This document shows, piece by piece, positions 1 to 41,563 of a DNA stretch of 41,563 bases. Origin of the DNA: Nodosilinea sp. LEGE 07298 (GTDB lineage: Bacteria > Cyanobacteriota > Cyanobacteriia > Phormidesmidales > Phormidesmidaceae); NCBI RefSeq assembly GCF_015207265.1, contig NZ_JADEXE010000020.1, forward strand, positions 1 to 41,563, written 5' to 3'. The position numbers and the translations under genes are program-made. The first letter of the stretch is position 1. Each line of letters starts with the position of its first letter. The notes under the pieces are model-generated. The model saw nothing but the letters and a program-made list of their open reading frames with translations. It was not told the DNA's origin and did no database searches.

Positions 1-1
1 G

Positions 2-1462
2 GATTTGGTGGCCCTGGCCGATTCCTTTCTGCGCCTACCGGAATTGGCCGCCCTGGCCGAGCAGGCGACGTCGCCCTACTTGCAGGCGCTACAGTACGTG
101 CCGCCGGAGCTAGAGCAGCTGGGGCAGACGCTGCGATCGCACCTGGTTGAAACCCCGCCCCTCTACCTCACCGAGGGCCATCTGATTCGCGATGGCGTTA
201 ACGCTCAGCTTGACGACCTGCGCCAGCAAGCCGTCGATGACCAAAAATGGATCGCAGAGCTAGAACCTGCCGAGCGCCAGCGTACCGGCATCTCTACGCT
301 CAAAGTCGGCTTTAACAAAGCCTTTGGCTACTACATCAGCGTCTCCCGCGCCCGCGCCGACCAGGCTCCCGACGACTACATTCGCAAGCAGACCCTCACC
401 AACGAAGAGCGCTATATCACTCCCGAACTCAAGGAGCGCGAGACGCGGGTGTTCAATATCGAGTCAGAAATTAACTCGCTGGAGTACGAGATCTTTAACC
501 AGCTGCGCGAAAAAGTGGGCGAACAGGTCGAACTCATCCGCAAAGTAGCCGCCGCCGTGGCTGCCGTCGATGTGCTCTGTGGCCTAGCGGAAGTAGCGAT
601 CTTCCAGGGCTACTGCTGCCCCGAGATGGATGAGTCGCGAGCGATCGCCGTCACCGAAGGCCGCCACCCCGTCGTGGAACAGCTGCTCCCGGCTGGGTTC
701 TTTGTACCCAACTCCAACTACATGGGCACGATTCCCCAGGACAGAGACGCTGTCGCGGCTCAAGATCTGATTATTCTTACCGGCCCCAATGCCAGCGGCA
801 AGAGCTGCTACCTGCGCCAGGTAGGGCTGATTCAGCTGATGGCGCAGATGGGCAGTTTTGTGCCCGCCAAGGGGGCAAGGCTGGGTGTGTGCGATCGCAT
901 CTTCACCCGGGTCGGCGCAGTAGACGACCTGGCCAGCGGCCAATCGACCTTCATGGTGGAGATGAACGAAACGGCCAATATTCTCAACCACGCCACGCCC
1001 AGATCGCTGGTGCTGCTGGATGAAATTGGCCGAGGCACCGCCACCTTCGACGGCCTCTCGATCGCCTGGGCGGTAGCCGAGCACCTGGCGGTTGATGTCC
1101 AGGCTCGCACTATCTTTGCCACCCACTACCACGAACTCAATGAGCTGGCGGCGCTGGTGCCTAATGTGGCTAACTACCAGGTGACGGTCAAAGAAATGCC
1201 TGACCAGATTATCTTTCTGCACCAGGTACAGCCCGGCGGAGCCGATAAATCCTACGGCATCGAGGCCGGGCGACTGGCAGGGTTGCCCACCTCGGTAATT
1301 CAGCGCGCCCGCGATGTCATGCGCGAAATCGAGCGCAACAGCACGATCGCCGTGGGCCTGCGGGGAGAGGTACCGAAATCTTCAAGACCCCGCCGTCGAG
1401 TGAGTGAGACTGCTGCCAGTTACGATCCCTCAGAACAGCTTGACCTGTTTGGAAAAACTTAA
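2..1462 (+). CDS. mutS: DNA mismatch repair ATPase MutS, C-terminal part (cut by window start)
   Basis: Mismatch-recognition ATPase that binds mispaired bases and recruits MutL. The reading frame is open at the left edge, so only about 486 residues of a family usually 850-900 long are present: part of the lever/clamp region (about 1-200) and the whole ATPase domain. Visible motifs are Walker A GPNASGKS near residue 260, the [11 protein letters not shown] segment, Walker B with signature [16 protein letters not shown] near 333-349, and the ATHYHEL switch. The C-terminal dimerisation region follows and the protein ends LDLFGKT. Mismatch-contacting N-terminal domains lie outside the window. Reading phase is fixed by the motifs. 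Identification is firm. Confidence 0.97.
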
Positions 1463-1560
1463 TTCTCCTTGAGGCTGCCTTTGCTCCATACACAGGGCTT
1501 CGTTCTGCCCTAGATTGAGGCGATCGCCTACACTGAAAACACAGAGTATTGCTGCACTCA

Positions 1561-2208
1561 ATGGTTGTTGCTGCCCCTGAACCCAAATCTGATCTGCGCC
1601 CAGTGGGGGAGCAGCGGGTAGTGCTGCGGGGTCTATCTTGGCAGGGGTATTTGCAAGTTTTAGACGCGCTGCCCCCATCGCGCGGTTCGCGGCTCACCTA
1701 CGACGATGGGGTATTAGAAATTACCGTGCCGTTAGAAGAGCATGAGTTTTCGGGGCGGCTAATTGAGCGCTTTATCTTGACCCTAGTGGAGCTGATCGGT
1801 CTGCCCATCAAAACTATGGGTTCCACTACCATGACCTACCCCCACCTGTGCAAGGGGGCCGAGCCCGACAACGCTTACTACATTCAAAACCAACCCCTGG
1901 TAAAGGGGCGAAATGTGGTGTTTGGCGAAGACCCCCCGCCCGATCTGGTGGTGGAGGTCGATATCACTCACACCGATATTGCCAAAAATCAGTTCTACGC
2001 CAGCTTGGGGGTGCCAGAGTTTTGGCGCTTTAACGGGCAGGTGTGGCGGGTATATGTATTGCAGGAGGGAGTTTACCAGGAGGTAGAGAACAGTCCTACC
2101 TTTCCCCAGGTGCCGAAAGAGTGGCTCTACGCGTTCTTGAGCATGGCTAAGGATGACGAGATCGCTGCTGTGCAAACCCTGCGAGCCTGGTATCGAGAGG
2201 TTTGCTAG
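1561..2208 (+). CDS. Uma2-family (DUF820) putative restriction endonuclease-like protein
   Basis: A 215-residue protein of the Uma2/DUF820 family, a PD-(D/E)xK nuclease-fold group greatly expanded in cyanobacteria and without a settled physiological role. Family hallmarks are the EPDNAYYI segment (about 101-108), PDLVVEVD (127-134) carrying the acidic metal-binding residues Asp128 and Glu132, then Lys142 ahead of FYASLGVPEFW (145-155). I start at ATG 1561 rather than the in-frame TTG at 1549, because the extra four residues add nothing conserved. No clear Shine-Dalgarno is visible. It lies 98 bases after mutS on the same strand. An active PD-D/E-K triad appears intact, but the substrate is unknown. 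Confidence 0.85.
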   Translation: MVVAAPEPKSDLRPVGEQRVVLRGLSWQGYLQVLDALPPSRGSRLTYDDGVLEITVPLEEHEFSGRLIERFILTLVELIGLPIKTMGSTTMTYPHLCKGAEPDNAYYIQNQPLVKGRNVVFGEDPPPDLVVEVDITHTDIAKNQFYASLGVPEFWRFNGQVWRVYVLQEGVYQEVENSPTFPQVPKEWLYAFLSMAKDDEIAAVQTLRAWYREVC

Positions 2209-2379
2209 GCTAGCGCGATCGCCGTCAGCTTCTATAGCTGTCGTCATAAGGGTTTAGGACATTCTTTACAGCAGTCTGTTGGCAATGGCTATATGCCAGG
2301 TCGCCGCTCCATCGCGGTGAGTCGTTGAAGCGTCCTATCGATAGTCTCAGCTGGTTGTCAAGCTTTATTCAGGGTGCTC

Positions 2380-2401
2380 TCAGGTTGTCGTGACAGCCTG
2401 A
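2380..2401. promoter_or_regulatory. Near-perfect 22-bp inverted repeat upstream of the first YHS gene
   Basis: The arms TCAGGTTGTC and GACAGCCTGA around a central GT pair over 10 bases with a single G-T wobble. The element ends 64 bases before the ATG at 2466. It could be a dimeric operator or a 5'-leader hairpin; no regulator is identifiable. Confidence 0.3.
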
Positions 2402-2465
2402 TGACGTAGCGCGATCGCCTGACACGGCGGCGGCTAGGTTATGTTTTCTCCACAAGAGGTTGACT

Positions 2466-3089
2466 ATGCGAATTCAATATCTGGGCGCTGTGGCGATCGC
2501 CTCCCTGCTAAGCCTGGGCGCTGTGGCCTGTGGCACCACTACCGTCAGTACCCCTGAGGCTGTCAGCCAAGAAGCGGCTGACCCTTGTGCCGCCGCCAAT
2601 CCCTGCGCCGCCGCTAATCCCTGCGCTGCTGCCAACCCCTGTGCTGCTGCCAACCCTTGCGCCGCCGCAAAAGCTGGGGCACAGCCCGAAGTTTACGCCT
2701 TTGAAGGAGTAGCCATTCGCGGGGCCGATCCAGTCGCCTACTTCACCGAGGGCAAAGCAGTTAAAGGCTCCGCCGACTACGAAACCACCTGGGGCGGTGC
2801 CACCTGGCGCTTTAGCAGTGCCGAGAACCTGGCAGCCTTTGAGGCCGACCCCGAAGCTTACGCGCCCCAGTACGGCGGCTACTGTGCCTGGGCGGTCAAG
2901 AGTGGCTACCTGGCCTCGGTCGACCCCGAGGCGTGGAAGATTGTCGACGGCAAGCTCTACCTCAATTACAGCGCTGGGGTGCAAAAGCAGTGGCAGGCCG
3001 ATATTGCGGGCAACATTGCCCAGGGCGACCAAAACTGGCCCGCTGCCCTCAGCAGCGACAAGTTTAGCGAGAGCGGCAAAAGCTGGTAG
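2466..3089 (+). CDS. Secreted/lipidated YHS-domain protein with five Cys hexapeptides
   Basis: A 207-residue exported protein. The N-terminus has a hydrophobic signal ending SLGAVACG, a weak lipobox (Ala rather than Leu at -3), so lipidation is possible but unsure. Residues 39-68 are five tandem hexapeptides, DPCAAA then four NPCAAA, each with one Cys. A YHS-type domain follows (about 77-190) with [13 protein letters not shown], a [11 protein letters not shown] segment, and [14 protein letters not shown] domains are often metal-linked; no enzymatic role is known for this secreted form. ATG 2466 is preferred over TTG 2460 because AAGAGG lies six bases upstream. A paralogue with fifteen hexapeptides lies at 7687-8526. 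Confidence 0.85.
   Translation: MRIQYLGAVAIASLLSLGAVACGTTTVSTPEAVSQEAADPCAAANPCAAANPCAAANPCAAANPCAAAKAGAQPEVYAFEGVAIRGADPVAYFTEGKAVKGSADYETTWGGATWRFSSAENLAAFEADPEAYAPQYGGYCAWAVKSGYLASVDPEAWKIVDGKLYLNYSAGVQKQWQADIAGNIAQGDQNWPAALSSDKFSESGKSW
2580..2669 (+). repeat. In-frame 18-bp tandem array, 5 units (PCAAA-type hexapeptide)
   Basis: Five consecutive 18-base units encode D/N-P-C-A-A-A. Codon choice varies between units (TGT/TGC, GCC/GCT), so the array is older or more diverged at DNA level than its fifteen-unit relative at 8134-8403. Confidence 0.9.
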
Positions 3090-3091
3090 CC

Positions 3092-3149
3092 TCGGGCGTG
3101 TCATCAATTCTGACCAAAATCTTCAGGACACCAGCGTTGCCACGCCCGA
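3092..3149. terminator. Possible terminator hairpin between convergent genes
   Basis: TCGGGCGTG (3092-3100) is exactly complementary to CACGCCCGA (3141-3149), enclosing 40 bases. It directly follows the YHS gene stop and faces the end of the convergent hpxO-like gene. There is no T-run, so this is a weak call. Confidence 0.3.
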
Positions 3150-3216
3150 CCCCAGAACCAAGCTAGAGGCTGTAACGGCTGATTCTTGAGCCATCATCAG
3201 CTAACTAACGCCAGCC

Positions 3217-4380
3217 CTAGCCCATGGGTCCGGCCAAGATGACCTTGGCCAGAGCGTTGACTACGGCCTCGGGCGGTTCTTGCTTAAGGTCGCAGTACCA
3301 CTGCTGAGTGGCCTCGGGAACGTGCCCGTAGATAGTGCTGGTGCGCTTGCGGGCCTTAAGCGCCAGGTCGGCGGTGCGCTCCTTGCGGGCGGCTTCGTAG
3401 CGCTTGAGGGCATCGACCACGCTGATGTTGGTGGTGGTCAGGTAGCGGGTCAGCACTTCGGCGTCTTCGATCGCTTGGCAGCCCCCCTGGCCCAGGGTGG
3501 GAGTCGTGGCGTGGGCCGAGTCGCCCAGTAGGGCAACGCGCCCTTTTACCAGGCGCTCTAGGGGGTCAATATCGCCAATTTCCAGGCGGTTAGTTTGCTC
3601 GGGGTCAATGGCCTGAATTAGCTTTTGCACCGCCTCGGGCCAGCCCTGAAAGATTTTGGCGAGTTCGTCCTGGCGGTGAGGGGGGGCAACCTGGGTGCCT
3701 TCTACCATCGGCGCACCAAAGAAAAAGTAAAAGCGATCGCCCCCCACAGGCATCATTGAGGCGCGCTTGTTGTCGCCCACGTAGAGCACCCACAGGTCTT
3801 TTTCACACAGTTCGGGATCGGCCTTCACCAGCCCGTTCCAGTTGACATAGCGGGCGTAGCGGCGATCGACGCAGTGCCCCACTACATCGGCCCGCACGGC
3901 GGAGTGAATGCCGTCGGCCCCAATCACCAGGTCGCCGCTGACGCGATCGCCATTTTCAAAGATAGCGGTGGCGCTGTGCTCGTCTTGCTCCACGCCGACG
4001 CAGTTCATGCCCAGGTGGACGTACTCAGAGCCACAGGCATCGAGCAGCATGGACTGCAAATCGGTGCGCGACACCGGGTAAGGCCGCTGGCCTACCCGCT
4101 CAAACAGGGGGCGCAGGTCGACATAGCTGAGCGACTCATCGGTGTGGCTGCGATACTCCATGGCGTTCATTTCGCCGCCGATAGCTGCTAGCTGTTCGCC
4201 CAGCCCCAGATAATTGAGTACCTTAACTCCATTCGACCACAGGGAAATACCCGCCCCAGCCGGGCGCAACTCCTGGGCGCGATCGTAGACGTCGACCTGG
4301 TAACCGGCTCGCCGCATCGCGATACCTGTGGTCAAACCACCAATTCCGGCTCCGATAATCACCACCTTCAGGTTGTACAT
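3217..4380 (-). CDS. hpxO: FAD-dependent urate hydroxylase (HpxO-like)
   Basis: A 387-residue class A flavoprotein monooxygenase expected to oxidise urate to 5-hydroxyisourate with NADH and O2. Visible features are the FAD-binding GAGIGG (10-15), GADG (154-157), and GDSAHATTPTLGQGG (286-300). Similarity to the Klebsiella HpxO family runs end to end, including YVNWNGLV (178-185), NKRASMMPV (204-212) with Arg206 at the position of the urate-contacting Arg, RFYFFF (216-221) and the C-terminal LKARKR...ILAGPMG. AGGAG lies seven bases before the ATG. It is monocistronic, convergent with the YHS gene and divergent from the PatX-like peptide. Xanthine dehydrogenase, which would supply urate, is 9-13 kb away. 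Another aromatic hydroxylase is possible but less likely. Confidence 0.8.
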   Translation of the reverse strand: MYNLKVVIIGAGIGGLTTGIAMRRAGYQVDVYDRAQELRPAGAGISLWSNGVKVLNYLGLGEQLAAIGGEMNAMEYRSHTDESLSYVDLRPLFERVGQRPYPVSRTDLQSMLLDACGSEYVHLGMNCVGVEQDEHSATAIFENGDRVSGDLVIGADGIHSAVRADVVGHCVDRRYARYVNWNGLVKADPELCEKDLWVLYVGDNKRASMMPVGGDRFYFFFGAPMVEGTQVAPPHRQDELAKIFQGWPEAVQKLIQAIDPEQTNRLEIGDIDPLERLVKGRVALLGDSAHATTPTLGQGGCQAIEDAEVLTRYLTTTNISVVDALKRYEAARKERTADLALKARKRTSTIYGHVPEATQQWYCDLKQEPPEAVVNALAKVILAGPMG

Positions 4381-4690
4381 GGGTCGCTCCTAACTGCTGT
4401 GATGGCTAGGGCATGTCGCCTAGGGCTGTCCAATTGTTTTGGGCTAGCCCAAGGGCATGTCGTTAATGCTTTCACTATAAAGAAAACCTGTATACAGTGC
4501 ACATTTAAGGCGAGTTGGTTAACTGCTTTGCTGAGCAACGTCAACTCTCGAAGTCTACTCAGTAAGATTCCTGCTTAATCTTCAAAAACCTGTCAAATTG
4601 TTTACTAAGTCATTAACCCGGCTACGCAGAAGTGGGTGGATTTTTGGGCTGGACAGAGAAGAGGTAACTGTCCCAATTTGGAATACCATC
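4381..4690. promoter_or_regulatory. Divergent promoter region with two palindromes (hpxO-like / PatX-like)
   Basis: On the minus strand a TATAGT -10-like box (4474-4479) precedes a leader of about 95 bases to the hpxO-like ATG. A perfect 10-bp palindrome CTGTATACAG (4488-4497) lies in the spacer of that promoter, where a regulator could block polymerase; its GTATAC core resembles GntR-family operators. A perfect 14-bp palindrome TTGGGCTAGCCCAA occupies 4439-4452. An 11-base direct repeat AGGGCATGTCG occurs at 4408-4418 and 4452-4462. The boxes are assigned by eye. Confidence 0.4.
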
Positions 4691-4897
4691 ATGTGGCATC
4701 GTTTCCCTGTAGTGTTGACTCTTCTGGTGGCTGGTAGCGTAGGGGGGCTGAGCTATTTAGCTCTATCTCCCCAGGCGGCATCTGCACCGTCACCCTTAGG
4801 TATTGAATCTGCTGAGGTTCAATCTGATACCGTTGTTGCCACCTATCTGCAAGATAAAAAGCGCTCCGGTAGCGGTCGGCGCGGTATGCGCGGTTAG
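4691..4897 (+). CDS. Short secreted peptide ending in GSGRR; PatX-like candidate
   Basis: A 68-residue protein with a signal peptide (hydrophobic VVLTLLVAGSVGGLSYLAL, likely cleavage after AASA near residue 32) and a basic C-terminal tail DKKRSGSGRRGMRG. PatX proteins of filamentous cyanobacteria share this layout: short, secreted, with RGSGR or RGTGR near the C-terminus that can act on HetR. Here the pentapeptide reads SGSGR, with Arg one residue earlier, so the match is imperfect. ATG 4691 is the only ATG in frame; TTG 4598 would spoil the signal peptide. No good Shine-Dalgarno is visible. Its stop overlaps the stop of the convergent kinase gene (shared TTAG, 4894-4897). An unrelated small secreted peptide remains possible. 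Confidence 0.5.
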   Translation: MWHRFPVVLTLLVAGSVGGLSYLALSPQAASAPSPLGIESAEVQSDTVVATYLQDKKRSGSGRRGMRG

Positions 4898-6858
4898 GGC
4901 TCGTCCCTTTGAGCAGCCCGGATTTTTTCAAGCTGGTATTGAGCGTCGTCAAAGCAGCCTAGACGGCTGACATCTAGACAGGCGCTGGCCACAGTTTCTA
5001 AGTCAGCGATCGCGCTCTCCAGATCCCCCAACTCCGCATGGAGCAAGCCCCTGTCGTAATAGGCAAAGGGATGGTTGGGATTGAGCTGAATCGTTTGGTT
5101 AAAGTCACTTATGGCCCCGGCAAAATCGCCTAAGTCCTGCCGTGTCAGGCCGCGATTGTAGTAAGGCTCCGGGCTGCTCGCATCAATTTGAATCGCAATT
5201 GTAAAGTCTTGAATGGCCCCCTGAAAGTCATTGAGGCGACGCTTGACCAGCCCTCGGTTTTCATAAGCCAAGCTATTGTTAGGTCGCAGGTTTACGGCTT
5301 CGGTACAGTCACTAAGGGCCGCCGCATGATCCTCTAAATTTGATAGAGACAGGCACCGATTTAGATAGGCATCAGCCTTGCTTTCTGGACTACTGGCCAG
5401 GTTGATTGCGGCGGTATAGTCTTGTAGGGCTCCGGCTTCGTCGCCCAGTTCGGCGCGGGCGTTGCCTCGGTTAATGTAAGCATCTGTATAGGCCTCTTGG
5501 CGCTGAAGGGCTTCGCCGTAGTCAGCGATCGCCCCCTGCAAATCGCCTAGCTGAAAGCGCAGATTACCCCGTTGATAGTACAAAACGGCTCGCTCAGGAC
5601 TGGCCTCAATTGCGTTGGTGAGATCTTGCAGAGCCTCCTCTGACTGGCCATTTTCCCACAGCAGGGTAGAGCGTTGGGCTAGGGCATCGCTATTGTTAGG
5701 CTTAACTTCTAAAACCTGATTTAGGTAGTTTAGCGAGTCGTTGTTTTGTCCCATTTGCTTGGCCGTTGTGGCCTGCTGGAGCAAGTTATTTACCGTTAGG
5801 GTTTGAGGAATACGTAGCCATAGAAGGCTGCCGATCCCCAGCAGTGCTAGGGCGGCCCCACCTCCTAACCAAAGCAGGTTTGGTCGGTATGGGCCTGGTC
5901 TCCATCGGCGTGGCGCTGGAGGGGGGGCAGCGGGCGATCGCGGCGGTTCGGGTTCTATAGCCCCATTCTCTTGAGAGGGCGGTGGCGCTGTTGCCATTGC
6001 AGCCAGCGGGACTGGGGTAGCTTCTAGCTCCGGAAGCGTGGCCAAAATGTCTTTAGCTTGGTGAAACTGCACCTCGGCTTGGGGCGATACCATTCTCAAC
6101 AAAATATCTTTGCAGGCACCGCCCAGCGATGAGCATTCGTCGAGCTGAAGCTTAATCTGAGCTAAAAAATCGTCTTGGATCAGGCGCGGAATGGCTTCGT
6201 TCGAAAGGCCTGTAGCCATTTGTATCGCAATGATGCCCAGGGCAAAGTGGTCGGCTGCAAAGCGTGTGTACTGCCGCTGCTTGACCTGCGGCAAGTAGGC
6301 AGATTCAGCCGTGAGGCTGGCGGAGTGTCCATTGGAGATTGGCCCAGGCTCAGGGGTGCCTGTATCTTGAATCAGGCCAAAGTCGACTAAAACCAAAGGG
6401 CCGCGATCGCGGTGGCGAATCAGGTTGTTGGGGTGCAGGTTTTGGTGGGCAATACCGTGGCGCTGAATAATCTCTAAGATACTCAGGCTCTCTCTCAAAA
6501 AGCTCTGCACCTCGGCCTCAGGCTTAGGTTTTTGATCCGCCAGCTCCGTGAGTAAAGAATGACCGGGTACATAGTCGCGAACCCAGTAAAAATCCTGCCC
6601 TTCTTGAACCGTTGATAGATTTTTAGCGATCGCATCGTGCTCACCCATGCGCTTGAGCAAGCTGACTCGTTTGGCTAGCAAATCATTTAGAAATTTCAGG
6701 GTAATGGTGTTGTGGGCAGGCAGCTGTAAATGCTTGACAATGCACTTGTTTTTCGCCAAACTGCCGTGATCGGTCATCAGGTAGGTCTTAGTATAAGCCT
6801 TAGTACTGACAACTCGAATGAACTGAAATCGTCCATCGATCAGTCTTTTCACAACCAT
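4894..6858 (-). CDS. Serine/threonine kinase-like (probable pseudokinase) membrane protein with TPR repeats
   Basis: A 654-residue protein: kinase-like domain (about 8-275), Pro-rich linker, one transmembrane helix (327-348), and about eight TPR units (355-650) predicted outside the cytoplasm. Kinase features are altered. The glycine loop reads VVSTKAYTKTYL instead of GxGxxG. The ATP-site Lys42 (IVKHL) and DFG (159-161) remain. The catalytic loop is HQNLHPNN (138-145), so the HRD aspartate is Asn140 and the following Lys is His142. These losses suggest a pseudokinase that senses or scaffolds through its TPRs. Many cyanobacterial kinases share the kinase-TM-TPR layout. The ATG at 6858 fits the family start ahead of LIDGRF. 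Confidence 0.88.
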   Translation of the reverse strand: MVVKRLIDGRFQFIRVVSTKAYTKTYLMTDHGSLAKNKCIVKHLQLPAHNTITLKFLNDLLAKRVSLLKRMGEHDAIAKNLSTVQEGQDFYWVRDYVPGHSLLTELADQKPKPEAEVQSFLRESLSILEIIQRHGIAHQNLHPNNLIRHRDRGPLVLVDFGLIQDTGTPEPGPISNGHSASLTAESAYLPQVKQRQYTRFAADHFALGIIAIQMATGLSNEAIPRLIQDDFLAQIKLQLDECSSLGGACKDILLRMVSPQAEVQFHQAKDILATLPELEATPVPLAAMATAPPPSQENGAIEPEPPRSPAAPPPAPRRWRPGPYRPNLLWLGGGAALALLGIGSLLWLRIPQTLTVNNLLQQATTAKQMGQNNDSLNYLNQVLEVKPNNSDALAQRSTLLWENGQSEEALQDLTNAIEASPERAVLYYQRGNLRFQLGDLQGAIADYGEALQRQEAYTDAYINRGNARAELGDEAGALQDYTAAINLASSPESKADAYLNRCLSLSNLEDHAAALSDCTEAVNLRPNNSLAYENRGLVKRRLNDFQGAIQDFTIAIQIDASSPEPYYNRGLTRQDLGDFAGAISDFNQTIQLNPNHPFAYYDRGLLHAELGDLESAIADLETVASACLDVSRLGCFDDAQYQLEKIRAAQRDEP

Positions 6859-7132
6859 TAGATTCGCCGAGGTAAATGCACCGGTTAAGCCGGATAAAAC
6901 AGCCTTTCACCCTAGAAAAGCGTTGATTCGCTGCCGTTATCTATTTGCTCAGGGCCTAGGACACAGCGGACACAAACCCCAATCCGGGGCGAAAAATTAG
7001 CCGTTGTGGCACCCTGCAGTTGTAGCGTCGACTTCGGGAACTCAGGAGCAGTAAGCCTGCTGACCGTTTGGGTGAAACCCAAGGGCCGGACAGTTAAGAT
7101 AACGATAATGACCCATCAGCAGCAATACTACT

Positions 7133-7555
7133 ATGTACTGTGTAATTTATGACGGTAACTGTAACCTTTGTGTCAGTCTGGTGCAGTTGTTGGAGTCGCT
7201 CGATCGGGGCATGCAGTTTCAGTACGTGCCTATGCAAGATGAGCAAACCTTAGCCCGCTACGATATTACCGCCGCCGACTGCGAGGCTGGCATGCTGCTG
7301 ATCGATTTGCAAGCCCCAGACCGCCGCTGGCAGGGCAGTGATGCCGCCGAAGAAATTGGTCGTCTGCTGCCCCTAGGCGATACCTTTGTGCAGGCCTACC
7401 GCGCCCTACCGGGGATTAAGCAGGCCGGTGACCAGGTCTATGCCTTTGTGCGCGATCGCCGTTACGAGCTGTTTGGCCAGCGCCCCAGCCGCTACGACTC
7501 GGCCTACCCCCTCTGCACCGATCAGCGCTGCGGACCAGTGTCTGACAGCCCCTAA
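7133..7555 (+). CDS. DUF393 (DCC family) thiol-disulfide oxidoreductase-like protein
   Basis: A 140-residue cytoplasmic protein of the DCC/DUF393 family, named for a conserved D-x-C-x-x-C pattern and predicted to have a thioredoxin-like fold. The N-terminal motif is YDGNCNLC (6-13) with Cys10 and Cys13 as the probable redox pair; a family-typical central segment follows with YRALPGIKQAGDQVYAFVRDRRYELFG (split across 110-137). Partners are unknown. It is transcribed away from the kinase-like gene and toward the Cys-repeat YHS gene, whose stop is 131 bases away. Start ATG 7133 places the beta strand directly before the CxxC, as is usual. No strong Shine-Dalgarno. Confidence 0.85.
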   Translation: MYCVIYDGNCNLCVSLVQLLESLDRGMQFQYVPMQDEQTLARYDITAADCEAGMLLIDLQAPDRRWQGSDAAEEIGRLLPLGDTFVQAYRALPGIKQAGDQVYAFVRDRRYELFGQRPSRYDSAYPLCTDQRCGPVSDSP

Positions 7556-7686
7556 TAACCTATGCCTGTTTTTTCATGAACCTTTCCTCCTCGAACAAAA
7601 ACCCCAGCTCAGGCCTAGTGCCTGCCGCCGGGGAAGAGGGGTTATTGGTCAGCCCGCACGCTCACAGGGGCAAGCGGCAGCGCGAT

Positions 7687-8526
7687 CTACTGCGCCCAAG
7701 ACACCACGTTTTCGTAGAAGGTCTTCACGGTTAGCACACCAGGCCAATTGGCATCACCTTTAACGATGTTGCCGGGAATATCCTGTACCCACTGCTGCTG
7801 TACCTCGGCGCTGTAGTTCAGGTAGAGCTTGCCATCGACAATCGTCCACACACGGGGATCAACCGAAGCCAAATTGCCTTCGCTCATCGCTTTGGCGCAG
7901 TAGCCACCGTACTGAGGCGCATAGGCTTCCGGATTGGCCTCAAATAAGGCCCTATTTTCAGCACTGCTAAACCGCCATGTGGCTCCACTCCAGGTGAACG
8001 AGTAGGCCTCGTTACCAGGCACCGCTGCTCCCTCCGTAAAGTAAGCTACCGGGTCGGCCCCGCGAATAGCCAGGTTGCTAGCCGACTCGACATAAACCTC
8101 AGCGTGAGGTGGTTCGGTAGCTTGGACTACATCAGCCCCGGCGCAGGGATTGGCGCTAGCGCAAGGATTGGCACTGGCACAGGGATTAGCACTAGCACAG
8201 GGATTGGCACTAGCGCAGGGATTGGCACTGGCACAGGGATTGGCACTAGCACAGGGATTGGCACTGGCACAGGGATTCGCACTGGCACAGGGATTGGCAC
8301 TAGCACAGGGATTGGCACTAGCGCAGGGATTGGCACTAGCGCAGGGATTCGCACTAGCACAGGGATTGGCACTGGCACAAGGATTGGCACTGGCGCAGGG
8401 ATTTACCGTTCCAGTTGCTCCGGCACAAGGGGCCGCAAATACAGAACTCACAACATTAGGGAGAGCCATAGCGCCAACTGTCAGCGCGGACGAGGCCAAC
8501 AGGGCCGCCAGGTATTGAATCTTCAT
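7687..8526 (-). CDS. Secreted YHS-domain protein with fifteen Cys hexapeptides
   Basis: A 279-residue exported protein and paralogue of the gene at 2466-3089. A signal peptide (about 1-32, ending SSVFA) is followed by fourteen NPCASA units and one NPCAGA, so one Cys recurs every six residues over about 90 residues. The YHS domain follows with [25 protein letters not shown] and [11 protein letters not shown], then [13 protein letters not shown]. The array probably forms an extended periplasmic thiol or metal-binding segment; this is inference. AAGGA lies six bases before the ATG. Compared with its relative it has three times the repeats and Ser instead of Ala at position five. Confidence 0.87.
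8134..8403 (-). repeat. In-frame 18-bp tandem array, 15 units (NPCASA hexapeptide)
   Basis: Fifteen uninterrupted 18-base units encode NPCASA, the last in protein order being NPCAGA. Unit-to-unit changes are almost all synonymous third positions (TGC constant, GCA/GCG/GCT and CTA/CTG-type swaps on the plus strand), pointing to recent expansion under selection for the peptide. Length is likely to vary between strains. Confidence 0.95.
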
Positions 8527-8828
8527 AGCATCCTTGGGAGCAGTACAGCAGCGTTACTATCCGAGGCCTGGTAGCCCTCTGCAAGCGCCGCAAAATTGCA
8601 GCTAGGCAGGCAGAAACTACCAACACCGAACGTTGTCACCACTAAACTCGGTGCAACTGAGGCCACTATGAGTGCATTCTGAGAAATCGTTGAGACGACG
8701 ACGGTGCGATAGCGTATATCCACAGATGCAGGCGCTACTGGTCCCTGAATACTTTAGAGAAACAGGCAGCATTCCCCTCTCACAACGGCCTGCTGCCAAC
8801 CCCTTCGCTCAGCAAAAGGATGACTGCT
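8527..8828. other. Divergent intergenic region
   Basis: About 300 bases between the YHS paralogue and the small secreted protein. It must hold both promoters. I see no convincing -35/-10 pair, RNA gene or conserved operator. Confidence 0.4.
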
Positions 8829-9230
8829 ATGGCCACGCGATCGCACTTTGCTCTAGTCGTTCTCAGCGTTCTAACCACCGCTGCCCTTGCTTCTACCGCC
8901 GCCAGTGCCCGCCCTGGGCAAGGGCAGGGGCCTCGCCCTCAACCGAGTTCGCCGCTGGTACAGGCGGTGGAGCAGGTTGAGTCTGTCGCCGTCTCTGTCG
9001 AAATGCCTGACGTTGCGGTTGAAACCCCCGAGGCCGCTGTCGAAACCTCTGAAGCAGAGGAGCAAGAGAGCCTGCCTTTCCATGGCCCTGCGGCTCAAGC
9101 CCCCGCCGAAAATCTTCGAAATTTGCCGTTCGGTCTTCAGCGTCGAGTTGACAATGGGCATGGCCTGACCCCCGGCTTGCAGAGGCAGATGGACAGTGGC
9201 CGTGGCCTACCCTCTGGGTTGAATCGGTAA
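8829..9230 (+). CDS. Small secreted protein with LPxGL-type C-terminal repeats
   Basis: A 133-residue protein of unknown function. It has a signal peptide (about 1-25, ending STAASA), an acidic Val/Glu-rich middle with repeated VETPEA/VETSEA, and a C-terminus of two and a half 14-residue repeats, LPFGLQRRVDNGHG then LTPGLQRQMDSGRG then LPSGLNR. Similar LPPGL-G-LPPGL motifs occur at the ends of several bacterial envelope proteins. I choose ATG 8829 because AAAAGGA (8814-8820) is well spaced from it and overlaps the alternative ATG at 8820. It has its own hairpin terminator downstream. Confidence 0.65.
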   Translation: MATRSHFALVVLSVLTTAALASTAASARPGQGQGPRPQPSSPLVQAVEQVESVAVSVEMPDVAVETPEAAVETSEAEEQESLPFHGPAAQAPAENLRNLPFGLQRRVDNGHGLTPGLQRQMDSGRGLPSGLNR

Positions 9231-9234
9231 ATTC

Positions 9235-9266
9235 CTCAATCGCTCAATCGCTCAATCGCTCAATCG
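9235..9266 (+). repeat. Four perfect tandem copies of the octamer CTCAATCG
   Basis: CTCAATCG is repeated four times without error directly after the stop of the small secreted gene, then degenerates (CTAACTCA). Such short arrays are prone to slippage; no function is evident. Confidence 0.9.
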
Positions 9267-9274
9267 CTAACTCA

Positions 9275-9333
9275 GGGACCGGGTTGTTTGGGACTGACCA
9301 CCAGTGTGGTGGCACCTCTAGCAACCCGGTCCC
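9275..9333. terminator. Long nested hairpin, probable bidirectional terminator
   Basis: GGGACCGGGTTG (9275-9286) pairs perfectly with CAACCCGGTCCC (9322-9333). Inside, CCACCA (9298-9303) pairs with TGGTGG (9307-9312). Only TTT follows on the plus strand. It sits between two convergent genes (ends 9230 and 9376), so it probably stops transcription from both sides. Confidence 0.6.
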
Positions 9334-9375
9334 TTTGGCGTGAACCTTGAACCTCGGCCCCTTTGGCCTAGAGCC

Positions 9376-11667
9376 TTACTGAGGATTGACGCGCACCCGA
9401 GCAAACTTGAGGCCGCTAACCCCCTGCAAAGGCTCTACCGTGCCCCGCTCTATCGAGCTATCCACAATACCTTCGCGGTGCAGGTAACGCAGGTAGCGCT
9501 CGTACTCCTGCCACTCTTCTGTGGTGGAGTAGACCACCGTTAGCATGCCGGGCTGGGTAATGCGATCGCCCGTCTCCGCGTCGCAGGCTTTATCAATGCG
9601 CTTTTTGACAATTTCGTAGCGGGTATCGCGGGTGCCCCGTACGTCAAACAACCGCTCGCTGGTATCGTCGTGGACGATATCGACGGTAAACGCCTGCACC
9701 AGCACCAGGTGGGTGAGCGTCATGTCGGTGTCGTAGGCGGCTTTGAGGGCAAACCCCTGGCGAGCGCAGTCGCACACCGCTCGCAGCTGCTCATAGCGCA
9801 GCGACTTGAGCTGAAACTCAGTAAAGGTTGAGTCAATGGATTGACCCGCATAGATCATGTGGTCAATGCCGTCGGTGGCCTCTAGGTCGCAGTAGTGGGC
9901 GGTAATGGCCTGCATCGACTCCTGCCACTGGGTCCAGGTGTCGCGCAGCAGCCCGTTGATGTGACCAATGGTTTCGTCGTATATGGCCCGAGCGGCGTAG
10001 ACGCAGCCGTGTTCGGTATCAATGGCCGCCCGGTACTGAGCGATCGCTCCTTCGGCCTCCGCACTGTGCTGGGCAAAATAGGGGAAATGCCCCTCCACCT
10101 CCCGCTGTAGATAGCGCAACAGGGTGACTTCAGCATCTACCGTTACCCCGTCTTCTAAATTGGCAACGTGGTCGGCTAAATCAAGGGCTAGCTGACCCAC
10201 CAGGGCATTGTTTACCGCCTGGTCAGCGGCTTCAACGACTGCTAGAGCCAGACGAAACTGGGTCAGCAGATCCTTTTGAATGGCTCGATTGCGCTCATCT
10301 GACGAGCCGCGAATGTCAGAGATGCCGTAGAGCGGATATACGCTTTCAAACACAACCGGGGCAGAGGGCAGACCCAGGCTGAGGCGCTCGGCCTCCTGTT
10401 CAAACCGCCACCGCACCGAGGGGTGAATATTGGTAAAGCGGTCTTGAACGCTGTGGCGCATGGCCGCCGTCAGCGCCGGAATCAGCGTCGTGGCGCGGCT
10501 ACAGTCGGCCTGGTCAAAGGCGTGGAGCTTAGCACTGGCCAGGCCCACCAGGCCGACCATTTGGGCGGCGCTCTCCCCCAGGCGGGCAGTACGCATGACC
10601 AGGGGAATGAGGAGGAGCGATCGCGCCCCTCGTTTGAGCAAATCGACCTCGCACTGGGTAGAACAGTCGAGGCTGAGGTCGGGCACATTCACAACCTCGC
10701 GGCGCTCGGTAGCCCGCAAAAACGCCGACCCTTTGAGATCGTCTACCGCATAGATCGCGGTCTGCCACTCGGGCTGGTCGATGCCAGTGAAGAGCTGGGC
10801 CTGGTTGTCTTCAGCACTGAGCAAAAAGCTATCGGTCGCGTGAAACAGCTGTTTCATCAGCCCGTTAGCCTGCTCAAAGCGGCGCGTCCCCAATACCGAC
10901 TCATGACCCACCAGCAGTTCAATGAGCGTCTTAGAAATCTCGCGTTCGGTAACGTCAATTCCCTCAATCAGAATTTGGCCGGTAGCAGTGTAGTTGCCTG
11001 GCTTCAGGGCAGACAGCAGCAGCTTAAAGACTGGGTCTTTGCCTAAGATCTGGGTAGCAACCTGCTCGCGGCGGGGCGGCTCAGGCCAGCAGGCCGCCAG
11101 ACTGGCCTGAAGCTCGGGGGCGATCGCCGTCACCTGCAAGCCACTATCAGCGGTGCGCAGGCGCAACTCAATCTTGCGCATCTGACCCGTTTGTGAGTCG
11201 TCTAGGGCCACCACCAGCGGCTCGTGAAGCAGGCGCTTAGACACCAGATCGGCCTGCCCATAGGTGTGGCATAACACGGCGCTCAAAAAGTGTCGCCGAA
11301 ACCGCTCTTGCAGCGCCTTTTGATCGGTCGTTGAGAGGCGGTTAAAGAAACTCAGGTCGAGATGGCCTCCTTCAAGGTGAATGCCCGTTAGACGACAAAA
11401 GTATCGGTTGGCGAAGAGCACCGGATGGGCCTGAGTCGGAGCGCTGATCGTCGTGGCTACGTCCACCACCGCCATCACCAGGTGGCTGTAGTGCTGAATC
11501 AGCTCTAGCCAGGGCAATGTCGGTCGAGCAATGGTTTGATCAGGGGTCTCACCCTCCTGGCAACATCCACTGCGATCGTCCAATGTATAGGAGAGATCTA
11601 GCAGTAACCCCCCGTCAGGGTCGGCTATGCGGTCGGTGTCGATGCAGCGAGACGTTTCGTTAGCCAT
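9376..11667 (-). CDS. Large GAF-domain protein of unknown function
   Basis: A 763-residue soluble protein. The N-terminal 230 residues look PAS-like (VLFANRYFCRLTGI followed by a sensor-type pattern). A GAF-like domain spans roughly 270-430, with AIYAVDDLKGSAFLRATERREVVNVPDLS and RSLLLIPLV. The remaining 330 residues are mostly helical, with a final part (TVVYSTTEEWQEYERYLRYLHREGIV) that I do not recognise. No kinase, cyclase, phosphodiesterase or HTH output is visible, so signal output is unclear. ATG 11667 is chosen over TTG 11709 because AAGAG lies seven bases before it. It is monocistronic and divergent from ffh. GAF Cys residues for bilin attachment are not obvious. Confidence 0.7.
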   Translation of the reverse strand: MANETSRCIDTDRIADPDGGLLLDLSYTLDDRSGCCQEGETPDQTIARPTLPWLELIQHYSHLVMAVVDVATTISAPTQAHPVLFANRYFCRLTGIHLEGGHLDLSFFNRLSTTDQKALQERFRRHFLSAVLCHTYGQADLVSKRLLHEPLVVALDDSQTGQMRKIELRLRTADSGLQVTAIAPELQASLAACWPEPPRREQVATQILGKDPVFKLLLSALKPGNYTATGQILIEGIDVTEREISKTLIELLVGHESVLGTRRFEQANGLMKQLFHATDSFLLSAEDNQAQLFTGIDQPEWQTAIYAVDDLKGSAFLRATERREVVNVPDLSLDCSTQCEVDLLKRGARSLLLIPLVMRTARLGESAAQMVGLVGLASAKLHAFDQADCSRATTLIPALTAAMRHSVQDRFTNIHPSVRWRFEQEAERLSLGLPSAPVVFESVYPLYGISDIRGSSDERNRAIQKDLLTQFRLALAVVEAADQAVNNALVGQLALDLADHVANLEDGVTVDAEVTLLRYLQREVEGHFPYFAQHSAEAEGAIAQYRAAIDTEHGCVYAARAIYDETIGHINGLLRDTWTQWQESMQAITAHYCDLEATDGIDHMIYAGQSIDSTFTEFQLKSLRYEQLRAVCDCARQGFALKAAYDTDMTLTHLVLVQAFTVDIVHDDTSERLFDVRGTRDTRYEIVKKRIDKACDAETGDRITQPGMLTVVYSTTEEWQEYERYLRYLHREGIVDSSIERGTVEPLQGVSGLKFARVRVNPQ

Positions 11668-11964
11668 AGTTGCTCTTGGTGTACCCTTCACTAAAGTCTT
11701 ACAAAGCAACCTAGTAAAATTCCGCAGTAGTACTCACATCTTTGCGGAATTTCGGGAGTTTGCAGAGATTTGGTAAACGTTATCTCTGCGGTGCAACTTT
11801 AATCTACTACCCGTACCCGCCCGCTCGGGGCTAAATATTTAGTTTGTCATGAAGGTACCCAATGGCGGCGCGCCATCCTCATCCGCACGGGTTTCGCTCC
11901 TGGTTAAGGCCTTCACCCCTTAGAATAGAACTAGCGCCCCAGGATTATTCTCTTCTGTTAAACC

Positions 11965-13440
11965 ATGTTTGAAGCTCTGTCTGACCGTCTTGAATCTGCC
12001 TGGAAAAGCCTGCGTGGCCAGGACAAAATCAGCGAGTCCAATATTGATAGCGCCCTGCGTGAGGTGCGCCGCGCTCTGCTAGAGGCTGACGTCAACCTCC
12101 AGGTAATTAAAGACTTTATCGCCCAGGTAAAAGAAACCGCCCTAGGCATCGAGGTGGTGAAAGGGGTCAGCCCCGACCAGCAGTTCATCAAAGTCGTGAA
12201 CGACGAGCTGGTGCGGCTGATGGGCGACACTAATGCCCCCCTAGCCGACTCGCCCACTAAGCCCACCGTGGTGCTAATGGCGGGTCTGCAGGGTACGGGT
12301 AAAACTACCGCCACCGCCAAACTTGCCCTGCACTTGCGCAAAGAAAACCGCAGCACTCTGCTGGTAGCGACCGACGTTTACCGCCCCGCCGCCGTCGATC
12401 AGCTGGTCACCCTGGGTAAGCAAATCGACGTGCCCGTCTTTGAGCTAGGCACTGACGCTAACCCTGTCGACATCGCCCGTCAGGGGGTCGAAAAGGCCAA
12501 AGCCGACGGTATTGATACCGTGATTGTGGATACGGCGGGTCGCCTGCAAATTGACCCCAAGATGATGGGCGAGTTGGCCGACATCAAGACTGCGATTGCG
12601 CCCGACGAGGTGCTGCTGGTGGTCGATGCCATGACCGGTCAGGAAGCCGCCAACCTAACCCGCACCTTCCACGACGAGATCGGAATCACGGGTGCCATTC
12701 TGACCAAGATGGATGGTGACTCGCGTGGTGGTGCTGCCCTCTCAGTACGGCAGATTTCGGGCCAGCCAATTAAGTTTATTGGCGTGGGCGAAAAGGTAGA
12801 GGCGCTGCAGCCCTTCTACCCCGAGCGGATGGCCTCCCGCATTTTGGGTATGGGCGATGTGCTCACCTTGGTCGAAAAAGCCCAGGAAGCCGTTGACATC
12901 GGTGATGCCGAAAAACTACAGCAGAAAATTCTTGAAGCCGAGTTTGACTTCGACGATTTTCTCAAGCAGATGCGCTTCATGAAGAGCATGGGCTCGCTGG
13001 GCGGCATCATGAAGCTGATCCCCGGCATAGGCAAGCAAATTACCGGGGACATGCTGGAGCAGGGCGAAGTACAGCTCAAACGCTGCGAAGCCATGATCAA
13101 CTCCATGACTACCCAGGAGCGCAAACAACCCAATTTGCTCTCCAGTTCGCCCAGTCGCCGCCGCCGCATTGCCAAAGGCTCGGGCCACCAGGAAAAAGAT
13201 GTGGGCAAGCTGGTCAGCGACTTTACCAAAATGCGAACCATGATGCAGCAGATGGGGCGCGGCGGCGGCCTGCCGGGGATGGGTGGTGGTATGCCCGGTA
13301 TGGGCGGCGGTATGCCGGGGATGGGCGGCGGTATGCCGGGGCTACCGGGCATGGGCGGTGGGGCTCAGCCCGGCTTTCGCGCCCCCAGCAATAAAAAGCA
13401 AAAGAGCCAGAAAAAAAAGAAAGGCTTTGGCCAGCTTTAA
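11965..13440 (+). CDS. ffh: Signal recognition particle protein Ffh (SRP54)
   Basis: GTPase of the signal recognition particle that binds 4.5S RNA and the signal sequences of membrane proteins. The 491-residue protein has the N domain (1-90), the G domain with GLQGTGKTTATAKLA (near 106), DVYRPAAVDQL, VDTAGRLQ and TKMDGDSRGGAALS, then the Met-rich M domain from about 320. The C-terminus is a Gly/Met tail (MGGGMPG repeats) and a lysine-rich end, as usual in cyanobacteria. A TAGAAT box at 11921-11926 could be the -10. The ATG at 11965 matches family starts (MFEALSDRLE). Identification is firm. Confidence 0.98.
   Translation: MFEALSDRLESAWKSLRGQDKISESNIDSALREVRRALLEADVNLQVIKDFIAQVKETALGIEVVKGVSPDQQFIKVVNDELVRLMGDTNAPLADSPTKPTVVLMAGLQGTGKTTATAKLALHLRKENRSTLLVATDVYRPAAVDQLVTLGKQIDVPVFELGTDANPVDIARQGVEKAKADGIDTVIVDTAGRLQIDPKMMGELADIKTAIAPDEVLLVVDAMTGQEAANLTRTFHDEIGITGAILTKMDGDSRGGAALSVRQISGQPIKFIGVGEKVEALQPFYPERMASRILGMGDVLTLVEKAQEAVDIGDAEKLQQKILEAEFDFDDFLKQMRFMKSMGSLGGIMKLIPGIGKQITGDMLEQGEVQLKRCEAMINSMTTQERKQPNLLSSSPSRRRRIAKGSGHQEKDVGKLVSDFTKMRTMMQQMGRGGGLPGMGGGMPGMGGGMPGMGGGMPGLPGMGGGAQPGFRAPSNKKQKSQKKKKGFGQL
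13279..13341 (+). repeat. Three in-frame 21-bp repeats (MGGGMPG) in ffh
   Basis: Units 13279-13299, 13300-13320 and 13321-13341 each encode MGGGMPG and differ only at a few third positions. A partial unit LPGMGGG follows. Gly/Met tails are common in Ffh M domains. Confidence 0.9.
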
Positions 13441-13506
13441 AGCAACGGCTGCTCTGGCTGGTCAAGCCTTTGTTTGCGCTTACTCTTGCGGCTCATGCGA
13501 TCGCTG

Positions 13507-15855
13507 CTACAGATTCAAATCCGGCACAGACAAAACCTCTACAGGCTGCCCCTGACACACTGTCGCCCGCACAGCCTCGATCGCCCATAGGGTCGCCTCT
13601 GGGGTTGCCGGTAGGGCCAGGGGCACGTAGTCGGCACGGCCAAAGGCGGCGACGGCGGCGCGAATTGCTTCCCGCACTGACATGGCTAGCATAAAGGGAG
13701 GTTCGCCCACGGCTTTGCTGCCGTAGATGACGCCATCCTGGGCGGCGCGCTCCAGCAGGTGCACGGTGAACTGCTCAGGCACTTCGCTGATGGTGGGGAT
13801 TTTGTAGGTGCTGGGGGCAAAGGTGCGCAGGCGGCCTTCGCCGTCCCACACCAGTTCTTCCATGGTCAGCCAGCCCATGCCCTGCACAAAGGCTCCTTCG
13901 ATCTGACCCTTATCCACTAAAGGATTGAGCGATTCGCCGACGTCGTGGACAATATCGACCTGGCGCAGTTTAAAGGTGCCGGTAAAGCCGTCGACCTCGA
14001 CCTCCGACACAGCGGCACCGTAGGCGAAGTAGTAGAAGGGGCGACCTTTGCCAAGCTTTGGATTCCAAAAGATGTTGGGGGTACGGTAGAAGCCGGTGGC
14101 CGAAAGGCTAATGCGTTCGCTGTAGGTCTGGGTGACAACTTCATCAAAGGTGATCCGGGCGCTGGGGTAGGTGCGGCAGTAGATCCAGTCATTTTCGAAG
14201 ACCATGTCTTCGGGGGCATCGAGGTTGAGCATGCGGACGGCGACCCCGGCGAGGCGATCGCGCAGCGTTTTGCAGGCATCCTTCACCGCCTGGCCGTTCA
14301 GGTCAGACCCGCTGGAGGCGGCGGTAGCTGAGGTGTTGGGCACCTTGTCGGTGCTGGTGTGCATCATGCGCAGGCGATCGCTCTTGACCCCCAGCGCTTT
14401 GGCAGCGACCTGAATCATTTTGGTGTGCAGGCCCTGGCCCATCTCGGTGCCGCCGTGATTGAGCTGAATGCTGCCGTCGGTGTAGATCAGCACCAGCGCC
14501 CCGGCCTGGTTGTAGGTGACTTTGTTGAAGGAAATGCCGAATTTGACTGGGGTAATGGCAAGGCCGCGCTTTTTGTAGGGGCTGGTTTCGTTGAAGGCGG
14601 CGATCGCCGCTCGCCGCCCCATGTAGTCGGCTCCTTCCTTGGCCTCTTGCCAAACGCGGGCAATGCGGTTGTCAACGATGTCCTGGTCGTAGTGGGTGCG
14701 GTTGGTATCGCCCTCGCCGTGGTAGAAGTTGCGCTCGCGCACCAGATCGGGGGGCAGGTTGAGGGTGCGGGCAATGCGATCGACCACCTCTTCAATCACG
14801 ATCATGCCCTGGGGACCGCCGAAGCCGCGATAGGCGGTGTTCGACACCCGGTTGGTTTTGGCGATGCGGCCCTCCACTACCAGGTTGGGCACGTAGTAGG
14901 CATTATCGACGTGCAGCATGGCCCGGCCCAGCACCGGGGGCGATAGATCGAGGCTCCAACCGCCGTCCGCTACCAGGGTGGCGTTCATGGCCGTAATCGT
15001 GCCGTCGTTGTTGAAGCCAACTTCGTACTGGCCCAAAAAGCCGTGGCGCTTGCCGGTAATTAGCATGTCGTGGTGACGGCGCAGGCGGCAGCGGGCGGGC
15101 CTGCCGGTTTTGTAGGTAGCCAGGGCCGCCGCCGAGGCAAAGGGGTTGGCTTGAGATTCTTTACCGCCAAAGCCGCCGCCCATGCGCAGGCAGGTACAGA
15201 CCACCCGGTTCTTAGGCACGCCCAGCACGCGAGCGACCACCTCCTGGGTTTCGGTGGGATGCTGGGTGGAGGCATACACCTGGATGTTGCCTTCGCCATC
15301 GGGCACCACCCAGCTGGTTTGGGTTTCGAGGTAGAAGTGGTCTTGGCCGCCGATTTCGATTTCGCCCGCAAAGGTGTGTTCGGCCTCGGCGATCGCCGCA
15401 TCGGGGTTACCCCGACGAATGAACTGGGGGTCGTTGTGGTAGCTATGGGCTGCGATCGCCTCCTTTACGGTCTTAATCGCGGGCAGCGGCTCGTACTCCA
15501 CTACAATCTTTGCCGCTGCTTCCCGAGCTGCGGCCTCAGTCTCACCCACGGCCCAGGCGACCACCTGGCCGTAGTAGCTCACCTCATCGGTGGGCAGCAG
15601 CACCTCGTCGTGGACAATTACTCCGGTGTTGTTTTCCCCCGGCACGTCGGCAGCGGTCAGTACCGTGACACAGCCCGCGATCGCCAGCGCTGGGGCGACA
15701 TCCAGATTGGTAATTTTGGCCCTGGCGTGGGGCGAGAGCACGGGATACAGCGACAGCATCCCCGCCGGTTCGCGCTGGTCGTCAGTGTAGACGGCGGTGC
15801 CGCTGACGTGGGCGACGGCGCTTTCGTGGTGTTTGGGCTTGCCGACTGGACTCAT
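13507..15855 (-). CDS. xdhB: Xanthine dehydrogenase, molybdopterin-binding subunit
   Basis: Catalytic subunit that oxidises hypoxanthine and xanthine to urate at a molybdenum cofactor. The 782-residue length matches XdhB. The motif GGGFGGKE carries the substrate Glu (bovine Glu802 equivalent), and SNTAYRGFGGPQG carries the Arg equivalent to bovine Arg880; both are kept in true xanthine dehydrogenases and changed in aldehyde oxidases. GQGLHTKMIQVAA and the C-terminal GEPPFMLA with the catalytic Glu are present. AAGAGG precedes the ATG by seven bases. It follows xdhA on the same strand after a 217-base gap that holds repeats. No xdhC maturation factor lies nearby. Confidence 0.94.
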   Translation of the reverse strand: MSPVGKPKHHESAVAHVSGTAVYTDDQREPAGMLSLYPVLSPHARAKITNLDVAPALAIAGCVTVLTAADVPGENNTGVIVHDEVLLPTDEVSYYGQVVAWAVGETEAAAREAAAKIVVEYEPLPAIKTVKEAIAAHSYHNDPQFIRRGNPDAAIAEAEHTFAGEIEIGGQDHFYLETQTSWVVPDGEGNIQVYASTQHPTETQEVVARVLGVPKNRVVCTCLRMGGGFGGKESQANPFASAAALATYKTGRPARCRLRRHHDMLITGKRHGFLGQYEVGFNNDGTITAMNATLVADGGWSLDLSPPVLGRAMLHVDNAYYVPNLVVEGRIAKTNRVSNTAYRGFGGPQGMIVIEEVVDRIARTLNLPPDLVRERNFYHGEGDTNRTHYDQDIVDNRIARVWQEAKEGADYMGRRAAIAAFNETSPYKKRGLAITPVKFGISFNKVTYNQAGALVLIYTDGSIQLNHGGTEMGQGLHTKMIQVAAKALGVKSDRLRMMHTSTDKVPNTSATAASSGSDLNGQAVKDACKTLRDRLAGVAVRMLNLDAPEDMVFENDWIYCRTYPSARITFDEVVTQTYSERISLSATGFYRTPNIFWNPKLGKGRPFYYFAYGAAVSEVEVDGFTGTFKLRQVDIVHDVGESLNPLVDKGQIEGAFVQGMGWLTMEELVWDGEGRLRTFAPSTYKIPTISEVPEQFTVHLLERAAQDGVIYGSKAVGEPPFMLAMSVREAIRAAVAAFGRADYVPLALPATPEATLWAIEAVRATVCQGQPVEVLSVPDLNL

Positions 15856-15898
15856 GGAATACCTCTTAGCAATTGTGAATTGGCGATTTTAGATTTTA

Positions 15899-16030
15899 GG
15901 TAGGGTGGGCACTGCCCACCAAAATCCTTAGGCAGAATCACCAGCATTGGGCAGAAACTAGGCTGATGAAGCGCAGCGTAGGGAATGGACTATCGGTTAT
16001 TATGGGAACGGTGGGCACTGCCCACCCTAC
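15899..16030. repeat. MITE-like inverted pair of GTAGGGTGGGCA elements
   Basis: Copy one (15899-15920) reads outward as GGTAGGGTGGGCACTG then CCCACC. Copy two (16010-16030) is the same in inverse orientation, with C to G at the centre. Each copy is itself a hairpin (GGTGGGCA / TGCCCACC around one base). Together they look like the terminal inverted repeats of a roughly 130-bp non-autonomous element. No coding potential lies between. Confidence 0.6.
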
Positions 16031-16055
16031 GAAGACTGCCGATGGCATGGGGAAC

Positions 16056-16076
16056 GATGGGCTGTGCCCACCCTAG
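16056..16076 (-). repeat. Third GTGGGCA repeat copy, overlapping the xdhA stop codon
   Basis: Read on the minus strand this is CTAGGGTGGGCACAGCCCAT, same orientation as copy two. Its first bases supply the TAG stop of xdhA (16073-16075), suggesting that a repeat insertion reset the 3' end of that gene. Confidence 0.6.
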
Positions 16077-17533
16077 GAAAACTCCACGAAGAATTTTTCG
16101 AACAAATTCACCACCAGGCGCTTGCGGTACTCGGCGCTGCCGCGCAGGTCGGTGAGAGGGGTAAAGGCCTCTTGCAGAATAGGCTTTGCGGATTGAATGG
16201 TCTCCATTGTCCAGGGTTGGCCAATTAGGAAGTCTTCGACTGCGATCGCCCTAGCTGGGGTCGCCGCCACCCCGCCGTAGCCCAACCGGGCGTGGAGAAT
16301 TTGATTGCTGCTATCTACATCCACCACAAACGCTGCTGCGACAATGCTGATGTCGTCGGTACCGCGCTTGCCAATTTTGTAGGATTGCGCCAGCCGCCGC
16401 GCTGTCCCCGCTGTCGGTGCTTTAGGAATTTGGACGGAGACAATAACTTCGCCCGGTTGCAGCTCAGTCTGGCGGTAGCCCGTGAAGAAGTTTGCTAAAG
16501 GCAGCGTTCTTTCGCCCCCAGGCCCAGCCAGTTTCAAAATTGCATCCAGCGACAGCAGCACTGGGGGCAGATCGCCAATCGGGGAAGCGGTGCCGATGTT
16601 GCCGCCCAGGGTGGCCCGGTTGCGCACCTGGCGAGCGGCAAACCAGTGAATCATTTCATCCAGGCTGGGGAAAATGCCGTGCAGGTTAGCCTCGATGTGG
16701 CTGAGGGGCACCGCCGCGCCGATTTCGACGTAGTCCTCGGTTTGGTGAATTTGCTTGAGTTCTGCGATCGCCTCCAGCGAAATCAACACCGGATATTGCT
16801 GCCGGTGCCAGCTCATCTCCAGGCCCAGGTCCGTCGCCCCGGCAACTAGCGTAGCGTCGGGGTGCTGCAGCAACAGGTCAAGGACTTCAGAGAGTTGAGT
16901 GGGGCGGTAGAACCGCTCGCTGTGGCCGTTGTTTTGCGTGGTGTAGGCCAGGGGCAGCAGTTCTGTCGTGGCAGAGACCAGCTGTTCTGAGAATTGGTCC
17001 TGAATAGTGGCATCGGCCACCATCTGGGCGGCGCGGCGAATGGGGATGTAGCCCGTGCAGCGGCAGAGGTTGCCCTCGACCGAGAGGTCGTCGGGGGTGC
17101 CGTCGTAGTAGGCGGCAAACAGGCTCATGATGAAGCCGGGGGTGCAGTAGCCGCACTGGGAGCCGCCGGTTTCTACCATCGCGGCCTGCACAGGATGGAG
17201 ATCGGCGGCGGTGACGGGTTCTTTCACCAGCGGGCTTTTGGGAATTTGGCAGTTGGTAATGCCGTCTGCGGTCAGCACCTGTCGCCCCGCCACCATCCCC
17301 AGGGGAATCAGGCAGCTGTTCACTGCCTGGTAGTGGGGCTGGCCATCGGCCCCCTCGCCAATTAGAGCCACGGTGCAGGCTCCGCAGTCGCCGTCGCCGC
17401 AGCCTTCTTTGGTACCGGCTCGCCCGCTCAGGCGCAGGTACTCCAGCAGGGTCATCGCGGGGGAGAAATCTTTTACGGAGACCGGCTCTCCATTAATCGC
17501 AAAACTGAGTTGAACGTCGAGTTGTTGAGTCAC
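16073..17533 (-). CDS. xdhA: Xanthine dehydrogenase, iron-sulfur/FAD subunit
   Basis: Electron-transfer subunit carrying two 2Fe-2S clusters and FAD, passing electrons from the molybdenum site to NAD+. The 486-residue protein has the plant-type cluster EGCGDGDCGACTV (near 43-55), the second cluster CGYCTPGFIMSL with GNLCRCTGY (near 120-165), and the FAD domain from about 205 with LVAGATDLGLE and GNIGTASPIGDLPP. The start is GTG at 17533, giving the family N-terminus. No Shine-Dalgarno is visible; a TATATAAAT segment lies just upstream at about 17539-17547, so the mRNA leader may be very short. The stop codon lies in a repeat element. Confidence 0.94.
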   Translation of the reverse strand: MTQQLDVQLSFAINGEPVSVKDFSPAMTLLEYLRLSGRAGTKEGCGDGDCGACTVALIGEGADGQPHYQAVNSCLIPLGMVAGRQVLTADGITNCQIPKSPLVKEPVTAADLHPVQAAMVETGGSQCGYCTPGFIMSLFAAYYDGTPDDLSVEGNLCRCTGYIPIRRAAQMVADATIQDQFSEQLVSATTELLPLAYTTQNNGHSERFYRPTQLSEVLDLLLQHPDATLVAGATDLGLEMSWHRQQYPVLISLEAIAELKQIHQTEDYVEIGAAVPLSHIEANLHGIFPSLDEMIHWFAARQVRNRATLGGNIGTASPIGDLPPVLLSLDAILKLAGPGGERTLPLANFFTGYRQTELQPGEVIVSVQIPKAPTAGTARRLAQSYKIGKRGTDDISIVAAAFVVDVDSSNQILHARLGYGGVAATPARAIAVEDFLIGQPWTMETIQSAKPILQEAFTPLTDLRGSAEYRKRLVVNLFEKFFVEFS

Positions 17534-17970
17534 GGGCGATTTATATAGTGTCTAAAAGTGTGTACCCACGGGCCATGAGATTAGTGTTCAACTTAGCGGC
17601 ATTTTGGTAAGCAAAATAACAAATTGACTAAATTTAATTTGAGCTTAGGGTGTTAGGTCCAGGGCTAGACTACGAAGTGTATGGCCAAGCGTAATGCGTG
17701 AAGATCTGATTGAAAAGCTGCTGTAGTTTGCCTAACGTAAGGAACCGCGAACCAGTACCCGCACGGTGCATTGACTCGCGTTTGCGGAGCCTTACCCCAG
17801 CCTTATGCACTCCACGTGGGTGCCAAAAATCAAGTCTGACAAACCACTAGCCAAACTGGACGGCTTGGGGGTTGAGCGCACATCCGTCTTCATGTCAGCC
17901 ATACCCAAAACAGATGCGATCGCCCGAGCCAATCGGTCATGCTAGACGAAAGCGCTTTCTCTACACCACC
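17534..17970. other. Divergent intergenic region between xdhA and the alarmone hydrolase
   Basis: 437 bases without a supported gene. It holds the TATATAAAT box near xdhA. I looked for tRNA arms, an NtcA site (GTA-N8-TAC) and riboswitch-like structure and found none convincing. Confidence 0.4.
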
Positions 17971-18546
17971 ATGACTCAATCTCCCTTGGCTGTACCTAGC
18001 CCCGCCGTCGCCCTGCTAGAGGCCCTGCACTTTTCAGCGACCAAGCACAGCGATCAGCGCCGCAAAGACAAAGAAGCCTCGCCCTACATCAACCACCCCA
18101 TTCGGGTGGCGCAGCTTTTAGCCAGCGAGGGTGGCGTCACCGATCTGGTGATTCTACAGGCCGCCATTCTCCACGACACGGTCGAAGATACTGACACTAC
18201 CCCCGAGGAGATAGAGCGCCACTTTGGCCCCGAGGTGCGGCACGTAGTGGAAGAAGTCACCGACGATAAAAACCTGCCCAAGGCCGAGCGCAAACAACTT
18301 CAGGTGGAGCACGCCCCCCACCTGTCGCCCCAGGCCAAGCAGCTTAAAATTGCCGATAAAACCGCCAATGTGCAAAACATGACCACCTCGCCCCCCGACG
18401 GCTGGTCGCTAGAGCGGAAGCGCGAGTATTTAGACTGGGCCGATCGCGTAGTGGCCGGGTGCCGGGGCTGCAACCCAGCCCTAGAAGCCGTTTACGACGA
18501 GGTCATAGCCCAGGGCCGCGAGGCGCTGGCAGCGGTAGCCGCGTAG
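17971..18546 (+). CDS. MESH1-like HD-domain (p)ppGpp hydrolase (small alarmone hydrolase)
   Basis: A 191-residue stand-alone HD hydrolase, without the synthetase, TGS or ACT domains of Rel/SpoT. It closely follows animal MESH1/HDDC3: [16 protein letters not shown] (29-44) with His42, [11 protein letters not shown] (67-77) with His68-Asp69 and Glu72-Asp73, [13 protein letters not shown] (96-108), and Asp129 in KIADK. These residues form the Mn site. The expected reaction is removal of the 3'-pyrophosphate of ppGpp; MESH1 can also dephosphorylate NADPH. ATG 17971 matches the family N-terminus, so the 33 extra upstream residues are rejected. It is convergent with the aldolase gene, stops two bases apart. 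Confidence 0.88.
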
Positions 18547-18547
18547 G

Positions 18548-19150
18548 CTAGTCGATGTGCTGGTACAGCACCTGGGCCGCCGCCGCCAGGGTGGGGCCAA
18601 ACACCAGCACCCCCTCCTCGTGCCCCGCCATGATTAAAATGCGGGTTTGCATCAGGTCTGAACAATCCAGCAGCCGGATCATTTCGTAGGCCATGGCCGG
18701 GGTGCCGTAGGGAACGCTGGCGGCGGTGGTGGGCAGCACACCCTGGCCCCGTTGCCACAGCGGGCGATTGTGAATGTGAATAATCGCCTGAATGGCGCTG
18801 CTGTAGTCGTACAGGGCCGCATGGGTCAGCGACTCAGAAGAGGCCTGAATAGGCCCGGTGCAGTGCAGGGTGTTGCGATCGATATCCCATGTGTCGACCA
18901 GGGTGTAGTGGTGGGGCGTGGTGTGGGCCAAGTGCCCGGTCTGGGTGCCCGACACGGCAAAGCTGTGGGTCGATCGCCTAAGGCTGATATTGCCGTAGCC
19001 AATGCCGTTGGGATAGAGACCAATGTGCTGAGCCTGATGCATGCGATCGCGCCACGCCATTAACTCGGTCAGCTCAGATTCCTCCAGCGGCGCACCGGGT
19101 GTCCAGTGGCTGACGTACTTGATGACACCTTCGTCGGGAGTCGTGGTCAT
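18548..19150 (-). CDS. Class II aldolase/adducin-family protein paired with mtnA
   Basis: A 200-residue zinc-dependent class II aldolase-fold protein. Visible are GYGNISLR (51-58), VSGTQTG (66-72), the catalytic-type Glu106, zinc ligands His125 and His127 in IIHIHNR, and a third ligand His177 in AGHEEGVLVFG. It starts five bases after the mtnA stop, with AAGGG before its ATG, so the two are co-transcribed. It should act on methylthioribulose-1-phosphate made by MtnA, either as an MtnB-like dehydratase or as an aldolase giving dihydroxyacetone phosphate and methylthioacetaldehyde. The HIHN rather than HTHS motif leaves this open. Confidence 0.8.
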   Translation of the reverse strand: MTTTPDEGVIKYVSHWTPGAPLEESELTELMAWRDRMHQAQHIGLYPNGIGYGNISLRRSTHSFAVSGTQTGHLAHTTPHHYTLVDTWDIDRNTLHCTGPIQASSESLTHAALYDYSSAIQAIIHIHNRPLWQRGQGVLPTTAASVPYGTPAMAYEMIRLLDCSDLMQTRILIMAGHEEGVLVFGPTLAAAAQVLYQHID

Positions 19151-19155
19151 AGCCC

Positions 19156-20259
19156 TTAGGCCGCCTCTGGAAACAGTCTCAGCAGCCCAGCTTCGGAGGC
19201 GGGGCAAATGCCCCGCTCGGTGATCAGTCCCGTGACCAGGCGGGCGGGGGTGACATCAAAGCCATAGTTGGCGGCGGGTGAGGATTCGGGACAAATCAGC
19301 ACCGAGGTCATGCCATGGGGAGACAGCCCGTCCATATACTTCACTTCGTCCTGGCTGCGCTGCTCGATCGGAATCTCTTTCACCCCGTCGCGCAGGGTCC
19401 AGTCGAGGGTAGAGGAGGGCAGGGCCACGTAGAAGGGCACGCCGTTGTCGTGGGCGGCCAGGGCCTTGAGGTAGGTGCCAATTTTGTTGGCGACATCGCC
19501 CTGGCGGGTGGTGCGATCGGTGCCCACGATCGCCAGATCCACCAGGCCATGCTGCATCAGGTGGCCCCCGGCATTGTCTGGAATGACGGTGTGCGGTACC
19601 CCATGCTGCCCCAGTTCCCAGGCGGTGAGTTTGGCCCCCTGATTGCGGGGACGGGTTTCGTCGACCCAGACATGGACCGGAATGCCGCGATCGTGGGCGT
19701 GGTAGATGGGCGAAGTGGCCGTGCCCCAGTCGACACAGGCCAGCCAGCCCGCGTTGCAGTGGGTCAAAATATTGACGGGCTGACCAGTGCGGGCATAGAT
19801 GTCTTCGATCAGCTTCACCCCGTGCAGGCCGATCTGGCGGCACTGTTCTTCGTCGGCATCGAGTATAGCTTCGGCGTTTTGGCGCAGGCGATCGATCGCC
19901 TCGGATGCCGTGGCCACCTCTCGCAGAGCATGGAGCTGGGAGGTCAGCGCCCAGTGCAGATTGACCGCTGTGGGCCGAGTCTGGCCCAGAGTTTGGGCCG
20001 CCTGGTGCAAAACGTCGCTAAAGTCTGGTTCAGAAACCGCGTTTAAGGCCGCCAGATACATGCCCATGGCGGCGGTGGCTCCAATCAGCGGGGCACCGCG
20101 CACCACCATATCTTTGATGGCGTAGGCCGCCTCATCCACCGAACTCAGGTCCATCCAGATGAGCTGGTGGGGCAGCTGGCGTTGGTCAATCACCTGCACA
20201 ACGCGAGGATTGTCTGGGTGTAGACGAATGGTTCTGGTTGGCTCACCGTTAATTTTCAC
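19156..20259 (-). CDS. mtnA: S-methyl-5-thioribose-1-phosphate isomerase
   Basis: Methionine-salvage enzyme converting methylthioribose-1-phosphate to methylthioribulose-1-phosphate. The 367-residue protein belongs to the eIF2B-related isomerase family. Visible features are MVVRGAPLIGATAA (51-64), HCNAGWLA (167-174) with the catalytic Cys168, and GTDRTTRQGDVANKIGTY (246-263) with the catalytic Asp248. It starts with GTG at 20259. The class II aldolase gene follows after five bases. No mtnK or mtnP is in the window, so the source of the phosphorylated sugar must be encoded elsewhere. Confidence 0.95.
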   Translation of the reverse strand: MKINGEPTRTIRLHPDNPRVVQVIDQRQLPHQLIWMDLSSVDEAAYAIKDMVVRGAPLIGATAAMGMYLAALNAVSEPDFSDVLHQAAQTLGQTRPTAVNLHWALTSQLHALREVATASEAIDRLRQNAEAILDADEEQCRQIGLHGVKLIEDIYARTGQPVNILTHCNAGWLACVDWGTATSPIYHAHDRGIPVHVWVDETRPRNQGAKLTAWELGQHGVPHTVIPDNAGGHLMQHGLVDLAIVGTDRTTRQGDVANKIGTYLKALAAHDNGVPFYVALPSSTLDWTLRDGVKEIPIEQRSQDEVKYMDGLSPHGMTSVLICPESSPAANYGFDVTPARLVTGLITERGICPASEAGLLRLFPEAA

Positions 20260-20585
20260 AGGCCTGTTCTAGCCCCCAAAATTCCACTCTTCATTATGAC
20301 AGACCCCAACGGCAGGTATAGCCGTAGTCCCGCTGCCGTAGTCCTTAACAAAGTCCTCTGGCCCTCGGTCGGGCCTATTTTCACGGGGGCAAATGGGGGT
20401 GCGATCGCTCCCCTGCTGCTGTTCCGGCTCTTTTCAGGGCAAGGGCAAGCCTGCCAATATTAACTAACCTCTCTTTATTCCCATTTCGGTTCGCCTGCCG
20501 TCTGGAAATGCGGCCTAGCCGCGTGTAGCTAATCGAGCTGTGTAGCAACCACTACATTCCACGCTTTCCACAAGGAGACCCACCT
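20260..20585. other. Divergent intergenic region between mtnA and the sulfotransferase
   Basis: 326 bases that must contain both promoters. I checked for a SAM-type riboswitch ahead of mtnA and saw no recognisable core. Only the Shine-Dalgarno of the sulfotransferase gene at its right end is clear. Confidence 0.4.
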
Positions 20586-21539
20586 ATGACCCAAGCCATC
20601 AACAAGCCTGCCCAACCCACTACCGCAGCCCCATACAGAGCAGGGACGAGCTACTGGCCAGTCAAGACCCGCGAGCTGCACAGCCACCACTTCGACTCCA
20701 CTATTTGGAACGACTTTGAGTTCCGCGATGACGACATCATCATTGCCACCTACGGCAAATCGGGCACTACCTGGATGCAGCAGATTGTGGCCCAGCTGAT
20801 TTTTAACGGTCAGGAGGGGCTGAACGTGGGCGATATGTCGCCCTGGATGGATTTGCGCGTGCCGCCTGCACCGGAAAAATTGACCGCCGTTGAGGCCCAA
20901 ACCCACCGTCGCTTTCTCAAGACTCACTTGCCGGTAGATGCTCTGGTCTTTTCCCCCCAGGCGAAATACATTTACATTGGCCGCGATGGCCGCGATGTGT
21001 TGTGGAGCCTCTACAACCACCACGCCAACGCCAATGCCATGTTCTACAACCTGGTGAATAATACCCCTGGCTTGGTGGGGCCACCCCTCGCGCCGCCCTC
21101 TGGCTCCGTGCGCGAGTACTTTCTCAACTGGCTCGAAAACGACGGCTACCCCTTCTGGTCGCTGTGGGAGAATATGCGCTCCTGGTGGGAGGTGCGTCAT
21201 TTACCCAACGTGCTGATGGTGCACTACGCCCAGCTCAAGCAAGATCTGCCGGGACAAATGCGCCGCATCGCCGCGTTTCTTGAAACCCCGATCGCTGAGT
21301 CACAGTGGGAGTCGATCGTGGAGCACTGTACCTTTGACTACATGAAGCGCAATGCCGAGCAGGTCGCCCCCCTGGGCGGCCAAATTTTTGCAGGCGGTGC
21401 CCAGACCTTTATCAACAAAGGCACCAATGGCCGCTGGCGCGACATCCTCACCGACGCCGATAGTCGCTGCTACGAAGCCGTAGCCCAGGCCCAGCTAGGT
21501 GAAGAATGCGCTTACTGGCTGGCCAATGGTGACACCTGA
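20586..21539 (+). CDS. PAPS-dependent sulfotransferase domain protein
   Basis: A 317-residue cytosolic-type sulfotransferase that would move a sulfuryl group from PAPS to an unknown hydroxyl acceptor. The 5'-phosphosulfate loop is TYGKSGTTW (55-63). The 3'-phosphate site is GRDGRDVLWSLYNH (near 128-141). A RKG-like loop appears as NKGTNGRWRDIL (near 277-288), with Asn in place of Arg. AAGGAG lies nine bases before the ATG. It is convergent with the ndbB-like gene, stops three bases apart. Acceptors in cyanobacteria are mostly unknown (lipids, carotenoids, polysaccharide units). A bacterial member acquired by transfer is possible. Confidence 0.88.
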   Translation: MTQAINKPAQPTTAAPYRAGTSYWPVKTRELHSHHFDSTIWNDFEFRDDDIIIATYGKSGTTWMQQIVAQLIFNGQEGLNVGDMSPWMDLRVPPAPEKLTAVEAQTHRRFLKTHLPVDALVFSPQAKYIYIGRDGRDVLWSLYNHHANANAMFYNLVNNTPGLVGPPLAPPSGSVREYFLNWLENDGYPFWSLWENMRSWWEVRHLPNVLMVHYAQLKQDLPGQMRRIAAFLETPIAESQWESIVEHCTFDYMKRNAEQVAPLGGQIFAGGAQTFINKGTNGRWRDILTDADSRCYEAVAQAQLGEECAYWLANGDT

Positions 21540-21542
21540 GCT

Positions 21543-22736
21543 TTACTTCGTCACCAGCAGATCGCGCAGGGGCTTGGTCATCCAGTTGAGGCCGACGCGC
21601 ACCTGGTGATTAAAGGTGGGCATACGGTAGAGGTAGGCCAGGCGGCGGGCTACGTAGGCCAGTTCACCATCGAGCTGAATGCCCAACCCGGTTAGGGTGG
21701 CGCGGCTGGTGCCCAGGGTCAGCATTTCGCCCATGTGGCGGTAGCGGAAGGGCAGCTGGGGGCGATCGCTCAAACTCGCCCAGATATTCCAGCCGACAAA
21801 GTCAGCCTGCTGGAGCGCCACCTGGGCGGTGGTGGGCACCTGCTGGCCCTCGGCGTCGCGGCAGTCGGCGGCATCGCCCAGGGCATAGACACCGGGGCGA
21901 TCGACCGACTCCAGAGTGGGCTGCACAGCCACCTGCTGGCGATCGTTGTGCTTCAGAGGTAAATTTGCCATCACTTCATTGACACGGGTGCCCACCGTCC
22001 ACAGCACCAGATCAACCGGCAAAATATCGGTCTGTTCCCGAAATGTCAGGCTAATGGTGTCGGCGGTCACGCTATCGACGGCGGTTTCGAGATCAACCCA
22101 TACTCCTAGATCAGAGAGTACTTTTTGGGCCACTTCGCGGTTGTACTCGGGCGAGGTGCGGAGAATCATGTCGGTGCGCTCGATCAACCGCACCCGGCCG
22201 CGATCGCCCAAGTGTTCTGCCACTTTACAGGCCAGTTCGACGCCGCTGTAGCCGCCGCCTACCACCGCCACACGAATTTTCTCGGCGTCGGAGGCCTCCA
22301 GCAGGCGCAGGCGATCTTTGAGCTGGTAGGCGTCTTGCAGGGTGCGAAAGGCCAGGGCATGCTCGGTCACGCCGGGGGCCATATCCATCGGCGTGGTGCC
22401 GCCTAGGGCCAGCACCAGGCGATCGTAGGTGAGCGTAATTCCATCGCTGAGGCTGACGCGCTGCTGGTCAAGATCAATGGTGGCGACGTCTGCCTGACGA
22501 AACTGCACGGCGGTACCGGCCAGCAGCTCGACGTAGGGGGGGGCGACCTCCCAGGTTTGCAGCTCGTCGGTGACCATTTCGTAGAGCAGCGGCAGGAAAA
22601 GAAAGCGATCGTTGCAGTCAACCAGCGTAATTGTGGGTGGGCTGCCTTCCCACGGCAGCTGGTTCAGGCGCAAAGCCGTGTAGAGGCCACCAAAGCCACC
22701 GCCGAGAATACAAATTTGCTGGGGAGCGTCTGCCAT
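21543..22736 (-). CDS. ndbB: Type II NAD(P)H:quinone oxidoreductase, NdbB-like (demethylphylloquinone reductase)
   Basis: A 397-residue monotopic flavoprotein that passes electrons from NAD(P)H to a quinone. Two dinucleotide-binding motifs are present, ILGGGFGGLYTALRL (10-24) for FAD and VAVVGGGYSGVELACK (near 157-172) for NAD(P)H. Overall sequence, including FLPLLYEMVTDELQTWEVAPPYVELL and the C-terminal RLAYLYRMPTFNHQ, agrees well with my recollection of Synechocystis NdbB, which reduces demethylphylloquinone for phylloquinone (vitamin K1) synthesis. The Ndb subtype is less certain than the family. It is divergent from azlC, 75 bases apart. Confidence 0.85.
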   Translation of the reverse strand: MADAPQQICILGGGFGGLYTALRLNQLPWEGSPPTITLVDCNDRFLFLPLLYEMVTDELQTWEVAPPYVELLAGTAVQFRQADVATIDLDQQRVSLSDGITLTYDRLVLALGGTTPMDMAPGVTEHALAFRTLQDAYQLKDRLRLLEASDAEKIRVAVVGGGYSGVELACKVAEHLGDRGRVRLIERTDMILRTSPEYNREVAQKVLSDLGVWVDLETAVDSVTADTISLTFREQTDILPVDLVLWTVGTRVNEVMANLPLKHNDRQQVAVQPTLESVDRPGVYALGDAADCRDAEGQQVPTTAQVALQQADFVGWNIWASLSDRPQLPFRYRHMGEMLTLGTSRATLTGLGIQLDGELAYVARRLAYLYRMPTFNHQVRVGLNWMTKPLRDLLVTK

Positions 22737-22811
22737 GTCAAAAAGCTGTGATACCTCCTCTACCTTCTAACTCAAAATGGAAAGAGACATCCTGCTTTTC
22801 GGAGATTTCTT

Positions 22812-23549
22812 TTGGCTACAGCGTCAAACTCTACGGTACGGTCTCCTCGCCAAGAGCTGCTGGCTGGGGCACGAGACATCATTCCCCTGGTGGTTGGGGC
22901 CATACCCTTCGGCATTATTTTTGGCACCCTGGCCCAGGGCAGCGGCCTATCTTTTGGGGCTACGCTGGGCATGTCCGCCTTTGTGTTTGCGGGGTCATCG
23001 CAGTTTATTGCCCTGGGGCTGCTGGCGGCGGGCAGCACCCTGCCCCTGATCGTGCTCACCACGGTGGTCGTCAACCTGCGCCACATGCTCTACGCCGCCA
23101 GCCTGCTGCCCTACGTGCAAGGGGACTCCCAACGGTGGAAGGCGATCATTGGCTTCTTTTTAACCGATGAAGCCTTTGCGATCGCCATTCGCCGCTACCT
23201 ACAGCCCGACCTCAGCCCCCACAAGCACTGGTACTACCTGGGCGCAGGCGGGGCCATGTACGGCAACTGGGTGCTCTGCACTTGGCTGGGGCTAACGGTG
23301 GGGCAGCTGATCCCCAATGCGGCGGCTTGGGGGCTCGATTTTGCTATGGTGGCCACATTCATCGGTATGATCGTGCCCTACGCGACGACAAGGCCGATGG
23401 TGGGGGCGATCGCCGTTGCCGGACTGGTGGCTGTTTTAGCCAATGGGCTGCCGCACAAATTGGGGTTGATGGTGGCCGCGATCGCGGGGGTCGCCGCCGG
23501 TTTCTGGCTCGAAACTCGGGTATTCAAGAGTGAGGAGGTGGGGAGATAA
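22812..23549 (+). CDS. azlC: AzlC-family branched-chain amino acid exporter, large subunit
   Basis: A 245-residue inner-membrane protein, large component of the two-subunit AzlCD exporter (BrnFE type) that removes excess branched-chain amino acids or analogues. Family segments are LVVGAIPFGIIFGTLAQGSGLS, FVFAGSSQFIALGLLAAG, VVNLRHMLYAASLLPY and FFLTDEAFAI. Several hydrophobic helices are evident. The start is TTG at 22812, with GGAG seven bases upstream and no in-frame ATG nearby. The partner azlD is not adjacent but lies at 32014. It ends seven bases from the convergent GspE-like gene. Confidence 0.9.
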   Translation: MATASNSTVRSPRQELLAGARDIIPLVVGAIPFGIIFGTLAQGSGLSFGATLGMSAFVFAGSSQFIALGLLAAGSTLPLIVLTTVVVNLRHMLYAASLLPYVQGDSQRWKAIIGFFLTDEAFAIAIRRYLQPDLSPHKHWYYLGAGGAMYGNWVLCTWLGLTVGQLIPNAAAWGLDFAMVATFIGMIVPYATTRPMVGAIAVAGLVAVLANGLPHKLGLMVAAIAGVAAGFWLETRVFKSEEVGR

Positions 23550-23556
23550 ATGCTTT

Positions 23557-25245
23557 TCAACCGGCGCTGTGCAGACTGGTTTTGCGCAGATTTGCTTTAA
23601 AGGTCGCGCCCTCTGGCAGCAGAGGACGTTTGTTGAAAGCGCTGTAGGGCAGCACCCGCAGAATTTCTGACATGGTGGTGAGACCGGTGGTCACTTTGGC
23701 GATCGCTGCTTTGCGGAAGGATTCTAGCCCGCACTTGTGCAGGTAGCGATGAAGCTGAGTCAGGGTGCCTTCGTAGATGATTTGGCGAACGGTATCATCG
23801 ACATTGAGCAGCTCAACCACGGCTTCTCGGCCAGAGTAGCCTGAGCCAAAGCATTTCAGGCAGCCTTTCCCCATCCGCCACTGGCTGGCATTGGCCTGGT
23901 CGTAGGAAATGCCCAGCATTTTGAGGTCGTGGGCGCTGGGCTCGTGGGGCACGGCGCAGTGGGGGCAGACCTTGCGCACCAGGCGCTGAGCCACAATACC
24001 CAGCAGGGCATCGCTAATCAAGCTGGGGTCGGGGCCAATGTCTTTGAGGCGAGGAATGGCGCTGACCGCGTCATTGGTGTGCAGGGTGGTCAACACCAAG
24101 TGGCCGGTGAGGGCCGCTCGCACGGCAGTTTCAGCGGTTTCGTGGTCGCGCACTTCACCCACCATAATGATGTCCGGGTCCTGGCGCAGAATGGCCCGCA
24201 TTCCCGCCGCGAAGGTCATACCCGCCGCCTCATGCACCTGGGTTTGGGTAATGCGGGGCAGAATGTACTCGACCGGGTCTTCCACCGTCACCACGTTGAC
24301 CTGCTCGGTGGCCACCCGCTGCAAGCTGGTGTAGAGAGTGCTGGTTTTGCCTGACCCAGTGGGGCCGGTAAAAATAATCATGCCCTGGGGCTGGCGCAGC
24401 CAGTTCTCGTAAATTTCGAGGGCGGGCGGGGTAAAGCCCAGCTCTTTGATGTTGGTAAAGGGGTTTTCCTGGGGCAGCAGCCGAATGACGGCTTTTTCGC
24501 CGTTGATGCAGGGCAGCGTGCTCACCCGCATATCCAGTTCGACATCGAGGTCTGAATTTTTTGAGTAGCGATCGCCAATCCGAGCATCCTGAGGCACCCG
24601 GCTTTCGGCAATATTCATTTTGCACATCACCTTGAGGGCCACAATCACCCGGCGGCTAATGTCGGGGGGTAGCGTAGTAATGTCGTGCAAAATGCCGTCA
24701 ATGCGGTAACGTACCAGCAGCCCTTCGCGAATCGGCTCAAGGTGAATATCGCTGGCCCGATTGCGCAGCGCCCCAGAGATAATGGTTTTGATGCGGCTAA
24801 TTTGATCGACGGCCTTAGACAGAAACAGCTCGGTAATTTCGCCAATATCTTCTGATTCCATCTCGCCCGTGAGCGGATTTATCACTTGCTCGGCGTCAAT
24901 TTTATTGGTGTCGAGCCGCTGCAAACGAAACCAGGCGTGATAGCTTTTGGCGCTGATATTGGTAACGCAAATTTCAGTTGAGGTGCGATCGCTCAATTGA
25001 TCAATCTGCTCCGCCGATAAGGGCGCTGGGCTGCCCAAATAGTAGCGGTTGCGCCACAGCAGCAGCGGCAGAATCGGCGGCAGAGACGGTTGATCTTGGC
25101 AGGCTCGAAAAAAGCGATCGCTCACTTCGCGATCGAGCAGTGCCAGATTCACCTGCCCCTGTGCATCGACTAGTAGCGCCAAAGCTTGTTCTAAATCGAG
25201 TTTTTTGTGCCGGAGCTGCTGCCATACCGAGCCTGCTGTTGTCAT
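23557..25245 (-). CDS. GspE/PilB-family type II secretion/type IV pilus ATPase
   Basis: A 562-residue hexameric assembly ATPase. The N-terminal 140 residues are short and lack a clear MshEN domain. The catalytic part has GPTGSGKT (294-301), an Asp box with VEDPVEY, Walker B DPDIIMVGEVRDHETAETA (near 356-373), the His box TLHTND (387-392), and a zinc motif of CPHC (427-430) with CLKC (462-465). The zinc motif and length fit extension-type (PilB/GspE) rather than retraction-type (PilT) ATPases. Cyanobacterial PilB1 is longer and clusters with pilT and pilC, absent here, so this is probably a second, stand-alone paralogue. Confidence 0.9.
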   Translation of the reverse strand: MTTAGSVWQQLRHKKLDLEQALALLVDAQGQVNLALLDREVSDRFFRACQDQPSLPPILPLLLWRNRYYLGSPAPLSAEQIDQLSDRTSTEICVTNISAKSYHAWFRLQRLDTNKIDAEQVINPLTGEMESEDIGEITELFLSKAVDQISRIKTIISGALRNRASDIHLEPIREGLLVRYRIDGILHDITTLPPDISRRVIVALKVMCKMNIAESRVPQDARIGDRYSKNSDLDVELDMRVSTLPCINGEKAVIRLLPQENPFTNIKELGFTPPALEIYENWLRQPQGMIIFTGPTGSGKTSTLYTSLQRVATEQVNVVTVEDPVEYILPRITQTQVHEAAGMTFAAGMRAILRQDPDIIMVGEVRDHETAETAVRAALTGHLVLTTLHTNDAVSAIPRLKDIGPDPSLISDALLGIVAQRLVRKVCPHCAVPHEPSAHDLKMLGISYDQANASQWRMGKGCLKCFGSGYSGREAVVELLNVDDTVRQIIYEGTLTQLHRYLHKCGLESFRKAAIAKVTTGLTTMSEILRVLPYSAFNKRPLLPEGATFKANLRKTSLHSAG

Positions 25246-25368
25246 GGTCTAACCTCACTCAAAAATATGTGCTGCCTGCCGCCCTAGAGCAAATTTTGGG
25301 GGCGACTGTCTGGGAATAACTTTTCTGCAACGAATACTTCGCAATAGTTTTGCGAACAAAATTTAGGC

Positions 25369-25653
25369 TTAGTTGCCAAAGGCAGGCCGACTTGCCACCG
25401 GACAAGGGTTGCCGTTGCTGTCTAAGAAGTAGCAGGGTTGAGGATTTTGGACGACCGCTTGACCAGGGGCTGCATCCGACGAGCTACCGCACAGCGATGA
25501 CAGGTCGCGCACCTGGCCATCGGTCATGACCATATAGCAAAAGAAAGACACGGGTTCAGCCCGGCGTGGCGCTGCGGCTGGGTCGGCTATGGCGGGCGAG
25601 ACGAAGGCGATCGCCAGGGGGAGAGTCATGATCCAGCGAAAGAACTTTGGCAT
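25369..25653 (-). CDS. Small secreted four-cysteine protein
   Basis: A 94-residue protein of unknown function. A signal peptide (LPLAIAFVSPAIA, cleavage near residue 24) precedes a mature part with four Cys, in FFCYM, SLCGSS, QPCYF and NPCPV, likely two disulfides. The CYM...DLSSLCG pattern recurs in small secreted proteins of cyanobacteria. ATG 25653 is preferred over ATG 25662 because AGGAT is well spaced from it. It is the last gene of the leftward block, 93 bases after the NicO gene, with a hairpin (GCCAACG 25717-25723 / CGTTGGC 25736-25742) in that gap. Confidence 0.65.
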   Translation of the reverse strand: MPKFFRWIMTLPLAIAFVSPAIADPAAAPRRAEPVSFFCYMVMTDGQVRDLSSLCGSSSDAAPGQAVVQNPQPCYFLDSNGNPCPVASRPAFGN

Positions 25654-25746
25654 GGTGTGCATCCTGTAATCAAAAAATAGTCAAATCGGTGCAATCGGGA
25701 AGCCAACATGTGGAGTGCCAACGCTGGCGCTGCGACGTTGGCCAGG

Positions 25747-27237
25747 TCAGAGCAGCTGCAAAATCGATCGGGTCGAAATGCCCAGACCAATCACGGTGAT
25801 GCCCACAGCGCTGATCAGCGGTAGCCACTGAAACGCCTGCCAACGAGGCATGGGCACCTGCTTAAACACCCGTTTGGCCGACACCATCAGCAGACCCAAC
25901 CCTGCTAAAACGCTGGCCAGCCCCAGGCTAAACGCCACCACCAGCAGCAACCCCGAAATCGGATTGCCAAAGGCGATCGCCCCCAGCAGCAGCACCAGGG
26001 CCGCCGGGCAGGGCACCAGCCCCGCCGACAGACCCAGCAGCAGCAGACTGCGCCAGGTGGTAGTGCCATCGGTTACGGGCAAGTGGCTATGGGAGTGCCC
26101 GCCGTGGTGGTGGTGAGCAGAATTGTGGGTGTGGGAATGGTGATGATCGGAGTCGTGATCAGAGTGAGCGGAGGCATGGGCATGATGCCCGTGGGAATGG
26201 TGAGGGTGGTGGTGGCCGTGGGTCGAGTGGTTGTGGGCGTGAGATTTTTTGTGGGCGTGAGCGTGAGCTAGTTCACCGGGAGAGTGGGCGCTAGCATGGG
26301 CCGCTTCGCTAGGGACGTGAGTATGGGCGCTGTGATGGCTAGAGCGCTGCCGCTGCGATCGCTGGGCAACTAGGTTAGCGCCAATGCAGACAATCATGCC
26401 GCCTGAGATCAGGCCTAACCACGGATAAATTTGCTCGGGCAGCACATAGCGGGCGGCGGCCAGAGTAATCAACCCCAGGGCAAACACGCCGAGGGTGTGA
26501 GTCACGGTAGTCATCAGGGCCAAAAACAGGGCGTGGCGGGAGGTGGCCCGTTCACCCACCAAATAGGCCCCTACCAAAGTTTTGCCATGCCCCGGCGACA
26601 GCGAGTGCACCGCCCCCCACAAAAATGCGCCAATCAGCGTGATAAACCAGGCTCTACTGCCCAGGGCGGCTGCGTCTGGCGATGTCACGGTGAAGGTGGG
26701 GTCTTTAGGCGTGAAGACGTGGTTGATGACCTGCCCGTTTTGGGCAATGGTGGCCAGACAGCTCGCCTCGGGCGCATCGGCAGGGAAAAAGGTGTAGGCG
26801 ATCGCTAGCCCCGACGGTGGCTCGGCCCAGGAGTACAACAGCTGTAGTGTCGTGTGGCTACTCGGGGCAATCCTGGCGTTGGTAGAAACGCTGTCTACGG
26901 CGGGCAGGATCGTCAGCCGGGGCGATTGATTGCGGCTATCTTTGAGGGCGATCGCGGGCTCAAGCTGCTGCGTTAGCGCCTGCCGATGGCGCAGGAGTTC
27001 CGCCGTCGAGAGTCGTCCGCTGCCGTCGTCATCGGCAAAGGCCGTTAATCCGGTGGGGTAAGTCAGGGTAATGCGCGTTTCCGTCTCTGCCAGCCCAATT
27101 TCAGCGGTGGCCAAATCGCCCCAGTGGGCGGCGGCGGGCGGGGCGATCGCCAGCCCAATTACGATGCAGGTCACGGCGACCAGAAAACCTAAAACACTGT
27201 AGCGGCGTAAACAATAGCGGCGTAACTGCTGGGTCAT
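25747..27237 (-). CDS. NicO-family nickel/cobalt exporter with EF-hand loop and His-rich loop
   Basis: A 496-residue membrane transporter related to RcnA/NicO. A signal peptide (about 1-37, ending PPAAA) would leave His38 as mature N-terminus. The extracytoplasmic domain (38-195) has a perfect EF-hand loop DDDGSGRLSTAE (69-80). The transport core has HSLSPGHGK (211-219), then a cytoplasmic or periplasmic loop (301-385) packed with about 35 His, and GLVPCPAALVLLLGA (406-420). Ni2+, Co2+ or another soft cation is the probable substrate; calcium may regulate. Its ATG overlaps the TGA of the upstream TPR gene, so translation is probably coupled. Confidence 0.87.
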   Translation of the reverse strand: MTQQLRRYCLRRYSVLGFLVAVTCIVIGLAIAPPAAAHWGDLATAEIGLAETETRITLTYPTGLTAFADDDGSGRLSTAELLRHRQALTQQLEPAIALKDSRNQSPRLTILPAVDSVSTNARIAPSSHTTLQLLYSWAEPPSGLAIAYTFFPADAPEASCLATIAQNGQVINHVFTPKDPTFTVTSPDAAALGSRAWFITLIGAFLWGAVHSLSPGHGKTLVGAYLVGERATSRHALFLALMTTVTHTLGVFALGLITLAAARYVLPEQIYPWLGLISGGMIVCIGANLVAQRSQRQRSSHHSAHTHVPSEAAHASAHSPGELAHAHAHKKSHAHNHSTHGHHHPHHSHGHHAHASAHSDHDSDHHHSHTHNSAHHHHGGHSHSHLPVTDGTTTWRSLLLLGLSAGLVPCPAALVLLLGAIAFGNPISGLLLVVAFSLGLASVLAGLGLLMVSAKRVFKQVPMPRWQAFQWLPLISAVGITVIGLGISTRSILQLL

Positions 27238-28580
27238 GGTAAAAGCCTCTCATTCTGCCTGACGAGTCCTAACCGTTGCCGGGTTTGAGGGTTAAACGCA
27301 GGGTTAATTTCTGCCACCTGGCGAAAAAACTGTTCCGCCTGGGCGGAGTGGCCCAGGGCCAGCTCAATCTCGCCCGCTCGGTAGGCCATCCCGGCGCTGT
27401 GGATGCCCGAGTCTAGCGCCTCTCGCATCACCTGTTGTGCCGCCGATAGCTGACCTGCCTCCTGCAGCGCCCAGGCCAGTAAATGGAGGGTCTTGGCATC
27501 GCGGCGGTTGGTAGCTTCGGTTTCCATCAGCGTTACCGCCTCCGCTATGTCTGCCGGGTCACCCCGTTCCAGCAGCAGGTGGGCCAAATCGCGTCGATGC
27601 CCCAGGGCATTACTGTCGATGCTGCGGCGCAGCTCAGTTTCGGCCACAGTCCAGGCTGCGGTTTCTGATCGGCCCCGCAGGGCTTCAATGCGGGCCAGGC
27701 CGTGGAGCGCGATCGCCCCCCCGACGGCCCGGTAGTGGTGTTTGGCCGTGCGATAGTGGCCCTCAACCGTAGCCAGCTCGGCCATTTGAAGATGCGCTAG
27801 CGGATAGTCAGGGACGATTTGCAGCGCTTCGTGGTAAAGGGCTTGAGCGGTTTTGTCGTCGCCCCGCTGGGCGTAGAACCGGCCCAAAAACACGCGGGTT
27901 TGGGCCGAACCGGCAGTGTTAGCAGGTTCTTCGGCGGCGATCGCCGCCTTAAAATCCGCCAGGGCCAGCTCGTCGCGCCCCTGGGCCTCGTGGGTCAGCG
28001 CCCGCAACGTCAGGCTCCCCAAGGATGGATACTGCTCGGCGAGTGCGTTAGCTAGGTTGGCGGCATCGTCGAGCTGTCCCAGCGCCAGCTGAGAGGTAAT
28101 CACCAGCCCCAAGGCATCAGGGCTGCCAACGCTTTCAGCGAGACTAACAGCGGTCTCAAAGTCGTGCTGAGCCTCAGCGATCTTGGCCAGGGCCAGGGTC
28201 GCCCCAGAATTCTCAAAGGGCATCTTGGCTAGCGACTGCTGAGCCGCTTTTTCGGCCAGCAGGTACCAGCTGTCGTTGCGAGTGGCGCGAGCCATCTGAA
28301 TGTAGAGATTAGCCAGCGCCGCCTGATCGAGTCCATCGGCCGGGTTTTGCTGAATTCGACCTTGGTAGAACGAAATCGACTGCTCTAGAGTGTGCTGATT
28401 TTGGCTGGACACAGAACCCGAAAACGGGTAGTTGTAAAGGCTCTGGTGCCACAAGCCCGACCAATACTGCCGATCGGGTTGCGTCAAGGCGACTGCCCCT
28501 AGCGATAGCAAACCCACGGTTAGCAGCCGAACCGGATACCCTCGCCCCAAGGGAGACGTAATTGATCTGATAGTTATCAT
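27234..28580 (-). CDS. Membrane-anchored TPR-repeat protein
   Basis: A 448-residue protein with an N-terminal hydrophobic segment (about 18-33) acting as an anchor or uncleaved signal, then TPR-like helical repeats over nearly the whole remainder, including GSAQTRVFLGRFYAQRGDDKTA and IHSAGMAYRAGEIELALGHSAQAEQFF. It likely scaffolds envelope proteins; no enzymatic motif is visible. It lies between the DUF4331 gene (157 bases upstream, with a strong hairpin between) and the NicO gene, with which it overlaps by ATGA. My recollection is that DUF4331, TPR and NicO/HupE-like genes co-occur elsewhere, which would support a shared function; I could not check. Confidence 0.82.
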   Translation of the reverse strand: MITIRSITSPLGRGYPVRLLTVGLLSLGAVALTQPDRQYWSGLWHQSLYNYPFSGSVSSQNQHTLEQSISFYQGRIQQNPADGLDQAALANLYIQMARATRNDSWYLLAEKAAQQSLAKMPFENSGATLALAKIAEAQHDFETAVSLAESVGSPDALGLVITSQLALGQLDDAANLANALAEQYPSLGSLTLRALTHEAQGRDELALADFKAAIAAEEPANTAGSAQTRVFLGRFYAQRGDDKTAQALYHEALQIVPDYPLAHLQMAELATVEGHYRTAKHHYRAVGGAIALHGLARIEALRGRSETAAWTVAETELRRSIDSNALGHRRDLAHLLLERGDPADIAEAVTLMETEATNRRDAKTLHLLAWALQEAGQLSAAQQVMREALDSGIHSAGMAYRAGEIELALGHSAQAEQFFRQVAEINPAFNPQTRQRLGLVRQNERLLP

Positions 28581-28624
28581 TGCGATCGCATCCTCGCATC
28601 CTGTACTGACCAGACTTTGCTTGA

Positions 28625-28669
28625 GATTCGGGCGGCAGCCGCATAAGCGACAAGCACGCCGCCCGAATC
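28625..28669. terminator. Strong intercistronic hairpin between DUF4331 and TPR genes
   Basis: GATTCGGGCGGC (28625-28636) pairs perfectly over 12 bases with GCCGCCCGAATC (28658-28669), loop 21 bases. No T-run follows on the minus strand, so it may protect the DUF4331 transcript 3' end or act as a leaky attenuator rather than a full terminator. Confidence 0.5.
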
Positions 28670-28737
28670 CCAGGATTTGGCCCTTTTGCGCTTAGAGAAA
28701 TGGTCTGAAGCCGCTATGGGCCAGCGCTAGAGAAGCG

Positions 28738-29961
28738 CTAGTTGGCCGGTGCCAGGTAGGGAAACGACGGCACTAGGGGATCATGACCCTGAGCCGGGTT
28801 ACCGGGCGTTCCCACATAGGACACGTTGTCGGTGGTAATGCCACCATTGGTGAGCACAGAGAGCGTAATGTCGACAACGTCATCCATCAGCAGGCGTCCA
28901 GCAATGGGGCTGCCTTTAGCGTTCAGGGCGTTGGCATAACCGCTAGGAACGGTCGTGTCAATTCGCATGACATCGGGCAAAAACGCCTGGAGCAGAGCAT
29001 CGGCCCTGGCCTCGTTATTGCCGATCGCCAGCAGAGTTTGTTTGGCCTCGCCGATGATGGGGGCCGCCGCGCTGGCCGCCGGTTCTCGCCCCGCCAGGGC
29101 CGCCGCCTCAAAGGCGGGGTCAACGCTGTTGAGGGTGTTCAAGAAATCGTTGGTGACAATCAAGCCCTCATTCACGGCTGGACGGGCCAGTCGCTCGACC
29201 TGGTTAAGTTTCTGGCTCCCCGGCAGCGACACCGTCATCCACACATCAAAGGTGGTGGCGTCTTCTGAGCCCTGCAATAGCCCAATGGGCAGCTGAACGG
29301 CGATCGCATTGACGTTGTAGCCCTGGGCAAAGTCCACCGCTTGATCGGGTTCACGAAACCCAACCGCAGGCCCTTTACCCAAAGCCCCTGCCCGCACCCG
29401 AAAGAACTGCTCCACATCAAAGAAGAATGGATCTTCGCGCAGTCCCGCAAAAACTTGAACGGTGGAGCCGTCGACGCTACCCGTATTCAAGATCGGAGTC
29501 TCTCTGAGCGCGGTGGTTTGGCCTTCAATTACGTCACTGCTGCCGTCTTTGGTCACGGTGAGGGTATAGTCTTGGCGGTTATCGCTGTCCGGCGGGCCAA
29601 ACTCAAACTCCAAAACAACATCCGATATCCCGTCCGGTGTAGCATCGTTGTTGGTAACGCGAGAAATGTTGAACTTGTACGCCGCTCGGGTGCTGAAATA
29701 ATACTGTTGCCCCGCTAGAGAACGAGGATTCGTATTCATAACTAAAACTAGATTGTTCGACGAAGCACTGGGGTTTTGATCCACTTCTCGAAACACGTAC
29801 AAATCGGTCAGGTTCAGGTTGCGCCCTTTAATTTCTGACTCACCGTCGTCGTGGTCAGACGCGTTGACAAACAAAGCACCTGCGCCCAGGGTGGCCGCTA
29901 GCCCCAGCCCTAATCCCGTGGCATAGAGGGCTTTTTTGAACGTTTGATTGATAGTCTTCAT
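28738..29961 (-). CDS. Secreted DUF4331-family protein with predicted ATCUN N-terminus
   Basis: A 407-residue exported protein of the DUF4331 family, function unknown. The signal peptide (1-34, hydrophobic 14-31, VNA before the cut) would expose Ser35-Asp36-His37 as the mature N-terminus, an ATCUN motif that binds Cu(II) or Ni(II). The acidic stretch SDHDDGESE and GRNLNLTDLYVFRE are family hallmarks; the rest is probably beta-rich (YKFNISRVTNND, VVLEFEFGPPDSDNRQDY, and a C-terminal PSFPYLAPAN). Upstream is the DUF4394 gene, downstream the TPR and NicO genes, all leftward. A structural or metal-binding envelope role is inferred. Confidence 0.88.
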   Translation of the reverse strand: MKTINQTFKKALYATGLGLGLAATLGAGALFVNASDHDDGESEIKGRNLNLTDLYVFREVDQNPSASSNNLVLVMNTNPRSLAGQQYYFSTRAAYKFNISRVTNNDATPDGISDVVLEFEFGPPDSDNRQDYTLTVTKDGSSDVIEGQTTALRETPILNTGSVDGSTVQVFAGLREDPFFFDVEQFFRVRAGALGKGPAVGFREPDQAVDFAQGYNVNAIAVQLPIGLLQGSEDATTFDVWMTVSLPGSQKLNQVERLARPAVNEGLIVTNDFLNTLNSVDPAFEAAALAGREPAASAAAPIIGEAKQTLLAIGNNEARADALLQAFLPDVMRIDTTVPSGYANALNAKGSPIAGRLLMDDVVDITLSVLTNGGITTDNVSYVGTPGNPAQGHDPLVPSFPYLAPAN

Positions 29962-30096
29962 GGTAGGTATAGCCCTTGATTGTTGGTAGAAAATACGGAA
30001 CTTCAGCCCTGGTATCGCAGCGGCTTCAGCAGCTTAGATTCCAAGGCTTGTTAAGCCAATAAAGAGATAGATAAAAGACGTGGTTTGGGCGATCGC

Positions 30097-31875
30097 CTAG
30101 GTAATCCCGGCAATCTCAGGGGTGAGCGTTACGACCAGGTCGTTAAAGTCAAAATCCCCGGCATCTTCAAAGAGCCATGTGTTCCCCTCGCGCTTAATGC
30201 GCGTTTGGCCTAGGGCAGCATCGCCGACTGTCGCGAGGTTTTGCAAACTGCCGTCGATCAACAATGCCGGTGCATAGTAGGTGCCGCCGAGGAGGCTCAC
30301 AGTCACATCGATACTTTGGTTGTTACCAACCATTAAGGTGATGTCGTCAATCAAATTGGCGGCGGCAGCGGCCTCATAGCCGCTATCTCCCGGCAGCAGG
30401 CCATCTACCTGTCCCAGCGCATCGGTTTCATAAAAAGACAGCACGTTGTCAAAAACGGCTTCCCGCGAGAGCCGTCGGATCACGTTGACCGCCACGTTGC
30501 CGTCAAAGCCAGTCAGGTCAAACAGTTCGGGCAAGGGATCAACCTCCGCCATCGGGGGCGCAGCCGTCAATCCCTGGAACACAATCTCGCTGCCGTCTGC
30601 GATCGCACCCAGACTGGTCGCCACTCCAGACTCCAGGTTGAGGCTGTACAACATTGCGTTAGACACCGCAAACGCCGTGTTGTCGCCTGCCGAGGTCGAC
30701 ACAATCTCGAACCCGCCCAGGGTATCCAGGTCAAACCCCAGCATTCCCACCGTCTGCAAGGTGCCATCGTTGGGCGGGCTTTGCAGCAGCAAGCTATCGA
30801 GGGCGCTGTCGAGGTCATACAGCTGGGTCGATGTAGTGCCCGCAAAGGAGTTGGTGTAGGCCGCCCCAGTCACGCTGGGATTTACGCCCGCATTGACATC
30901 ATCACCAGAGAAGGCGAGGTCTCCATCGACAATCACCGCACCCGTATCCACATTGATGCGAAAGTCCTGGTCATTCTCTCCCACCAGGCGCAGTCGATCC
31001 GCCACCGGGTTGAAGTCAAACCCTGATACAGCACCGCCCTCAAAGGGCTGAGACAGCGTGCTCACCAGGGTTGCCTCAGCGCTCTCCTCACCGAGGGCAA
31101 TGGTGTATATCTGGTTGGTTGTGGTCAGGCCATAGATCAAGCCGTTAGCCGGACGCACGTCAATACCGAGCAGCGTGCCCTCGACTCCAGAAACCGACAG
31201 TGTTTTGGTTTGGGCCAAATTACTGGTGGAAAACGCCACGATCTGATTGGCGTCGGTCAGACCCAGCAGATCGAAGTCCATTGGCGGCGCAACAGGCTGG
31301 ATGGTTTGAGCCCCCGTCAGGGCGATCGTGTAGGTTCCGCCCGATGCGCTCTCACCAGCAAACCCGACTAGCGGCGAACCGCCACCCGGTCCGGTAGGCA
31401 GCAAAACGCCATCAAAAGAGCTGTCGGGAAAGATCTCCCCACCCGTGCTGATCGAGTCATAGTCAAAACCAGAAATAGCCAGGTAATAAATGCCTGGCTC
31501 AAGCAGCCCCGCCATCGAGGGCAGGGTGGCCTGGGCTGAGCCAAACAAATCATCATTGCCATAGACACCGTTGCCAGCAGCATCAAACAAAAAGAGCTGC
31601 GGGTCTTGCAGCAGACTGGTAGGAATACCCAGCGTATTGTCGATGGGCAGGCCGAGCAGCGTGGCTGGATTCAGCGTGGTCGCTGAAAACGGCTGCTCGC
31701 CAGAAATAAACAGTTGAAAGAGATCAGCATCTCCAGCGAGGGTTCCAGAGATGGCTGTTAACGGCTGTGCTAAGTCAGCGACAATGGGGATGGCCCCATC
31801 GAGCCGCTCTCCAGTGTCATCAACTTCGACAAAGGAAAAGTCAGAAGCGGGGGTATTGGAATCGGAGGGGGGCAT
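30097..31875 (-). CDS. DUF4394 / DUF4114 extracellular repeat protein
   Basis: A 592-residue protein with three parts: an N-terminal PPC-like beta domain (about 35-190, SGTLAGDADLFQLF, PGIYYLAISGFDYD), a DUF4394 beta-propeller-like domain (about 200-440, GIDVRPANGLIYGLTT, GFDFNPVADRLRLVGENDQDFRIN) and a C-terminal DUF4114 domain ending FEDAGDFDFNDLVV, a likely Ca-binding site. There is no N-terminal signal, as in proteins exported by type I systems with a C-terminal signal. AGGAG lies eight bases before ATG 31875; the TTG at 31908 is rejected. It lies 135 bases before the DUF4331 gene and could share its transcript. Confidence 0.85.
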   Translation of the reverse strand: MPPSDSNTPASDFSFVEVDDTGERLDGAIPIVADLAQPLTAISGTLAGDADLFQLFISGEQPFSATTLNPATLLGLPIDNTLGIPTSLLQDPQLFLFDAAGNGVYGNDDLFGSAQATLPSMAGLLEPGIYYLAISGFDYDSISTGGEIFPDSSFDGVLLPTGPGGGSPLVGFAGESASGGTYTIALTGAQTIQPVAPPMDFDLLGLTDANQIVAFSTSNLAQTKTLSVSGVEGTLLGIDVRPANGLIYGLTTTNQIYTIALGEESAEATLVSTLSQPFEGGAVSGFDFNPVADRLRLVGENDQDFRINVDTGAVIVDGDLAFSGDDVNAGVNPSVTGAAYTNSFAGTTSTQLYDLDSALDSLLLQSPPNDGTLQTVGMLGFDLDTLGGFEIVSTSAGDNTAFAVSNAMLYSLNLESGVATSLGAIADGSEIVFQGLTAAPPMAEVDPLPELFDLTGFDGNVAVNVIRRLSREAVFDNVLSFYETDALGQVDGLLPGDSGYEAAAAANLIDDITLMVGNNQSIDVTVSLLGGTYYAPALLIDGSLQNLATVGDAALGQTRIKREGNTWLFEDAGDFDFNDLVVTLTPEIAGIT

Positions 31876-32013
31876 GTTAAAAACTCCTATGCTTGGTGCT
31901 TGAATCAAGCAACCAGCTGTTTAAGGTTTTCATGCCTATTACGCCTGAGTTTGTGAAGCAGATTTAAATCAGGACAGCTTTATCAAAGCTTTACATCGAT
32001 TGGGGAACTGGTT

Positions 32014-32334
32014 ATGAATGACTGGCTTTTGGTAGCCTGTATGGCCCTGGTGACGTTTTCAATTCGCTACGTGCTGCTGGCCTTCAGCGGTCGCATTCAG
32101 CTATCGCCGACCCTGGTGCGGGCCTTGGGCTACGTGCCCCCAGTGGTACTGACCGCGATCGTAGTGCCTGCGGTCGTGCTGCCCGATGGCGAAACCCTAT
32201 GGCTGGGGTGGCAAAATGCGCGGCTGGTGGGGGCGATCGCCTGCGTCATCCTCGCCCTTTGGCGCAAGAACCTGCTGCTCACCATCGCGGGTGGCATGGT
32301 CGTATTTTGGGGCTGGGGCTGGCTGGTTAGCTAA
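32014..32334 (+). CDS. azlD: AzlD-family branched-chain amino acid exporter, small subunit
   Basis: A 106-residue protein with four hydrophobic helices, small partner of AzlC. Family features are FSIRYVLLAFSGR near the N-terminus and ALGYVPPVVLTAIVVPAVV (about 40-58). In most genomes azlC and azlD are adjacent; here azlC is 8.5 kb away on the same strand. It is divergent from the DUF4394 gene, 138 bases apart. No second AzlC is in the window, so the two probably still form one transporter. Confidence 0.88.
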   Translation: MNDWLLVACMALVTFSIRYVLLAFSGRIQLSPTLVRALGYVPPVVLTAIVVPAVVLPDGETLWLGWQNARLVGAIACVILALWRKNLLLTIAGGMVVFWGWGWLVS

Positions 32335-32571
32335 CCATCAAAACCGCTGGTGTATCGACTGGACAATACAAGGATGTAGCTGTCTGAGGAGATTATGCAG
32401 CGGGTTCTGGCTTTAGCCGATGAAACCTAGCCTCAGGTCTGGCCACCGCCGTTCAGGCAGCCGTTTCGGCTCATTTCTCCCCAGAAATTCAGCCTTTCTG
32501 TAGACGACACCACCATTACCCACTGCCTAAAGTAGATGGAGAAAACGATAGGTAAAGGTAGAGAAATTACT

Positions 32572-32772
32572 ATGGCGTGGCAGTTTAAGGTCCCAACTCT
32601 AGGCGATCAACAGTCGGAGCAAGAGCTTAAGAAACTCATTCTTACCTCTGAACCCGACGCCAATATTGACATTAATTCTCAGGCCAAAACCATCACTATC
32701 AGCTCTAGGGCCTCCGAAGAAACCTTCAAAGAACTGATTGTGGCCGCTGGTCACAATATTGCCCCCGCTTAA
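32572..32772 (+). CDS. Small HMA-like (ferredoxin-fold) protein lacking the CxxC metal site
   Basis: A 66-residue protein resembling heavy-metal-associated domains: FKVPTLGDQQSEQELKKLI (5-23) aligns with the MxCxxC strand-loop-helix, ANIDINSQAKTITIS (30-44) with the central hairpin, and EETFKELIVAAGHNI (49-63) with the final helix and strand. The usual metal-binding Cys pair is replaced by GDQQS, so copper binding is not expected. ATG 32572 is preferred to ATG 32536, which would add a charged stretch outside the fold. It precedes the P450 gene by 116 bases on the same strand. A protein-interaction role is a guess. Confidence 0.6.
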   Translation: MAWQFKVPTLGDQQSEQELKKLILTSEPDANIDINSQAKTITISSRASEETFKELIVAAGHNIAPA

Positions 32773-32888
32773 CAACGGCTTGGGATGGAAGGATAACCTG
32801 CCTAAGGGCCTACCGTCATAGCTCTGCGCTACTCTAGAGGGCGTTGGCCTTGGGGCCAAACTTAACGCTCGCCTTCTTGCTTGAGTAT

Positions 32889-34271
32889 ATGGCTACCTCC
32901 ATCCCAAATTCAGGCATCCCAGACTCGGGGCCTTTGCCCCCCGGTAGTTTTGGCCTACCCGTGGTGGGTGAAACCCTCAGCTTCTTGTTCGATCGCGAGT
33001 TTGCCCGCAAGCGCCAGGCCAAGTACGGTGCCATCTTCAAAACGCGCCTGCTGGGTCGCCCCACGGTGGTAATGATGGGGCCAGAGGCCAACCAGTTTGT
33101 GCTGTCGAGCCACATGGACTGTTTCTCCTGGCGAGAGGGCTGGCCTGGTACCTTTAAGGAACTTTTGGGCGAATCACTCTTTTTGCAGGAGGGCGAAGAG
33201 CACCGCCGCAACCGCAAGCTGCTCATGCCCGCCTTTCACGGCCCCGCCCTGGTTGGCTATGTAGACACGATGCAGTCTCTCACCGATCGCTACGCCCAGC
33301 GGTGGGAGAACCTGGGCCAGTTCACCTGGTTCGATGAGATCAAGCGGCTCACCTTTGACATTGCCAGCACCCTGCTGCTCGGCAGCGAACCAGGCGAGCA
33401 GAGCGCCCAGATGTCACAGTGGTTTGCCGATTTGACCAATGGCTTGTTTTCACCGCCCATTCGCTGGGGCTGGACGCCCTTTGGCAAAGCGATTAAAGCG
33501 CGCGATCGCCTGCTAGACCACATTGAGCAGGTGGTTAAAGAGCGCCAGGCCCGCCCCACCCACGATGCCCTGGGCCTGCTGGTGCAGAGCGAAGACGAAG
33601 ACGGCAACCGCCTCAGCTTAGAAGAAATCAAGGCCCAGGCCCTGCTGATGCTGTTCGCGGGGCATGAAACGACGACCTCTATGCTGACCTCGCTGGTTAT
33701 GTCGCTGGCGCAGCACCCCGATGTCTGGGAGCGGGCGCGGCAGGAGCAGGTGGCGTTAATGGCCGGAAGCGACGCGATCCGTCCCGGAGTCGCCCTAGAG
33801 CAAATTCGGCAGATGCCCTACCTCGACCAGGTGGTCAAAGAGGTGGAGCGGCTATACCCGCCCGTGGCCGGGGGCTTTCGCGGCGTAGTTAAGTCCTTTG
33901 AGTTCAACGGCTACCGCGTGCCCGAGGGCTGGATGGCGCTGTACAGAATTGATGCGGCCCACCGCGATCGCCGCATCTACACCAACCCCGAAACCTTCGA
34001 CCCCGATCGCTTTGGCCCCGAGCGAGCCGAGCACAAGCGCTACGACTTTAGCCTGGTGGGCTTTGGCGGCGGCCCCCGCGTGTGCCTGGGTCTGGCCTTT
34101 GCCCAGCTCGAAATCAAGCTGGTGGCCGCCCACCTGCTACGCCACTACACCTGGGAACTGGTGCCCGATCAAGACCTCACCATGACCCCCATTCCGACCC
34201 TCAGGCCTAAGTCGGGCCTCAACGTGGTTTTTAAAAAGCGCGATCGGGCGGCAAACATTAGGACTACCTAG
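32889..34271 (+). CDS. Cytochrome P450, CYP120-like
   Basis: A 460-residue soluble monooxygenase. Motifs are the oxygen-binding I helix AGHETTTS (257-264), the ExxR motif EVER (318-321), and the haem loop FGGGPRVCLG (392-401) with thiolate ligand Cys399. The Pro-rich start PPGSFGLPVVGETLSF (17-32) and overall sequence resemble cyanobacterial CYP120 (retinoid-hydroxylating in Synechocystis); the substrate here is not shown. ATG 32889 matches the family N-terminus, so the TTG at 32844 is rejected. No ferredoxin or ferredoxin reductase gene is adjacent. Confidence 0.92.
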   Translation: MATSIPNSGIPDSGPLPPGSFGLPVVGETLSFLFDREFARKRQAKYGAIFKTRLLGRPTVVMMGPEANQFVLSSHMDCFSWREGWPGTFKELLGESLFLQEGEEHRRNRKLLMPAFHGPALVGYVDTMQSLTDRYAQRWENLGQFTWFDEIKRLTFDIASTLLLGSEPGEQSAQMSQWFADLTNGLFSPPIRWGWTPFGKAIKARDRLLDHIEQVVKERQARPTHDALGLLVQSEDEDGNRLSLEEIKAQALLMLFAGHETTTSMLTSLVMSLAQHPDVWERARQEQVALMAGSDAIRPGVALEQIRQMPYLDQVVKEVERLYPPVAGGFRGVVKSFEFNGYRVPEGWMALYRIDAAHRDRRIYTNPETFDPDRFGPERAEHKRYDFSLVGFGGGPRVCLGLAFAQLEIKLVAAHLLRHYTWELVPDQDLTMTPIPTLRPKSGLNVVFKKRDRAANIRTT

Positions 34272-34450
34272 CTCAGCGAAATGGTGTTGTAACAAAGCCG
34301 AATCACATAACCCCGATTCCAAACCGGCGACTTGCGCAGGGGCAAACAACCGTTTGCCCAGCCCAACCGTGGTTAGCCAAGGCGAATTCAGTATTAACGC
34401 TTAGTGATGTAGCGTTGGTCAGAACTATCCCTAGAACCAAAGGCTGAACC

Positions 34451-34774
34451 ATGGCGCGATCGCTGCTGTTTTTTGTGCTGGCTGGCCTGTGTGAAATTGG
34501 CGGCGGCTACCTGGTCTGGCTGGCACTACGAGAAGGCAAAAGCCCCTGGCTGGCGGTGCTGGGTGTGGCAATTTTGGGCATCTACGGGGCCGTACCTACG
34601 CTGCAACCCACCCATTTTGGCCGCGCCTATGCAGCCTATGGCGGAATTTTCATTGTGCTGTCGATCGCCTGGGGCTGGCTGGTTGACCAGGTCAAACCCG
34701 ATCGCTTCGACTGGCTCGGCGGCTGGGTGGTTTTGCTGGGTGTTCTGATCATGATGTATGCCCCCAGACGCTAG
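34451..34774 (+). CDS. YnfA/UPF0060-family small membrane protein
   Basis: A 107-residue protein with four predicted helices, of the YnfA (UPF0060) family, related to small multidrug-resistance transporters. Family motifs are the Glu-containing [18 protein letters not shown] (near 10-27), [24 protein letters not shown] (near 45-68) and the C-terminal [14 protein letters not shown] role in efflux of cationic compounds has been proposed for the family; no substrate can be read here. It is monocistronic, with 179 bases after the P450 gene. Confidence 0.92.
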
Positions 34775-34927
34775 AGAACCCATACAGTATCGCTAAAACC
34801 CCAGATGTGCAGCCGCAGCGACCATAGCCCCCCATCACTTCCTGGACAGAACAGAGGTTTAAACCGATGATCGCCCACTCCTTTCTGTCGGGTCTAGGGC
34901 GGCGGAACGTCCCTGGTCGACGGGGGA

Positions 34928-34951
34928 CCGGGGCCAGCGAAATGGCCCCGG
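34928..34951. terminator. Perfect hairpin between convergent genes
   Basis: CCGGGGCCA (34928-34936) and TGGCCCCGG (34943-34951) enclose a six-base loop GCGAAA. It lies in the 254-base gap between ynfA-like (ends 34774) and the glycosyltransferase (ends 35029). There is no T-run on either strand; terminator or RNA-protective structure. Confidence 0.4.
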
Positions 34952-35028
34952 CGGCAAATCGGGCTTTCACCAGCGGCTTTGGCCTGCGCAACTTGCTCTT
35001 GCTAAAGCAGCAATACTGTACCGATGCT

Positions 35029-36225
35029 CTAGGACGCTTTGAGCGATTGCCCCCGCCAGGTCCAGCCCCAGCCGGTCTTGGTTTTGATAATGGAAGTAAG
35101 GGCGATCGCCACCACAATCAGGCCGCCCACGCTGCTCAGCCACCAGTAGCGCAGGGGCACTCCCACCTGGCGGTAGCTCAGCCACCGCAGCAGCCCGTAG
35201 GCCACCAGCGTCAGCGCCGTCAACCCATAGAGCATCGCTACAGGCCAGGAAAATTCGGGACTGAGCAGGAGCGCGGTAAGGCTGGCCAGCAGCCCCACCC
35301 AGGGCATCACAAACACCATGGCAATGGTGAAGGCAGACAGCAGCGTCAGCGGCAAATTTTCTTCGGTGCCCAGGTAGTAGTTTTTTGTCCACCCCTCCCA
35401 CAGGGTGCCAAACGATGAATACATCCGCACCCCCAGCAGGTCAATGCCCAGCACGTAGCGCAGCGCCAAATTCTGCCGCCGGATCTGGCGGGCCAGCTCC
35501 ACATCTTCCACAATTACGTCGTGAATGGCGGCGTGGCCACCAATTTGGTCGTAGGCGGCGCGCCGAAACAGCATAAATGGCCCAGCGGCAAAGGCATCGT
35601 CTACTGCCGTCGAGTCGTTGATAGCCTGAAAGTCGTAGGCGATCGCGCTCGCGCTCATCATAATCGGCTGCACCAGCCACTCGGCGAAGCAGCCACACTC
35701 AATTTTGGGGCCACAGCTCAGCAGATCGGCCTGGTGGGTTTGAGCCTCGCTCAGGGCAGCGGCGATCGCTCCCGCCGACAGCCGCACATCGGCATCAATA
35801 AACAGCAGGTAGTCGCCCTTGGTAAACTGCGCGGCGTGGGCACAGGCCCAGTTTTTGCCGTGCCAGACTTCCCCTGTTGGGCGCGGCGGCACCGTCAGGT
35901 GGTGAACGTTGGCGTGCTGCGCAGCGAGTTCGGCAGCCAGTTGCCCAGTGGCATCGCTCGATTGGTCGTCGGCAATCCAGACCTCAAAACGCTTAGCCCC
36001 TGGCAGGGCGGTCGTCAGCACCGCTGCCACACAGGCGCGAATGTTCTCAGCCTCGTTATAGGCCGGAATAATCACATCAATAGACGATTCTGGTGGTGCA
36101 GTATCAGCTGGTTCTAATCGAGGAGCCGCTTTCAGCGACTGGGTCAGCTTCCAGGTAAAGGCCGCGATCGCCACCAGCGCAATACCAAGCAACCCGTCCA
36201 GTGCAAACGTTATCGTGTCCAACAT
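35029..36225 (-). CDS. Membrane-bound family 2 glycosyltransferase (possibly CruG-type)
   Basis: A 398-residue GT-A fold inverting glycosyltransferase with an N-terminal helix (about 8-25) and three to four C-terminal helices (about 290-385). Catalytic features are IPAYNEAEN (53-61), DDQSSD (86-91), the metal-binding DAD (144-146), and the catalytic-base-type IVEDVELA (near 240). The layout resembles membrane GT2 enzymes that glycosylate lipids or carotenoids, including CruG, which adds sugar to myxol in cyanobacteria; HpnB-like hopanoid enzymes are an alternative. No carotenoid gene is adjacent, so the acceptor is undecided. Confidence 0.85.
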   Translation of the reverse strand: MLDTITFALDGLLGIALVAIAAFTWKLTQSLKAAPRLEPADTAPPESSIDVIIPAYNEAENIRACVAAVLTTALPGAKRFEVWIADDQSSDATGQLAAELAAQHANVHHLTVPPRPTGEVWHGKNWACAHAAQFTKGDYLLFIDADVRLSAGAIAAALSEAQTHQADLLSCGPKIECGCFAEWLVQPIMMSASAIAYDFQAINDSTAVDDAFAAGPFMLFRRAAYDQIGGHAAIHDVIVEDVELARQIRRQNLALRYVLGIDLLGVRMYSSFGTLWEGWTKNYYLGTEENLPLTLLSAFTIAMVFVMPWVGLLASLTALLLSPEFSWPVAMLYGLTALTLVAYGLLRWLSYRQVGVPLRYWWLSSVGGLIVVAIALTSIIKTKTGWGWTWRGQSLKAS

Positions 36226-36541
36226 GGCCTATTCCCGCCGTCATTCAGTAGCAATCTACTACGGTTGAACCGAGTTGGGGGCGAGGCCGTCCGGCAAGAC
36301 ACCGTTCCATTGCGCTCACCGCTGCACAATCGCTCTGGCCGCGCTTGAGCAGTTTGCGGCACAGTAGGGCGCGATCGCTAAAGGTGGGCTGCTTGCTGCT
36401 TGAGCAGGGTGTTGTCCTCTCGCTTGGGTATGGTTCACGTCCTGGTTAGTCGCGCTTTTACCGGAACCTTTAGACTCAGCTCAGCTCTTCGCAACTCTCG
36501 CTACAATAAAAGCCACACAGAATTCACGGATCGCTTGCGCT
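36226..36541. other. Divergent intergenic region
   Basis: 316 bases between the glycosyltransferase and the NikL-like gene. A TACAAT box (36502-36507) about 35 bases before the NikL-like ATG could be a -10; no good -35 accompanies it. No RNA gene seen. Confidence 0.35.
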
Positions 36542-37006
36542 ATGAAACGGTTGCTTGTTGCTTTGGTCATGTGTTTGGCTCTGGTGGGGTTTCCGGCCCA
36601 GGCAAGCGCACACCAGGTTGAAACGTTTTACACTCTCGACAATCAGCTTGAGTTTCAGTCGAGGTTTAGTTCTGGAGAGCCGTTTGTGGGCGCAACGGTC
36701 AGTATTTACGCCCCCAACAGCTCCGACGAGCCCTGGATGACCACCACCACCGACAGTGAGGGGCGATTTGCCTTTGTGCCCGACGAGTCGATACCGGGCG
36801 ACTGGGAAGTGGCGATCGAAGATGACACCCGCAGCCACGCCGACTACTGGACCGTGCCCGTGGGCGACAAGGGCATTATCTACGACGGCATTAGCCTCGA
36901 CTCGACCGAAGATGTACACTACCGCGCTGCCGCTGCCTTCATGCCGCTGATGATTTCTATCGGTGGAGCGCTAGCCTGGCTAGGGTTTACCCGTCGCCGT
37001 CGCTAA
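36542..37006 (+). CDS. Secreted NikL/Ig-like domain protein with C-terminal membrane anchor
   Basis: A 154-residue protein. The signal peptide (1-23, ending ASA) leaves His24 as the predicted mature N-terminus. The domain (24-130) has DNQLEFQSRFSSGEPFVGATVSIYAP and TDSEGRFAFVPDESIPGDWEVAIED, a carboxypeptidase-regulatory-like beta fold also seen in NikL, an extracytoplasmic component of nickel ECF transporters. A C-terminal helix (about 132-149) and RRRR anchor it. A role in nickel or other metal handling is inferred from this similarity only. It is followed by its own terminator. Confidence 0.6.
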   Translation: MKRLLVALVMCLALVGFPAQASAHQVETFYTLDNQLEFQSRFSSGEPFVGATVSIYAPNSSDEPWMTTTTDSEGRFAFVPDESIPGDWEVAIEDDTRSHADYWTVPVGDKGIIYDGISLDSTEDVHYRAAAAFMPLMISIGGALAWLGFTRRRR

Positions 37007-37034
37007 ACAATCCTTCAAGTGCAGCGGTTAACGG

Positions 37035-37084
37035 CTGCCCTCGACCTGCCTGGCCTGCTGCTAGGGATGCCGAGGGCAGAACTT
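37035..37084 (+). terminator. Terminator of the NikL-like gene
   Basis: CTGCCCTCG (37035-37043) pairs perfectly with CGAGGGCAG (37071-37079), followed by AACTTTT. It begins 28 bases after the stop at 37006. Confidence 0.55.
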
Positions 37085-37418
37085 TTGGGTGATTGAAACC
37101 ACACTGATGCCTGGTTAGGCAATGTATTAGTAACTTTCATCGAGACCGGGTTTCTGCTGGAGGTGCAGCGCCTCGTTGCTGTGTAGAAGTGCGGTTTTCG
37201 ATGGTACTATGCGCCATAAATCAACACTCGTTTTGCAGAAATCAATATAAAGCTCTCAGCGTAGCTAGCAAGCAAAACTGAGCATGATATGATTGTTAAG
37301 GAATTATAAGCGTCCTCATGGGCCAGTCTTTGCTCCATTAAGCTGTTTGCGGCGGTTATCTGAGTTGTTGAGTTGATTCGGCTTGCTGATATCTCGATTT
37401 TGCAATCAAGCTTAGGCT

Positions 37419-37454
37419 CTGTTCGGTTCCCTTCGGGGTGAACAGATTTTTTTT
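37419..37454 (+). terminator. Intrinsic terminator in the desA leader region
   Basis: CTGTTC (37419-37424) pairs with GAACAG (37440-37445). Inside, CCC and GGG close a TTCG tetraloop, a very stable arrangement. A run of eight T follows (37447-37454). It reads toward desA and ends 57 bases before the start codon. Confidence 0.75.
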
Positions 37455-37510
37455 GGGCAGCTATAGTCCAGCCCCGACGTTCGCACCTTAACTTTTCTGG
37501 AGACTATTCC

Positions 37511-38551
37511 TTGACTGCAATTTTTGAGCCTTCCGCTAAAGCCGCGGATGTGAATCCGTATGGCGACCTGACTCTAAAGCAGGTTATTCAAACTATTCCT
37601 AAGGCATATTTTCAAAAAGATTCCCGCAAAGCGTGGACTGCAGTGCTGCTCAGCGTAGGTACGGTAGCCCTAGGTTACGTTGCGATCGCCCTCTCGCCCT
37701 GGTTTTTACTGCCGGTGGCCTGGTTTGTGACGGGCACGGCACTTACCGGCTTTTTTGTGATTGGCCACGACTGCGGCCATCGCTCCTTTGCCAACCGCCG
37801 CTGGGTCAACAACTGGCTGGGGCACATCATGTTTCTGCCGCTAATTTACCCCTTCCACAGCTGGCGGCTGCTGCACGACATTCACCACCGCCACACCAAC
37901 AACATGGAGATCGACAACGCCTGGGCCCCGTGGAGTCAGGAAGAATATTCTGGCGCTGGTGGCTTTTTGCAGGTGGTTTACCAGAGCATGCGGGGCTGGC
38001 TGTGGTGGCTGGCATCGGTGGCTCACTGGGGAGCGCTGCACTTTGACCTGCGCAATTTTGAACCCCGCGACCATGCCAAGGTCAAGCGCTCAATTGCAGC
38101 AGTAGTGATCTTTGCGGCGATATTCTTCCCCACACTGTTTTACTTTGCTGGCCCCTGGGGCGTGGTCAAGTACTGGCTGATGCCCTGGCTGGGCTACCAC
38201 TTCTGGATGAGCACCTTCACCCTGGTGCACCACACCATTCCTGAAATTCAGTTCCACTACGACGACACCTGGAATGAAGCCGAGGCCCAGCTCTCTGGCA
38301 CGCTCCACTGTGACTATCCCAAGTGGATTGAAGTGCTGTGCCACGATATCAACGTCCATGTTCCCCACCATATCTCAGTGGGTATACCGTCCTACAACCT
38401 GCGGCCTGCCTACGCAGCGCTCAAAGCCAACTGGGCACCGCTAATGAAAGAGACCCGGTTCTCCCTCGATCTGATGCGGACAATTACAGGGCGCTGTCAT
38501 ATCTATCACCCTGAGCAGGCTTACCAAACCTTCCGAGATTTGGGCCGCTAA
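37511..38551 (+). CDS. desA: Acyl-lipid delta-12 (omega-6) fatty acid desaturase
   Basis: Membrane di-iron enzyme that introduces the delta-12 double bond into lipid-bound oleate, using ferredoxin, important at low temperature. The 346-residue protein has the three His boxes HDCGH (86-90), HDIHH (122-126) and HVPHH (283-287), and four hydrophobic helices. It agrees end to end with Synechocystis DesA, including VGHDCGHRSFA-type and MPWLGYHFWMSTFT segments. The start is TTG at 37511, supported by GGAG eight bases upstream and the absence of an in-frame ATG. Strong terminators lie both upstream and downstream, so it is monocistronic. Confidence 0.94.
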   Translation: MTAIFEPSAKAADVNPYGDLTLKQVIQTIPKAYFQKDSRKAWTAVLLSVGTVALGYVAIALSPWFLLPVAWFVTGTALTGFFVIGHDCGHRSFANRRWVNNWLGHIMFLPLIYPFHSWRLLHDIHHRHTNNMEIDNAWAPWSQEEYSGAGGFLQVVYQSMRGWLWWLASVAHWGALHFDLRNFEPRDHAKVKRSIAAVVIFAAIFFPTLFYFAGPWGVVKYWLMPWLGYHFWMSTFTLVHHTIPEIQFHYDDTWNEAEAQLSGTLHCDYPKWIEVLCHDINVHVPHHISVGIPSYNLRPAYAALKANWAPLMKETRFSLDLMRTITGRCHIYHPEQAYQTFRDLGR

Positions 38552-38595
38552 AGCATCGCCTAAATGTCTCGTCAGGGGCGATTTAGCCCCCGCCA

Positions 38596-38628
38596 CCGGC
38601 CCAGGTTTTCTGGGCCGGTTTTGTCTTT
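38596..38628 (+). terminator. Intrinsic terminator of desA
   Basis: CCGGCCCAG (38596-38604) and CTGGGCCGG (38610-38618) form a perfect 9-bp stem with loop GTTTT, followed by TTTTGTCTTT. It lies 45 bases after the desA stop. Confidence 0.85.
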
Positions 38629-38768
38629 GGTAAGGACAATTGGTAAACTGCGACACGTTACTTCGCAACTGGCCCTTGCCATCGCCACAATCGTGAGTAG
38701 CATTAGGAGTCTTGCCAGCTTTAGACCCCGAACGCTACTCCGCTCTTCACACCGCTACACCAATCGCT

Positions 38769-40241
38769 ATGGCCCTGCTGTCTCGTCCACTGAATACGTT
38801 ACTCACGACCGCTGCCGTGGTGCTGGCGGGGCTGGCTGCCGCCCCTATAGCTAGGGCACAGCAGTTTGAACAACAGCCCATTGACCCCAGCCTAACCGTG
38901 GCGATCGCTACTCCCGTGCGCGATGGGGCCTTCTACAACCTGATGATTTTGGAGCAAGTTCCCAACCAGCGGCAGTGCTGGCAGGAGCAAAACCCAGGGA
39001 ACGGGCCGGTGGCCATTGACCCACTGCTGCTCAATTTTGACTTTACCGGAGCCTGCGATCGCAAGACCGATAGCAACGGCTACTCAGTGCGTGTCAACGG
39101 CCAAGACCTGGGCGTGCACTACCGTCTGGAGGTGTCGGCTCGGCAGAATGACCTGGTGCTGTTTGCCAGGCCAACCCGCGATCGCTCGGCCCCGCCCATC
39201 GAAATTGGCCGCACCAATGGCCGCACCAATGGTTTCCTGAAGATTCAGCTCAACCCCGGCTGGCAGATGGCCCGCCGCACCTACAACGGCCAGCCCGTTG
39301 GCCACATCTACCTCACTCACGACGCCCCGCTGGATGTGCGGCTGGCCACCGGGGCTGCTCCACCCCTGTCGCAGGGCGCACCAGCCCCAGCACTTCCCAC
39401 CGTACCCAGCACGCCCATTGCCCAAACGCCGCCATCCAGCGGCACCACGCCCACGGGCAACCACTTCCGCGTCATCGTGCCGATTACCAACAACAACACG
39501 CTGCAACAGGTGCGCGCCGTCGAGCCCGAAGCCTTTCGCGCCACCGTCGATGGTCAGTCGGTTGTGCAGGTGGGTTTGTTTCGCGATCGCCAGCGAGCCG
39601 ATGAGATCTACAACGCTCTGGTTGCCGCCAGTCTACCCGCCAAGATTATCAGCGCCTCGGCCCCAGCGGTGGCCTCTACTCCGGTGATTCCACCCATTCC
39701 CCAGGGGTCGATCGTGGTGGTGATTGACCCCGGCCACGGCGGTCGCGACCCCGGTGCCGTAGGCATTGGCGGTATGCAAGAAAAGCAGATCAATACCGCC
39801 GTATCTAATCGGGTGCAGCAGCAGCTCCAGGCCGCTGGCATTACCGTGCTAATGACCCGCAGCAGCGATGTCTTTGTGGATCTCGATGCCCGCGCCCAGT
39901 ACGCCAACCGGGCCGGGGCCAACCTGTTTGTCAGCATTCACGCCAATGCCATCAGCATGAGCCGTCCCGAGGTCAACGGTCTAGAGACCTACTACTTCTC
40001 CAGCGGCGAGCGGCTGGCCCGCAGCATTCACAGCGCGGTGCTGCAAAATGTGAGTATGCGCGATCGCGGCGTCCGCCAGGCCCGCTTTTATGTGCTGCGC
40101 TATACCACCATGCCCTCGGTGCTGGTCGAAACCGGCTTTGTCACCGGGGCCGAAGATGCCGCCCGCTTTCGTGACCCCGCCGCCGTCAACCGCATCGCCG
40201 ACGGTATCGCCCGAGGTATTTTGAACTATCTAGGTCGGTAA
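38769..40241 (+). CDS. N-acetylmuramoyl-L-alanine amidase with DUF3747 and SPOR-like domains
   Basis: Periplasmic Zn amidase (AmiC type) that cuts the MurNAc-L-Ala bond during cell separation and septal remodelling. The 490-residue protein has a signal peptide (1-30), a cyanobacterial DUF3747 domain (about 31-195), a Pro-rich linker, a SPOR-like segment (about 231-295, FRVIVP...VVQVGLFRDRQRADEIYNAL), and an Amidase_3 domain (313-490) with DPGHGGRDPGA (His323), Glu338, SIHANA (His391) and the catalytic Glu454 in VETGF. ATG 38769 gives the signal peptide; TTG 38712 is rejected. In filamentous cyanobacteria such amidases also drill septal nanopores. Confidence 0.92.
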   Translation: MALLSRPLNTLLTTAAVVLAGLAAAPIARAQQFEQQPIDPSLTVAIATPVRDGAFYNLMILEQVPNQRQCWQEQNPGNGPVAIDPLLLNFDFTGACDRKTDSNGYSVRVNGQDLGVHYRLEVSARQNDLVLFARPTRDRSAPPIEIGRTNGRTNGFLKIQLNPGWQMARRTYNGQPVGHIYLTHDAPLDVRLATGAAPPLSQGAPAPALPTVPSTPIAQTPPSSGTTPTGNHFRVIVPITNNNTLQQVRAVEPEAFRATVDGQSVVQVGLFRDRQRADEIYNALVAASLPAKIISASAPAVASTPVIPPIPQGSIVVVIDPGHGGRDPGAVGIGGMQEKQINTAVSNRVQQQLQAAGITVLMTRSSDVFVDLDARAQYANRAGANLFVSIHANAISMSRPEVNGLETYYFSSGERLARSIHSAVLQNVSMRDRGVRQARFYVLRYTTMPSVLVETGFVTGAEDAARFRDPAAVNRIADGIARGILNYLGR

Positions 40242-40305
40242 ATGAAGGCGGGGACGGTTAGAGAGACGAGAAAGGTGGGGGGAGATAGACCTAATGTAGG
40301 TAGTT

Positions 40306-40656
40306 TCAAAGGGGAAGTTTAGCAATTCGATTGACCCACTCCTCAGCATTGGATACGGCCCAAATCAGCAGCAATTCTTCGATCGCTGTTTCAAACGATA
40401 GCTTTCTAGAAACGATGATGACACCAGAACTTTGCTGACTAGCGATAAATGCAGCAAACTCCAGGGGCATTGTCCTGCGATCGTGGCTAACAAGAATCCG
40501 CCCCTGCCGTGCCGAGAGGCGTAAGACCTCTGCGTCAATAATTCCATCCAACCCAGCAGCAGAGGCGCTTTGAAAATTCACCGCAGGCTCTCGCCGCAGC
40601 ACCCCGGTCACAATCGCTTGATTCAAATCGGCATCTGCTTGGTAGCGAACGGTCAA
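40306..40656 (-). CDS. DUF5615 PIN-like toxin (VapC45-type)
   Basis: A 116-residue PIN-like protein, probably an RNase toxin. The family pattern is present: an N-terminal acidic pair in YQADADLN (5-12), VLRLSARQGRILVSHDRRTM with Asp59 (about 44-63), and a C-terminal helical part. The start is TTG at 40656, overlapping the TGA of the DUF433 gene as TTGA, so translation is coupled. The order antitoxin then toxin is typical of this pair. It ends in a 64-base gap after the amidase gene on the opposite strand. Confidence 0.78.
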   Translation of the reverse strand: MTVRYQADADLNQAIVTGVLRREPAVNFQSASAAGLDGIIDAEVLRLSARQGRILVSHDRRTMPLEFAAFIASQQSSGVIIVSRKLSFETAIEELLLIWAVSNAEEWVNRIAKLPL

Positions 40657-40982
40657 GAATTTACCTGCTGCTGCGAGGCTTTAGCCGCTAGGAGCTTGTC
40701 GTACAAACCAGGGGCAGAAACTTGTAGAGGTTGGGGCATGGCATCGAAAGCAGCTTGCTCTGCCGCCAGGTAAGCGTCAACCTCAGCACGATTGGCCAAA
40801 TAAAAGGTAATCACCCCATACACTTGCTCTAAAGTCAGTAGTGGAAATGACTGCACAATGCTTTCGGGTGCCAGGCCATCACGGAAGGCATAGACAACAG
40901 AATCTATGGAGATTCGAGTGCCCTCGACCCAATAAGCTTCGTTGCGATACTCGACGTAAGATTTGGCCGTAACGACTGGCAT
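40653..40982 (-). CDS. DUF433 antitoxin (VapB45-type)
   Basis: A 109-residue protein whose N-terminal part YVEYRNEAYWVEGTRISIDSVVYAFRDGLAPESIVQSFP (about 9-47, in pieces) is the DUF433 winged-helix-like domain, followed by LTLEQVYGVITFYLANRAEVDAYL. DUF433 with a following DUF5615 gene forms a toxin-antitoxin pair in many cyanobacteria; the DUF433 protein neutralises the PIN-like partner and may repress the operon. The ATG at 40982 fits the family. A promoter should lie in the short gap before 41038, shared with no other gene. Confidence 0.82.
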   Translation of the reverse strand: MPVVTAKSYVEYRNEAYWVEGTRISIDSVVYAFRDGLAPESIVQSFPLLTLEQVYGVITFYLANRAEVDAYLAAEQAAFDAMPQPLQVSAPGLYDKLLAAKASQQQVNS

Positions 40983-41037
40983 GGCTTATTGAACTTCACT
41001 TATGGTTTAAGTGTAACCGGGCTACTCAGTCATGGGC

Positions 41038-41563
41038 TTATCGGGGTGCTCTGCGCCAGCCCGCCGCGATCGCCTCCGCCTCGGTGCAAAACCACCGCTC
41101 TCCCTTGTCGAGATGGATCTCTGTTCCCTCATAATCTTCCATGCCGGGAACGTGGTAGAGCTTGTTGCCGCTTGAAATTGAAATATTGCCTTTGACCACA
41201 CAGGTAGATTCTGCGATCGTCTCAATAGGGGAAGGCGAAGTTGTGGCAGTGGGCTGCGTAGTGGGCGAGGGCGGACTACTCGTAGCAGGCGGCGAAGGCG
41301 GAGGCGTAGTGGTGGGCTGTGCAGTAGGTGAGGGCAAACTACTTGTAGCAGGCGGCGAGGGTGGAGTCGTAGTAGTGGGCTGCGCAGTGGGTAAGGGAAC
41401 AGACGACAGAAAGAAGGTTCTGTGCACAAACGGCACGGCGAACAGTGCGACAGTAGTAAGGCCTAAAATACCCACCACAGCTTCAAGCCAGATGTCTTGT
41501 ATTGATTGACGCCTAGCTATCCGAGGGCGGGGCGTTGTTGGGATAGATTTAGCTGTCCGAGGG
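41038..41563 (-). CDS. Sunset-domain membrane protein, N-terminus cut by window end
   Basis: The frame is open to the right edge, so the start codon is outside. Visible are a basic cytoplasmic stretch, RRQSIQDIWLEA, one transmembrane helix (VVGILGLTTVALFAVPF), and a Pro/Thr/Ser-rich linker with three repeats of the SPPATSS...PTAQPTTT type. The C-terminal sunset domain has CVVKGNISISSGNKLYHVPG and ERWFCTEAEAIAAGWRRA. Function of the sunset domain is unknown. Two Cys (in CVVKG and WFCTE) may form a disulfide outside the cell. Confidence 0.8.
   Translation of the reverse strand, partial: PRTAKSIPTTPRPRIARRQSIQDIWLEAVVGILGLTTVALFAVPFVHRTFFLSSVPLPTAQPTTTTPPSPPATSSLPSPTAQPTTTPPPSPPATSSPPSPTTQPTATTSPSPIETIAESTCVVKGNISISSGNKLYHVPGMEDYEGTEIHLDKGERWFCTEAEAIAAGWRRAPR

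Follow-up and report, generated by a model that had tools for sequence, protein, structure and literature searches.

Four adjoining genes on contig NZ_JADEXE010000020.1 of Nodosilinea sp. LEGE 07298 raise the question of whether they act together and, if so, on what. The window (the whole stretch analyzed, 41,563 nt) holds them as a minus-strand block at 31875-25747, for which the preliminary description had proposed a role in envelope metal handling. In the ORF list, the block begins with a DUF4394 gene (ORF 30097-31908, ATG at 31875, thus 30097..31875; PF14339, E 1.2e-75) and a DUF4331 gene (28738-29961; PF14224, E 8.2e-63, 213.5 bits against a Pfam cut-off of 27). These are followed by a tetratricopeptide repeat (TPR) gene (27234-28580; several TPR models, best E 1.5e-12) and a gene for a NicO-family permease whose N-terminal domain is extracytoplasmic (25747-27237; PF03824, E 3.5e-15, 56.5 bits against a cut-off of 27.7). 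The intergenic gaps are 135 and 157 nt, and the TPR stop and NicO start share a 4-nt ATGA overlap on the minus strand (27234..27237), so that the arrangement described previously was recovered. Predictions of sigma70-type promoters (none found, 2.4 in shuffles) and terminators (eight found, 6.9 in shuffles) within the block were at chance level.

The simplest explanation would be that these genes are chance neighbors without joint function. DUF4331 genes are unevenly distributed, with matches in 19 of the 292 genomes sampled from the phylum, and the block sits at differing genomic places in relatives, as this explanation would expect. However, the 7.25-Mb Nodosilinea genome has a single DUF4331 match and a single NicO match, and these sit side by side. 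The chance of finding them within 6 kb of each other is about 0.2% (12 kb of 7254 kb), so their adjacency is not due to chance. The order DUF4331-TPR-permease was observed directly in 33 of 38 cyanobacterial loci and in 47 of 65 cross-phylum loci, the latter from the best 80 of 520 confirmed loci, many of them close relatives, such that the counts are not independent. Both counts require 3.8 kb or more of downstream sequence, which left out 4 of 42 cyanobacterial and 15 of 80 cross-phylum loci. The lack of conserved linkage on which the preliminary description would have been abandoned did not come true, because DUF4331, TPR, and Ni/Co-class permease genes are linked over several phyla, plasmids included. 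Co-occurrence of DUF4331 with the permease N-domain was evident among 63 genomes of the family (both in 21, DUF4331 alone in one, the N-domain alone in two, and neither in 39), with the two genes on separate contigs in one genome (G215). The Fisher test on these counts takes no account of kinship. Within the genus, presence and absence were matched in all 26 genomes (10 with both, 16 with neither). Conserved order and matched presence/absence contradict the chance-neighbor explanation, which retains next to no probability, and the block is one version of a conserved bacterial module.

The linkage also has gaps, which count against a shared metal role. Sixteen of the 65 cross-phylum loci (from the best 80 of 520) have no downstream permease, although three of them have one nearby elsewhere, and of the 13 annotated plasmid regions that carry DUF4331, seven lack such a transporter next to it. 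Substitutions of partners were found as well. DUF4198, a nickel binder according to PMC12537917, occupies the TPR place in 6 of the 65 loci (from the best 80 of 520). These DUF4198 proteins, mostly from Planctomycetes, are exported metal binders, as DUF4331 is predicted to be, and are absent from the Nodosilinea block. Behind one divergent DUF4331 gene (L048) lies a gene for a CDF cation exporter. These replacements count in favor of a metal-related module.

The permease provides a structural lead. Its extracytoplasmic N-domain (26653..27126, minus strand) shares its fold with the published anglerase domain, i.e., the Ang-1/Ang-2 domains found on permeases of the HupE/UreJ-2 type (PMC12537917; Franco Cairo et al., 2025). 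The best fold match was 9gce (Foldseek E 2.3e-6; Z 10.5, rmsd 3.4, 131 aligned), and the domain superposes on Cu-bound Ang-1 with residue 1 on residue 1. Two zinc proteins tie with 9gce (ZrgA, Z 10.1; PA4063, Z 9.9), so zinc also comes into consideration as the metal, a point against the nickel/copper assignment. A PDB sequence search with the N-domain gave nothing useful. Cleavage after A-A-A, predicted by the small-x-small rule, would make His38 the N-terminal residue (His1). A script placed such a His1 behind a signal-peptide-like stretch in 82 of the 91 permease ORFs, and inspection by eye added seven more. Of the exceptions, L073 (genome G312) carries Asp at this position although the rest of its block is complete, and in L124 a clear His1 is missing; both speak against the proposed site.

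An EF-hand loop of the form D-x-D-x-S-G-x-L-x-x-x-E (26998..27033, minus strand) occupies residues 69-80, as noted previously, corresponding to residues 32-43 of the mature domain. It is kept across N-domains (D32 in 53, D/N34 in 54, and E43 in 53 of 54 aligned). This alignment covers 54 of the 80 eligible N-domains, eligible meaning that His1 had already been found, so that the invariance of H1 comes partly from selection, whereas D32 and E43 were not selected. The loop could point to calcium, which would not fit a transition-metal role; possibly, the anglerase domain is a calcium-gated catcher.

The block permease shares with published anglerases a signal peptide, a predicted His1, the 9gce fold, and a nickel-class permease behind the domain, but its membrane half is NicO instead of HupE/UreJ-2. 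The only Pfam matches of the protein were PF03824 and PF13386. The Pfam scan gave no match to PF13795, the C-terminal membrane domain of published anglerases, which the relatives L060 and L046 do carry. Related N-domains precede either a NicO or a HupE_UreJ_2 membrane half, an exchange that favors a capture role. The fusion of an anglerase-like domain to NicO in place of HupE/UreJ-2, with an EF-hand loop conserved in the N-domain, is new. The DUF4331 and TPR partners and the EF-hand loop are not named or discussed in the available text of PMC12537917.

Whether such a permease takes metal in or pumps it out bears directly on function. The preliminary description had called it a NicO exporter; the family assignment stands, and the exporter part is less secure. 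Under export or detoxification, NicO would pump Ni/Co out, and the anglerase domain and DUF4331 would bind the metal outside and block its return. Consistent with this, among named models the membrane half matches the RcnA-type efflux model NF007454 best, and one NicO loop (residues 301-385; 26083..26337, minus strand) contains 36 His, close to the roughly 35 previously estimated; the CDF exporter behind L048 fits as well. Like RcnA and other NicO Ni/Co efflux proteins, the block permease has PF03824 above cut-off and a His-rich loop. Unlike RcnA, it lies far under the curated cut-off (95.3 bits vs. 195), as does the Streptomyces form (125 bits), and it has an extra anglerase-like domain and other partners. 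Moreover, His-rich loops are also present in UreH-type importers (PMC4284471). HupE_UreJ_2, HupE, and NicT stand at equivalent places; unexported DUF4331 adjoins HupE in one rhizobial plasmid and NicT (458 bits, cut-off 450) in another. HupE and NicT are families named as nickel importers. The block NicO belongs to a different branch from HupE and NicT/HoxN (NiCoT) and has a large N-domain. Import is modestly favored, and the export explanation is unlikely, though to be taken seriously.

The second lead lies at the N-terminus of DUF4331. The protein was described as secreted, and a hydrophobic N-terminal stretch (residues 14-32) agrees with this prediction. It has just two His (37 and 393), the first within Ser35-Asp36-His37 (29851..29859, minus strand), where A-x-A-like cleavage is predicted to produce a mature X-X-His start. 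The X-X-His motif is present in 122 of 126 DUF4331 ORFs; the remaining four are C-terminal fragments from split genes in L044, L046, and L047; these fragments have no N-terminus and stand outside the motif count. Among the 119 ORFs with upstream letters, a small-x-small cleavage site would leave the conserved His as the third residue in 116, and of the three that miss this rule one (L079) is an unexported form. A strict A-x-A precedes the motif in 94 ORFs. Other cleavage offsets reach at most 80 (small-x-small) and at most 41 (strict A-x-A). Unexported DUF4331 proteins begin with M-[S/A]-X-His in 13 of 13, so that the motif is predicted to track the finished N-terminus, made by signal peptidase in exported forms and by Met removal in unexported, cytosolic ones. 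An ATCUN site consists of a free N-terminus with His at position 3 and no Pro at position 2. The mature start of DUF4331 is thus a predicted ATCUN-type Cu(II)/Ni(II) site. The predicted X-X-His start and its M-[S/A]-X-His counterpart are new. The offsets, and the unexported forms beside HupE and NicT, count in favor of a capture role.

Alternatively, Ser-X-His may belong to a folded site, metal-binding or catalytic, together with D19 or D327, or a docking signal, with DUF4331 being an enzyme or receptor. S1, D19, D327, and other residues are likewise invariant in 73 aligned sequences. These are 73 of the 115 eligible reads, i.e., those in which the motif had already been found, so that the invariance of S1 and H3 is partly due to selection, whereas D19 and D327 were not selected. 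On the other side, exported and unexported proteins alike keep the motif at their extreme N-terminus, and the structure model (pLDDT 89.6, pTM 0.91) places this tail poorly (residues 1-10, pLDDT about 51), with no site visible there. The folded-site explanation is improbable. A PDB structure search with the model gave no match at E 0.001 or better, a second structure comparison gave antibody-like rows (Z up to 6.3) that establish neither a known nor a new fold, and a PDB sequence search gave nothing useful. DUF4331 has no function assigned to it, and the literature library searched contains no paper naming DUF4331 or PF14224; DUF4198, as positive control, did give papers.

The metal interpretation of the preliminary description therefore holds for the linkage, and a metal role of exported DUF4331 appears likelier given its predicted X-X-His start and the anglerase-like domain that the permease carries. 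With a probability a little better than even, the block is this genome's form of a conserved envelope module that captures a transition metal and hands it over. Nickel(II) is the most likely metal, with Cu(II) or Co(II) possible. The route that we infer would begin with export of DUF4331 and removal of its signal peptide, leaving a free Ser-Asp-His N-terminus that would act as an ATCUN motif for Cu(II)/Ni(II) and make the protein a soluble catcher or buffer. The N-terminal His of the anglerase-type domain would then receive the metal at the entrance to the NicO channel, such that metal would pass from DUF4331 to the anglerase domain and on to the NicO membrane half, with the TPR protein as a putative adaptor between DUF4331 and the permease. 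Gene order, co-occurrence, the Ang-1-like fold, and His1 count in favor of capture.

The other two proteins match their earlier descriptions less well. The TPR protein had been called a membrane protein; it has a single short hydrophobic N-terminal stretch, LLTVGLLSLGAVALT, and the hydrophobicity scan found no 19-residue segment above threshold. An adaptor role is suggested for it. The DUF4394 protein does not bear out its description as a Ca-type extracellular repeat protein, since it has one PF14339 domain and a DVUA0089-family match under that model's cut-off, and a simple scan found no hydrophobic segment. DUF4394 was also counted as a block member, which holds in the Nodosilinea genus and a few relatives, the only lineages in which it adjoins DUF4331, but not elsewhere. 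It is a lineage-specific addition to the block. The literature search gave no occurrence of DUF4394 among the matches listed.

In other lineages the module also comes with an ECF sigma/anti-sigma pair, a recurring promoter-like motif, and a small acidic lipoprotein; the Nodosilinea window contains none of the three. Pairs were found at 12 of 42 cyanobacterial loci and at 42 of 80 cross-phylum loci (the best 80 of 520). A sigma gene was counted only with a same-strand anti-sigma match within 400 bases, a rule adopted because the cluster labeled SIGMA consists partly of ORFs antisense to DUF4331. Anti-sigma types were assigned by custom HMMs, and Pfam agreed in the seven representatives checked: a ChrR cupin in L035, L064, L077, and L084, and RskA_C in L139, L093, and L151. 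The upstream motif ATCC-N15-18-CGTA occurs in 63 of 122 loci (including the best 80 of 520), compared with a mean of 3.65 and a maximum of 9 in shuffles; it was discovered and counted in the same loci, and the shuffles kept base composition only. Counting true sites too, the motif averages 0.056 occurrences per kb and strand over the whole set of loci. In the window, two forms of the motif gave two and one matches at two mismatches, at or below chance and outside the block. Genome-wide, one form gave one exact match vs. four in a control and the other, at one mismatch, 14 sites vs. 17 in a control pattern, i.e., no excess. Elsewhere, control of the module probably lies with an ECF sigma factor and its ChrR- or RskA-type anti-sigma partner, and the Nodosilinea block lacks such control.

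These pairs raise another explanation, namely an envelope module for oxidative or photo-stress, in which the ECF sigma factor and ChrR/RskA would answer reactive oxygen, and DUF4331 and the permease would remove or rearrange redox-active copper or protect in some other way. ChrR pairs respond to singlet oxygen in phototrophs, and anti-sigma types with that response suggest stress instead of a metal role. The arrangement resembles RpoE-ChrR (ECF11-like), in which an ECF sigma factor and cupin anti-sigma adjoin the operon, but many lineages have an RskA-type partner instead. The Nodosilinea genus retains the block without pair or motif, two anti-sigma types with differing partners imply that the signal may differ, and the anti-sigma L035 falls under the ChrR cut-off (53 vs. 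124.5 bits). A stress module in this sense has a small probability. A literature search combining HupE with ECF and ChrR returned nothing to the point.

A wider reading of the capture module, tentative and somewhat short of even in probability, is that DUF4331 would be a metal carrier defined by its N-terminus, acting in a previously undescribed, stress-controlled Ni/Cu relay that would move metal from one N-terminal site to another and on into an exchangeable membrane half, either NicO or HupE_UreJ_2. Its partners would be an anglerase-type permease and a TPR adaptor or DUF4198, joined in many phyla by the lipoprotein and ECF pair. If this is true, the recently named anglerases would acquire a soluble partner, with a regulator besides in other lineages; the anglerase domain would not be bound to HupE/UreJ-2; and the first residues of mature proteins could serve to find metal carriers. 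Together, the gene neighborhood of DUF4331, its X-X-His start, and the anglerase-like permease open the way to a cheap, direct test of Ni(II) or Cu(II) binding by the mature protein.

The DUF4394 (31875-30097), DUF4331 (29961-28738), TPR (28580-27234), and NicO (27237-25747) genes of the window all lie on the minus strand and have Pfam support. The first three genes are spaced 135 and 157 nt apart, and TPR and NicO share an ATGA overlap; ORF coordinates and Pfam matches confirm the arrangement given in the preliminary description, and the spacing makes co-transcription plausible. Within its own genome (7.25 Mb in 617 contigs), DUF4331 and NicO each have a single match, both in the window. DUF4394 is a lineage-specific addition to the block, and a second copy lies in two pieces on another contig of this genome (C71, 13765-14402). 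The azlC and azlD genes, which are neighbors in 11 of the 15 genus loci examined, are found at 22812-23549 and 32014-32334 (both plus strand) in the window, with a PilB/GspE-like gene and the block between them. Judging from this gene order, the block looks inserted between azlC and azlD. The same split occurs at two other loci (L069 in genome G315 and L073 in G312), and a PilB-like gene adjoins azlC at L178 (G311). Elsewhere in the window, two exported-looking YHS-domain proteins (2460-3089, plus strand; 7687-8526, minus strand) contain runs of Cys-rich N-P-C-A-x-A repeats, which might serve in metal binding. A small protein (36542-37006, plus strand) has a signal-peptide-like start, a predicted N-terminal His (A-S-A|H-Q-V), and weak similarity to CarboxypepD_reg and DUF4198, both under the cut-offs.

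Of 292 genomes sampled across the phylum, 19 carry DUF4331; within the family, 22 of 63 do. Neighborhoods were compared among the cyanobacterial loci and the best 80 of 520 confirmed DUF4331 loci in named genomes, the latter with titles that include Proteobacteria, Planctomycetes, Acidobacteria, Verrucomicrobia, Nitrospira, Corallococcus, and Melainabacteria. Arrangements were assigned with HMMs built on the neighbor genes, and gene order was counted wherever the locus extended at least 3.8 kb past the downstream end of DUF4331. A TPR gene and then a permease gene follow DUF4331 in 33/38 cyanobacterial loci (window included) and, within the best 80 of 520, in 47/65 cross-phylum loci (any permease, 49/65; DUF4198 in the place of TPR, 6/65, mostly Planctomycetes), which bears out the linkage in other genomes that the preliminary description had suggested. 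The TPR-permease pair is upstream instead at two Corallococcus loci (L135 and L141) and one cyanobacterial locus (L047), and on the opposite strand at L087. At L048 (9020-11112), 2 bases separate a divergent cyanobacterial DUF4331 gene from the CDF cation-efflux gene behind it. The same kind of operon as in the window occurs on a named Nostoc plasmid, and DUF4331-TPR-"nickel transporter" sets occur on three Streptomyces plasmids; among 13 annotated plasmid regions with DUF4331, six have such a transporter alongside and seven have none, the latter counting against a metal role of DUF4331. On a Streptomyces anulatus plasmid (L225, 4845-10816), TPR and NicO stand between two DUF4331 genes. Among the 63 family genomes, 21 have both DUF4331 and the extracytoplasmic N-terminal domain (N-domain) of the permease, 39 have neither, one has DUF4331 alone (G350), and two have the N-domain alone (G347, plus G301, where the match is weak and partial; Fisher p = 2e-13, uncorrected for kinship). 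In the genus, where the distribution is patchy, the two match exactly (10 both, 16 neither, n = 26).

Sigma factor genes accompany many of these loci. ECF sigma and anti-sigma genes are near 12/42 cyanobacterial loci (ChrR-cupin type) and 42/80 cross-phylum loci from the best 80 of 520 (28 RskA, 12 ChrR, 2 both); ChrR pairs in phototrophs are described as answering singlet oxygen. A two-block motif, ATCC and CGTA at a spacing of 15-18, lies upstream of DUF4331 in 63 of 122 loci (80 being the best of 520), compared with a mean of 3.65 and a maximum of 9 in 100 shuffled sets, a descriptive count since the motif was discovered in the same loci. Spacing 16 accounts for 55 cases, and no other spacing between 8 and 29 has more than 9. 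In cyanobacteria the first block is AGATCCA, in many proteobacteria G[AC]ATCC, with CGTAT as the second block. The window has neither the sigma/anti-sigma pair nor the motif. A small lipoprotein gene separates DUF4331 from the next gene in 58/80 cross-phylum loci (best 80 of 520) and 0/42 cyanobacterial loci, as counted with an HMM built from 42 members. The product (about 70-100 residues) is acidic-rich with D-x-x-EP-like motifs, as seen in L093-L160, and the one member scanned had no Pfam or NCBIfam match.

Among 73 aligned DUF4331 proteins a single His is invariant, at position 3 of the predicted mature protein (His3); S1, D19, and D327 are likewise invariant, although for S1 and H3 this partly reflects how the aligned set was selected. 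Ser/Ala-[Ser/Asp/His]-His is found at the predicted mature start of 122/126 ORFs, and the other four are C-terminal pieces of split genes. Two-ORF forms occur at L044, L046, and L047, with a lipoprotein-like start on the second halves. A small-x-small signal-peptidase site places His at position 3 in 116 of the 119 ORFs with upstream letters (strict A-x-A, 94), compared with at most 80 at alternative offsets (strict, 41). One of the three misses, L079, belongs to 13 forms that lack a signal-peptide-like start (L049, L079, L080, L162-L165, and L217-L222). These begin with M-S-H-H, M-S-N-H, M-S-D-H, or M-A-D-H; the reading starts at a V-type codon in L163 and at an internal Met in L079 and L219, and the unannotated L162, L165, and L222 were read by hand. 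As a rule, Met is removed before Ser or Ala, which would give an X-X-His start again, suggesting that His3 tracks the finished N-terminus rather than the export route. Such a start has the form of a putative ATCUN site for Cu(II)/Ni(II). In the structure model, residues 1-10 have a confidence of 51 compared with 89.6 overall, as expected of a free tail.

In the window NicO protein, an N-domain of about 155 residues stands between a signal-peptide-like stretch (A-A-A|His38) and the membrane half. No solved relative of the N-domain emerged from a sequence search. Its AlphaFold2 model (mean pLDDT 84) has as its best PDB match 9gce (Foldseek E = 2.3e-6), the Cu-bound Ang-1 domain of an anglerase (fold-match score Z 10.5 over 131 residues, rmsd 3.4, with residue 1 aligned to residue 1). 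By the same model, the zinc proteins ZrgA (Z 10.1) and PA4063 (9.9) are tied with 9gce, and the next unrelated match scores 5.6. Ang-1 is described as binding Cu (Kd 73.6 nM), held by the N-terminal His and an Asn, and Ni (220 nM), and the domain is proposed to feed the HupE/UreJ-2 permease that follows it (PMC12537917). The window protein has the same kind of domain but fused to NicO instead; it lacks PF13795, which rules it out as an Ang-HupE/UreJ-2 protein by the published definition. In relatives with this operon, HupE_UreJ_2 follows the N-domain at L060 and L046, and the NicO half is kept at L033, L037, and L041. Because related N-domains (33-39% identical to that of the window where they precede HupE_UreJ_2) stand ahead of either permease, the N-domain is retained and the membrane half exchanged. 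A script places His1 in 82/91 permease ORFs, and inspection by eye adds seven; L073 carries Asp at this position, and L124 shows no clear His1. The EF-hand loop noted earlier holds up as a conserved part of the N-domain (D32 in 53, D/N34 in 54, and E43 in 53 of 54 aligned N-domains), and "EF-hand" and "calcium" are absent from the main text of PMC12537917.

By analogy, the window NicO protein should work like Ang-HupE/UreJ-2. Metal export, the less favored direction, keeps a fair chance, given its resemblance to the RcnA efflux model (95 of 195 bits, under the cut-off). The His-rich loop is indecisive for direction since UreH importers are described as carrying one too (PMC4284471). Import is favored by analogy because HupE_UreJ_2 occurs in equivalent operons and two unexported rhizobial DUF4331 forms adjoin HupE (PF04955, E = 2.4e-48) and NicT (458 bits, cut-off 450).

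Frequent Ang-1 neighbors are described as proteins of unknown function and DUF4198 (PMC12537917), and our literature search for DUF4331 or PF14224 returned no paper naming either. The permease is made of parts related to known metal proteins; within the literature searched, neither the operon nor the putative X-X-His carrier nor the NicO fusion seems to have been described. In the probable mechanism, the DUF4331 N-terminus would catch Ni(II) or Cu(II) on the outer side of the membrane, the anglerase domain would take the metal by His1, and NicO would move it, while TPR may dock DUF4331 and the anglerase domain.
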